This document shows, in pieces, positions 1 through 64,000 of a stretch of 64,000 bases of DNA; the first letter of the stretch is position 1; every line of letters starts with the position of its first letter. The notes beneath the pieces were generated by a model that was not told where the DNA came from, did not search any database, and saw only the letters and a program-made list of their open reading frames with translations. The DNA lies in the NCBI GenBank assembly GCA_946803715.1, contig CAMPET010000124.1, forward strand, positions 62,001 to 126,000, written 5' to 3'. This stretch comes from Beroe ovata (lineage: Eukaryota; Ctenophora; Nuda; Beroida; Beroidae). A program made the translations under genes and the position numbers.

Positions 1-3000
1 TGTGACCTCTGAGACAAGTTGGAAGACATATCTAGTGAAGGACCGCAAATGATCTCAGCTACGCTAGGTGTACTACAGCTGATAGTATGCAGATTGTGGA
101 GATGGATGACTGATGAGACACTATGATACACTATGAGACACTATGAGACACTATGAGCACTGCTGATATTTGTGATGCTGATCATTGACCACCAGTCATG
201 CTCTGTACTATAGTCTGTGACCTTGTACTGATGACTTGCTGCTAGCGTGGGTTCCTATCAGGCAACAATACGAGTATGATGCCTTTGTGCACTCCGCGGA
301 ACCATAGCTTGGCTCCTTATGACCTGCTAACGAATGAATATCTGCATATGGAGGTTGATGCGAGTTTTTATCAGAAAGTGTGGCTAGGAATAAGATCGCC
401 CAGCCCTGCGTAGTCTACAGAATCCCGAACCCATCCCGAATATGCCCGATTTTCACCGTCACTTCCTGGGTCTAACAACTCGACAACCACACCAATCACA
501 CATATTATGATAGCGCCGTCATTATGAAACATATGTAGCGATTCTAGCAAATTTGTTTCAAAATATATGATACAGATGTAGGGGATATAATCATGTTTAC
601 CGAGGAGTGGAGTTAGTGAGTAACATATTCGCATAAATCTTGCTGCATTGGTGTAAAAACACGAGGATATGTCGTTACAGGGACGTATTATTGATGGACG
701 CCAGTCTGGCAGCGGGCGCGGACGTGTTTACTCCTGAAAACTATGGCGTTGGACCATTGGTTTTTAGTGGGTTATGAAGTGTGGCTTTTAGAGGGCGTAT
801 AAAAGGGGTTTTGTTATGTTTTTAGGCGGTCTGATTTTCTCAAAATAAGCAACCTCTCCCCCTCTATGCGTATGAGAAAGTGCGAGCAAGAGTAAAACAA
901 ATCACTACTATCTGCTTCTCTTCTCCACACACTCACGCACACGATATAAATATATATTCGATCCACGTCGGGAATTAATTGAATGTCACGCTCATCCACA
1001 CTGAACATACTATGTATTCTACTACTACTACTACTACTGGTGGAAATGAGCTATCCCGGAGCTGATAGATGTTATATAGGCGTGTGTAATGTGTCAGTGA
1101 CATGTTTATATAGGCAAACATGAGGCGTCTCTGTCAAGATAAACTCGGTCTAAGTGGAAGTGTAAGATGTCGACTGTCAGTGTCAACTATAATATTCTAC
1201 GGTGGGATGTCGAGATCAGGGCACGTCAACGGAGCTCGTGTTTTCATTCAGCTATCGATAGAGTTTGTGTTTTAAGTCAGTCATCAGCGTCGTGTATAAT
1301 CATTTGTAGCTGAATCATCAACAAACAAACCAAACACTATAACGCTTCACTAAAGAAAACAGTTCTATAAAAACGAGAATAATATGGCCATTAATTCATA
1401 ACTATATTAGCACGCGACTGAAAACAAAGAAATAGGTTAACACAGAACTTTGCACACAAAACGCAATCAAGTTTTCCTCATTCAGTAGCTAGTATTCCTC
1501 ACGAAACCTCAGCTTAACTGTAAATATATACTGCAATTTAAACGCCATGTTTCGATGAAAGACCCCGGACATGAGTAGGAATTCACACGGGAACACTATT
1601 TTTAAAAGCACATGTGTCACTTCGATATAAACGACGAATCTGGATACTGTAAGGTGGTGAAAATGTTCGAAAAACAAGGCACGTTTTCGCGCAGCCTGCG
1701 TGCATCACGGACTATGATAATAGTGGTGATGTTTTTACTGATTCTCTGGAACTAGTACTGTGTTCGCTGTACATTGTACACTGTACATTGTGCATTGTGC
1801 ACTGAGACACTGTACACTGTACAGTCTGTACGCCACACTAGTGTGCAGTCAGCAGTGCTATTTGTTGTTGCACCCTGTATTCCGTATAGTATACTCAGTA
1901 TATACTCAATACCGTGTACAGTATACACAGTGTATACCGTGTACAGTGTACATTGTAACTTACTGTCTACACAGTGTGTACAATGTACACACTGCGTGGA
2001 CAGTAAGGTAGTCGCTGTACGGCGTAGTGCGTACAGTGTGCACAATGCAGCACAGCAGCGCGTACAGTGTGCCCAATGCAGCAGTGCACGGCGTATAGTG
2101 AACCCTGTAGCGCCGTACTGGTCACTGATTGTACACAGTACGGCACTGCAGGGCGTACAGTGAACACAGTACGGCGAACACTCCTGCAAACAATCCCACT
2201 CCCCCCCATTATAGAAGGACGGTTATCGTGATTCTCATTCATTAATAAACAATAGAGTAATTAGCTGATATAGGGGGCTGCGCATTATCCTGCCCGTTAC
2301 ATGCGCGGGACCTTAAGTTTTATAACTACTAACAACTACTTTGGTCTTAGTATAATAATGTACCTAATTGGAAGACAGAGTTCAATATTACAACTTCACT
2401 GATATAAGTTCTACAGGTATCATTACTGATAACGTTTACCTATACACATCATCTGAAGAAAATTGATGCTAAAATGAAGAGTTATGGGTAGCTAGACCTC
2501 AATAGAAAGATACGAAGTGAGATGCCCCGATTTGTATTGTGCATAGACAGCTAAACGGTCTATTTTGTACAACATACATAGGGACATGTAAAACACGTGG
2601 ATGTATTGATATCTGTGGTTAGAGGTGATCCATACTTCGGTAATTAGATAATGAGTTATGAAGTAATTATGGAATTAGTGGTAAAATTTGATTCAATGTG
2701 ATCACGTTTGTTGGTTGAAGTTGTTATATCCTCGAAAGTATAGGTGACATTTTCAGGTTGATCCAGATTCGGATAAAAGTTTCCCATCAGAGGATGGAAA
2801 TGGACAATGGGAAGAGAAAGTCGAGAAAATATAGAAGTTGGGTAAAGAAGTGAGTTGTAAATTCATGTCTGGGACTCATATTATGCGCGAAGTACGGGAC
2901 TATAATCGAGTTTTTTAGCACTGAATCGCTCATTCATTGACCATTCATTGAACATTATTCTTGAATATGAGAAGGCAAATGCTAAAGAAAAAAGTGGTGA

Positions 3001-3141
3001 TTTAGATTATACCAAGTAACATTGGAGTCTACAGATTTCAGTCACACACAATTTCAATCACACGATTACAGTCACACCCGATTCAGTCAGACACGATTCA
3101 GTCACAAAGATTTCAGTCACACACATATCGGGATATACTAA
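1..3141. other. Gene-poor flank with short tandem repeats
   Basis: I see no protein-coding exon that I can support here. The stretch is AT-rich with scattered simple repeats: a 12-bp tandem unit (actatgagacac type) near 119-160, a CTA triplet run near 1017-1036, the GTACA-rich block at 1752-2170 described separately, and a short series of 'cagtcacacacgattt' type units at 3037-3125. Open frames in the GTACA block are products of the repeat, not genes. Confidence 0.5.
1752..2170. repeat. Degenerate GTACA/TGTACA-rich low-complexity block
   Basis: About 400 bp made almost wholly of variants of a 6-10 bp word around gtacactgtaca and gtacagtgtaca. The word is close to its own reverse complement, so the block reads alike on both strands and leaves long open frames rich in Cys, Val, Tyr and Thr on both. 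It looks like an old, diverged microsatellite or minisatellite that can fold into many small hairpins. Confidence 0.75.
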
Positions 3142-4179
3142 TTAGTGATCCTTAGCGCAGCAGCAGTAAGCAATGCTGTCCACCCTGGTCAGTATGTCCC
3201 CGTCTCTCCATCCTGACTCTGTATGTTCCCGTGATGGTCTCTCCCAGCAGTCCTCAGTGAGGTAATGCCCCGCCTCCCTGTCCCTCACCCTCCCGTCCGC
3301 CCCACCAAGCACAATCTGTCCTTTGCAGGTCTTGTACCAATTCGACGTCCTGCATGTGGTGTAGCAATTCTGTCCATATTGCGCGGGGACGGCCGCGCTT
3401 GATACGCTCCAATGACCCTTCTCGTCTGCAGTTTCCTCTTTGTCTGCTCTGTGGCGATCTGGGAATCCGATACAAGCTGCCGATGCTGCCATGTGCAGAC
3501 TCTGCCATTGGACTTCCTCCAGTGAGTAAGCTGCGTATGTCCCGGGGAGAATGGATAGGGAGATTTTCCCGTCCTTCCCCTGCCGAACAGTGGTGTTCAT
3601 CTCGGTCTGTAGTGTGGACACGGCGGCTCTTGTTCGTTTCAGTTGAGTTGTGAGTGTGTTCACCTGGGAACCGACATTGTCCACATTCTGCTTAACAGCC
3701 GTGATGGCGTCTGTGATGTCATCCAATGAGTCTGACAACTTGGCAACTTGCCCTGAAGTCTTGTCGACCTCGTCCTTGACACCATCCACCACAGTTCCCA
3801 TGGCGACCAGATTCTCTGAGAGATTGTCCACGCTTTCCTCCAGATTTTTCGTGACATTTTCCACACCAGCGAATTGCTCGGTTACGGCAGCCAGCCCTGT
3901 TTCCAGTCCATCCACACGACGTAAGGTATCGTTCAGCTGGCTTGTGAGAAGCGAAATCACCCTATCCCTGTCGTGAATTGTGTCCTCTAGACCATCGATA
4001 CGACTAACCACGCTCTCCACTGTGGCAATGAGCGTGGATATCTGGAGGGAGTGTGTGTCTATCTGATCAGTTGCGTTTGTCACTATTGTCCGATGGAGTT
4101 GTGTTATCCGAGCTAGTATATCGTCAAGATCGGATGATCTGGTGCAGAGAGGCAGCACGGCCAACATGAGCAAAAACAT
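3142..4179 (-). CDS. Secreted coiled-coil protein with C-terminal cysteine-rich domain
   Basis: An open frame of 345 residues from the Met at 4179. I chose this start because it opens a hydrophobic leader (MFLLMLAVLPLC) that fits a signal peptide. The frame is open a further 40 codons upstream, but those residues look non-coding and an AG acceptor lies just before this Met. Residues from about 20 to 225 form long heptad-like repeats rich in Leu, Val, Thr and Asp with several N-glycosylation sequons (NAT, NDT, NVT), which suggests an extracellular coiled-coil stalk. The last ~110 residues are a compact domain with Trp and Cys, including CYTTCRTSNWYKTC and a terminal CCC cluster, probably disulphide-linked. 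I do not recognise the family. Oligomeric extracellular or matrix function is inference from architecture only. Confidence 0.6.
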   Translation of the reverse strand: MFLLMLAVLPLCTRSSDLDDILARITQLHRTIVTNATDQIDTHSLQISTLIATVESVVSRIDGLEDTIHDRDRVISLLTSQLNDTLRRVDGLETGLAAVTEQFAGVENVTKNLEESVDNLSENLVAMGTVVDGVKDEVDKTSGQVAKLSDSLDDITDAITAVKQNVDNVGSQVNTLTTQLKRTRAAVSTLQTEMNTTVRQGKDGKISLSILPGTYAAYSLEEVQWQSLHMAASAACIGFPDRHRADKEETADEKGHWSVSSAAVPAQYGQNCYTTCRTSNWYKTCKGQIVLGGADGRVRDREAGHYLTEDCWERPSREHTESGWRDGDILTRVDSIAYCCCAKDH

Positions 4180-4590
4180 GTTCCTCAGCTGTATTATGCA
4201 CGCAAACGGTAGAATTGTATCTGGTTGTGGAACAAAATAAACTAGGGCCGTGGTAACAGTGCTTTTAAATTGTGCAGGGTGCATGATATTGTATGCCATA
4301 TTTTCTTATCTTTCATCTAGAATTTAAAGTATTGAATTAAAATATTGAAGCTAAAAAACATCACGTACCATACAACTACATTTCCATTTCTGGGTATTTA
4401 TCGATACCATCAGTTCTGCATAAATCACATGACTTCGAAGCAAATACAATGTGAATGTGTAAGTAAGTAAGTAGTAGTAATTCGTACTTCTAGTATGACA
4501 ATGCAATGAATACTTCTTTCTGAATCAACTTGGTGTTATCTCATTCTCAGCTTGTGCATATGCATCATTGCATCCCTATAGGCCTAATTG

Positions 4591-4800
4591 CTTGTCTGGC
4601 GATGCTGTTGACCGCTGATCAAATGTTCTGTAAAAGTCTCGGCATGGTCAGTGGTCTAGCATCGACTGACAACCCCTTTGTACACATGTGCCCCTTATTC
4701 CATCCATGCAAATTTCCATGCATCATATGCGACGCGCAGCGTATAAGCATTTATCCCACGCCGCGCGCGCCGGCTCGCGCGGCCGGCCTCGCGCGTACGA
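4591..4800. repeat. GC-rich repeat fragment related to the 24.3-kb hairpin element
   Basis: Positions 4591-4620 match 24319-24345 (cttgtctggcgatgct, then accgctgat) with a small difference in the middle. About 120 bp further on, 4757-4800 is a dense run of GCGC words (ccgcgcgcgccggctcgcgc) in otherwise AT-rich DNA. This looks like a truncated or decayed copy of the GC-rich foldback repeats found at 13, 24, 41 and 46 kb. Confidence 0.5.
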
Positions 4801-5108
4801 ATGACTGACAGCGTCGCACTTTCATCACACTTTGGGCACATTTTGTGCAAAGCCAATGGTTTCAGCACCTATGCTGCGCGCAGAAGTGTTGAATCAGATT
4901 CATGGCCCGATTATTGACACGAAGAATCACTATGAGATGTTAAATAACCAATATTTACAATTATGTTACAGGATACATAACATTGAGTATATACAAACTG
5001 ATCTGAGCACAAAAATGTCGCCCCCAAATGTTCAGATTTATCTCTGAAATACCAAACGGGAATTCTGATAAAGGGTATCTGATTACGAAGTGAAGTCCTA
5101 ATCTCGAG

Positions 5109-6736
5109 TTACCTTGGCACGTCTCCATTCTCCAATTCTCGTAACGACTCCCATTCTGTGTTTAGTTCTGATGCAACCTGGTACAGGAAAACTTATTGTA
5201 GGACAAAATTTGGGAGATTCTGTGAAATAGGTATCTTGAATTGTTTAGCCTTTATCAGACATTTGTTAGCCTTTATCACGAACTTTTAGAGGACTAAAAA
5301 CGAGTGAACATTACCTCCGTGAACAATCTGTCCCAGTACCAGGGCTTATCATCCTCCCTTACACTTGATTCAGCGTTCAGAAACTGAAACAAAATTCCGA
5401 GGATTATTACAAAGAACTCAACCACCGTTATTTTAGAACGAAATTGAACCAAATTTCTCACATCCTCACAGCCAAAATAACGAACTTATTTCTGAGAATT
5501 TTCTTACCCTAGTCAAGCACTTCAAGTCGATCTTATTATCGAGCATCATGAGAGCAGAGTGCTTATTGAGTTCCTGATCTAACTCCCTTATTGTAGCTAC
5601 ACGGTTCACTTGTACGTTAGGTGCCTCAGCGACCTAGAAAAATGAGCCTCTTTGTGATAAAATTGTAGAATGTCTCATTAAAACAAATACAATGAACTTT
5701 CCTCTCGTAATATAAAATTGTGTTACAATGTACAATGTACATTGACATGTATGGGCAACTGCATTACAGTTGCATAAACATCATCGGCATTTACGCTAGA
5801 CAAACACTAATGGGGGGGTTGAGCCATGATTAAAAATGAGGATATGGGGTGAAATGACGAAATTAATGTGTCTGGAGCCCCCTATCTAGTGGATCTATGT
5901 GACAATTTAGCTTTATGTCAGTGTATCTATGTGACAGTGTTCTTATCTGGCAATGTACCAATGTACCAGTGTACCTATGTGACAATGTACCCATGATGAA
6001 GTACCAATAGTAAAGAATCTAAGTGAGTACCCAATGTAACTATGTACCTATAGTCCAGTGTACCTAAGTGACTATGTGCGCATGATAAAGTGCCAATCTA
6101 CCTATGAGATGTGTACCTATGCATAGCTATGTGACAAGTGATAAAGTATGTATCACTCTGTACATGATGTATGATAATGAATCTATGGTAATGAATCTAA
6201 GCTGATCTGGGTGATCTATGTGATAAGGCATCCATGTGTAATTTCGTGTACCTGGAAACTCATGTCCTCCTCCACAATTTCCTCCAGGACGGGAATGGTT
6301 GGAATAGTCTCGATTACATCACTCTGTTGTGTGCTGAACCTGGGATCCTCCACGCTCACCGTAGTGTTCTCCCCCCACCCTCCCTGCTTGGGTGCTGGCC
6401 TCGGGGGACTCGGGTCGACTTCAGAGTTCGCGTTGAGGACGGTTGTGGAATCTGAGATGAGGGTCACATGATATAATCAGGGGGTTTGGCTATATCCACA
6501 AGTATTCACACTGGATCTTGTGAATGTGGGGATCGATATTTCAGCAATGCATGCAGTTGAAAAGTGCAGATTTGGAAATAGAACAACAAACAAGGATACT
6601 GAAGAAAGGGCAACCAAAGAATGAAGGAATTACCTGTGTCTGCGACTGGTTCATCAGGTGAGGTACTCAACACAGCCCGTCTCCCAGCCACTGGCTTCAA
6701 ACTCCGATCCGGCTCATTTTCAAACAGATCAGACAT
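5109..6736 (-). CDS. IFT43: Intraflagellar transport protein 43 (IFT-A subunit)
   Basis: Five exons on the minus strand: 6634-6736, 6252-6451, 5508-5633, 5315-5383 and 5109-5177. All have GT-AG boundaries, the phases join exactly, and they give 188 residues with a TAA stop. Family landmarks occur in order: an N-terminal segment with GRR (residue ~20), QGGW (about 60), the acidic 'IPTIPVLEEIVEEDMSFQV' region (88-102), 'IRELDQELNKHSAL...DNKIDLKCLTR' (117-143), 'VREDDKPWYWDRLFTEVASEL' near 151-171, and NTEW. These match the conserved C-terminal half of IFT43, which docks in the IFT-A complex and supports retrograde transport in cilia. Human IFT43 is of similar size. None of the exons is long, so a single-frame search misses this gene. 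The start is the first Met of exon 1. An upstream non-coding exon is possible because an AG lies just 5' of it. Confidence 0.9.
5700..6200. repeat. Degenerate minisatellite in IFT43 intron
   Basis: Inside the intron between 5634 and 6251, a loose tandem repeat built on 'cagtgtacctatgtgacaatgtacc' type words runs from about 5900 to 6180. Unit length varies around 20-25 bp and units are poorly conserved. It is not coding in any frame and does not disturb the splice sites of IFT43. Confidence 0.6.
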
Positions 6737-7221
6737 TAGCTGTGAGATCTAGAGGAGTTATATTTTACACCAGAAATCGAGTTAAGTCGTGTTTGACACA
6801 CATTGAGAACTGAGAAGTGCGGAAAAGGTTGGGAACTGAGAACAGATTGAAACATCGAATCATAGCAAAACTCATCGTGAATACAATGGACACTAATTAA
6901 TTATCAATAATTTACAACTTTAGTAAATTAAAATACTCAAATTGAGGTATTCAAATTGAACTAACCAAATATCGATTGCCTCGTAGTATGACCTACTATT
7001 CACCAATGTCATGAATTCTCGACTTGAACAAGAGAAAAAATATCTTCAGTGACATCTTTGAAACATAAATTGAGTGAGTTCACTGTTGTGCTATCTGAAT
7101 TTATATCATGAACCATAAAAAGCGAAGATTCGTGTTTATATCATCGATAAGACACATCAACAATATCAAACAATTGCAAAGAAAACCCCAATTTGAAGTA
7201 ATGCTAGATGAATTCCACACT

Positions 7222-9546
7222 CTACCTTGTGTAATGATGATCACTAACGTGAAGATAGTGACAATTACTGTAGGGACAATTTCCCCTCAGCCAATGCTCA
7301 CACTCTATTGTAGGGTTCTTATTCCAGTTAACATCAAGAGATATGCCCTGAACAACATGATTTTGGGCAGCGTTAAACGCCCGTTTTGCATCCTCGTGCT
7401 TCATGAAGTGTACAAACGAATACGCCAACGGTTTTCCGTGTGTTTTTATTATCACAACTCCCGAAACATTGCCGTATATTGCAAAAACGTCATAAAGATC
7501 CTTCTCTGTTATTTTCTTCGGATCAAAGTGACCGATCCACAAGGAATAGTCTCGAGGATCAAATTTCCGGTTAGAGTTTCCATTCACCACTTTATGATCT
7601 GACTTATTGTTCATATTAGAAAGGTTGGATGACCCCATTGACTGGTTTTGGTGGACTCCTGGCCTCGTTGATCCCATGGGGCCGTGAGGCGGTAGCTGTT
7701 TATTCGCCCTTGTCGGGGCCTGCATGTGGGTAGTCATGGAGGGCGGGGGAGGCATCCTCAGCATATTACTTACCGGGATACTCTTGATGTGCAGGTTTTG
7801 AGGACGGGGGAAGGGAACTTGCATCTGGGGAAAAGCGTTCAGAAGAGCCGGCCTGTTTGAGGGAGCTACTGGCGGGATTCTGATGGGCGAGGCAGTGTAG
7901 TTACCAGTGGGCATCATGGGGAAGAATGATGACATTTGAGATGGTGGAATATGTGTTATATTTGGGTAAATTGGTGCTGGTATTGGGACAGGCTGTGGGG
8001 GTGGCTTCTCATATTCACTGCTAGTGAAACACATATTGTCTTTGAACTGTGACGTTAATAAGAACTCAATTGCACCCTGAATGTCATTTTTGGATTTCGT
8101 TAGCGCATGTTCACACGCCCTTCGATCAAATCCAAAATCTTGTAACTGCAGTAACCTTACTTCAAAAAGTTCATGAGCTGCTTCAGAACAAGACGGATCC
8201 AATTCCAGAATTTTGCTTAGAGCATTCTCTGCTTCGCTGAATCGTTTGAGACCACATAAAGCTTTTGCTTTTCTGAAATAACCCTTAGGTTCATTAGGAA
8301 CCAATGAAATAGCTGAATTAGCATCATTCAATGCCTCATTAAACTTTTTCAATGAATGGTAGCAATAGGAGCGATTTCCAAAACATCTGTGATCAATCTT
8401 GTTAAGGGCAAGAGCCTTGGTGTACTCGTCAATGGCATTTTGAAGCTTGCCAAACTGAGCAAATTCGTTGCCCTTCCTTGCATGATCTTGAGACTTGAGG
8501 AATTCCTCTTCAGACGGCATTGGCGGCTGAACCTGGGGTGGAACATTGCTGGGATGCTCCTCTGTCTCACAACTGGTACCATCATCTTGCTGCGCTAAAG
8601 GCGTCCTACTCCTATTACAATTGGTATCATCACCGTTAGCTACAGCTTTCCCACTGGGCTTTCTAGTACGAGCTTCGTTCTTTTCTACTTTCTGCTTCAC
8701 CTTTGAGCAGAAAGCACTACCCAAATCGATCTCAGTTGTAATGTCTGAATCAGTATCTGACTTTGATTGATTAGATGTGTTCAAAATGGTTTCTGGAGAG
8801 TAATTCAGATCTCCCTTCTTTATGATTTGTATGGTGGAAGGATCTTTATTTTCGAATTTTTCTTCTTTTGCGAACTCTGTCTTAGAAATTACCTCTTTCT
8901 CCTCCCTTTTCTTCTCTTTTCTGCGTTGCTTATGCTTTTTCCTCCTCTCTCGCTTTTTCTCTAGCTTCTTCTTTTCTTGTTCTTCCTCATCGACGAGCTT
9001 TTGAGCATTATTCTGTGCCTTCTTCTCTATTTGTTCCCATTGCTCAGAACTCAACTTGTCATCATCGGAGTAATAATAGTCAGAATCATCGCTCAGCTCA
9101 AAGTTCTGCGCTAGAAAGGTGAACCATTCAGTTCTGATAAGATCCTGGAAGAGAGCAACAATTTCTTCTTCGCTGAGGGAATCAACTTCGCTGTTTTCAC
9201 TCAGGAGATTATATGCTGCATTGATTCGCTGGAAATGCCGTTTTGCCTGCTCATTGTCTTTGTTCTTGTCTGGGTGATACTTGAGTGCAAGCTTCCGGTA
9301 AGAAGATTTGATTTCTTCTGCAGATGATTCTGGAGATACCTGGAAAGAGTATTGAAGATAAGATTATGTAGAAAATCACGAAATCGGTTACGTGCATAAT
9401 TTAAGACAATGCTAGTTTATGACCCAAGTTAAAAGCCAAAGTTTGAACTGAAATTGTATAACAGATAACTGCCTGATCAATTTAATGATATTAGAACAAG
9501 GACAAACCTGAAGGAGTTGGAATGCTTCACTTCTACTTATCGACAT
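7222..9546 (-). CDS. J-domain, TPR, UBA-like, RRM and CCCH zinc-finger protein
   Basis: Two exons, 9508-9546 (13 codons, [13 protein letters not shown]) and 7222-9339, give 718 residues. The N-terminus is a J domain (residues ~8-60) with an intact YHPDK, the loop that stimulates Hsp70 ATPase. A Lys/Glu/Arg-rich coiled stretch follows (about 115-150). TPR-like helices lie near 300-405 ([20 protein letters not shown], then [18 protein letters not shown]). A UBA-like segment follows ([18 protein letters not shown]). A Pro/Met-rich linker leads to a C-terminal RRM with RNP2-like LWIGHF and RNP1-like [10 protein letters not shown], and then a CCCH finger (C-x7-C-x4-C-x3-H) at the very end. J plus TPR suggests an Hsp70/Hsp90 co-chaperone; RRM plus CCCH suggests RNA binding. 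Vertebrate TTC31 is the nearest name I can offer for the TPR part, but I do not know a protein with all five modules. The TAG stop overlaps a possible splice donor (AAGGTAGAG), so an extra 3' exon cannot be excluded. Confidence 0.85.
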
Positions 9547-10341
9547 GTGCCCTGAAAATTAAAGCCTAATATTCTACGCTTTCTGATGGCATCATCTGGA
9601 AGATAACATAAAAATTACACCAATAACAGGTGATTGATTCCAATATGGATAAGAAGTGAATTGAAACCAATTATCCAAAGAGATACAAAAGCTTGTTATT
9701 GCTGACCCAACATAATCGATTGATCTACTTCTCAGGGACAACCGTTTTTAAATGAATACTGCCAACCAGAACCTCGGCATAAAATTGCGAATCAAACCAG
9801 CAATGCAATGTACTCAGATGATCATGTTATAGCGTAAGAAATCAAAAACGGATAATTATAAAATCCAGCTGACTTCATTAAAGTTTATAAATAAATAAGT
9901 TAAACAATACATCCTAATAACGTAATTTAAAAACTTCAAGTTATAATCAAATGCATAAAATGTTTTTGTCAAATCACGATCATACAGTATCAACAGCTGT
10001 TCTAGAGGCTAAAACGTCAAAACCAGCAAAAACAAGCCCAAACTTGCGGCCTATAGGTATATTCCACTGCAGTGAAGTTTCTAAGCCACATCACTGTGTG
10101 ACAAGCTAGAGGTCTAGAGATTACAATTCAATGCACTACAAAAATATAATACATCTTCATCTTTGTGTAAGTACATAGAAATTCTCTGCAAATGTCGGAT
10201 ATATATTGCTGTATTGCTGAATATACGTACAAAGAAACTTTTGCAACACTCAAATCCAAAACATCTCCACTACAATTACTGTACATTGCACCATGTAGAT
10301 ATCATAATCAAATAATCTGAAAGGTAAGTAATCTGGTGATA
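9547..10341. other. Intergenic spacer between the J-domain and MBD genes
   Basis: AT-rich, no exon recognised. It should contain the promoter of the J-domain gene, whose start lies at 9546, and the 3' end of the MBD gene, both on the minus strand. Confidence 0.5.
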
Positions 10342-12339
10342 TCATCTGCTACTCCTACCCTCAGGAAACTCTGGATCAACAATGGGACCGCTATTAGTCA
10401 TTGCTTGATAAACATGGAAGTTGTGTGGATTCATCTGATGGGGATATTGCCCCCAATGTGGCTGAATATAAGGAACAGGTATTTGATGAATTACGGGTCC
10501 TGATGCAACAGAACTCATCATAACATTCGGAAGTGGAGGTTGTGGCTCTGATTTGGAGGATTTGCTAGATTTGATGGAGTTTCCAGTTTGGAATCTCAGG
10601 GATGGATTACCAGGGTATCGGTCATACATGTGTGGAGCAGACTGCTGCCTCTTTCTTTTTTTGGGGCTTAAATCCTTGTCAGCAGACTGAGCCGAATCTT
10701 CCACTTTTTGGGGAGAGGACAAAATCTGTTGAACTTTAGCATCAACTTCTGATGGTGACAAAACTCCCTCCCACTTCTCAGCACACTTTGTTTTATTGTC
10801 TCTGTGCACCTTTGGCTCACCTTGGAGCAGGGGAACCCCATAAACTAAATTTCCTGGCGTTAGATATTGTGGTGGTATCATTGTGTTGTATGGTGCTGAT
10901 GAAGCCTCACAACTCACAGGTTTGGTTTGTGAATCAACTGATTTGCAAATTGTCACACTCACTGAATTTTCATTATCAATATCAGGTAGGTTATTGAGAT
11001 TCGTGTTAGAGCATGTTTTCAATATTGAATCAACACTGGTTAAATTAGGATCACTTGATGGGAGACTCTGGTTTTTAACTGGATGTTTCTGATCACCTTT
11101 TTTAGTTATTTTCTCTCGCAATGACACCAACAATGTTGGTTTAACAGTGGCTTCTGGTAGAGACCTCCCATGATCAGTTTCAATGACAATAGCAGGCTGT
11201 CTGGAACATTTTTGCTGCTGTTTTGCCTTTGTTTTAACCCTGTTTCTTACCTGTCTATCATCAGGTAAGGTTGGCCGTTGAAAACCTGAATGATTGTGGA
11301 TATAACCATGATCTTTAGTTATCACATTTGAAATAGGAGCAGGCATAACAGCTACATTGTGGACGGAGTTTCTGCTCTGGATAGGTTTCACGTTGATATT
11401 ATACTGAGGAGGCTCAGCAAAACTAGAGTTAGGGCCCTGAGGAGGTTCCTTTTGGACAATTTGAAATTGACTTTTGGATGGTTTGATTTGCTTCAACTTG
11501 CTATTTTCATGTTCCAAATTGTTCCTTGCCACACTTGTAGCACAACTGTTTGGCACCAAGCTGAGCACTTCTTTCCTGTTAGGTGCATGTATATTTTGCT
11601 GCTGAATGTTTGAAGTAGGGACATGCTTAGCATTCACAATGAGCTGATCTTGCACACATGGAACTGGTCTTTCATTTATCGGTTTTGCTCTTTTGTCCCT
11701 ATAGACTTGATCAATTCTGGCTGATTCTTGTTGAGTTGAGTTCTGTTTATTTAATGATGCCCTTAGGTGATTGGAGGTGTTTTCAAGGCTCAAGTACAGA
11801 TGATGAAGGACCTGATTAACTGTATACTTGTTTACCTGACAGAATATTGATATTGGTGGCAGTCTGTTAGTCTGATGAACCTTGATGTTATCATTGAAAG
11901 TTTTATGATTAGAATCAGAAATTTCATCAGAGACTATCTGCTTAACAGCTGATGCATTGGGATGAGTTGCCAATGATACTCTATTGGCAGACTCCAGTTT
12001 ATTTGCTTTGCTGGCTTTCATATTGCATGAATGAGAAACAGGAGGTCCTTTGACAGCATCAGCAGGCAGGTCAGCTCTACTTTTATTTTGATGGGAACAG
12101 GAATTGTTTCGGGAGGTCTTGCTGTAAATGTCCTTGGACTTGACTGAAGCATCAAAGGAAAAAAGTGAATCAAGATGAAGTGGACACTGTAGACCACATT
12201 TACAAGTACCAGGAGAAGTCAAGTACTGGAGAATATCATCTTTTGATGTCAGCTCATCATGAGATGGGGTGATGTAAATAACAATTTGACTTTTAATGAC
12301 CCTTTGCCAACCTCGAGGTATGTCGATACATTGCTTCAT
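10342..12339 (-). CDS. MBD5: MBD5/6-type methyl-CpG-binding-domain protein
   Basis: One uninterrupted 665-residue frame. The N-terminal ~60 residues are an MBD of the MBD5/MBD6 subclass: IPRGWQR at residues 7-13, a short basic loop, YITPSHDELTSKDDILQYL, then the diagnostic GTCKCGLQCPL motif near 45-55 followed by SFDASV. In vertebrates, MBD5 and MBD6 do not bind methylated DNA but recruit the PR-DUB (BAP1) H2A deubiquitinase to heterochromatin. The rest here is a long, low-complexity, Ser/Asn/Gln/Pro-rich region with a basic patch (KKRKRQQ) that could be a nuclear localisation signal. No PWWP domain, present in vertebrate MBD5, is visible. The C-terminal codons contain GAGGGTAGG, which could act as a donor, so further 3' coding exons are possible. 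A splice acceptor-like TTTTCATAG lies 21 bases before the Met, which suggests a non-coding 5' exon. Confidence 0.85.
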   Translation of the reverse strand: MKQCIDIPRGWQRVIKSQIVIYITPSHDELTSKDDILQYLTSPGTCKCGLQCPLHLDSLFSFDASVKSKDIYSKTSRNNSCSHQNKSRADLPADAVKGPPVSHSCNMKASKANKLESANRVSLATHPNASAVKQIVSDEISDSNHKTFNDNIKVHQTNRLPPISIFCQVNKYTVNQVLHHLYLSLENTSNHLRASLNKQNSTQQESARIDQVYRDKRAKPINERPVPCVQDQLIVNAKHVPTSNIQQQNIHAPNRKEVLSLVPNSCATSVARNNLEHENSKLKQIKPSKSQFQIVQKEPPQGPNSSFAEPPQYNINVKPIQSRNSVHNVAVMPAPISNVITKDHGYIHNHSGFQRPTLPDDRQVRNRVKTKAKQQQKCSRQPAIVIETDHGRSLPEATVKPTLLVSLREKITKKGDQKHPVKNQSLPSSDPNLTSVDSILKTCSNTNLNNLPDIDNENSVSVTICKSVDSQTKPVSCEASSAPYNTMIPPQYLTPGNLVYGVPLLQGEPKVHRDNKTKCAEKWEGVLSPSEVDAKVQQILSSPQKVEDSAQSADKDLSPKKRKRQQSAPHMYDRYPGNPSLRFQTGNSIKSSKSSKSEPQPPLPNVMMSSVASGPVIHQIPVPYIQPHWGQYPHQMNPHNFHVYQAMTNSGPIVDPEFPEGRSSR

Positions 12340-12383
12340 ATAGAGAGCTCCACTCTATGAAAATTAATGGCTATTATCAATGA

Positions 12384-12454
12384 TTGAGGTATATCAATGA
12401 TCAAATTAAGTAAATTCATTGAGGTATATCAATGATCAAATTAAGTAAATTCAT
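12384..12454. repeat. Two-copy 35-bp tandem repeat
   Basis: The unit 'tgaggtatatcaatgatcaa' plus 'attaagtaaattcat' occurs twice in direct succession and the copies are essentially identical, just upstream of the MBD gene start. A recent slippage or duplication is the simplest reading. Confidence 0.8.
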
Positions 12455-12812
12455 GTAAGAATCTCAAGATCGTGTAAGAATTGATTAGCATCATAATGAA
12501 TCATAAAAATTGCAAGTAAAATAAAGAGGGATCATCAACTATGTGCAAAATAAAATCATGTTTTGGAAATAAAATTATACTACAAACGTTAGACAAGTGA
12601 CTGGGCAAAATTGAAGATTCAATTTTTTATGTCCTGCCACAAGTTCAATCTTTGGCTGTCGAGAATTTCATTGCGCGCGCGCCGCAAATTATTCTCCGAC
12701 AGGCGTCAGCTAAGCTAAACCAAGCAATTAAATTTTGCTGAGTCGCTGACGCTAATTGCCGCGTCAGAGGCCAGGCTATGAGGCTAAGGCCGCGCCGGGC
12801 CTAGCAAAGCCA

Positions 12813-12938
12813 GGCATGGCTGTGCACACGTTGCGCGCCCCTGTTCTACTCAGTGAACTGAAAAGTCGTAGAAAGGACCACGGAGACGCGCAGCGCGCGC
12901 GGAGTATTTGGGTCACGCAGCGCGGGAACAGGCATGGC
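12813..12938 (-). mobile_element. Family B MITE (110 bp) with 8-bp target duplication
   Basis: The element at 12821-12930 starts TGTGCACACGTTGCGCG and ends CGCAGCGCGGGAACA, with imperfect terminal inverted repeats beginning TGT and ending ACA. It is flanked on both sides by the 8-bp direct repeat ggcatggc (12813-12820 and 12931-12938). Two further copies lie at 41102-41218 and 41281-41380. It has no coding capacity and must depend on a transposase made elsewhere. An 8-bp duplication fits hAT, P or Merlin-type enzymes. Confidence 0.85.
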
Positions 12939-12954
12939 ACGGGTATTCATCGAA

Positions 12955-13052
12955 GGCTTTTCTTGCCGGATGTTATCTGTCCACTGTTTCTTGCGCGCGG
13001 CGCGCGCCGCGCGCAAGAAACAGTGGACAGATAACATCCGGCAAGGCTTTTC
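12955..13052. mobile_element. 82-bp perfect palindromic foldback element with 8-bp target duplication
   Basis: Positions 12963-13044 form a perfect inverted repeat with no spacer: the left arm starts ttgccggatgttatctgtcc and the right arm is its exact reverse complement, meeting at a GCGC core at 13003/13004. The 8-bp word ggcttttc occurs immediately on both sides (12955-12962 and 13045-13052). The match of duplication to palindrome ends shows that the whole palindrome inserted as a unit. A third partial arm follows at 13061-13100. Confidence 0.9.
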
Positions 13053-13060
13053 CCCGCGCT

Positions 13061-13100
13061 TGCCGGATGCTATCTGTCCACTGTTTCTTGCGCGCGCCGC
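13061..13100 (+). mobile_element. Half copy of the palindromic element
   Basis: One arm of the 82-bp foldback element repeats here (ttgccggatgctatctgtcc and onward to gcgcgcgcc) with one change relative to the arm at 12963. The second arm is missing. This is either a broken copy or the remnant left after hairpin deletion. Confidence 0.75.
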
Positions 13101-13636
13101 GTCTCTTATAATTTCAGATCGCCGAGTACAATAGTACATGTACATTAGGCCAAAGCAAAGGGCGCGCAACGTGACGTGTGCACGACGAAGGCCCAGCCTT
13201 TGAGTATGATTAACGAAAACGTGCGGATGACCGGTCATGGTCATGGTGCGCGCGTGCCACCTGAATGCCTGATCGGGTCAGAGGGCCTAAAACCGCGATC
13301 GCCAGGCAAGCGGTCAGATAAAATCTGATAACAGTCACATCATGAAAATTACAATTCGAAACTGCAGCATTGAAACCTAACTTCAGCATGAGCATTTAAC
13401 GCAACTGTGAACTGCAGCATTGAATGCAATAACGATTTACAATAAATTTAATGAATTAGAAGTAAAATGTGTCAAGATATGACACGAAAACTTAGATCTG
13501 AAAACAACATGATCAAAGGCCTATGACCTTGTGGCATTGTCATGTGTTCTACATTTTGAGTTTCTATACTAACAATGACATAGGCAAGCGTGTCAATGTC
13601 ATACTCATGGTACTCGATGGATGAGTTTGAGGTTTC

Positions 13637-16600
13637 CTAAATGAGCTCTCTTCGGCGAAGTTCTTTGTAATCTTCGTTTTCTTTTGATCTATCGTGTGAC
13701 CTGGAAAGCACAGTTTCATTGCGGTTACAGCTGTGTGCTGCAATCACGGTAGCATCTATATAGAACACGATCTGCGATCAAACACAGATTATTACCTCTC
13801 GGAACGGCTATCCGACCGCTTGTCTCTCTTCCTATCTCTGTTTTGGGACTGTGATCGGGACCGGGTTCTCCTTCTCTCTTTCTTCTCGGCGCTACGATCA
13901 CCAGTCCGCCTGCTCGATCCCCCTCTCGAAGACCTGAAAATCTCGTGTTTATCTTGCGATCCTTATGTCAGAATGACACCACCTATAACTAAAACTTAAG
14001 TGATGATCCAGACTCACTTGGCCTTTTTCTGACGTTTCTGAACATATGCAAGACATTCCTCCAGATCTTTGATAAAAGTTTTGCTCTGGGCATCATCTGA
14101 TACTGCACTCATCTTGATAATTTTGAGCGCAGCTGCTACTGTTCCTTCAGCCTGGGAAAAACAGGATCATTGGCAATAATAACAACCGATCAATATGACG
14201 TAACCACAACTTCGAGACAAGTCCCAATTACCTGGTCATAGTCTCTTGAATCGCAGCTCTCGTACGCCCGCAAGATGGCAGTCTTACAAACTTGATGATT
14301 CTTGTCAATCATTTCTGTTTTCTCCTGGGCACTCATTAAATCATCCACCTGAACATGATTATGGTTAGACTGTCGCTTAGCAAGAGGAACTCAAGTAGTC
14401 AAGTATCGATAATAGAATACAGCTGCTTGACAGGAGTTAACTGGACTAGACACTAGACAGGAGCAAACCTTTGGCGTTGAGCCAGGGAGGAATGCAGGGT
14501 TGACATGTGGTGCACTGATAGGCGCGCTCACGGGCACTGTCGCTGCAGCAAATGGTACTGATTGGATCATGGCTGCTGAAAGGCGGGCAGAGTTAGGGGT
14601 TATGCTGAGGGAAAGTTGATAGCGTACGCTATGGGATGAGGCACAGTCATATACTAACGGGGTGGTCTGATAAGGTTGGGTGGAGGTGGCAACATGGGCG
14701 TGATACCCATTGGCGGGGGAGGAAGTGGCATTGGGGGCGGGAGTGGCACTACTGGAGGTGGCATCCTGCCCAATCCAGGAGGCGGCATGCCAGGCGGCGC
14801 TAACCCGGGCAGAGGCAGTGGCGGCATGCCTGGCGGTGGAAGGGCTGGCGGCATGCCGCCCATGGGTGGAGGGGCGGGAACTTCGAATCCTGGTATTGGG
14901 ATGGAATAAAATCATATATCATTTCTGTAACAATCTTCCACCATTATTCTACTATAGTACAAAGTGGGACATCATCATACCTTTCTTATTCTTGTTGTCA
15001 TCATTTTTGATACCAAGTGAGGTTTCGAAGTAGTAGAGGGGGGTCTTGGATGCGATAGCAACATACGGGTGCTCGTTATGGATAGTCCTGCATGAATCCA
15101 ACTCAATAGTGAACGATCCGCATTCAAAATAAATCACCATATTCGATTGACAAACACTTACACGTTCCGAAGTTCGTGCATGAGTGTTTTTGCACTATTC
15201 AGACTGCCCACATCCACGGCACAGTATCCCTTGCTTTGGCCATTAGTCCGGTTCTCATAAAACTTCACATTGGTCACATCTCGTACATTCAAACTTGCAC
15301 ACGCGTGGATCACGTCTTGATCTGTCGTCCACTGAAATCAATCTTCTGTATTGGTGCGAGTTTTTATTGTCTGAATAGGTAAAAGTCGATAGATCGATCA
15401 AATAAACCGCGTGAATTCACGTGCGCGCGTTCCGGAGTCAGTGTAAAATAATATCCCGTCTCAAAATTGTCACCGCGCGTTCCGTCAAAGTCATGCGCGT
15501 GCCGTTTTCTAGTGGACCGAATTCAAAATGTGCCATAGCGATAAATGTAAACAAGCAAAGTGCGAGCTCGGTGCATAACATACCCATGTTAGATTGCCAA
15601 CGTAGACAGTCTTCGACTTTGGATCATTGGGGTCAATGTACTGATATCTGTTCTGTTGTGCGAACGTGTCTTGAGTAACATATGTTACTGAAAGAAAACA
15701 AATTCGATAGATTTTTCACAACTTTCCAATTTGATTTTAAATCAAATTGAGTAAAATATACTCTGAGAGAGAAACAACAAACCTCCTGGGACACCGGAAA
15801 TCGTTGTGTCTGGTTTCGGTGTGTCGTTTGTTTCCTGCCAAGGGAGACGTATTTGAAACTGTAAGTACTCCAAAATGAATATACATCGCGAACTTAACCA
15901 AAAGATGTAACGAAAGTTAACGGGAAATATACACTGTTCAAAACCGTTCCATCGCGTTTTAATTCCATTTGGCATTTATTATAACTCCAGCTCAATCTAT
16001 CTTATGTATACATTGTATGTATCCTATGTATATATTGACAGTAGTTGTCTCACTTTTCAGAGCAAATAGACAGGTGTTATAACTTACCAGTCAGGGTTGT
16101 TTCGGTCATAATGCTTGTATTCTCTCACAAATCATTCCAATTAACATTCCAACATACTTTTCTCAAAACATTATATCCCGCCAAAAAACAGAAAGCAAGA
16201 ATCTCGGCCACAAAAAGTATAATGAAAATAAATATTCCCGAATACGAGTGACACAGGTTCAGTGTTATAAATCATTCACACTTCATCAAACGACTGACCA
16301 CTGTAATCTGTACAGTGACACACGAGATAATGAAATCCGCCGATATTTCTCTCATAAATTTAGCAAATTCGTTATTCAGTTAAAGGTATCTTCATGAAGA
16401 AATTGTTATCTAAATTAGAAACTTATTCAGAAGTTCAGAAATTCCTTACAAACAAACGAAAATTCCTGACACCGAATTCTTTTTTCCCTGCTCGGTTTCC
16501 TTTCTTACTTAGGACAATGGACATGCAGTGAGTGCTAATAAAGTGAGTTGAATATCACATACCTACTCGACTAACAGAATTCGCAACTGAAATGGCTGTA

Positions 16601-17936
16601 CTGATTGTTCAATGTTTAGCAGCTAACATCCAGTCTCAGAACATAAATTCTTTCAAATGAATGAATCGACATGCTCACAAACATAAAATTAAAGCTTTAA
16701 AAAAACCAATATTCGATTATCAAACTGATAAATAATAAAAAATGTTCAGCCAAAACGGACACAGTATCAAAGTATTCAAAATAGTTCATCTCGCATTCTT
16801 ATATACAGTACCACTATACCAGTTATTATTCATCATGCAAATTAGAAATTGGGAGAACGGAGGAAATATGATAATGAGAGCACAGAAACACATCCACAAG
16901 GCTCAAAAAATGATCAATTATCAAAAATATTCATTCAAATAGTTATACATAATCAATCATCGCCCTATTGAACAACAGAACAACTAACATGATCCAACAA
17001 TTACAATCACAATATCTGACAATATCTGACAGAATTTAAATGTACGCCTCCAATGAAAGGTATGCTCCGAGGAGCACAGATTAAGAGAAAATAAAGAAGG
17101 CAACTTGATGAAATCTGACAAATCATTTTCAAATATACATCAATCATAGGAAACTATAGGACTATCGGAAACATCTCTCAGGATACAACTCTTAGGATAT
17201 AACACTCTTAGGAAACTAAATTAAGTTTTGGGGGGGAGGGATTCAAGTCAACACCCTCCACTTAAGAATAGAGTATTCACAACATAATATACAAGCCTTA
17301 TCACAATAACAACAACTAAAAGAGTTCATTGTAAAGCTTTCCTCTTAAAACAAACAATCTCAAATCAAAGACACACTGCGTCTTGTTGTCGCTGTTTCAA
17401 AGATTATTATCACTCAGGGAGGAAAGATGACTGAACAACGACACTGGAATGAGTGACAAGTTAATATTCCCTTATTAACTAGTACTTACTCTATTGTCCT
17501 AAGTTAAGTGTTGCTATGCAGCATTATTGTTGCTTAGCAACAAGCAATATTGTTACTAAGAAATATTTTTGCTAAGCAACATTGCTATTTGTGGCTTACT
17601 GAGTATGATGGCTCTTAACTGCATCGTCAAAATTTGAATTCTTACCCATTGATAATTACCGATGTATAATGATAATACCTTTAGCGGCAAAGATACCACA
17701 ATAGGAGGTGGCAAAGACGCTGGCATCGGGAGCGGCGCTGGTGCCATCGGCTCCACTTTCAATTGTGGCATCGGTTGAGGGGTTATCGGCTGCAATGGGT
17801 GAGAAATCAGTTGGTCAATGGTTATGAGTCTTGTCAAATTATCTCATCTTCCAACAACGAATCTTACCGTCTGAGATACATTGAGTTCTGTAGCTAGTCC
17901 ATCTCCGTACAGGTCAATGTCATCCAGGGTCGCCAT
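13637..17936 (-). CDS. CPSF6: CPSF6/CPSF7-type subunit of cleavage factor I (CFIm)
   Basis: Twelve exons, all GT-AG and phase-consistent, give 467 residues: 17868-17936, 17679-17789, 15783-15834, 15584-15687, 15162-15331, 14981-15087, 14659-14889, 14469-14575, 14232-14348, 14018-14151, 13796-13933 and 13637-13700. The N-terminus carries DIDLYGD. The single RRM starts with TVYVGNLTWWTTDQD and includes the FYENRTNGQSKGY RNP1 region. Exon 7 encodes a Pro/Met/Gly-rich linker, then APHVNPAF, a signature of CPSF6. A helical segment (DDLMSAQEKTEMIDKN and on) follows, and a C-terminal RS-like tail (RRTRSRSQSQNRDRKRDKRS). The protein pairs with NUDT21 to bind UGUA sites and set poly(A) site choice in the nucleus. 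It is shorter than human CPSF6 and close in length to CPSF7, so the gene may precede that vertebrate duplication. The ~1.8-kb intron between exons 2 and 3 is the longest and holds nothing else that I recognise. Confidence 0.93.
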
Positions 17937-18210
17937 TCTGTCACACAGGAATGTGTCAAAACATGGGAATATCAAAACAACAAACGGATTATTGAGGATG
18001 CACGGTTTCTACTTTGTGGAGAGGAAGGGAGAAAAGATTCTTGACATCATTTGAAACTTCAAGATGCTTCTTCAAAAACATACAATATTTCATCTGATAA
18101 ATTATGTGATTTAAAATAAACCCTGCTACATCAATAGGAATACCGAACGACGAACAACACATGAATCGTTCAACCAAAGAATGAATTCAACTACAGCGTA
18201 TATTCTGCGA

Positions 18211-20702
18211 TCATTGGTTAGGTTGATCAGGTCGCGACAAGTTGGGATTATGTAGGATTGACATGACTGACTCTGATGCTGATGTCACATTGTCAAGCAT
18301 CGTTGACAAGAGTTGCGATGAATCAGGTGTTTCAGTATTTTGCAACAGAGATGAGGACAAAGACATGTCCTGTGATGACGTCATGCCTTGCGATGATGAC
18401 GCTATTTCCTGGGATGATGACACATTCCCCAACATGTGATGAGGTGTGATGTGGTCATCCTCAATAGCTAACAGCTGTGACGTCACGCTCAAATCAAGCC
18501 CCATCGCGTTATCACACACGCCATCGCAACACGGGGTGGCTGATTTGCCACCAAACGGGAAATCGGTGGGTAACTGCGGCGATAGACTAGAATGAAACTT
18601 GATGCAGTGACTCTGATAACTCTCTTCTTCCTTGAACGTTGTCGCACACTGATTACACTTGAACAGGATACTTGCGGTTTTCTTTGGCACTCGTTTTGTC
18701 CGTTTGTTGTGGCATTGTTTGAAGTGTTTCTGTAGCTCAGCAGGGTTGGAACAGGAAATGCCGCACTCCGAGCAGGGAGTCGAGCCTAGGCTCTCCACCG
18801 GAACAATTTCGTACGATTTGAACCTCTCTTCCGACTGTGTCGGACCTTGGGACGGGACTATGAGTTATATGTGACTCGCATCGGGCATGTGAAGCACATA
18901 GTGCATGTGACGGACAAAGGCAGTACTAACTACAATGAATAATGCAATGAATTTGAAATTGAAAGAATAAGTTTGAGGGAACACGTTACCTCGTTTGGAA
19001 ATAGCATCAGCCACAACATGATACTCTCTCTTGTGCCGTTTGAAGTTAGCCATGGTGTTGAAGAGTTCGTTACAATTGCCTATCTTACAGATTACCCTTT
19101 GTCCTTGGTGGTAGAACTGCTTGTGCTCCTTTAGCGACTGGGGTCTCTTGTACGTCTTATTGCATATCTCGCACTGAAACGATTATGCTCCTTATCAATA
19201 TAATTCAGTGGCTCATATCTTACGAAAATTCATTGTTCATGTTTCTGATTTCTCATATACGATTAAAATCACTGACGATGGACCGGGGTCAGACATACTC
19301 ACAGTATAACCAGGATCTTGAGCATGTGCGTTTTTCACGTGTATCTTTATCTCCCATTTGTAGGCGAATGTTTTCTCACACATGCTACACTGATGAGCTT
19401 TCCAATCCTTGTGCTTCGTCTGACGTAAATGAGGGAGATTTATCGCGTACAGCTGTGTGTACAGCTGTGTTCACTGCTGGGAAAATTTGAAGGAAAAAAT
19501 AATCGCGGCACAGGGAATACTCACTAAGATGTGCCGTTTGAGGGTGTGATAGCGGAAAAACTCCGCTCCACAGTGAATACACACGCAACGTTCATCTTGG
19601 TTATGAACATTCCTAACATGACGTATCAGGTTATCCTCCCTCAGGTAAAACTTCTGACAATACGGACACTGAAATTGAGTCGGATGAGCAATGCGGTGAG
19701 AAAAATTGAAGATACTGGCTTACATTAAACCAGCGAGATGTTTTTCTTAGATCCATCAACTCAGAAAACATGATACTTTGCTATGGGACGGATATCAACG
19801 GTTATCGATATGCTCGTGATTCTCGAACCTTGAACTGTCGAATGAGGAGCGCGTGTTTTTCCTTCCGGTGCCGCCTCAAGTTGAAGTCCTTGTTGTAAAC
19901 GTACCCGCAATCTTCACACGGAAACAAACCATTGTCAGAACTGTAAATAACAGGATGGTTTCTCAAGTCTCCTCTCCAAACGAACTTACAACTCACATCA
20001 AGCAAAAGCAAAACAGAAAACCAGAAACTACAGAAACTCACATCAAGCAAAAGCAAAAGCAAAAGCAAAAGCAAAACAGAAACTACAGAAACTCACGTTC
20101 GTTTAGTGTACGAAGTCCCAAACAGATTCTTTCTGACCAGCTCAACGCTGCTCTTGTAGATATCCTGGAATTCGTTGAAAGGAAGGACAACCCATGAGTC
20201 ATACTTGCCGTCCTGTTCTGTTATCTTCACGTAGGGCGATCCTGAGATGTTAAATATTGATACGATAATTGAGATGATATTAAATATCGCCAAAAAAGTT
20301 GAATTCTTCAATGTTAAGCTCAACTCCGCAGCCTAAATTCTGTCCAGAGAAAATGAAAGTCATACCTAGAGATTTCTGTTCCTTGCTCTTGACTTGAGGG
20401 AAACTCTGAGGACCATTGTGCGAGATGAGAATCGCCTGTACCACTCTCTCATCATCAGGACTCATTTCCCCTCCACCATACGACAAATCCTGGCTCATTT
20501 CCAACTCCAGAGACGCGGAGTGGGCATTGGTTTGCTGCTGCACGAAAACCGGGCTCTGTTCGATAGTGATGTTGTGAGCAACGGAGTTGTGATGATGGCG
20601 ATGGTCTGTGTCTGATGTGTTGTGTTCTGACGAAGAGGGTATCTGGGGAAGGGAGCTGAGGAGGGAGGAGTCGTCTGCAGGGAGGTGACAGAGCGTGTCC
20701 AT
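18211..20702 (-). CDS. Eight-finger C2H2 zinc-finger protein
   Basis: Seven exons: 20366-20702, 20097-20241, 19829-19940, 19525-19668, 19303-19419, 18990-19173 and 18211-18857. Phases sum exactly to 561 residues. The first ~110 residues are acidic and Ser/His-rich. A segment 'SPYVKITEQDGKYDSWVVL' follows, of unknown family. Then there are six C2H2 fingers in near-tandem (CEDCGYVYNKDF, CPYCQKFYLRED, CIHCGAEFFRYH, CSMCEKTFAYKW, CEICNKTYKRPQ, CKIGNCNELFNT) and two more in the last exon (CSECGISCSNPA and CNQCATTFKEEE). Finger 3 is split by an intron between its two histidines. The tail is Ser-rich and acidic, as in activation regions. A nuclear DNA-binding regulator is likely; I cannot name an ortholog. 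The seven-finger gene at 21.8-23.5 kb resembles it at its last two fingers. Confidence 0.85.
20041..20078 (+). repeat. Short AAGCAA tandem repeat
   Basis: The hexamer-like word caaaag is repeated about six times in the intron of the eight-finger gene just downstream of the 20097 exon end. A related partial copy lies at 19998-20020. Simple slippage is the likely origin. Confidence 0.6.
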
Positions 20703-20968
20703 AGTCTAGGATAGGCGGGGATTGGTTATGTATAGGAAAGGAGAGTTTTGAGAGAGGGAGTCAAAGATTATCTATCAGAGACATGGAGTAAGTCACAGAA
20801 ATTGAAAACATATAAGTCAATTTAATACATTAGAATATGAAAAGTTATAAATCAATTTCAATCATACATAATCATGAAAAAGCATATAAATGCTCTCATC
20901 TGAATGGAATATCACCAAAAATTATTAACAAATTCAAACCGAGGTTTTTTTTTCTGATTATCGGAAGT

Positions 20969-21427
20969 TCATGGATTTCTAGCACCAGCCATATTCATGT
21001 CATCCAGGCGTTCACGCTTGACAGCACAGAATTCCCATTGAGTAGCAGCTATCCCTATTAGAATCACAAGAACAAGAACAGCAACAGGGATTGCTATTGC
21101 ATAGGCAATCATTGACTTCTTCGCTTCTTCACAGGACAACATGTATACTGACATTACACTTTCGCCGCCTCTGCCGTATTTACAAAGGTCTGATTCCCCA
21201 AACTGGTCGTACGTTTTCTCTGCTCGCTCTGATGTGACACAGAAATGATCAATTCCTATCTTCTCAATGCCAAAAACATTCCATCCTTCATCAATAGTGA
21301 AATTCCGGCAGACCTCGATGATATTTCTGAAGGATTCTTGAAGTCTGGCAGACGATATGGCAGTGAAATTCACATCATTGAAGCATCCCAGGTATTTTTG
21401 TTGGAGCTCATCCTGATTACAGTTCAT
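20969..21427 (-). CDS. Single-pass membrane protein with WSC-like extracellular domain (3' part)
   Basis: A 152-residue frame. It reads YLGCFND near the start, then a cysteine-bearing stretch and the pattern C-x5-A-x2-TYD-x2-G-x-S-x2-C-x3-GRGG-x5-SVYML, which fits WSC-like carbohydrate-binding domains of invertebrate surface proteins. A strongly hydrophobic helix follows (AYAIAIPVAVLVLVILIGIA) and a short ~25-residue cytoplasmic tail. There is an in-frame stop just before the Met and no signal peptide, so the true N-terminus is probably on an upstream exon spliced at an AG near 21416. I could not identify that exon in 21.43-21.80 kb. A cell-surface lectin or receptor role is inference. The gene lies between the two zinc-finger genes on the same strand. 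Confidence 0.6.
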   Translation of the reverse strand: MNCNQDELQQKYLGCFNDVNFTAISSARLQESFRNIIEVCRNFTIDEGWNVFGIEKIGIDHFCVTSERAEKTYDQFGESDLCKYGRGGESVMSVYMLSCEEAKKSMIAYAIAIPVAVLVLVILIGIAATQWEFCAVKRERLDDMNMAGARNP

Positions 21428-21801
21428 TTAATTTGCAAGTCTTTAGGTCACCAATCAATTTTTAAATCATATCTGCCCCATAATGTTTGCCATTACATAG
21501 CCGGTACAACTATAAACATGGATGGTTATTGAACAATTTTATAAACGTCGATTATAACTATGTTTAAAATAAACTCGCTCAATACTGAACAGAGATCGTA
21601 AAGCTGAGACAAGTAACACAACTTACTTCATATGAAGAATGGAATTTTGGATACTCTTACATAAGTAGTGAATGTAATCACTTATCATGTAGCTCAATTT
21701 GTTCAGAATCTGATATTTACAATAACCAATGTATAATATGATATGCAGTCCCGTAAGGAATCAATTTATGTAGAAAAATAACTGCCCTTGTTCCATAAAA
21801 C

Positions 21802-23486
21802 TCAAGGAAAAGCTTCACTCTGATCTGAGTTATACTGAGCTAAGAACTCTGTCAAGCTAATTTCGGTCATGTCTGTACTTTCAATTCCAAAGGTGCCTCC
21901 AGCCACTTTACTAGCTTTCCCAGCACTCTCTACATCTAACGTCTGGGAACTGTGGAACTTTTCGACATGTCTCTGGTAAGTGTCTATTGTTTTGAACTTG
22001 TTGCTACACCATTGACACTGATATGATGATTTCGCACCCTCTTTCTTGTTGTGCATCTTGGTCATGTGACGTTCAAGGTTTGCTTTGACAGCAAATGCAC
22101 ACCTGCAGTGTGGACAGATGTGGGATGGATCGGATGTCAGCCCTTCGCGTTTCACAAGAGGTTGGGAGTCAGCCGTTGACAAAGCAGGATGGAATCGTGC
22201 TCCATGCTTTCTGTAGGCATCCAAACTGAAATTGAAAAAGGGTTAATCAGAGTTTTTTACGGAAACTGCAAGATGCTATTTCGATAATGGTCCAATGGTT
22301 TTCATGATACTTACCAGCCTAGAAGGACACCACACTCTGTACATTTGAATTTGAAACCCTCATGGACTGATAATATGTGTCTATCAAGCGATCTAGGCCA
22401 CTTGAACTTTATATCACACTGTGCACACTGATAACCTTTAGTCTCACTATGAGTATTCTGTATATGAACGGGTACCTGGTAGTTAGTAATGTCAAAGATG
22501 AAGTGTACAAAAGAAGAGAATAATGTGTTTCTCAATGACATAATTTCCATACCTCAAATGAATAGGTGAACTTTTTGTTACAAAATTCACAACTATATTT
22601 CTTTTCCTTTGTATGCTGTGATATGACATGCCTTTGGAGAGTGTTTTTTCTAGCAAAGGCTCTGAAGCAATATGGACAGGTAAATGCTTCTGAACCCTCA
22701 TGCAAAATCTTGAAATGCCTTTTAAGATTGTCAGCACGTGTGAAACCAGAAAAGCACTCAGGGCACCTGAACTGAATAATACAAAGTCATGAATTTCCAT
22801 CTTCTAAGGACATGGTATATTCAGAAGATATAAGTTTGAACACCTATAGAAAAATCAAAACTTTTGATCTTACAGGTGGGTTTGGATGGCGAAGTGACCT
22901 CTTGGCTGCTGGAGGTGCAAATAGGCTGCCTGATGTAAAGTCAGTAACTGGTTCATTTAGCATAGAATGCTCTTCTTCTTCACCTCCTTCTGTCTTGGGA
23001 TCTTGATGAGAAAGTGGTATAGCTTCTATTTTAGATGTCCCATACATCTCAAGAACCTTTTCACGGTTAGCTTCTCTAATAACTTCATCTTCGGACAATT
23101 TTACCTGATGAAATCATATTCTAGGTACATCAATCAGAAAGCAGACATGAAAAATTTCTTTTTATAAGGACATACAGAAAGCATAGAAGTCATACATTTT
23201 GGGACTCAATATGCTTCTGTAATGATGCAACTGGGACAAAAACTTCCACCCATGGATCAGGGTCATTAATCTCTGTACAACTCTTGTCTAACTCTTCACT
23301 TTTGGCAGCCTAGAATAATTCCATTTATCATGTCTGTGAATAAAGTGTTACTATGACTTTTTCAAGAGAGATAACTTCAGAATCATGACCTGGGCTTGAT
23401 GAGAGACTTGGGAATCTCCATTGATATCACTCACAAGATCATTGAACAATTCAGCTGCATCTGAATAGTCTAGACATTCCATGAAC
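21802..23486 (-). CDS. Seven-finger C2H2 zinc-finger protein (5' end disrupted by assembly)
   Basis: Six exons recognised: 23390-23486, 23196-23309, 22874-23104, 22553-22771, 22315-22475 and 21802-22225. Phases are consistent throughout. The first exons encode an acidic stretch (MECLDYSDAAELFNDL, DPDPWVEVFVP). Seven C2H2 fingers follow (CPECFSGFTRAD, CPYCFRAFARKN, CEFCNKKFTYSF, CAQCDIKFKWPR, CTECGVLLGCLD, CPHCRCAFAVKA, CQWCSNKFKTID). Fingers 3 and 5 are each split by an intron. The tail is short and acidic. The first exon starts at an acceptor in phase 1, so either the Met at 23482 is the start or more coding lies upstream. Copies of this exon appear again after the N at 23868, which confuses the 5' end. 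It is likely a nuclear transcription regulator; the ortholog is unknown. Confidence 0.8.
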
Positions 23487-24290
23487 CTATGCAAAGGAAT
23501 AAGATTTTAAGTGCTGTGCTATTGGTGTAAGTTGGATCCAATTCTTGCAGCAATCATATGAATATAAGAAGCAAGTACATAAACAACAGAGGAATGTGCT
23601 TGAAGAACAAGATTACAATCAGGCCAGCAACTGAGTACAGACTATTGCCAAAATGTCTAATTATAGACCTGAAGAATGGTAAGCTAAATTAGTAGTCCAG
23701 ACACACCCTATCTCATGCAGACTAGAATTAGAGGAAAAATAAATTTGAAGAAATAAATTTACGTGGCGAATGCAAAAAAATCGGCATGGTCTATTACAAA
23801 CTTCCAAATTGATAACAGCCAGTGGCCAGTGCAACAATTTGCATTTCATACTTTCATTCTGATCAAANATCTCCATTGATATCACTCACAAGATCATTGA
23901 ATAATTCAGCTGCATCTGAATAGTCTAGACATTCCATGAACCTATGCAAAGAAATAAGATTTAGAGTGCTGAGCTATTGGTGTAAGTTGCATCCAATTCT
24001 TACAGCAATCATATAAATATAAGATGCAAGTACATAAAAAACAGAGGAATGTGTTGAAGTACATGGTTACAAGGTTTCAATCAGGCCAGCAACTGAGTAC
24101 AGACTATCACCGAAATGTCTAATTATATGCAGACTAGAATAAGAGGAAAAATAAATTTGAAGAAATAAATTTATGTGGCGAATGCAAAAAAATCGGCATG
24201 GTCTATAACAAACTTCCAAATTGATAACAGCCAGCTGCCAGTGCAGTGCAACAATTTGCATTTCACATTTTTGTTCTGATTAAAAATTGT
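23408..24290. repeat. Direct duplication joined at a single N (likely two alleles)
   Basis: The segment after the N at 23868 (about 23869-24290) repeats 23411-23860. It includes the 5' coding exon of the seven-finger gene and then the sequence beyond it. The copies differ by scattered substitutions and small indels, and the second copy lacks about 50 bp present near 23670-23710. This is most simply explained by two haplotype contigs placed in series, but a real tandem duplication is not excluded. Confidence 0.75.
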
Positions 24291-24333
24291 CAGATTTTAT
24301 TTGACCTCTGTTTCTTACTTGTCTGGCGATGCT

Positions 24334-24376
24334 AGACCGCTGATGCAAGCCGCGAAGCGGCTTGCGTCAGCGGTCT
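24334..24376. repeat. GC-rich hairpin, 20-bp arms with 3-nt loop
   Basis: The arm agaccgctgatgcaagccgc pairs with 24357-24376 at 19 of 20 positions around the loop gaa. It sits within a ~300-bp GC-rich patch (24310-24610) that shares words with the repeats at 4.6, 41 and 45.8 kb (ttttat(t/c)tgacctctgttt and gatgcaagccgcgaagc). It is a probable member of the same family of GC-rich foldback elements. Confidence 0.75.
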
Positions 24377-25191
24377 GAGAATAAGTTTGCGCCGCGCGCG
24401 CGCAAAACGAAATTCTCGACAGGGTCTATCATCGATCGACAATTTCTTACGCGAGCGCGCCTTTATGGAGGCCCAAATTGGCCTGTTCGGGCCTTCGATA
24501 AAAGCACAAGCGCAAGCGCCAAGAAGAAGTCAAATGAATTCTGACAAATGCAAATCAAAAAGCAGGTCAATTTGATATAGAGGCTGGATTTATCTTCGCT
24601 GCGCGCCGCGCACTATGATACATATGCACTGCACTATTTAGTTTTTATGTTTTTTCACGACCTTTCAGTCTACAGAGTACAGAGTAAAATAAGAGGCGTG
24701 AATTGTGTGCACAAGTTTCTACGATACTATCACTATCATATCATGCCATGCGATATTGACCCAAATCGATTTGGTCATATTCTTCAATCTTCACAGAGAA
24801 TAGTAGGTGAGCACTGCAATCTGGGCTCACATTATTTGCCTTGCTCTTGATAACACATATATACATTTGATTTTGAACAATTTTTTACATTTCTGCATAA
24901 ATAAGTTGCAAGGTAGCATTCCCTTATGTTCTTTTCGTGCTCTTGTAGAAAGCAAACAAGTATTTGGAGTTCAAGTATAGAGTTGAAATGTTTCCTGAAG
25001 TCCAAAACTAATATAAACTCTTTGGTGAATATCTTTCCTTGGAATAGCTCCCTTTGCCTTTCAATGATTGACTCTTTCCACTTATATTTTGCTGCTGGAA
25101 ACAGCAGGGTCTAACATCACCAGGCAATAGCTCCCTTCGATTTGAATTCTATAAAACACATTTTAAGTCATAACTCAACATCAGCATCAGC

Positions 25192-28100
25192 ATGTTAGGA
25201 ACTCCTGCGAGTGTACTTATCCTGATTTTAATGTGCAGCAGTGTCTACTGTTCTATCGCTCAAGATAAATCTCATTATGGTGGTGGTCATAATCCAGGTA
25301 CACAGTAAGGGGCTATTGGGAGATATTATGTATCATTAGGAGGTTTATGTATCATTAACATAATGTCATTGTCTACTTGGGACTGAAAGGTTCTAAACAG
25401 GGCTTTGTCTCAGATATTGATCATGAAGCATTTCTTGGAAAAGACAATGCACATTCCTTTGATGATCTATCTCCAGAAGAAAGCAAGTTGAAGCTATCAA
25501 AAATCTTAGAAAAGTTGGTTCCTCCAATTCACATTCTTCATCCACTATCTGATTACAACGACCAGTCAAGGAAGCCTTGCATTTTAAGCCTTATCTGATG
25601 CTTCTCATTGCAGGGTTGATGCTGATGTGAGTGGAGAGATAACTGTTGAGGAGTTGCAGGATTGGATCAAAAGACAAATGATGGATTACATAGAACGAGA
25701 TGCTGCAAAGGTGAGCCTGAAATTTCTAGAGAACTATTTACCTTTTGGTTTAGTGGGAACAAAGTGATCAGACCTTGAAATATGTGTGTTCCTCAGGCCA
25801 TGCAACAAGAGGACAAGAATCGAGATGGAGTGATAACATGGGACGAGTATATGATGAACACCTACGGAGAAAAACATGGGGACTATGAAGAGTGAGTAAA
25901 TCAGAGAATTCTCTTTGGTTTCTGACCAAATTTTAATGAGCTTCTATTCATATGATCCTTAATTTGTGTTTTGTACACAGCCTAAATTTCATCAGTATCT
26001 TGGACCACGATAAGAGACGATTCGAACTAGCTGATACTGATGATGATGATCAACTCAATACAGATGAATTCGTTGCTTTTACTCATCCCGAGGAATTCGA
26101 TCACATGGCAGGTATTCTCATTTCAGATTCCTTTATCGTGCCACTTTTAGTGCTATGTTTGTTATTCATGATCATATAAGATCTGCTAAGTTGCATCACT
26201 AAGTGTATGTTGACATGTTGAACATAACATTCATTATTTATACATCGGTAATACATAAATGTATTATATTCTGTTGTGTGTTTGCTTCTTACGTAAGCAG
26301 AATTTCGTCAAACACATATAGAGGAGAGAGGTTGTGCATCGTTTGACATGTTGTTATGACTTCCTTGCTACACTCATGAATTCATCAATCTTCAAATAGA
26401 CTGCTTCTTATCAAGTAATAATATTTGATGAGTATATTGGAACTTGCAGCGATCCAATGCGGTCACGTGTATGTCGTATGACTATTGACCGTAGAGAAGT
26501 AATGGAGCTCCCTCCTACTGATATTGGATTTATCGTGACACGTACTGGATTTATCGATGTCAACTCGGGCTAGAAGTAAGATTCTATGTGGACTAACGGA
26601 AAGCGGATTTGTTGTCTTGCCATCGTGCTCAAATTTGATTCGTTCTCTGAACCTCAATACACACAGCTGTGATGCTGCTTGAGTGCTGTTATGCGCGAAT
26701 CGAATGTCTGTACATATAGCCCACGTGTACTAATTCTGGAGTTTACAGTATGCCCGCAGAGGCAATCTATTAAACAGATAGACAGTGTGTATTGCACGTA
26801 AACAAAAGAACGCACACACGCATCTATTAACCATTCAGTGCGTTCGTTTAATGAAGGTACTGACTCTATTATTGATCATAACTTTGTGATCATCCCTTTC
26901 ATCAACGAAGCAAGGTATAGATTGACGAATAGTCATACGTTTGTCTTGTCGTCTGTATGATTACGTATACTGCGTGTGTCGATAGTATGGAAGACGCGAG
27001 TAATACGTATGTGAAATGTATGCATGTTTGTGTGATTATGTAAGGAGTGCATGGATAATTAGCCAGGTTGTTTAAATGGTAATCACTGCTGCACCCCCTC
27101 AATTGTATCATCAAGTGCTGTGATGAGGCAACGTGGCATACATTCGCGTAATAACAGGCAAGTGGTGTACTGCACACGTGCTTCTAGTTTGCACGTGTAA
27201 TGTTTTAATAAGAACATCAAAATACCTATGTTGTGTCTATACTAAACGTTAAACGGTCCCCAATATCGTTATTGATGTTTATCATTGTACTGGTAATCGC
27301 TATGGTAACGTTATAAGCAACGCCTCGCCTATTATGGTAACCGTTGTTATGATGACACAGTGGTAACATTGTGGTTACTGTGACCATGGTAACTGTTACC
27401 ATGTTGTCACTTCACAGGAGTGGTTGTTGACGAAACATTGGAAGACATGGACGAAGACGAAGATGGCAGGATCTCGCTAGCCGAATATCTGGGAGAGTTC
27501 ATGGATGACATTGATGATGACATGGATGATGACGATGACGATAATGATGAAGATAGAGGTTTGTTGTGACGAGTTGCTGCGTGAGACGTCTCTATAACCG
27601 TATACTAGTGTTTACTGGTTATATGTACAGTGTACACACGTACATTAGACACAAGTACATTGTACACTCAATATAACTGAAATACACTGTAATCGATCAC
27701 CCTATGACAGGAAGTATAATTAATGTACTTTAAATTCCGCAAAACAAAATTACACATCATTACTCCGGTAATTTACTTTTCATCACTGTAGAAGTTCAGT
27801 TCTAAGTATCCGTTTGGGAGAGCTGTATATGTGAGTGAGTGATACTGAACTCCAAAGTCCATATAATAATAATGATGGAATGAGGTAGCGATGGGTAAAA
27901 TAGCGACCACCTAAGTGGTTATTATGTACGTAGGTCGTAGGTACTTACATCTTGTTGAGCCAGTACAGAATAGTATAATGGGACTCAGCATAGAGTTATT
28001 ATCCAGTTATGCAGTAATCGAATAGCAGGCAAATATCCTGGGAAAGCTGCTATCGCTACTCGCTAGTTCTTGGAATGCGGTGATGTCCGCGTGTACAACT

Positions 28101-30088
28101 AACGCGCGCGTTGCGTAAACTGCTCGTCGATCGCGATCATTCTCGACTTGAACCATTCACGGCCGCGACAACATTTCTTATGTGAAGACAGCACCAAAGC
28201 TTGAGTCATGGGCGTGATTTACTTTTCGCCATCAGAGGAGCCATGGTGTGGAGGGTGGGTTGCTGGCAACCAGCGTCCCGACAGCAACTTNAAGTACAGT
28301 TTAATGACTTGCCAAGGTCAGGCTGCTATTTATGACAGTCCCAAGTCAAGAATATTAAAAAGTCAACGAAATAAATCAAAATAAAATAAATTAGCAATCG
28401 CTCCCTCATCTCACAATATCTGTTTGCAAATGAGTACAAACTTGACAGACACTGTGAAACAGGGGAGATACTGGATTCAAGGGGGTTTTCTATTTCATCA
28501 AGGTTTCTGTGCGCAGGGATTGTAAACAAAGTCGAAGGCATTGTTTACCTCGTATTTTGAGTCGTTTGTGATAGATTCAATTAGCATAGTTTTAAGTTTA
28601 CAGCTAAATGTTCCAGCGTCGTCCAGATTTCTCAGATTGGGTGGTATAGTATTCCATGCCTTGGCACCTAGATAGTAGAAATTCTTGAGGCTCTTAGATC
28701 TAGGGGCTCTTAGATCTAGGGGCTCTTAGATCTCCGGGGTGAGCGCTCCTGTAGAAAGGGTCATTGGTTAATAGGGGAAAACAACAGACATGTTGCTCGG
28801 GCTGAGTTACAATCTGGGTATAATTGGCCAATGTTTCCTGAAATATGAGCGATGGTCATTTCTTACGAGCGGTGGTCATTTTTTGCAGATTTTTCAGAAC
28901 TTTTTTATCCATGTACGTATGGCGCGATAGCAATTTATAGATGGATTTCGCGCGCACACACGTATGATTCGCGCGCGATCGTGCAGTCTTGCAGCACAGT
29001 ACATCTCAGAAAAGTACGGAAGAAAGTACGGAAAATAAAATGCCACGACTGTTATCCGTCATCCATACAGTGTGCGTATGTACAAAGAAAATGAGACTCC
29101 AAGGTTTTGAAATTGCCAGTGCTCTCAAAAGGGGAGCCATGGCTGCAAGTGTGAAATATGAATGTAATCTGTATGTTTGCTTGCGTTGATTCTAACGTTG
29201 TGAATTCAAACGATATGAGTGAATCTGAGCAAAATTGGGGTGAGCACAGCTGTTATACTTTCGTCGCTAGGCAACGATCGATTTTGCGGAGGCGCGCGTG
29301 GAATGAACCAATATCAAAAGAAAGTTTTAAGTTACATCATTGTTTGTTGTCGTCATTGTTTTCATACAGCTCCTTCTTGTTCTAAGAAGTTGAGCACTGT
29401 TTTGGCGAGATTTTTCTTCTAATCCAGTAAGTTACATTCAAAACGAAGGACTCCAAACTTCTATCAAAATACGTCCTAAATTTACGTGCAAAAGGGAGAT
29501 CTTTGTAAGCGCAAATTTAAGCGCAATAGATACAAAACTGAGAAAATGACATGTAACAAGCCTACATGTGAGTATGTTACAGTGTTTGATAGCTGTTAAC
29601 CGCAGACTGGATCGAACAAGAGAAGAGGTCGTTCAGAGAGGAGAAAGATAAAGACGGCGACGGGTATCTAGACAGGGAGGAACTAGAGGAATGGATCATG
29701 CCCGGAGACACTCATTACAGTGAGGATGAAGCTAGACATCTTGTTAAGGTAAAGTTTTGTTATGATTCTCCAGGGACTCATTTTCAATAAATATGCTGAC
29801 ATGTTCTCAACTTGAGAATGTGTCGACTGTCGGCGTATCTTGAGAATCTCAAGACGATATCGAATTCATCATCCTTTGGACGAGAGTACAATCCGATGAA
29901 ATAACGACGTTAAAACAGTCGATACATCTTGCTTATTTGCTACTGACAATTACACATTGTACGCCACGCAGAGAGCAGACTCTAACGAGGACGGTGTGCT
30001 GTCGTATGAAGAGGTACTGGAACACCATGACCTGTTCGTCGGGTCGCAAGCCACAGACTACGGTCGACTCCTTCACGAAGAGCTTTGA
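25192..30088 (+). CDS. CALU: CREC-family EF-hand protein (calumenin/reticulocalbin)
   Basis: Eight exons: 25192-25297, 25390-25513, 25614-25710, 25797-25891, 25981-26111, 27418-27558, 29606-29748 and 29972-30088. Together they encode 317 residues with exact phases, very close to the ~315 typical of calumenin. A signal peptide opens the protein ([20 protein letters not shown]). The conserved DHEAFLGKD and [14 protein letters not shown] lead into six EF-hand loops: [60 protein letters not shown] and [12 protein letters not shown]. The C-terminus reads [18 protein letters not shown]. The final HEEL is a KDEL-like ER-retrieval tail, where vertebrate family members have HDEF or HDEL. An Asp-rich insertion sits between hands 4 and 5. 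Low-affinity calcium binding in the secretory pathway is the known family role. Introns of 1.3 and 2.0 kb surround exon 6. Confidence 0.93.
28498..28740 (-). mobile_element. Degenerate 3' end of a non-LTR retrotransposon ORF
   Basis: Within an intron of the calumenin gene, the minus strand reads [18 protein letters not shown] followed by [18 protein letters not shown] and a TGA at 28498-28500. This is the typical C-terminal end of reverse-transcriptase polyproteins of CR1/jockey-like elements (FxxxGxxxWNxxP). Upstream the reading continues to RSAHPGDLR with a small tandem duplication of a 19-bp word (ctcttagatctaggggctc) at 28690-28733. It is a 5'-truncated, dead copy. Confidence 0.75.
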
Positions 30089-31670
30089 GCTAGGGTTACT
30101 GGTTAGAGCAAGTTCTTGAGGCTCTAAATTAGAAGAAGGAACTCTATAGTCTATATTTAGAGCTAGAGTTAGAGCTACACGCTCCTACGTGCAAGAGCAA
30201 GTTTCTGGAGTTCTTGATTAGAAGGAACTCTACATTGATATCATATTTTCACAAATATTGAACTTTCACAGTATTCAAGCCATGCATTTCATAATACATA
30301 CCATTTCATTGATATTTATATGTGTTTCATTTGACCGTTTACAGTTGAGCTAGGATGCATTTTCGCTTTTAAGAAACATGTGACATTTCGAATCTGAGCA
30401 AGCTTTTAGGCTCGTTTTTTTTCAAATCCGCTGGGTTTTTGAAATAATATTGTATTGTGCGACATTTTCAGCTAGCTATATTCAATGAATAGCGTGTACT
30501 TCTCGTGTTTTAAGAATACGTAAGTCTAATGACAACTTGACAGGGCAATGAACATAACCATATGCAGTAAAACAGTATCGGAAGGAAATATTAAAATTTA
30601 TCAAGTATCGCGCGGCCGTGAAATAAAATAAAGCTTTAAAGCGTATGTGCGCGGCATTTATGTGGCATGCATTGTGATTTCACTGAAGACAAACCTTCGC
30701 GCGTAACTAAAACAACAAAATCCGGGCCTCAACGTTTGCGACACCTCTTTTGGACACCAATTACGGCACTTGCAAATCGCCTCATTGTTCAGGTGCATAC
30801 ATTACAACACTCTCTTGTCTAATGTTGCTTCAATAATATCATCTCAAACACCTACCACACACTTGGTTTGAGTCCTAATTTACGTTTGTGCTGTTCATTG
30901 GTATCATTATCTAGGTACCTACCTATCAACTATTCCAAATGAATTGTAGTACAGAAACGGTTGCATTCAAAATTGGTAGATTGAAATTGTTGTACCATCT
31001 GAATTGTAGATAAGAGACATCATACATAACATGCACTGCATGTATTCGATAGAGATAGCACATGTCACACTTTGGTTGCTCGCGTGTTGTATGTCATGAA
31101 AACCAACACCGTAACTAGCGTATCGAGGTTTAAATTTCACAAATAATTTCATTTATACGTCTTGACCTTAAGTTTAGTTTGTCCTCTCTCCTCATGTGTG
31201 TCACATTTCTTTGATTCCGCTACCAATCAGTCTATCCATTTCGGATTCTCAACCAATCACCACACACCTTTATTATGATGCTCCGTGGACACCTGCTATA
31301 TATCAGAGCTATAATTCGTATAACGCAGTGGTATTGATACTGGAGTAATATACTCTTTTAACCTATAGGATAGCAGCTCCAAATACCGATTATGCCATTT
31401 CAGCACATTCACACCCGTCGTCGCGCGTTCTTATACCACGGTATTGGAATTGGATGTAGGTACAGCTGGTTTACCACTCGATCCCACAGAATATGTCTCA
31501 TGTAGCAGTGTGGTTTGTGACCAACAAGGCAGTGGTTCTTTGTACAATCATTTAGTGTGACAACTACAGTGTGACAGGGTAAAGTATGGTGTCAGTGGTC
31601 ATTACATACACAGGCACGCGCGCGTTCGTTCTCTTGAGTGGTGGTCAGCTAAATAGTTGCGTTTAACATG

Positions 31671-31674
<4 letters not shown>

Positions 31675-31702
<28 letters not shown>
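31675..31702 (+). repeat. CT dinucleotide microsatellite
   Basis: An uninterrupted run of about 14 CT units in non-coding sequence. Confidence 0.9.
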
Positions 31703-31703
<1 letters not shown>

Positions 31704-33735
31704 GTTAGGCTCACTACATAGCTTGTATTCTTGAAGAGCTGTTCATTTTGTTAGAATCGTTTACTGGACGATCTCGATAACTATTCAGGTTGATTGATTT
31801 GCTACTTGTAGTTTTATAGCTTTTCGTGCTCGTAAATCATTTCCATGAAATATCGATACTCGATAGATTCATATCATATGATTCCCGTTACCTAGTTACG
31901 TCACAACAACCCCTGAATTGGCACTTGATCTCTGGAACCACCACTCTCTTACGTCACTTTTAACCAATGTCATTTGATCAGTGCATTCTCACGAGGCAAT
32001 CATTGGGCCACTTTTAACACCAAAATTCAGAGATTTGTGGTCCGTCTTGATATTGGAGCGTGGACTGCCAAACAAACAGAAACTGTTGCCATTGCTAACA
32101 CAGCATGTACAATATCAAATCACTGTCATGGGCACTTATATAATATATGCCTGTTTAAAATGCTGATTACGGTAGGAATAGTGCCATATTTGGGGTAAAT
32201 ATTGGCATCTCTGACAGTCATTTACCAGCATTGCCGGTGACAGCCGTTGTTGTATTTCATGCTCACCACAGCAAGAGAGGGAGAGATGGGGCAGTGGTTA
32301 TATTTCCTTCTGAAGAACTTGTTATGTGGAACGCTAAACACACTCCATTCACAGAAACACTCACTCCCTCTCTCCTCTCATAATGTCTCCTCTCTCTTGA
32401 TACGTGATTTTCCCTCTGCAAAGTTATCATCTGCGAGTACTGTTCTTAGATCAGTGCTCCTTCATCAAAATCGTTTCTAATGCGATGCAGATGGCATGGC
32501 AAGTGGCATTTTTACTGGCTCATGTACCACTGATCAAAACACCTGTACCTCCTCAGTCCTCACGAGTATTAGACATATTGGTTACCTATAATAATTCGGG
32601 TGTTGTGTGACTTTTCTCCTGAAATACGAGTGTATATATTTGTTCGCGGTAACACGATCACTACCGTACCAGTCTATAGGTGTTTTAGGGTATTAGGTAT
32701 ACCTAGGTTACTAAGTTATCATCTCTGATATCAGTAGAAATTATAGAGTTAGTGATCACGTGCACAAATTGATTCCACGATCCGTACAGATACAGTTTGT
32801 ACGTTTAGACAGGTATGGAGATTCCACCGACAAGTGAAAATTAGAATCTCAGTTTTTGTGTTGGACGTCTGCCAGTTTTTATTTCACCACCTTTCGCCGC
32901 GTGCTACATTCCAGGGACCGTCACAGAGAATTGCAAAAATTTAGAATTTCATAGTATGCCTTACGATACGTTAGATAATCCCAGAACGTCCGTTTGAATG
33001 CATCGATCTGATGCCTATTCCCGGATCATCACTCATCAGTGATGAATTATGATCCATAACCCTCCATCAAGTAGGTACCTATCATCCCATCCGTCATGGT
33101 CGACTGGTAGCAGGTGACATATCTATTACCTACGTATAAGACGTGCCAGATGTATGACTAATATGATGCATAATTCATTACTCTGAGTGTAACTTTTCAT
33201 ATTAATTTCAACACCCACTTTACTTACCCACCATTCTCTCCTCACTCCCCATCACTCTATATCGCTTCAATCTTGAGTTGCTTTCTAACTTTCTACCCCC
33301 AAATCTTCCCTCACCTCCCCTATTCCCAATCTAATGATAGGTATGCAGTCATTTTGTATCGCTCCATCCAATCAATGTGATACGTCTAAGTTTCATTTCC
33401 GCATTCTGCAGTTATTTTCTCAGANCCCCCCCCCCCCCCGGCAGATAAATATCGAATCAACCATGAAACCATTTCCTTGAAATCTCGTGCTTCTGTCATA
33501 GTTGACTACCCTGCTCTGTAACTGACTTCTTATATGATGATAAATTTGCAGTTCCATTTTATATCGTGACAGTGTATCATGTTTCTATGATTTGCATCTG
33601 GTTACGGTAGTAGATAAATGTGCTTTTTGATGAAGTGTTGACCCATGTTTAGTTCACTGATTCAACCGCTTGCTTTACCTTTACATGATCAAGCTTTTCA
33701 CCAGCTCACAACGAAATAAAGTCGGGAAAAGGTGG

Positions 33736-34860
33736 CTTGGTTCTAGGGTTTCCATCTAGATATTATCTAGATAAGATTATCTAGATAATTAGCGAATTTT
33801 CTTTGTCTATTTATCTAGATGATTTGTACTAGATATCTAGATAATTTTGAAATCCCTTTTTCTCGAGAAATTTTGGGAAAAATGGGCTGAAATTCCTCAA
33901 AAAATAGCTCGATTTTAGGCACTGCAAACGTATGATCAGCAGATTTTGATTCTTCATACTCCACCTTAGCTACTGATGCTACTTCTTGATTTTTTCCCAA
34001 CAGAATTAATCGAGCAGGGACCTACAGATGCCTCAACTCTATTATAGATTCCACTTTTTGAGTTGGAAGCTCCAGATTCCACTTCTTGAGTTGAGAGGCG
34101 GGAGCAACAGATGCTAAATGCTAATCTTTAAGTTTAAGCAGGAAGCTAAAGATACTGCTATTTGAGTTGGCATCTACAACTTGACTTTCTAGAGTTGAGA
34201 GCTAATCTTGAAGTGTTACATTTCAAGTTGAGAGCTACAGATCAAAATCACTCATATTAACGTTAACAGCAAAAGATAGTACGCTTTGAGTTTGGTCAGC
34301 AGATACCCTATGTTGAGTTATCAGGAGCTACAGATACTATTCTTGAGCTGGGAGCCACTGAAACTGCCTACTACTTTAGTAAGGGGCTGCCGACAGCCGA
34401 CAGCCGATACTATAGTTACTTCTGAATAATTGAGTTGGGAGCTACAGGTGCTTCTTCCTTCATGGTTAAGAGCTACTGTAGATACTTCTTCTCGAGTTGG
34501 GAGCTATCGAAATGGTCGTTACAACTTCTCTACTTCAGAGCTGTTCATGTTATAGACACCAATTCCAGGGCTAGGAGCTAGCAATATCTCCACCTCGATC
34601 CCCTAAGCTTCTAAGAATCAATGGCCGTACTTGAGACGTGCCAACTGCCCATGAACTTCGATGAAAATATCAAGCAGCTATAGTTTACAATCGGAGACCA
34701 TTCTCATGAGCCAGTATACCAAGCTAGAGTTAAAAATTGGGTCCTATCAGTTGAATTTGCGATTCAAAATTTTATCTAGATTATCTAGATAATGACGAAA
34801 AAATTATCTATTTGTCTAGATGAAAGATTTTGAGTAGATAATGGAAACCCTACTTGGTTC
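33736..34860. mobile_element. Non-autonomous hAT-like DNA transposon (1.1 kb)
   Basis: The element spans 33744-34852. It starts TAGGGTTTCCAT and ends with the exact reverse complement, giving 12-bp perfect terminal inverted repeats. The 8-bp word cttggttc lies directly outside both ends (33736-33743 and 34853-34860). Both subterminal regions (33755-33845 and 34768-34830) carry many copies of the palindromic word TATCTAGATA, the sort of clustered subterminal repeat that hAT transposases bind. There is no transposase frame. The interior (about 34010-34620) is a degenerate ~40-bp repeat around 'gagttgggagctacagat'. TIR start, 8-bp duplication and subterminal repeats together support the hAT superfamily. 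Confidence 0.88.
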
Positions 34861-36118
34861 GCCACTCTGAGCAGTGAGCGTGGTAGATCAGCAGTACTCT
34901 GCCACCTAGGATAGTGATATTACAATTTGTCACCTCGAATTCTAGAAAAACCCGAAATGCAATAATTGTCCAATATAGCTGCCCGGTGTAGTACAAATGG
35001 GGGATAATTTCTCTAGATTATTAAAATATCGAACATCTTTTTACACGGTCATGATTTCATTCATTCATTTTCTCTGTGTAAGCGTTGTGCTAAAATTGAG
35101 TGGTATTTTACCTCCTTGCACAATAATTCTTATCATCGTGGTTTCTAAAGCTGTTTTATCCGGTATCGGCGGTTAATGCAGTCGTGACCCAAAAGCTTTT
35201 AGTTGCTGTATCCGTATACTATATTATAGGGAGCGCGCGCATATAATATGGGTATAGCACTATGATACCATCGCAGCCTCCATATTCCAATATAGTTTAT
35301 CCACATGGACTAGCTTAATGAACAAATGCTGCCATTATGAATAGTATTGTTCCAGTGGCACAACAGTGCCATGCTTTCAAATTCGAGTTTTCGCCACCTT
35401 ATAAGCTCACGTATTTTGTTCTCAAATTTCCGTCGATCGTGTCGCTTTCCGCGACGTGCTCTTCAATGACTCAGATCTATAAGGTAAATTGAAATTCACT
35501 GAATTGATTATCAAGACTATATATACCTACTACTATATAAGATGGAGCCAGGGTCACACAGACAACCATGTGTGAGTCTCTCTGTGTGTGTGTGTTTGTG
35601 CAAATATGGTGTTATTATTATACTGCTCCCAGCTGCCCCAATCTCTCGAGATCACGGAAACAAAAACCCGCGGTCACTGACTTCTGTAAACAACTCGCAG
35701 AGACCGATTCTCATATTTGTTGTTTCTTCTTTACGAGTACTGCAGCGGCTGCTGTGATATAATGGTGCGCGACTCGCAATTCGAGCAAGCTATTCTTCAA
35801 CATGAAAATATGTGCCATAATTGTAATATTCATGAAGTCGAGCTCTGCCATCTGCAACATATTCATTATTCATCTTATGAACAACAAAATTTATTTCTAT
35901 CCTATGGTTATAATGTCACCCTCCTCCCCTTAGTCCTACCTCTAACCTCACACATCACTTGATAAGTAATCACACAAGGGCTACGTACCAACTACCAGTG
36001 AACATGTATTCATGAGGCGCTCATCTTGTTGCTCTTTTACAGTTCTGCTGTCTTCTTTCCACTCCGTCTCTAGCCTGTCAACTGTCCACTTTCTTGCGCC
36101 AGACCACTACCTGTTGTA

Positions 36119-36465
36119 GTGGCGACTGTCCAGTGTCCACACCCCACTGTTCACTACTTCACTACTTCACTACCTAGCGCCAGTGCCCAGTCCACTGACG
36201 ACCACGTCTACTGTCCACCATTACTGCCCAGTCCAGTGTCCACTGTCCACCACCACTACTGTCCACCACTACTGTCCACCACTACTGTCCAGTCTACTGT
36301 CCAGTCTACTGTCCACCACCACTACTGTCCACCACTACTGTCCAGTCTACTGTCCACCACTACTGTCCAGTGCCCAGTCTACTGTCCAGTCTACTGTCCA
36401 CTGTCGACCACGTCTACTGTCCACCACTACTGTCCAGTCTACTGTCCACTGTCGACAACTTCTCA
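36119..36465 (+). repeat. CTGTCCA-based minisatellite
   Basis: About 30 near-perfect copies of the words 'ctactgtccag' and 'ccaccactactgtc' in varying order. The unit has no internal stop, so several frames stay open through it, but the encoded text is simply the repeat. It ends just before the first supported exon of the Ig-like gene. Confidence 0.85.
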
Positions 36466-36515
36466 CCATATCACACACCACCAAATCTCAGATATGTTTC
36501 CTGGATGACGTGACG

Positions 36516-39500
36516 ATGGAATCAGTCGTTACATTTGATAAACCGCTATCGCACAATGGTGACGATCTATCTGGCTCAGGTATTATACGATTGTACTTAT
36601 TCATTATTCATATCATCATCATTTTAGATAACTCTCATTTCCGTCCCATCTGTCATTTCTGTCCAACGATTGGGAGGAATGTTATCACTAAGTTTAATCT
36701 AACTGGTCGTTACCTATGCGGCATAGTATGCTATCCAGTGAATAAATAGACCAGCTCAAGACTAGATACATATTTTCAGATGAAGATGATAGCCTATCAG
36801 ATATAATGACGGCGGTTGACAAGGTTACTGATAAACTCGGTCTCACGCTTGACACGTTAGTATTATCATTTGGATCCTCGACCAATCATAGCAACATTAT
36901 CCTCCCTTTCAACTTCAATCCTCCTTTTCAACTTTAATATCAGATTGTCAGACCATATTCTAGCGATAATCGTGACGAGCGTTAGCTCAGCATCACATTA
37001 TAGTTATCATCATCAGTACTGAACGACAGTCAGTCACTCTAAATATTTTGCAGGGCTGAAAACATCACTCCATCAGCAACAATACTTCTCGATCTTCCTG
37101 ACACACCGGATAATGAACGTGTTTCGTTCATCTCCGATTTCCCTGTCCTGAACCTCATAGAGCTGGTGCAAATCAACGAGACTGTGGTCGTCAGTGACTC
37201 TGAGTCGACCCCACGCGGGGGACCCGATGGTATGATATTCTGTGAGGACCCGTCCCCTGATGGGCTGCATCAGGAAACAGTGAATGGGCTTGTTGGAATG
37301 GATTGTACAGAGCAAAATTTGGATAACCACGCAATTAGGTATGATTGATTAACATTCCTCTTAACTCGCCTTCTCTGCTCACTTTTATTTGAATTGTAGA
37401 CGAAAAACGCAAATTATAATAACTGTATTATAACAACAACTGCCATTTTTTCAGCAATGGTCTGGACGGAGTTTCCATAGCAACCGCAAAAACAGAAGTC
37501 CATCATAAGTCGAGTTCAGACATAACGGACAATTTCGGAGAGAATTTTTTGGTTCACAGCATCGAATCCACTGAAGACAATCATGCTTTACCTATCCATG
37601 ATAGCGAAACAGAGATTGAAGCCGGAATCGTTGCTCCTGTCTCTTCAGCAAGAACTCAGAGCTCAGAAGTAGGGTCTCTGTTGAGAAACGGTACTGACAC
37701 TGATGACGAAATACCGGAATCGATCCAGATTCAATCCATGGTCTCGTCGCCCTTCCCCATCATCCCATCCCTCAATTCAGTAAAATCTGACGTGTTCTCT
37801 TCCACAACGGAATCAGAATTCGGTCTAGAAGACACATCAGTCGTTTCGACAACTTCTGTAAACTCTGAGCCCGTTCTCGAGGCTGTACCAGGGCAGAGGG
37901 GTCAATACGAGATTATAATCGATTCTGATCGTGGTGATATGACTTGCACTAAACTGAGCGATGAGGGGACCACTCCAACTGACCAGAGTGAACTGGCGAC
38001 ATTTGACACGATTCCCGTGCCGAGCGCGGTCATCAGGCGTGATTCCGACATCTCGCTGTCATCTTCAGAGTGCTCGACAGAGATGTATCACTCGGAGTGT
38101 CAGGTCATGACTTTCCGATCAGCCGAGGACAATAACTCGAGTTCACGTTCATCTATCTGCTCTGATACTGACATTGTGGAGAGCATGGGGAAGTTGAATG
38201 AGATGAAGAGGGAACTCTTCACAAGGGAGGATGCTAAGGAATACCTTGATATTCTGCAGTCAATGGAGGTCGACGCAATGGCAGCAATTCCACATGATTC
38301 GACTAGTTGTGACTTGATGTGCTTGAACGAGGAACAAGTTGATGACTCAAACATCAAAGCATTTGTCGATTCCCAAATCAGAGTAGCGATTGCGAAAACT
38401 CTTGTATCTGAACAGATTTCAGTGGCAATGTGCCAAACGAACTTAGCCCCACAAAATGAGATGGATCACTCGACGCTCTCCTCTAACACGGTAGTGTCCG
38501 ACTGCCCTGCGACTGTTTCCTCCTACCCTAGTTCCGACGGAGAACTAAAACTCCGTGACGTTTCTGTGACAGAAACACAGCCCGTCAACTGCGAGAGTCT
38601 GAGTAAACTTGAACATGACGAGACTGCATTTTACTCTGTGAATTCCAGCTCAAGTAATAGCCTGCTTTCATCAAGAAGTCCCGGTGAGGTCAATGATATG
38701 GAAAGTGGGGTGAATACTGGAAACAGTTCAGATTTGCATAATGAAGCGTGTGTCAAGGAGAATGCTCATGTTGATGACATTCCGGAGGGAACACTAATTT
38801 CAGCATTACCTGTGACGAGTTCTGATGAGGGCTCCATCATCCAGTATGTCGAACCAGAATCCCTTGACGAAGACTCAGAGATATATTGTACATTTGCATT
38901 GAATGCTGTTTCAGATGCCTCTATCAGTGGAATCGAGGCTAAGGCAACTATCATAGAGGATCACGATGCTTCAGATCTCTCTATGGGAGATGTGGATTTG
39001 GTTACCTCAACTCCAAAGCAACCAGAGTCCAAGATACCAGAAATTCCAACAATCATAATTGATCCTTCTTCTGAAGCATCGGGGAAAGGGGCATCTAATC
39101 AGATTTACTCTGATAGCTCCAGTTTATCTGAAGAAGATGGTTTCTGTGAGTCAGAAGCCATGCAGTCAATCTTGAACAAGATGACAGGTATTACAAATCA
39201 GACAGCCGAGAATGATCTCAACTCGTCTTCTTTCTCATCTTCCTCTATGTCTACAAGACAAACAGGTGTCATTGATTCGTCTGAAGTTTATCCCAACTCA
39301 ACAGATGAAACTGATGAGGTTTTAGAGAAGGTAGAGAAACTTAAAAATGACTCATCTGCTATTGAAACCGCAGATCAGAGGGAGGGTAATGATGAACAGA
39401 CACCAACAAAAAGCTGTGCTAGATCATCTGATGATTATAGTGAACGTGGCGTGGACTTGGGCATCACACTAGCGCTTAACACTGATTATCCCAATGATGC

Positions 39501-40026
39501 TTCACCTGAGAATGATATTACTGATGAAGGGAACACAGCTGATGACGGAATCAAAAACACCAGGGATTCATTAAGTGCGAGAATGCCACCTCCTAAAACA
39601 CCAACTCTGAGGCTCTTCCTCAAGACAAAGTGGCCTAAGAGAGATCCTGTGGTTGGGAAGAGCTTTGTTGTTGCTTGTAAAGTAAGAATGACTGGTTTCA
39701 CACTAAAAGACAAGGATCTGAAGAACAATGCAACTGTTAGTTTGTATAAGGACAATGAATTACTCACAGTGTCAGGAAAGTTTATCAAGGGTTACTTTGT
39801 GCACAAGATAAAGAAGCCTACAGTGTTTGACAGTGGCTATTACAGATATGTTGTCAATCTCCTAAATTATGAGGCTTCAGAAGAAAAAGAAATAAACATT
39901 CTCCCAAAAGGATCATCAGGTTCAAGTAATGTGAGGTCAATCAGTTCAATAGGATCACTTGGGTCACTTGGATCTCTATTTTCTCTAAACAATAAATCTT
40001 CCAGAATAGATCATGACAATCGGTGA
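36516..40026 (+). CDS. Acidic Ser-rich protein with C-terminal Ig-like domain
   Basis: Four exons: 36516-36579, 36780-36855, 37054-37338 and 37455-40026. Phases sum exactly to 998 residues from the Met at 36516. The frame is open further upstream into the minisatellite, so the true start could be earlier. Nearly all of the protein is Ser/Asp/Glu/Thr-rich low-complexity sequence with no predicted membrane segment. The last ~150 residues, from MPPPKTPTLRLFLKTKWPKR on, are basic and ordered. They include VVGKSFVVACKVRM, VSLYKDNELL and TVFDSGYYRYVVNLL, the last matching the D-x-G-x-Y-x-Y/C pattern of an I-set Ig-like sandwich. The tail is Ser/Gly/Leu-rich (SIGSLGSLGSL). Similar intracellular Ig domains occur in muscle and cytoskeletal proteins, but I cannot name this one. 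Two AATAAA signals follow at 40068-40077. Confidence 0.75.
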
Positions 40027-40604
40027 TATTAAGACTCTTCTCTCATTTAGTATTAGAGTATTGAGCAAATAAATAAAATATAAATATAAGAGTTATGGTA
40101 TTTAACCATCACAATTCACAATATATTAAAAACTGGGCATTCACTACCATTGAAAAAACACCACCTTAACATAGGTGTCCAATATAGAAAAGTAGCAGGT
40201 AGTTAACACTATCTGCGCATTACAAAAGAAAGTACAAAGTTTAGTAACTGGAAAAACTATATGAATTTGATCAGTACCTATACTTCTCACCTCATGTTTG
40301 TTCTTGACAATTTAGCATATGATAGTACTTAATAGATAAATTCTGATCATTCATCATGTTCATGACCAATGAAGAGTTTCCGATTTGCGATATGTACTTG
40401 TGAACCTATGCTGAACCCCCTCTAGCTCTAGAATCGTAACCCAGTTCCTGTGCTGAATTGCTGGGGACCACAGTTAAACACAATATTCGTTTTGAAGTCT
40501 TATCAGAGCTTTGTAGATCTTTGAAGCACATACGTGTACTTAATGCCAATATTAGATAATTGTTTACTTCAATACTTCATGGTGTAGGGTATTTTTTATA
40601 CCGT

Positions 40605-40793
40605 CGCGCACGCTTGTGGGATTTTACCCTACCGTCGGTGCGCGCGATTTTCAATCCGCCCCGGGATAAAATCCCGCCAGGATAAAATCCCGCCAGGATA
40701 AAATCCCGCCAGGATAAAATCCCCCCGGGATAAAATCCGCCAGGGATAAAATCCCGCCAGCAAGGGTAGGGTGAAATCCTACAACGCGCACGC
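40605..40793 (+). mobile_element. Family A MITE, expanded internal repeat, 9-bp target duplication
   Basis: The element at 40614-40784 starts TTGTGGGATTTTACCCTACC and ends with the near reverse complement (GGTAGGGTGAAATCCTACAA), so terminal inverted repeats are 20 bp with two differences. Direct repeats cgcgcacgc (40605-40613 and 40785-40793) flank it. The interior holds about six tandem copies of a ~16-bp unit around GGATAAAATCCCGCCA. The second haplotype copy has one uninterrupted cgcgcacgc at 45545-45553, an empty site. Confidence 0.9.
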
Positions 40794-40894
40794 AAGATCC
40801 ATGATTCTCGCGAGATCAGAATCAAAGGTCAGATCAGATAAAATCTGACAAATTTTACTGTGAACTTGAAAGTCGCAGAAACTTATCAGATTTT

Positions 40895-40968
40895 CCCAAA
40901 TGTTATATGTCTACTGTTTCTCGCGCGCGGCGCGCGCGCAAGAAACAGTGGACTGTTCATGTCGGGCA
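40895..40968. mobile_element. Diverged copy of the palindromic foldback element
   Basis: The words ctactgtttctcgcgcgcgg and cgcgcgcaagaaacagtgga form an inverted repeat equivalent to the core of the 82-bp palindrome at 12963-13044, with mismatches in the outer arms. The same diverged copy is present in the second haplotype at about 45651-45735, so this insertion is older than the split of the two copies. Confidence 0.7.
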
Positions 40969-41093
40969 ATGTTAACCGGCCATCCGCTGCAGATGCAAGC
41001 CGCGAAGCTAAGTCATAGGCCATAAGCATCAGTCAAATCAGATTTTATCTGACCTCTGTTTAATTTCTCGCGCGCGACGCGCGCGCGCCTTCC

Positions 41094-41226
41094 TCGAAGG
41101 CTGTTCCCGCGCTGCGTGACCCAAATACTCCGCGCGCGCTGCGCGTCTCCGTGGTTTGGTTTCCTTTCTACGACTTTTCAGTTCACTGAGTAGAATAGGG
41201 GCGCGCAACGTGTGCACATCGAAGGC
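41094..41226 (+). mobile_element. Family B MITE (117 bp) with 8-bp target duplication
   Basis: The element at 41102-41218 starts TGTTCCCGCGCTGCGTG and ends AACGTGTGCACA. It is the reverse orientation of the copy at 12821-12930. Direct repeats tcgaaggc flank it (41094-41101 and 41219-41226). The second haplotype has a single tcgaaggc at about 45964-45971 with no element, an empty site. Confidence 0.9.
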
Positions 41227-41272
41227 CGAAACAGGCTGCTTCGGCTTTTGATGAAGGCGCGCGCGCATGAAA

Positions 41273-41388
41273 CAGGTCAGTGTGCACACGTTGCGCGCCC
41301 CTGTTCTACTCAGTGAACTGAAAAGTCGTAGAAAGGAGCGCGCGCGCGGAGTATTTGGGTCACGCAGCGCGGGATCAACACAGGTCAG
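41273..41388 (-). mobile_element. Family B MITE (100 bp) with 8-bp target duplication
   Basis: The element at 41281-41380 starts TGTGCACACGTTGCGCG and ends with ACA after GCAGCGCGGGATCA. Direct repeats caggtcag flank it (41273-41280 and 41381-41388). It lies only 54 bp from the previous family B copy, in the opposite orientation, so the pair forms a larger inverted repeat. The second haplotype reads straight through one caggtcag near 46017-46024. Confidence 0.9.
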
Positions 41389-41751
41389 GTAGCATCTGAC
41401 ATTCTGACAAGAACACACATAAACAAATCATTACGTGCATGAAAAATCATTGTCAGGTAGCATCTGACATTCTGACAAGAACACACATAAACAAATCATN
41501 TATCTGATTTGACCGGCTAAGCGGCCACGCGCGCGAGAAACAGAGGTCAGACATCAGATATTCAGATAAAAATCTGACAATGCAATGTGTTCTTTTCAAT
41601 AATGCAATGTACTGTGTTGGTTTCAGTGCTTTAGAGTAATGAGATCAGAGATGGTTGTTGTTGCTATAATCGTTAGACAATCAAAAATCGATTAGGTTTT
41701 CTATTCACACTTTTCTGCTGCCAACTAAGTAATTTAGTAATCAAATTTGAG

Positions 41752-42798
41752 ATGGCCTCCAGTATTCAAAGTGGAAGAATATTTTGTCCTCCTACTGAAA
41801 CAGAAGACAATGGTCTTGACACAGATGGGCAGGGTGAGAAGGAGAAGGTTGTCTATTCTGATGGAAGCGATTGGACAGTGGTAGGCAATGGGAGAAAGAG
41901 GAAAGGTAAGACTTACTCAAGAAAGAAGGAATGCACTGCAATTGAAATTTCACTACCTATATCAAGCCCAGATGCAAAGATACCTAAATGTTCCACCCCA
42001 ATGAAAGCTGGTGATGAATGTGTATGTGGTCAGTTGACCAATGAAGGGGATTCAATACAGTGTGCCAAGTGTAGCATGGTGTACCACATAGATTGTGTTA
42101 ATCTGACTGGACTTTCACCAGATCATATAAACTTACTTAATAATTGGTGGTGTTTTGAATGTGTAAGCTCCAAGTTCTCTTCTGGACATAAAGTAATCAG
42201 GAGAATTGTCAGAGAGGAACTAAAGGCAGTGAGACAGGACATAGCTGATGTTAGAGAAGACCTGGTATTTGAAACCAAATCAGTCCAATCAGGGGTGAGA
42301 AAAGAGGTTAAGTCCTACGCTGAAGCTATGAGAACAAATCACAAGGAGGTAATGGAGGCAGCAGCAGCTCCTGCACTTGTTAAGAATGTGTGCCAGACCA
42401 TGAACGTTGAGAAGATTGAGAGAGAAAAGCGACAGAGAAATGTGGTTATATCCCATGTTCCAGAAGCACCAGCATCCTTGAGTGGTGAACAACGCAAGAC
42501 ACATGACTTGCAATACATCTGTTCAGAGAAACTTGGCATGAAGCAAGATGAAATAGTAACCTGCTTCAGGGCTGGTAAAGTGAAGAAAGATGACAATGGA
42601 AACATGCTACCCAGACCCTTGGTTGTGATGATGAGATCAGTAGTGCATGCAAATTATTGGCATAATGATGGAAAAGGATTTCATATGGGTATCCATTGGG
42701 TTAATGAAGATCTTTGTAAAGCAGATCGGGATGCAAGGTTTTTTCTTCGACAGCAGAGAAGAAACAGACAACAACAACTCCACCAAAGGCAGACGTAG
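41752..42798 (+). CDS. CR1-like retrotransposon ORF1 with PHD finger
   Basis: A 348-residue ORF1. The first ~85 residues are basic and Ser/Thr-rich. A PHD-type zinc finger follows at about 86-140: CVCGQ, CAKCSMVYHIDCV and WWCFEC, giving the Cys4-His-Cys3 ligands. A coiled-coil stretch (about 150-225) and a region resembling the RRM-like part of LINE ORF1 proteins (NVVISHVPEAPASLSGEQRK and on) complete it. PHD-bearing ORF1 proteins are known in CR1/L2-type LINEs and are thought to act in RNA binding or chromatin targeting. The C-terminus is Gln/Arg-rich. The stop TAG at 42796 falls inside the ORF2 reading frame, which is open from at least 42732. Confidence 0.85.
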   Translation: MASSIQSGRIFCPPTETEDNGLDTDGQGEKEKVVYSDGSDWTVVGNGRKRKGKTYSRKKECTAIEISLPISSPDAKIPKCSTPMKAGDECVCGQLTNEGDSIQCAKCSMVYHIDCVNLTGLSPDHINLLNNWWCFECVSSKFSSGHKVIRRIVREELKAVRQDIADVREDLVFETKSVQSGVRKEVKSYAEAMRTNHKEVMEAAAAPALVKNVCQTMNVEKIEREKRQRNVVISHVPEAPASLSGEQRKTHDLQYICSEKLGMKQDEIVTCFRAGKVKKDDNGNMLPRPLVVMMRSVVHANYWHNDGKGFHMGIHWVNEDLCKADRDARFFLRQQRRNRQQQLHQRQT

Positions 42799-44646
42799 TC
42801 AAAAAGAGACATCTGAGAGCATACTATACTAATGCTAATGGTCTGTATGGGAAGTTGACAGAGTTATGTCTTCTAGCCAAGCAAGAAAACTTAGACATTA
42901 TCTGTGTTAGTGAATCACACTTTCATGATGGTCTTGAAGATGCTGAGACCCATATACCTGGATTCAATATCTTCAAAGCAAATAGAGACTTTAAGCTTGA
43001 TACAACTAAGGGGTCAAGAAAAACAAGTGAGAAGGGTGGTTCTGTCATTTACCTGCGTGATAACCTATCAGTTGTTGAAGGAACTTTTGACACAGGAATT
43101 GATTCAACATCTGTGACAATAGAGACTGATGTTGGCAATATTTTGATTGGATGCTTCTACAGGTCTATGTCTCTCAATGATGCCCAAAACGCTGAGTTTC
43201 TGGAATATTTTTCTAGTAAGGTTTCTAAAAACAATGAGGATACAGAAAAGATCCTGTTTGGAGACTTCAACTGTCCTGATCTGTCATGGACAACAGGGAG
43301 TTTGAAAAGTCCTGATGGATCAGTTGATAAATCAGTATGTTTCCAACAGAAACTTCTAGAGGTAATACATGATGCAGGTCTAGACTGGCTAATCACCAAT
43401 GAAGTAACTAGGAGGAGAAAGTTCGGGACCTCAGTCCAAGAAAGCACACTTGATCAAGTATTCTGCTCTGATGACGCACTCGTGAGTGAATTCAAAATAT
43501 CTAGTCCACTTGGTAACAGTGATCATGTAGCAATTGTATCAGATCTGAATATATTCCTGCCCTCCAATGAACACTGTCATGTGATTGATGATGTTAAGAG
43601 AAACTGGGCTAAATATAGTCTTGAGGACCTGCTTACAGCTGCACAGGATATAGATTGGAATTTCAGTTCCAATTTAGACACTATGAGTATTGAAGAAGCC
43701 TGGGATGAATTGCATACCAAGTTGCTCCAGGTAACTGATAGTGTTTCAGTATCTGACTCTAAAAAGTCTGATAACTGCAACATGCCTTGGATGAACTCTA
43801 GTTTGAAGCGTGCTATTAAACAAAAGAACTTAGCTTGGGCTAAATTTGATGTTCAGCCATCTAATGATAACCTCAGTTTGGCACTATCAAAGCAGACTGC
43901 ACTAAAAGATATCGAAACAAAGTCAAAAATGAAGTATGAGAAGCTGATCACAAGTGATTTGAAGCACAACCCCAAGGCATTTTACTCATATCTTCGTAGC
44001 AGGAGGAGAGTCAAATCTATGGTTACAGTACTGAGGCAAGAATGTGGTACCCTAACGAAAAACGACAATGAGACTGCTGAATGCTTAGCAGATTCCTTCA
44101 GTTCAGTTTTTGTCAAAGAACCCTTAGGCCCCTTGCCACAGGAATGTTTCAAATCATGCGATAATAACATATGTGATATGGACATCAAAGAATCCGATGT
44201 TTGCAAGGAGCTCAGATCTTTGGATGTCTACAAAAGTTTTGGTCCTGACAAACTTCATCCTAAGCTTCTCAAAGCTCTTGCTGAGAACGATAGTTTCGTG
44301 GAGAGTCTTACCAAGTTATATTTGAAGTGTGTGAAAGAAGAATGTATCCCAAAGATTTGGAAAGTGGCAAACGTTGTTGCTTTACATAAAAAGGACTCCA
44401 AATTAGATCCAATGAATTATAGACCTGTGTCGTTAACTTGCATACTCTGTAAGATTTATGAGAAGTTCGTCAGAAAACATATCTTAAATTTCGTAGGTGA
44501 TAAGATAAATGTGAATCAGCATGGATTTGTTAATGAAAAATCTTGTTTTTCTAACTTATTAGAAACTGTTGATGCAATAATTAATATGCTTGAGTCAGGA
44601 TGTCCTGTAGATATCTTATACTTTGACTTCTGGAAAGCTTTCGACA
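42799..44646 (+). CDS. CR1-like retrotransposon ORF2: endonuclease and truncated reverse transcriptase
   Basis: The frame is open from before 42799, with the first AUG at 42855. It starts with an apurinic-type endonuclease (EEP): ANGLYGKLTEL, CVSESHF, FGDFNCPD, TLDQVF and the catalytic-type NSDHVAI are all present. The reverse transcriptase follows, with SFGPDKLHPKLLK, NYRPVSLTCILCKIYE, NQHGFVNEKSC and then the start of the active-site A motif (ILYFDFWKAFD). The sequence ends there at the N at 44647. The YADD motif and everything downstream are missing, so this copy as assembled cannot encode an active enzyme. The endonuclease and RT types place it in the CR1/jockey group; closer placement needs alignment. 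Confidence 0.9.
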
Positions 44647-44647
44647 N

Positions 44648-45151
44648 GATGAAGGGAACACAGCTGATGACGGAATCAAAAACACCAGGGATTCATTAAG
44701 TGCGAGAATGCCACCTCCTAAAACACCAACTCTGAGGCTCTTCCTCAAGACAAAGTGGCCTAAGAGAGATCCTGTGGTTGGGAAGAGCTTTGTTGTTGCT
44801 TGTAAAGTAAGAATGACTGGTTTCACACTAAAAGACAAGGATCTGAAGAACAATGCAACTGTTAGTTTGTATAAGGACAATGAATTACTCACAGTGTCAG
44901 GAAAGTTTATCAAGGGTTACTTTGTGCACAAGATAAAGAAGCCTACAGTGTTTGACAGTGGCTATTACAGATATGTTGTCAATCTCCTAAATTATGAGGC
45001 TTCAGAAGAAAAAGAAATAAACATTCTCCCAAAAGGATCATCAGGTTCAAGTAATGTGAGGTCAATCAGTTCAATAGGATCACTTGGGTCACTTGGATCT
45101 CTATTTTCTCTAAACAATAAATCTTCCAGAATAGATCATGACAATCGGTGA
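44648..45151 (+). pseudogene. Second copy of the 3' coding end of the Ig-like gene
   Basis: This repeats 39523-40026 and encodes the last ~165 residues, including the Ig-like domain, in the same frame with the same TGA. It has no upstream exons because it starts at an N. It is most likely the other allele rather than a separate gene. After the stop this copy lacks about 170 bp that carry both AATAAA signals in the first copy. Confidence 0.8.
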
Positions 45152-45806
45152 TATTAAGACTCTTCTCTCATTTAGTATTAGAGTATTGAGCAAAGTTTAG
45201 CAACTGGAAAAATTATATGAATTTGATCAGTACCTATACTTCTCACCTCATTTAGCATATGATAGTACTTAATAGATAAATTCTGATCATTCATCATGTT
45301 CATGATCAATGAAGAGTTTCCGATTTGCGATATGTACTTGTGAACCTATGCTGAACCCCCTCTAGCTCTAGAATCGTAACCCAGTTCCTGTGCTGAATTG
45401 CTGGGGACCACAGTTAAACACAATATTCGTTTCAAAGTCTTATCAGAGCTTTGTAGATCTTTGAAGCACATACGTGTACTTCATGCCAATATTAGACAAT
45501 TGTTCACTTCAATACTTCATGATGTAGGGTATTTTTTATACCGTCGCGCACGCAAGATCCATGATTCTCGCGAGATCAGAATCAAAGGTCAGATCAGATA
45601 AAATCTGACAAATTTTACTGTCAACTTGAAAGTCGCAGAAACTTATCAGATTTTCCCAAATGTTATATATATGTCCACTGTTTCTCGCGCGCGGCGCGCG
45701 CGCAAGAATTACAGTGGACTGTTCATGTCGGGCAATGCTAACCGGCCATCCGCTGCAGATGCAAGCCGCGAAGCTAAGCCATAGGCCATGAGCATCAGTC
45801 AAATTA

Positions 45807-45919
45807 GATTTTATTTGTAGGATTTCACCCTACCCTTGCTGGCGGGATTTTATCCCTGGCAAGGGGCGGATTGAAAATCGCGCGCACCGAGGGTAGGGTA
45901 AAATCCTACAAGATTTTAT
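45807..45919 (-). mobile_element. Family A MITE (97 bp) with 8-bp target duplication
   Basis: The element at 45815-45911 starts TTGTAGGATTTCACCCTACC and ends GGTAGGGTAAAATCCTACAA. It is the opposite orientation of 40614-40784 and carries just one GGATAAAATCCCGCCA-like unit. Direct repeats gattttat flank it (45807-45814 and 45912-45919). The first haplotype copy has a single gattttat at about 41041-41048 with no element, so this insertion is unique to the second copy. Confidence 0.9.
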
Positions 45920-46546
45920 CTGACCTCTGTTTAATTTCTCGCGCGCGACGCGCGCGCGCCTTCTTCGAAGGCCGAAACAGGCTGCTTTGGCTTTTGATGA
46001 AGGCGCGCGCGCGTGAAACAGGTCAGGTAGCATCTGACAAGAACACACATAAACAAATCATTACGTGCATGAAAAATCATTGTTGTACTAGGTGATGTTT
46101 ATTTCCGTTATCTATTTGTTGTCCTGACTCCTGATTGATTTGTTGTTTCTTATTGAAATTTGTTGTTTCTATTCTTGTGGTTGAAAAATTATGGCTGTAA
46201 GTGTAGCTGGTCATAGAATAGCTGAATAGAGTTGCCTGAAGGCAAAAATTTTTGTTTATTTTATTTATCTATGATGATCACTTCATTCCCCCATTTGTAG
46301 AACTGGTACCTAGTGTGTCGCTTCCATTTTAGGTCATGTCGTTTATAGTGCAAAATTGCTCATAATCTCAATTGTGAATTAGTAGCTTTCATCAATAAAC
46401 CTTTCAGTCATTCTACCTAAGAACCTCATACAACAGAAGATATTAATTTGACTAGAAATGCAAATCAGGTATCAGTTTGGATTCTATTGACTGAACAAGT
46501 AAATTGCATATGAGGTGCTACATCTTAATATACTATCAACAGAACT

Positions 46547-47323
46547 ATGGGTAATGAACATGCTAAACTCTCTCCTGAGGAGCTCAGGGAACTTGAAGAT
46601 TCAACATATTTTGACAAACGTGAACTTCAAAAATGGTTCAGAGAGTTCATGAAGGACTGCCCATCTGGATCACTCAGTAAGGATGACTTTATAAGGTAAA
46701 ATTCTTAACCATGAACAGGTACAGTGATTGCAATGTACAAGAAATGCTCACTCTGTGGCGGATGATATGTAAATAATTTGTTTCAGGATATACCAGCAGT
46801 TTTTTCCACAAGGCAATCCTTCTCAATTTGCAAGTCATGTTTTCAAAGTTTTTGATTCCAACTCTGATGGTTGTATTTCATTCAAAGAGTTCATTGTAGC
46901 TCTTAGTGTAACAAGTAAGGGTACATTGGATGAGAAGCTAGATTGGGCTTTCTCTCTGTATGATCTTGATGGAGATGGGTAAGTTTGGTTGTTTTTTCTC
47001 ATGTGTGGTTAATTGGCTATTTTATATCAGAGTTTTAATAGCTGTAGCCCGTACACTCAATTTATTTCAGTTTTATTAGCAATGCAGAAATGTTGAATAT
47101 TGTGAACAGTATCTATGAGATGGTTGGTAACATGCTGATTCTTCCAAAAGATGAGGACACTCCCCAGAAAAGAGTGAAGAAGATATTCTTCCAGATGGAC
47201 CATGATAAGGATGGACGACTCACCCGGCAAGAGTTCAAGGAGGGCAGCAAAATGGATCCATTCATTGTTCAAGCTCTCTCAATAGACTATGACCATTCAA
47301 AAATAGATCCTAAGAAGTCATAA
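46547..47323 (+). CDS. NCS1: Neuronal calcium sensor 1 / frequenin-type EF-hand protein
   Basis: Three exons: 46547-46695, 46787-46978 and 47071-47323, giving 197 residues with exact phases. The protein begins MGNEHAKL; the Gly2 context fits N-myristoylation as in this family. The first EF-hand is degenerate around [11 protein letters not shown], which is typical. Three intact loops follow: [24 protein letters not shown] and [12 protein letters not shown]. Family signatures include [32 protein letters not shown] and [14 protein letters not shown]. Such proteins bind calcium and, through a myristoyl switch, act on membrane targets such as PI4-kinase and ion channels. The closest match is NCS1/frequenin rather than recoverin. 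An AATAAA at 47621-47626 is a plausible poly(A) signal. Confidence 0.93.
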
Positions 47324-48617
47324 ATAACACCATGATTGTTTGAAAGAAAAGTACTGATTTTTGATCGATTTGTACATAACCAACTTCCCCGATTACCTAT
47401 CTAGAAATAATATATTGATATTATCAGATCCCAGGTTATTTTATAGAACTCGTTTATCTGCTTTTATAAACAATTATTTTATGATTAGAATGATAACTAT
47501 TTGTTGATTCAGCTTATTAGAGCTAAGACTTTAGCCGTGTGAAGCCCATCAATTTAAGATTATCTGACATAACTTTCTGGCCGGTTTTCCCTCCCACACA
47601 GATTCATGTTCTATTAATAGAATAAAACTATATAATTTAAGGATATATCTTTACTTCTATGTTTATCAAATTGAGTTATATGCCTCCTCTCTTGTTACAT
47701 GCCATGAATCAGGCTCAGAGCATTCATTAGAACGATTTATTATAGGATATCCTACTTACTTCATAGGGTGGTGTCCACTGTCGAATAGCTCACTCAGACA
47801 CAGTAGTTTTATGTTTTGGAGTTATACGGCATTTATCACTGCTATTTATACTCGCAGTATGGTGCTGCGAGATATCATTTGTCTAGCGGCAGACTAGACA
47901 GCAAAAGTAGAGGTTCAAGTATCAAGTTACTTGGGTGTGTCAAATTTACTCATTCAGTTCAAAGGCCCTTGTTGATTCTCAGTGTCAAATGAGCGGATAT
48001 TAGTTAAAATGTATAGTTTTTAATCATATGATTATGTGAAAAATGTTTAGGTAAAGAAAGCAAAATTTCGTTTAAATACAAATTTAAATACCTATCACTT
48101 ATTAATGAATTGTACATGTTGGATGTACATTAATCTGTTGAGATTCCATTGATTTTTGAAGATATGTTTGCTTATAAAGATCTAGTTAAACAGTTGATAA
48201 TTATAGCATGAACTGTAATGGAAGAGTTTTATGAGATGAATGGCTCCAAGTTTGTTCCTGAATCTACACTTTTTTAAATAGTGTAGATTGATTTACACAA
48301 TGGTTCATCATCCATGCGTTGCTTTTCATTACCGCAATAACGGCATTCTTGGGTCATCAGTACATAATATGTTTAGAAAACCCTGCTCGTCCAAAGTTGC
48401 CTTCTTGAGGGGCTTGAGACCATATCAAAGCAATATTACTCCCGGATTCATTTTATTTGATTAACTTCAGTGTCTCATTGCTCATAACTCCTCAAAATAT
48501 TTATTGAACTCATTGAAGTCAAACAAATATAGGCTTGAGAAGAAGGAGTTCTGGCCAAAGAACCTGTACACAAAATGACTCACACATGTATTTCTGATAG
48601 GATCTAGGGAAGTCGCC
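47324..48617. other. Intergenic spacer between NCS1 and MFAP1
   Basis: AT-rich, no exon recognised. It contains the likely NCS1 poly(A) signal near 47621 and, at its distal end, the MFAP1 promoter and perhaps a non-coding first exon, because a TTTCTGATAG acceptor-like word ends at 48600. Confidence 0.5.
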
Positions 48618-51600
48618 ATGTCTGCGATGGACTTTGACCTCAATGAGTACTACGCCCATGACTATCGGAACCCTGGTCCCCAGGGGGTTATGAGCACTGC
48701 AGGGGCCATCCCAGAGATAAACGAGAAGGGGGAGGTTACCATGACGAAAGTCAAGGTCCAGAGGTGAGGGAAGAAGTGTCAAGAGGTGCCATCGTGCTAA
48801 CTATGCGACCAATTTGCTCGATCGTGACGATATTCGTGACCATGTGACCAATGTTTACTCAGGTATGTGTGTGGAAAGAGGCCAGATTACGCTCAGGAGA
48901 GTAGCGAGGAGGAGGACGAGCCAGTTTTCTACAACGAAAACGCAGGTATGTTCATTTATTTCCTTCATTTCTTTAAAATAACCACGGGTTTATCCCAAGA
49001 GAAGTCTTGCAGATTTTCGCCTCTGGATGCCACAACTTCCCCCTTGAGTAGTAATGAACGCGTGGGGTTGCCCCGTGATCTATCTCCCATTGCTAGTGCC
49101 ACCTGTCTCCATTGCCACCTGAGCCCTGGTCGCCACCGCTTATCATTCTGTTTTTGCTACCGGACTAGACCAATCAATACGGACACGTTGACTGTTGCCG
49201 CATATTTTACAACATCACGATTTATCACGATTCAGAGAGACAATGTTATCAGGGCTTAACACCTCTAATGATCAGTCAATATACACACACACACACACAA
49301 CATACACACACAGCACACACACATTTATTAATATGTGTCATTTTAGCAGGCTCGAAGGGGGGTTTAGAGTCCTCAAAGTTATTATGATGATGCATTCTTT
49401 TAACAAGGATACATAGTACTTTGGCGTGTGGCCAGAAAGCGAACTCCTTGTGTAATACATAACGTGTGTATAAATGTGTGTGTATAGAGCACGAAGTGTT
49501 CTGTAGGTGATAATAAAAGAGAATGCACTTTTCCTCTAATTCAGAATTGTACATGACAACGTGCGACAATAATACAGTGTATGTGCGCCGTGCGGTTGTA
49601 TCGGGCGTGATTACACATCAGATACATTGAATTTGTCCATTGTATGCAGTACATTGCACGATGTATATTGTATGCATATCATGGAGAAGGAATATAGTGA
49701 AAGTATGTGTATGCTATATACTAAACACACATTATGTATTCTGTTTGTTTGCAATGTATATTGTATACACACATGTATACCCATGTATTCACTCAATCAA
49801 TACCTCAACCAGGTCCAGGAAAGGTGTCGGATGACGTGACAGAAGCTCCTGATCGCGTGACAACACTTCATGACTCGAGCAGTATCAAGGATAGGAGGCT
49901 GGAGCGAATGAAGGAGCGACAAGGGAATGACGCTGGACGAGGTAAGTCACACCTTCGTGCTGCTATCTCAAAATTGAGCTTTATCCGAAAATAACACCGA
50001 ATGTGGTTTATTCAACACAGACTTGAGTAATATTTCCTTGTGTTTCCACAAACTTGAGTAATATTTCCTTGTGTTTAGGAAGAGAGCGCGAGATCATCAA
50101 GCCTGAGATTATTGGGGGTGATGTGTCGGAAGCGGAGAGTGAGGAGGAGAGTGAGGGAGGGAAACACTCTTCCGATAGCGAAGCGGAATTAGAAGAGGAT
50201 GAGGTATGGGTACATCAGAATGCGCTGATATCGACACTTATTCTGCTGACACCGCTTTCCTGGACACCACCTCTCCTGACAGCTGACACAACTCTCCCTA
50301 TCACCACATTCCCTTGACACCACATCCCCCTGACACCACCTCCCCTGACACCACATTCNAGTGAGGAGGAGAGTGAGGGAGGGAAACACTCTTCCGATAG
50401 CGAAGCGGAATTAGAAGAGGATGAGGTATGGGTACATCAGAATGCGCTGATATCGACACTCATTCTGCTGACACCGCTTTCCTTGACACCAATCTCCCCT
50501 GAGACCACCTCCCCTGAGACCACATTCCCTTGACACCACCTCCCCTGACAGCTGACACCACATTCCCTTGACACCACTCTCACCAGGTGGAAAGGAGGCG
50601 GAAGCTGGTGCTGGAGCGGGCGAGAGAGCGGCAAGAGGCGGAGAAGGACCTGCTTGATTTGGAGGAAGAGGAGGAACAGGGGAGTGATGACGATAGTTCG
50701 GAATATGAGGAGTACAGTGACAGTGAAGATGAAGTCGGACCCCGGTACGTGACTGCTCGAGCCTGATCTCAGCTCCCTTTTCACTGTCGCTGCTTCACAT
50801 AAAAATCGTGAAATCTGTCACTATCGAGTCTCTGTTCTGTCGTGTTTTTCAGTCGCCAGCTAATTTGTGGTGGCGCAATACACTTCAATCACGAAAACAA
50901 TACTACAACAAACGATTATGATTTGTGCTCTCTCTGAGCATGTGTAATGTGTAAGTGCATGTGTTTGTATAGCAGGCTTTCACCGCCCTGCATTTTCTGT
51001 CAGATTGAAGCCAGTGTTTGTACGGAAAGCAGACAGAGTTACTCTACAGGAGAGGGACGCTCGCCAAATGATGGAGGACCAGAAAATCGAGGTATTCCCT
51101 CCGCAGTCATTTATCTCTCGCTTCTTCCTTTTCCCTTCATTTCACTCGTTCCCCTATTCATATTTCGTGTGGAATTGCTAAATTGCTCTCTAGGATCGAA
51201 TTTATTATCGATCTCCAATCACATAGGTCGACAAAGCGAAGAAGGAGTCCCGAAAGAAGGAGACTCACCAGATGGTGGAACAGATCATCAAGGAGGAGAT
51301 GACAGCTGAACAGCTCAAAAACCAGGCAGCTGACAGTGACGATGACGGTAGGAGTAAATCTAGGGGGAAAGGGGGGTGATGTGCATCCGATTATTACTTC
51401 TATCTTTCTATCTCTAAAATTTTGGTCGGATCACTATGAGAAATTTTGTTTTGTTTCGTCACGTAACCCGTCGATTCATAGGAAAAAACACTCATCGTCT
51501 ACGAGTATCGGTTAATTATCAGCCCATTATCGTCACTGATTGCCAGGTGAAGCTATCAAGACTGACGATGAGAATGAGGAAGAGGAATACGAGGCATGGA

Positions 51601-52184
51601 AAGTGAGGGAGTTGAGGAGGATAAAGACGGTAAAGGAGGAGAGGGAGGCTCGGGAAAAGGAGGTGAGATTCGCCCCGATAGAATCATCTCTACTCATGGT
51701 GACATCTTCCTTCCCGTATTCCTTGTTTCGGTCCCGATTGCGTCATCATCCCTTTTCTCGCCCCTCACAGGCACTGGAGTTGGAGAAAGTTCGTAACATG
51801 ACGGATGAAGAACGCCGGCTGTGGCAACGAATGAATCCCAAACAAGTCACAAACAAGATCGAGAAAGGGAAGTATCGTTTCCTACAGAAGTACTACCATC
51901 GCGGTGCATTTTATCTTGATAAAGACGATACAACCCTCAAACAAGACTTTTCCAAACCTACCCTTGAGGATCATTTCGACAAATCAATTCTCCCCAAAGT
52001 CATGCAAGTCAAGAACTTTGGTCGAAGTGGTCGGACGAAATACACGCATTTACTCGATCAAGATACGACCAATGCAGATTCCCCTTGGGCACAGACAAAC
52101 CAGATGAACACCAAGTTCCATGCTACATCAGGGGGAACTAAGTTACAGTTCAGCCGACCTAGCGATCGGAAGAAAGATAGGTGA
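48618..52184 (+). CDS. MFAP1: MFAP1, spliceosome-associated protein
   Basis: Nine exons: 48618-48763, 48863-48945, 49813-49941, 50079-50203, 50587-50744, 51004-51091, 51227-51347, 51547-51662 and 51771-52184. They give 459 residues with exact phases. Landmarks are [33 protein letters not shown], the acidic [12 protein letters not shown] region, [33 protein letters not shown], then the very conserved [32 protein letters not shown] and [18 protein letters not shown]. This is a nuclear protein of the spliceosomal B complex. Human MFAP1 has 439 residues. A partial second copy of exon 4 (about 50360-50425) follows an N at 50359 and lacks its acceptor. I treat it as an assembly artefact and leave it out. 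Confidence 0.95.
49284..49324 (+). repeat. CA dinucleotide microsatellite
   Basis: An interrupted ACAC run in the long second intron of MFAP1. Confidence 0.85.
50138..50586. repeat. Duplicated part of MFAP1 exon 4 plus intronic minisatellite
   Basis: 50360 onward repeats 50138 onward (offset 222 bp) across the 3' half of exon 4, its donor and the start of the intron, directly after the N at 50359. The intron itself is a minisatellite of 'cccttgacaccac' and 'ctcccctgacaccac' words. Unequal alignment of that minisatellite between alleles could explain why the assembler failed to merge them. Confidence 0.8.
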
Positions 52185-52517
52185 AGTGAGGGTCTAGATT
52201 TGATATCGAATAATTTTGAAAATCATGTATACCGTGTCGATCAGAGAAGTTTTACTTTACTATTGATATTGTGAAAGATGCTTTCGCCACAATTACAGAC
52301 ATATAACTACAGCTAACTTTTAGTTCTTTGACTTTGTGCTGATGTAAACGATCCATCTTGAAATCTTGACTGAAAGTATATTCTCGTCTTAATTTTGATC
52401 AAATAAGGGTTGTTGATCTTTAGCAGTTATTGATCTTTAGCAGTTTCAAATCACAGTTATGTGGACTTAATTGGAATGCATGTCTAACTGACTGACTACA
52501 ATCCCATTGCTACAGCT

Positions 52518-53778
52518 ATGTCGGATGACTACATGTCAGATGATTTCCTCCAGGAAGCTGCCAATGTCAGACCGGGTTTGGTGCGTGGCGTGGGGAAACG
52601 TAAACTGGAGGCGCACAAGCGCCACTTGGATTCTCTGAGGGTAGGTGGGTCAACTTCCTTAGGCCTAGAAACTTTCTTATTCTGTATTTGTAATTCCCAA
52701 CATAGTAAAAACTCCATTCTGGTCTTATCAAAGTTGTAGGTTGTTGTTATGCGACAATTTCATGATCAGGACGCTAAGGAACAAGCCAAATTTCGTAAAA
52801 TCTCTGCCAAGGAGAAGTTGGTGAGAGGGTTGGAAACCACAGTTATAAGTGAGGACAATCCAGGATTCAAGATGATGAAAATGATGGGCTACAAAGAAGG
52901 ATCAGGCCTTGGCAAAGACGGTATGTGACATGTGTACAATATTTGCCGAATTGATGAGTGTTTGTCACACGACTAGATACAGTATTTCGCGGAGCGCGCG
53001 AGTGCTGAGTTTATGTGACAAAGCGCGGTTTTCAGGTTACACGCGAGTGTATATCGCGCGCGTCGCAGATTAGATTCTTAATTAATTGTGGTTGTTTCAG
53101 GGGAAGGGAGAGCAGAACCAGTAACTGTAGACCCGTTCAAAGACCGATCTGGGCTAGGGAAGGATTCAGAGCAGAAAGAGAGGCTTGCTAAGAAATTGAA
53201 GAGGGAACAAGCCCGATTAGATACCTACAAAGTTTGATTCCGCTTCTTGTTAATTTGGTGCATTCTCAGTGATTGAATGGCATCAAGCAATGATGTCTCA
53301 TTTCACTCCAGCGTAACGAAACTGTGCTGTTACGGCAATTCCGTTTGAACAAAAGCTGTGAAGCCAACGCAAGACATTTACTTGCAACAGTGAGAAAATG
53401 TCAAGCAGTTTGTCGACAGATGGATGAAACAATGGGATTGGAACCGCACAAAACTTGGTTTTGGCCGAATGAGATTGATGAAGAAGATGACGAGGTGAGC
53501 ACAGCCATAGACAAATTTCGATTCTATTGATTTTCGTACTCAATATCATTATTCCTAATGGCCTCAATTCACCACAGGAATACTTCGAACCGGAGCCACA
53601 GGAAATACTACCGGACCTCTCAAAATATCTGCGGACAAATCACTTCTACTGCGTGTGGTGTGGTGTCAAATTCTGTGACGAAGCTGATCTTGTTACGAAT
53701 TGCCCCGGCGAAGAACAATCACACCACGACAGTTCTCAGAGCGGCGATTTTGGGGATGATACCGATTTTGCTGACTGA
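52518..53778 (+). CDS. GPATCH11: GPATCH11, G-patch domain protein
   Basis: Five exons: 52518-52640, 52770-52920, 53101-53231, 53312-53494 and 53578-53778. They give 262 residues with exact phases. The N-terminus is MSDDYMSDDFL. The G-patch spans exons 2-3: NPGFKMMKMMGYKEGSGLGK, then GEGRAEPVTVD. A basic helix follows. The C-terminal DUF4187 region has EYFEPEPQEILPDLSKYLR and a C-x2-C pair (YCVWCGVKFCDEADLVTNCPG). G-patch proteins activate DEAH helicases; GPATCH11 (CCDC75) is nuclear and has been linked to splicing and kinetochores. It lies 333 bp downstream of MFAP1 on the same strand. An AATAAA is at 54199-54204. Confidence 0.93.
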
Positions 53779-54605
53779 CAGGCATCGCAAGGTGTTCCGT
53801 TTCTTGCAAGAAGAGGCTGTGTCTGTTATTACACTGAAGTACTGCAGCTCATTTAATAGTAGGGGAAACAGTGAGAACTAGGAATTGAATTTAGAGTAAA
53901 ATCATGATAAATGAATTACAAGAGAATCTTTTTCGATATAGAAAGACTTGAAGTGAAACAGCCTGATTGTAAAAGTTCCTATACAGTATACATTGAGTGT
54001 CTACTACATTGAGCGAGTGGCATGAGCATTGAACATCCTTCAAATAATTTCAAATGACTCTGAGCGTCTTTCACAAAATCTCTATCTTACAGTTGTAGAC
54101 TTCTACTTTATTCGATGCTAGTTCACTCCTGTGAATACTGGTTAATGTGATACGCGGAATGATCAATTTGATTAGCTTCTACTTTCTCTTCTTTCTCAAA
54201 TAAATGTATTCCCATCAGAAAAGCCAAATATTAAAGCAAATATACTACTTATTTACTTTCACATGAAAGAATATTCACTTTCAGTTTAATTTGGGGGAAA
54301 TATGATGTGTAATCTGTGCCTATATCATAATCAATTTATGACTATTCAAATGTGATGTATCAAACTGTTAAAACTTTAAATGTAATAACTGATGCCTCAC
54401 TTACACTACTATATATTTACAGTTTATACATCTTAAAACATAACGCACTGTCAATATACAAAATGCATTTGACGGACACACAGTACACACACATACACAC
54501 TGTGCGCATGTTCTCCACGTGCGTGTGTGGTGTGCGCGGCTCAACAAATACATACGAGACGACGCAACTATCTCGCTCACCCCAGTGGAGAGAAGCGTGC
54601 GCGGC
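53779..54605. other. Convergent 3' flanks of GPATCH11 and MOK
   Basis: Non-coding. It holds the 3' end of GPATCH11, with a poly(A) signal near 54199. A short CA-rich stretch at 54479-54500 and a GTGTGCGCG patch near 54520-54600 precede the last MOK exon. Confidence 0.5.
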
Positions 54606-57006
54606 TCAGCCCCCTCCACCTCCCAGTCTCTTGTTAATGTTCGGCAGGTAATGACTCATGTCGTAAATGGATTTGTTAGTAACGGGGTCCTTCTGAGAAT
54701 AGGTCTTGTAAGAGGAAAGAGAGAGAGTACTGCCCGCTGGATGACCGTGTTTGTTTCTCGCGTTTCGTACGACTGCACTTTCGTTTTTCTAGGTACGGAG
54801 TTATGGTTCACCTATCAGGTTCCGTGAAGCTATAATTTGTTCGTGCTGCTATATGAATCAAGAGGCTATCAAGACCATGAAATATAATCGATCAAAGATT
54901 AATATTTATTCAGCTGGTCTGTGGTCTGATATTGTCATAAATCTTACACAGAGAGAGCTTTGCAGCATTCGTCTGGAAAAATATAGTCAAAAGTGCTCAA
55001 CGAGTCAGCAAATCAATGACCCAAGTGGTGTCATTATGCTGTTTCAAACAGTGTTTAACACAAGACTTTAGAGAATTCAAGAAGCAGTGTTTGAAGCTTA
55101 TGTATCTATATGGTTGATCAAATTCTATGAATAATGGAATCATCATCAAAGACCCGACTGCTCCAAAGTTTTGCGAGTTTAGTTTCAGCAAAAGAAATTG
55201 CAGCGGTTTATGAATGTTAACGCGGAAAGCATGTGCATCCAGGCAGGGAAGAAGAATCAACATTCTGATTCATTAAACAGAGTTGCCTTCGGAAACAAAT
55301 CAAACATTTCCATGGCAACACAAAGTAGGAAAATGCTTTTCACCTTTTTCGATTGAGCGGTAGCATCTATAGGCGGCAGCATGGTTGAATGTCCAGCATT
55401 GTAGTATGAATTGTAGTAGTGGTGCGTGGAAACTTTCATTGCCTTGTTGAGATTACTCGTTGGAAGTGGGGCAAACTCAATTTCCTACAAATTCATGAGA
55501 GTAGAGAGTTGTAACAAATCCACGAGATAGTGCACAACCTTAGGCTGTCCGGGCATCCATCTAAAAGTACCTTATCCTGGTGAGCAGCGAAGTAGCTAGG
55601 TCGGGCTCTATGGTTGTGAAGCTTCCTCTTCCTGCGGTCTGTGTCCTCCACAGTTTTGTTCAACTTGGACACTTCCGCTACTGAGGCGGCAGCCGACTGC
55701 CGCTTATCTGCGTCTCTGTGGATAAATTAACACGCGTGGGTAAAACCAGGATACCGCACAGTTCACTTGGGTCGCTTCAGTAGTGCCATGTTTCTTGTGA
55801 TGATGCAAGCATGGAAAAAGGAACACCGCGACTCACCTAAGCTCTTTGAAGAAGGGGTGTCTGACAGCTTGTCGAGCACTCATCCGGTCATCTGGATCAT
55901 ACACTAGCAATTGGAGTATCAGTTCTCGGCAATCTTGAGAACCGAACGGGATCATCTTTGCTAAACCGGAGCCTGCATGGAGACATTTCAAATATGTTGA
56001 ACTGAAATTGTGGGAATGATCGTCAACCACCTCATTGATAATCTGACCTCGTTTGTAGGGGAAGTTAAAGTCTAAACTCCGTGATTTGTACTTTCTCAGC
56101 TTGTCCAAAGTGGACTGGGACGGAGTTCCAAGGACATCGTGGATCTTGGCAACCTGGAGAAAATAGTGAGAGGAGGTGAAAAAGAACAAATTTCTCCCCA
56201 AAACTATAGAAACCTTTTACCGACCTGATCAACCTCGTTCGCTCCCGGGAAGAGAGGTTGGAGTGTCATGATCTCGAACATGACACATCCAATACTCCAG
56301 ATATCCATCTTGTGGTTGTAAAACCCGTCAGTCAGAACACACTCCGGGGCTCTGTACCATCGGGTGGAAATGTACTCAGTGTATGGCTGCTTGCTGAACA
56401 CCGATCTACAGCTACCAAAGTCACCCAATTTAACTTTTTGTTCCTGTAATCGATGGGATATATGATTAAGTTGAAGTTCCAGGACAACAATAACCAAAAT
56501 CATGCAAATTATGATTTGTCAACTCACCCTTAAAAGTACGTTTTCGGGCTTAACATCCCGATGGAAGATCCCGTTTTTGTGTAAGTGTTCGATACTCTTA
56601 CACAACTGATACATATACAATCTGATATCTGATTCTGATAGGTATGATTTGCGCCCTGAAACGTTGTTTTCTGATATCACAGCTATCATCGGAATGAGGA
56701 AGCAATGATTGAAATACGCAATTCCAGTAGCAAAAACACGTGTGCGCGGCGCGCGCGGCAAAATCATACCGCGCGGGAACAAGTAATCTTCAAGAATGTA
56801 TCCGCGCGCTACGCATTCATCTTTTCGAGAAATCTCAAAATATGGTCGAATTCACACAATACGCCCGATCGTTTTAAAAGGTGCTGAATATAGAAAAGAA
56901 ATCTCACTTTGATGTAGAAAGACAAAGAAGCTTACCTCTGATCAACTCATACAAGTTTTGATCCATTAACTCGCATATCAAGGAGAGTATCCCAGTCTTT
57001 TTGTTA
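54606..57006 (-). CDS. MOK: MOK-type (RCK family) MAP-kinase-like protein, N-lobe not found
   Basis: Seven exons: 56936-57006, 56528-56655, 56225-56443, 55837-56153, 55571-55715, 55344-55484 and 54606-54692. Phases are exact and 368 residues follow the first complete codon. The kinase core has [18 protein letters not shown], the catalytic loop [14 protein letters not shown] in [10 protein letters not shown], and the activation loop [18 protein letters not shown] with a TEY dual-phosphorylation motif. The C-lobe continues to [17 protein letters not shown]. The close match of [20 protein letters not shown] to MOK separates it from MAK and ICK. In the family, MOK localises to cilia and restrains cilium length. 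The C-tail ends [14 protein letters not shown]. The Gly-rich loop and ATP-binding Lys must be on exons further upstream. A weak candidate exon is 57068-57113 (MRLYHPTDSVYRIDT). Confidence 0.9.
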
Positions 57007-57536
57007 CTGAAATAATCTCAATTGTTGATGCCTACACGGGCAGAAAGTAACTTTTAAAGTGATTTACGTATCAATTCGGTAGACAGAGTCTGTCGGATGG
57101 TAAAGTCTCATAGCTATAAAATGTTGTATTGTGGGGTGAGACAATTATAAAGTGGGTTATAGTCACACACAATCCCATAATCGTCACAAACAATAGATAG
57201 TCACAAACAATAGATAGGTACTGATACCTAATATATCTGATAAAGCTGATAAGTTCACATTATAGAAGGGAGATGATCTCATGAGGTTATGATTCGAAAG
57301 AAATAGACATGAATTTATGTGATACAATGTTCTGTGATTCCGAATTAAAATCGGTTATTCGGTTCACAAGTCCATTACGCTTCTTTTCCAAGTCATGCTG
57401 TGTATTCAAATGTTCGGATAGGATTTCAGTAAAGTTAATAACCGAGTGCTAAGACTTAGAGTCAATGCTCATGTTACAAAGTAGCTGGAGTCGCCAGGGC
57501 AACCTGGATCATTTGTCAGACACGCTAGTTATACCC

Positions 57537-57604
57537 TGTGTGTGTGTGTGTTTGCGTGTGTGTGTCTGTCTGTATGTGTGTGTCTGTATATGTGTGTATG
57601 TGTG
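57537..57604 (+). repeat. GT microsatellite, interrupted
   Basis: A run of GT units broken by ct, cgt and at variants, upstream of the recognised MOK exons. Confidence 0.85.
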
Positions 57605-59279
57605 TCATGGTATGATGGACTAAAACGTCCATCCTGTCGGCCCTTGTCAATCAACCACCACCACATTTCACTCAGAGATATTCATGAAATGTGTACACAT
57701 CCAAGTATTACTTAGTGAGTAGAAAACGTTGCCAGGCAACAATAAAATTTGTATCTTAGTAAGGTACGCCGATAACAAATGGAATTTAAAAGACGTTATC
57801 ACGATTTCCGTACTTAGCATTGCCATTGTGTGTGATGTCATTATGACGTCATTATAATCGTGAGAGAATCCGCCATTATCAAGTGCACAGCTTTTGTGAT
57901 ATATATGCTTGCTATCGACACACTATGACCGATATGTACTACTACGCATATTAACAAGATAAAGGAACCTCCGTTGCCATTAGCTACCCAATAATTGACG
58001 TGTGAAAAGTGACGAAGCGCAGCAACACTCTGATGTCTTGTTATGATCAGTATCATAATTCATGAACTCAATTCGTCATACATCAATTAACATCATCTGA
58101 GCTTTTGAAAGAAGAAAGCCCCTCTTTTTCCATCCCTTGCCGGCTTTGATAAAGTAAAACACGCCCATACTATGCTATCTATTAACAATGCAATAGTAGT
58201 AAAACTACAAAGCAGTGGCCAGAACCGTTGTCTATAACGATCAAAGCAAGTTCCGAAGCATTGTATCGCCAGCTGCAGCTGTTGTTACAATCATACTTTC
58301 ATTGTGTGTGTCGTCAATCACATCTGAGAGAAGAGAGAGAACTAAGAATGGGAAAGGGAACAATGCCCCTTTGCATAGTGCGTGATAGTACCGGCATTTG
58401 ATAGAAAACTCCTTGGAGTCCCTTTTGTCATCCAAACACAGTCCTTCTATCACTCCAGCTATTTATCAAGTCATACTTCTATCACTTCAGCTATTTATCA
58501 AGTCATACTTCAGCTGTTTAATAAAGCATGAAGTCTCATATCCATACCTCACCCACTGTCAGAGTGACGCTCTGAACGTCTTGTACAAGCATGATGCCGA
58601 AATAACAAGTGTTGACTTACTTCAACCGAGGAGTCAAATGTCCATGCCGGTCTCAAATTGAGATCTATACTGAATATCCACATCACACAGAATGATTACT
58701 AGAGATCTCCATATTTTGCAAGACTTGTGACACGATGATGATTACGTTCTGTGACAAAAATTGTTAAACTAGCTTCAAATAATGCGTTTTTAATAATATG
58801 CGTTCATTCAAATCATGCGTTTTAATATGCAGACTTGAGGAATATTTTCCATCATTTCTGTGACTCTTATCAGCTTCGTGAAGCACTATAATTCGGTATT
58901 AAATGGTAATTCACTTAAGCGGAGATACAGTTATGCGAGATCTTGAGATTGAAACTACCTGTGCCTATAGTCAAGTTTTTTGATAACCTTTCAACTACCA
59001 AAAAGCTTGGCAAAGTACATTCATGATCACTGAACGCGTCTGCGATGATAGGAATCTATATTTGACCATCAGGAATCTATATTTGACATTAGGTATTTGA
59101 CCATTAAAATGCTGATAATCTCACAAATGCTGTACTATGATGTTAAGATGATGATTATAAGCGATGGTATGTATAACATCAGACCACACAGCGACTCCCG
59201 CTTGAGCCCTGAAGTATCCGTGAAATTACTACCAAACATTAGAAGATATATTATCATGGACATTAAAAATTCATGAAGT

Positions 59280-59500
59280 GTGTGTGCGCGCCTGCGCGCG
59301 CGCGTGTGTGTGTGTACTGTGTGTGTGTGTGTGTNNNNNNNNNNNNNNNNNNNNNNNNNNNNNNNNNNNNNNNNNNNNNNNNNNNNNNNNNNNNNNNNNN
59401 NNNNNNNNNNNNNNNNNNNNNNNNNNNNNNNNNNNNNNNNNNNNNNNNNNNNNNNNNNNNNNNNNNNNNNNNGTGTGTGTGTGTGTGTGTGTGTGCGTGC
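59280..59500 (+). repeat. GT microsatellite containing a 138-base N gap
   Basis: GT units flank an unknown stretch at 59335-59472 on both sides. The gap is best read as an unresolved, longer GT array. Open frames crossing it are meaningless. Confidence 0.9.
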
Positions 59501-60416
59501 GTGTCAGGTAGTGTGCCAAACGTTTCAGTTTGTCTACTAATTGGGATATTGCTTGCGAAGTGAGGATTGGGCTATCAAGCACACTTGTGTTGGTTCTGAC
59601 TACTACCGACATGTGTCCGAGGTCAGGGATTACTGTAGACACATGTTGTATAGAGACGGAGATATTATAGTCTATACATCTGCATAATAAGATCATAGGT
59701 ACAGACATGCAAATATATGATCGGTTTAAACAGACGCAGACAATTTTACACGATACATCATACCATGATACTTGCCGATGCCCGTAAAATATGCAACATT
59801 TTGTCATAGTTATCCCGGCATTTACCCTGATACACAAAACATTGTGCGAATACTTCGCAGTGTGGTAAAGCTGTGCTTCTGATTGAAAAACAAGACTTTT
59901 TGATTTCATTTGACAATTTCATAATCGGTGCATGTGGTTGTCATGGCAATTTCGATCTCGTGACAAACACGTGAGAAACACGTGCTACGTGTTCTACAGG
60001 TACCGCCAGCTTGGCATGATATACACACACAGTAAACAGCTGTATTCTATAGTGCCTGCAATGTCTAGATATGACAGCGCATGAAACAGAGAGGGGGAAT
60101 GTTTATGATATTGTTGCCACTCAATCAACCATTATTCATTGGATGCCTTTTTTCTGGGAGCTGTTATACACAAAAGTTCCTCAACTATTGAAATTGAGAC
60201 AGTTTATTGTTTAATGCCTGGAAGTTGACATACTGTGCTTACACACAGTTACAAGACGTGGACATAACCCGATTCCATACCAAATTCATCATTGGCTCAT
60301 ACACTAAAGCATACATTGTCATGGTTACAGCAGGTGGCAGCAACCTTTTCATCCCATATTATTCCTGGGCAACATCATTATTTCTGGATTTGGTCAATAC
60401 AAAGAACAAACCGCTA

Positions 60417-60473
60417 CGCCGGTTTGGCGCCGAACTACCGATTCGGCGCCAATCTAACCGAATCGGCGCCAGT
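60417..60473. repeat. GGCGCC inverted-repeat patch
   Basis: Three copies of a GGCGCC core occur within 57 bp, with flanking accgattcggcgcc and aaccgaatcggcgcc forming inverted repeats. It is a GC-rich island in AT-rich DNA and may be a small foldback repeat, though I see no target duplication. Confidence 0.55.
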
Positions 60474-61505
60474 CTATAACACTTCAGATCATGCAGGTTC
60501 CTTACTCTTGTATCCAAGAACCACAATTTAGCGCCAGTTTGAAAATAGCATACATAGGTACAATTAGCGGTATTCATAGCTCATCTCTGACAATTCCGCT
60601 TGAAAGAATAAAAACCTGATACCGAGAAATTCCATATTATGATTTCCATGGTTAGAGTGTTTTGTCACTAGGGAACAGAATATAATATGTTCCTAGGTCA
60701 TGAGTTAGTTCTTGAGTTGCACACATGCACAATGCACATATAATACGTTCTAAACCTAGATTACTGGAATATTCAAAATATGTACCGGAAAATAAATCCT
60801 TGCTAGTGACGTGGATTGTGGCTTACGTCACGAGCTTGAATAACGCCTTCGCATTCGCAGCATACTTTGAACTTTTGGTCAAAATCAGTTTCGGTTTACT
60901 AGGCTATAGATTTTGCTCATAAATGGATTAAACTGATTCGGCATTGGATACTTCATTAGCTTTGTCGTTAGCCAATATCCTAGCCACACGTACACAGTAC
61001 ACACAGAGACACAGACAAACACACAGTACACACACAGTACACTCACATATTCCACACACAGACATACAAACACACAGACAGGCAAACAAACACACACGCA
61101 CACCTCTCCTATTCTCTTTCTAGATCTGGTCACATGACAATTTGATAATTCCCAATTGTACTATTAAAATGTGACAACAAATTGCAAGCAACAAGTACTC
61201 AATCACCGATTAGCAATAGCAACATACAAAGTGTGCGTGTTTAAACACGAGGCTGCATTTCTTATTTTCCCACGGCTCTCTTACTGATCTCATGTGGATG
61301 CGACAAAGTACACACAAACGTAACACACGAACGTCAAACACACATGACGCTTGAGTGGGTCAATTTTTTTCGGGAAACAGATGATGAAATTTAGCCCTTT
61401 TCCCCGCTCTATTCATGCTAAATTGAATTCATGCCTGCGAAAAAATAATGAATGACTTCCTGGACCAAGGTGGAATTCCATGCTCGATTTCCAAAGAGTA
61501 CCTAA

Positions 61506-61572
61506 TAAGAATCAGCTTTTCAATAAGAATCAGCTTTTCAATGAGAATCTGCTTTTCAATAAGAATCTGCTT
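61506..61572 (+). repeat. 20-bp tandem repeat, about 3.5 copies
   Basis: The unit 'aataagaatcagcttttc' and close variants (tgagaatctgc) repeats head to tail. Non-coding. Confidence 0.8.
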
Positions 61573-64000
61573 CTACACCGTGCAATTCCCATAGTGTCTT
61601 TGTCCTAGTCAGATAGATGTGCGCGGTTCAGCATGGTCTATAACGAGGACAAAGATATCACTACAATCATGTCAAGCAGATTAAAGAAACATGTTTAAAC
61701 CACCCTTCACCACCTCATATATAAATGTACTAAACGTAGTTCATTTTAAACGATGTTAAACATGTATAATTAGACATTGCAGACAAAGTATGCATGTTAA
61801 GTGGTTTTAGAATACAGTGCAAGCCTTGCTATAATTGATACACTTCATGGTACGTTGGCGGGGAGGGGTTAAACATATTATAATCGAGAAAAGTTCGATG
61901 GTAATTATAGGTGCGTTCAAGAGCGATGAATCGATAGTTTATGTCTTCACTATTCAATGGACAGTGGTACCTATCTCCTGATAATCTATCATCTATGTTC
62001 TGATTGAAGACCCAGAAAGGCATGAAAGATGGTCCATCTCGCCTATTTGTCGTTGTATACCTACCTAATCTACATGCCACGATGACGTCAGAGACATTGA
62101 AAATTACGCTATGTCTTGTTTTAGCTTATTAGCCCATACTCAATACTCATACTGATTAAATGGTCGCCTCCAATCGTAGGTCATACACTAACTTGCTGCG
62201 AGCAATTAACAGTTTTAGTTACCATAGCAACACTTCGATACAACATCGGGGAGTGAACTGTAATTTGTGAAGGATAATATCCGGGCAGGATTACAGAGTT
62301 ACAGTAATTAGATAATTACATAATTAACACTCACTCCCTCTCATATCTATTATATAGATGTTTCCTAATACTCAGATGATTCGACCATAGCCATAAGCCA
62401 TGATATGGACTGTGAGGGCAGAAGCCCAACATTTTCTAACTCACATAACCCTTCCAACCATTGCCATCACTCAGAACATAAGAGAAGTATCTCAACTTTA
62501 GAAGTGTGTACTGTGTGTTTGTCTGCACGTCTCACATATCGCTATTCGAGAAACTTCTTTATCTACAACCTCTTTGAAGTTTGAGCCAGCACTCAAGTTT
62601 CCTGGAGTTACCACAACGTTCCAATCAAAACAATTGACCTCTCCCTTTGTCTCCCAGTTTACAAATTGATGAGAAGTAGGAGAAGACAATCATAGATTAC
62701 CATTATTATAGCATGTATGACAATGTTTCACCGCAAAGCACACAGACACACACACACAGACACACACATGCAGCACACAGTACTATAATACTATTTTTTG
62801 TAGTTGAGAAGTTTAAACGCACGTGTGGTGCATTCCCCGCTATGATCGATAACACCGATGCAGCGATACAATTATCGACTGAGTCAAGCACCGTATTCAG
62901 TTTGCATGTTAACTTTGTAGTACTTCACATCAACGTCAATCTCTCAAACACACAGAGGAAACTGTACGTGTGGGTGGAGGGGGGCGAGCATTGAGGGGAA
63001 TATAGATCAGTATTGACAGGGATTATTCAAATTGATGATGGAGTAATGTAAAGGGGGTGTCAAGACGGTCACTGAAATGGGGCATAGGACTGAATTTTTT
63101 CAACAAACACCCAGACACACAGGCACAGAATCGAGCAGACACAGACACTCACACACACACACGCACACACAGACACAAAACATACACAACACTTTCTATG
63201 ATCCCTCGTGACACCACACAATGTCGTTGTGTAATGTGGGGCGTGTCATGGGCCAGGTGTGTACAACTGTGTGACTACCTTTAGTTTGATCTACAGCTGT
63301 TATAATACCACAACACAACAGTGTATAGTTAGTTATATAGATAGTTGTTATAGAATTTAGAGTTTAGAATTGAGTTGGGAGTTGCTATTTCGTGTTTTTT
63401 AAGTCATTCTATTAATTTTAGAGGTTCGTTAATTAACATTCTCAATGCAGGGCTTTCGCAGTACAAACATACTAAACATACAATGAAATCACGAGGCAAG
63501 TTAATTGATTGAGGAACAAAAGATTAATTAATTTTCCATTGCATGGTTTTACAGAGGTCACGAAGTTTTTTCTTCTTTCATATTTCGCATGTCTTTAAGG
63601 TACAGTACAGCTTGTTCAACAAATTTTTCCATGTCTTTTTTCCGACAGAACATTATTTATACCAATAATCGCATTTTCAATCGGCTCGTGTGCTGTTGTT
63701 TATTCTTCTATAATTGTTTTGCTGGTGCTAAACCAATTGTAATGAACTAAGTCAATAAGGTCTTTCTTCTTTGCCACGAACCTGCGAAAAAATGAGCAAA
63801 TTTGATCACAAGGAGAGGAAATTGATCTCAAAGTTTAGTTTCCATGGAAATGTTAACATTCGTCAACGTTGTGTTTTTTCTTCAATTAACTAACTTCTTT
63901 CTTAAACTCAAGGAATAATATATACACGGTATTTAATATTTCATACGGGTATTTAATATTACATACAGGCGAATAGTAGGATAGCTGCGTAGTCTGATCA

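Follow-up and report, generated by a model that had tools for sequence, protein, structure and literature searches.

Four miniature transposon insertions separate two tandem copies, probably haplotypes, of one locus in the ctenophore Beroe ovata

The window analyzed here is a stretch of 64,000 nucleotides from Beroe ovata (contig CAMPET010000124.1 of assembly GCA_946803715.1, positions 62,001 to 126,000 of the forward strand). A host reading frame of 825 amino acids on its plus strand (37549..40026) runs into the first of two copies of one locus. Copy 1 (39523..41453), which we read as allele 1, comprises the 3' end of the gene and downstream DNA aligned to copy 2; copy 2 (44648..46083), read as allele 2, starts within the coding frame and holds its last part only. 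No Pfam family matched the frame, and one relative (47% identity, an ENA record) was found among 7,998 scored candidates. Between the copies lies a truncated piece of a LINE-type retroelement (41501..44646, plus strand), bracketed by single Ns at 41500 and 44647 that we read as assembly joins, the first after copy 1 and the second directly before the first base of copy 2. According to Pfam profiles, this piece encodes an ORF1 with a PHD-finger (41752-42798, plus strand), followed on the same strand by an endonuclease and reverse transcriptase (RT) frame that starts at 42855 and ends prematurely at the N, within its RT domain. PF00628, PF03372, and PF14529 exceed their cut-offs in the LINE piece, and the RT matches PF00078 at profile positions 2-80 of 205 with 25.1 bits, under the cut-off of 29.6. 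An Rfam scan of 39000-47000 gave no matches.

Alignment of the copies corrects the limits of the duplicated block from the 39523-41450 and 44648-46084 given by an earlier, sequence-only reading to 39523-41453 and 44648-46083. With gaps left out, the copies have 18 mismatches in 1,325 aligned bases; the initial 547 bp are identical and the remainder is ~2% divergent, a distribution that could follow conversion between paralogs. Four insertions (171, 117, 100, and 97 bp) separate the copies. All four elements by which the sequence-only reading had distinguished the copies are present, but they are not the whole of the difference, as the alignment contains a 169-bp indel, a 16-bp indel (40294-40309), and smaller indels besides. 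The 169-bp stretch (40066..40234) occurs in copy 1 only, has CAAA at both edges, and represents either an insertion with a 4-bp duplication or a microhomology deletion in copy 2. Homology to copy 2 stops at 41453, and the bases from there to the N (41454-41499) are a repeat of 41386-41431. A search for a third copy of the locus found none, only seven short partial matches (38-126 bp, 73-92%), all to one part of it.

The four elements belong to two families, A and B, and each can be compared with its own empty site in the other copy. Specifically, E1 (family A, 171 bp; 40614..40784, minus strand) occurs in copy 1 only, contains internal 16-bp tandem units, and, by comparison with copy 2, is flanked by the target duplication CGCGCACGC on its left (40605..40613) and right (40785..40793). 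Two family B elements are likewise found in copy 1 only: E2 (117 bp; 41102..41218, minus strand), with the 8-bp duplication TCGAAGGC at 41094-41101 and 41219-41226, and E3 (100 bp; 41281..41380, plus strand), with the 8-bp duplication CAGGTCAG at 41273-41280 and 41381-41388. E4 (family A, 97 bp; 45815..45911, plus strand, i.e., opposite in orientation to E1) is present in copy 2 only, between 8-bp duplications of GATTTTAT at 45807-45814 and 45912-45919. At 4/4 sites in the window, the filled site carries the exact 8-9 bp target word twice and the empty site carries it once. When the flanks of each filled site were joined, with one target word kept, and compared with the other copy, mismatches numbered 0/50 for E1 (40614-40784), 2/50 for E2 (41102-41218), and 2/50 for E4 (45815-45911). 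The ungapped comparison for E3 (41281-41380) gave 9/50, with 1 mismatch in the initial 38 bases and then an 8-bp indel past the target word. The elements, target words, and empty counterparts thus lie where the sequence-only reading had placed them, and the alignment bears out its assignment of E1, E2, and E3 to copy 1 and of E4 to copy 2.

Errors of assembly or polishing that misplaced repeat sequence might be held responsible for these insertions, and the region does look faulty: besides the joins it has a local tandem repeat where a contig ends. We consider such an origin extremely improbable: the sites show four different exact 8-9 bp target words with family-specific ends, and misassembly does not create exact target duplications with such ends.

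The elements are not chance sequences, as their end words recur across the same 77.8-Mb assembly from which the window derives. Exact family A end words number 658+660 = 1,318 (one element may contain two A words) and exact family B end words 351+353 = 704, against 0 for the reversed-pattern control in each family. Among 59 distinct A elements at fetched loci, target duplications are exact over 9 bp in 32/59, 8 bp in 10/59, 7 bp in 3/59, and 6 bp in 1/59; the other 13/59 have none longer than 2 bp, and these include two loci (L062 and L075) where a duplication with a mismatch is present. Among 66 distinct B left ends at fetched loci, the exact duplication is 8 bp in 31/66, 9 bp in 13/66, 10 bp in 1/66, and 11 bp in 1/66, with no exact duplication of at least 7 bp in 20/66. 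The sequence-only reading had named a failure of the ends to recur at other 8-9 bp duplications as one outcome that would refute it; at the fetched loci such recurrence is seen for both families.

Family A ranges in length from 41 bp (L086, hardly more than two 20-bp ends) to 336 bp, the longest element containing a nested B element, whereas family B is mostly about 75-128 bp long. The terminal inverted repeats of family A are 20-bp ends with one base different, and E4, compared along its full length with its own reverse complement, agrees at 77%; those of family B are poor (a weak match, TGTGCACACGTTGCG vs. TGTTCCCGCGCTGCG). Compared with E4, the 97-bp A copies at 30 distinct sites show 0 differences in 4 (E4 included) and 1 difference in 26, an identity estimate that is biased by their having been drawn from the best 40 of 1,053 candidates. 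Judged from sequence, A and B are two unrelated families of ordinary non-autonomous DNA transposons (MITEs), given their recurring exact ends and target duplications of mostly 9 bp (A) or 8 bp (B), and both are abundant and apparently young. They resemble MITEs in general in shortness, recurring ends, 8-9 bp duplications, near-identical copies, and nesting; they differ in the poor terminal inverted repeats of B, and no autonomous partner of A or B was found. A literature text search gave no match to four words from the A and B ends.

Pfam profile scans of the genome returned 7 MULE, 4 hAT dimer, and 3 IS1595 matches, i.e., domains of the three superfamilies (Mutator/MULE, hAT, and IS1595-like Merlin) that make 8-9 bp duplications like those of A and B and are thereby candidate sources of the transposase. 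Two of the MULE loci are at C117:88760 and C343:61330. Target duplications in the Mutator superfamily are 8-11 bp, mostly 9, a length that fits family A, and MULE domains are present in the genome. The hAT superfamily is characterized by an 8-bp duplication and ends of type YARNG; B duplications are mostly 8 bp, but neither the B ends (TGTGC/TGTTC) nor the A ends (TTGTA, with duplications mostly of 9 bp) fit this motif. Merlin elements have 8-9 bp duplications and ends beginning GG, and the A and B ends lack an initial GG. No transposase gene was tied to either family by flanking A or B ends in the one stretch read, an IS1595-like locus of 1,424 bp (L092), which has no B end, one A-like match with 5 mismatches, and a single weak 13-nt inverted pair. 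A P-type transposase profile scan yielded no match, but its controls were silent too. Long relatives of A were sought among exact A ends followed by C and a base other than T (n = 6), and these loci held short elements or unclear ends. As the survey covered this one kind of deviating A end, long relatives with other ends, for example E1-type ends (which continue with G), may exist. A 1.7-kb array of four A ends on C3 was rejected as a candidate, since it lies inside a near-perfect assembly palindrome with arms of ~1.95 kb (L079).

What the two copies represent determines what their differences mean. Among 8 distinct direct duplications of at least 200 bp in the window and fetched loci, in 7 a single N lies 1 base away from an edge, and in the eighth (L052) 8 bases away. 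Apart from the window, this layout with an N at the edge is seen at 6 places (L003, L004, L080, L081 twice, and L082), with divergence of about 0.3% to 3%. Two of these bracketed pairs each contribute one more filled/empty difference, of family A in L004 (AGAATTGAG, with a single target word in the empty site) and of family B in L080 (GGCCGGGA), where the empty site is imperfect, with about two bases altered (GGGGCCCCGGGA vs. GGGGGCCGGGA). In L003 and L004 the N is followed by a 35-bp sequence for which an adapter origin was considered and rejected; its core is found in six other loci (L005, L012, L018, L060, L079, and L080), adjoining telomere-like repeats in L012 and L018, and it is thus a genomic repeat.

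These layouts bear on whether copies 1 and 2 are true paralogs, i.e., products of a partial tandem duplication with the LINE between them, into which the elements inserted afterwards. Both copies belong to a single contig and share one orientation, and their first 547 bp are identical; moreover, a true duplication is compatible with Ns at its edges, as repeats can cause contig breaks and real tandem repeats also break assemblies there. Against this, copy 2 begins right after an N that also cuts the LINE (44647), most of the host frame is absent from copy 2, and the same N-edged layout is seen at the 6 other places. On balance, we judge true paralogy unlikely; were it correct, the MITEs would be the same, but their presence or absence would be a fixed difference between loci with no bearing on polymorphism. 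More probably, the copies are the two parental versions of the locus, which the assembly placed one after the other. The block earlier described as duplicated has assembly joins at its limits, and two haplotypes of a single locus are the better reading of it. In that case the sequenced sample is polymorphic at all four sites, which strengthens the earlier claim of polymorphism. In false heterotype duplications, divergent haplotypes are kept as separate regions and counted as gene gains (Ko et al., 2022, PMC9516828). The pair here, read as haplotypes, resembles these, but its members follow each other within one contig, with single Ns between them, and it doubles as an allele comparison.

We therefore favor, with a probability of roughly 80%, the reading that two MITE families, A and B, inserted recently into two haplotypes of one locus that the assembly placed in tandem. 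On this reading, a transposase supplied elsewhere would insert A and B at a staggered cut of ~9 bp (A) or ~8 bp (B), and gap repair of the cut would produce the target duplication. The assembly would then have placed the two haplotypes of the sequenced sample in tandem, separated by a LINE fragment that has a join on either side. The four sites would be presence/absence polymorphisms that arose by recent insertion, with the empty state ancestral; had the DNA come from one diploid individual, that individual would be heterozygous at them. The converse, in which both copies ancestrally carried the elements and clean removal produced the empty sites, finds some room in the fact that two sequences are compared and in the altered empty site of L080. 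Nevertheless, most DNA transposons, when excised, leave part of the target duplication behind, whereas 4/4 empty sites in the window have the target word exactly once, and the 97-bp subfamily copies are almost identical, as new insertions should be. Perfect excision is accordingly very improbable, and insertion is favored over it by empty sites that are single-copy and unscarred. The clean pre-insertion sites, and ends that recur at other 8-9 bp duplications, support the original proposal that tiny elements of two young families inserted precisely. The further proposal that the families are moving in the population has the filled/empty differences behind it, but it extends to a population what was seen in two sequences.

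The four insertions give a clear instance of recent activity by miniature transposons of an ordinary kind, with 4 insertions to 18 substitutions between the copies, or about one per four or five. False tandem pairs of this kind set filled alleles beside empty ones within one sample, a direct view of which MITE families are still moving. The layout is also a warning for this assembly: where single Ns border a partial gene duplication, the duplication may not reflect an event in evolution. More tentatively, Beroe ovata may present two MITE families in mid-burst within a small eukaryotic genome, with elements down to 41 bp (L086) still mobile, although we regard this as a doubtful extension of the data.

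Copy 1 (39523-41453) and copy 2 (44648-46083), two versions of the 3' end of one gene and its downstream DNA, differ at 18 of 1,325 aligned bases (global alignment, 39524-41499 vs 44649-46084). The gaps in this alignment include all four elements claimed by the sequence-only reading, together with a 169-bp gap, a 16-bp gap and several small ones. With clean comparisons at the sites themselves, that claim of four tiny elements with both filled and empty sites proves correct and well read. Elements E1 (40614-40784), E2 (41102-41218) and E3 (41281-41380) lie in copy 1 only and E4 (45815-45911) in copy 2 only, with target words, in that order, of CGCGCACGC (9 bp) and TCGAAGGC, CAGGTCAG and GATTTTAT (8 bp each). 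Filled and empty sites mismatch at 0/50 bases for E1 and 2/50 each for E2 and E4, while E3 has one mismatch over the first 38 bases and then an 8-bp indel past the target word (9/50 if ungapped).

Two further features accompany these sites. The 169 bp at 40066-40234, confined to copy 1 and with CAAA at each edge, may represent a third mobile family that is polymorphic too; by eye, its left part looks like the repeat adjoining a family A element at another locus (L004). An imperfect GC-rich hairpin at 45948-46014 (33-bp arms, 85% complementary) contains TCGAAGGCCGAAACAG, a word present by eye in locus L003 and partly in L090, and is perhaps another small repeat family; its copy 1 counterpart contains the E2 target.

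The host locus (in a genome of 77.8 Mb and 534 contigs) carries an 825-aa reading frame (37549-40026) in which no Pfam family was found and which has one relative, at 47% identity. The "duplicated locus" itself fares less well: it is probably an assembly artefact placing two alleles in tandem. Copy 2 begins one base after a single N (44647), one of six single Ns in the window beside one 138-base run. Between the copies lies a LINE-type element (41752-44646) with a PHD finger in ORF1 and a reverse transcriptase (RT) domain truncated by that N; the RT match covers profile positions 2-80 of 205 and scores under the family cut-off. Because the LINE ends inside this domain, the N probably stands for absent sequence. 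Copy 1 stops matching copy 2 at 41453, and the next 46 bases, which run up to the N at position 41500, repeat 41386-41431. No third copy of the locus was found in the genome, with one part matching seven other places (38-126 bp, 73-92%).

The window and all fetched loci together contain eight distinct direct duplications (>=200 bp, >93% identity): one in the window and the others in L003, L004, L052, L080, L081 (two) and L082. Seven have an edge one base from a single N and that of L052 is 8 bases off, though the set is not random since L080, L081 and L082 were chosen for apparent duplication or dense ends. A shorter direct duplication (173 bp, L040) sits in a locus without an N. In loci mostly just ~3 kb long, 13 of 55 distinct single Ns have some >90% flanking match that begins or ends at the N, several of these being short (29-53 bp) or only 91%. 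Divergence between duplication copies runs from 5 mismatches in 1,802 (L082) to 10 in 334 (L004). A near-perfect palindrome (L079:1-3968, C3:759000-763000; arms ~1.95 kb, 99.7% identity) is possibly a fold-back assembly chimera. Elsewhere, telomere-like TTAGGG/TTAGG repeats adjoin a conserved ~70-bp stretch ending in GCACGAGCC (L012 ~1684-1809; L018 ~1160-1291), whose core also occurs in L003, L004, L005, L060, L079 and L080. The stretch is located within contigs, close to a single N in several loci, and together with its repeats possibly represents the terminus of a retroelement bearing telomere repeats.

Further filled/empty pairs occur in this set. In L080, a B element flanked on both sides by GGCCGGGA is present in copy 1 and missing in copy 2, where the empty site deviates by about two bases; in L004, a 124-bp A element in copy 1 has AGAATTGAG on either side, and copy 2 has AGAATTGAG once, with the left flank matching over 45 bp. 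Conversely, the B ends within the L081 and L082 duplications, like one A end in L082, occur in both copies, so some elements in such pairs are not polymorphic.

E1 and E4 are family A elements in opposite orientation, E1 having additional 16-bp tandem units; E2 and E3, also mutually inverted, are family B, which has an extra member at 12821-12930. The sequence-only reading had looked to genome-wide recurrence of the terminal repeats, and both recur in hundreds: counted strand by strand, the A end TTGTAGGATTTYACCCTACC has 658 and 660 occurrences (totals that are not element counts, because one A element can carry two ends), the B end TGTGCACACGTTGCGCGCC has 351 and 353, and the reversed patterns have 0. 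Nested insertions were seen by eye of A in A (targets in L005, L052, L065), B in A (L031) and B in B (L038). A 41-bp A element (L086:1501-1541), barely more than two 20-bp ends, has a 6-bp duplication at the usual ends, or 8 bp by eye if each end is shifted inward one base; it could be a tiny element able to move, or have lost internal sequence after insertion.

In the fetched loci these ends recur at target duplications of the anticipated 8-9 bp. For the 59 distinct A elements there, with ends fixed, exact duplications were 9 bp in 32, 8 bp in 10, 7 bp in three, 6 bp in one and <=2 bp in 13; the last include one end broken by a B element (L031:1393-1502) and two 9-bp duplications with one mismatch (L062, L075). 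The 66 distinct B left ends gave 8 bp in 31, 9 bp in 13, 10 bp and 11 bp in one each, and none >=7 bp in 20. One 8-bp B case, L063, is without the usual right end and likely due to chance, and some of the 9-bp B cases result from one base common to target and element end. No strong motif was found in A targets (34 sites with exact 9-bp duplications, under a slightly different rule from the 59-element tally).

E4-like copies of family A are closely similar. The best 40 of 1,053 candidates for E4 share 98-100% identity across the element, five at 100% counting E4 (one spanning 96/97 bases). Among these 40, 97-bp copies at 30 distinct sites differ from E4 by 0 bases in four (including E4) and by one in 26, mostly at position 77, the remaining changes being three singletons. 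Their divergence from one another, 0.64% per site, is lower than that of copy 1 vs copy 2 (18 in 1,325); the set is biased toward similarity, but many such copies exist nonetheless.

Ends, duplications, empty sites, copy number and similarity are read directly here. A transposase would act in trans on A and B elements, presumably through staggered cuts of ~9 bp for A and ~8 bp for B followed by gap repair, and the sites would be polymorphic within the sequenced sample. MULE, hAT and IS1595 superfamilies have target duplication lengths like those of A and B. Transposase domain matches in the genome (MULE 7, hAT 4, IS1595 3) showed no link to A or B, and the A and B ends match neither the hAT nor the Merlin end motif; MULE is a possible source for A. 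The four elements are an ordinary case of transposon biology in which filled and empty sites can usefully be compared within one sequence.
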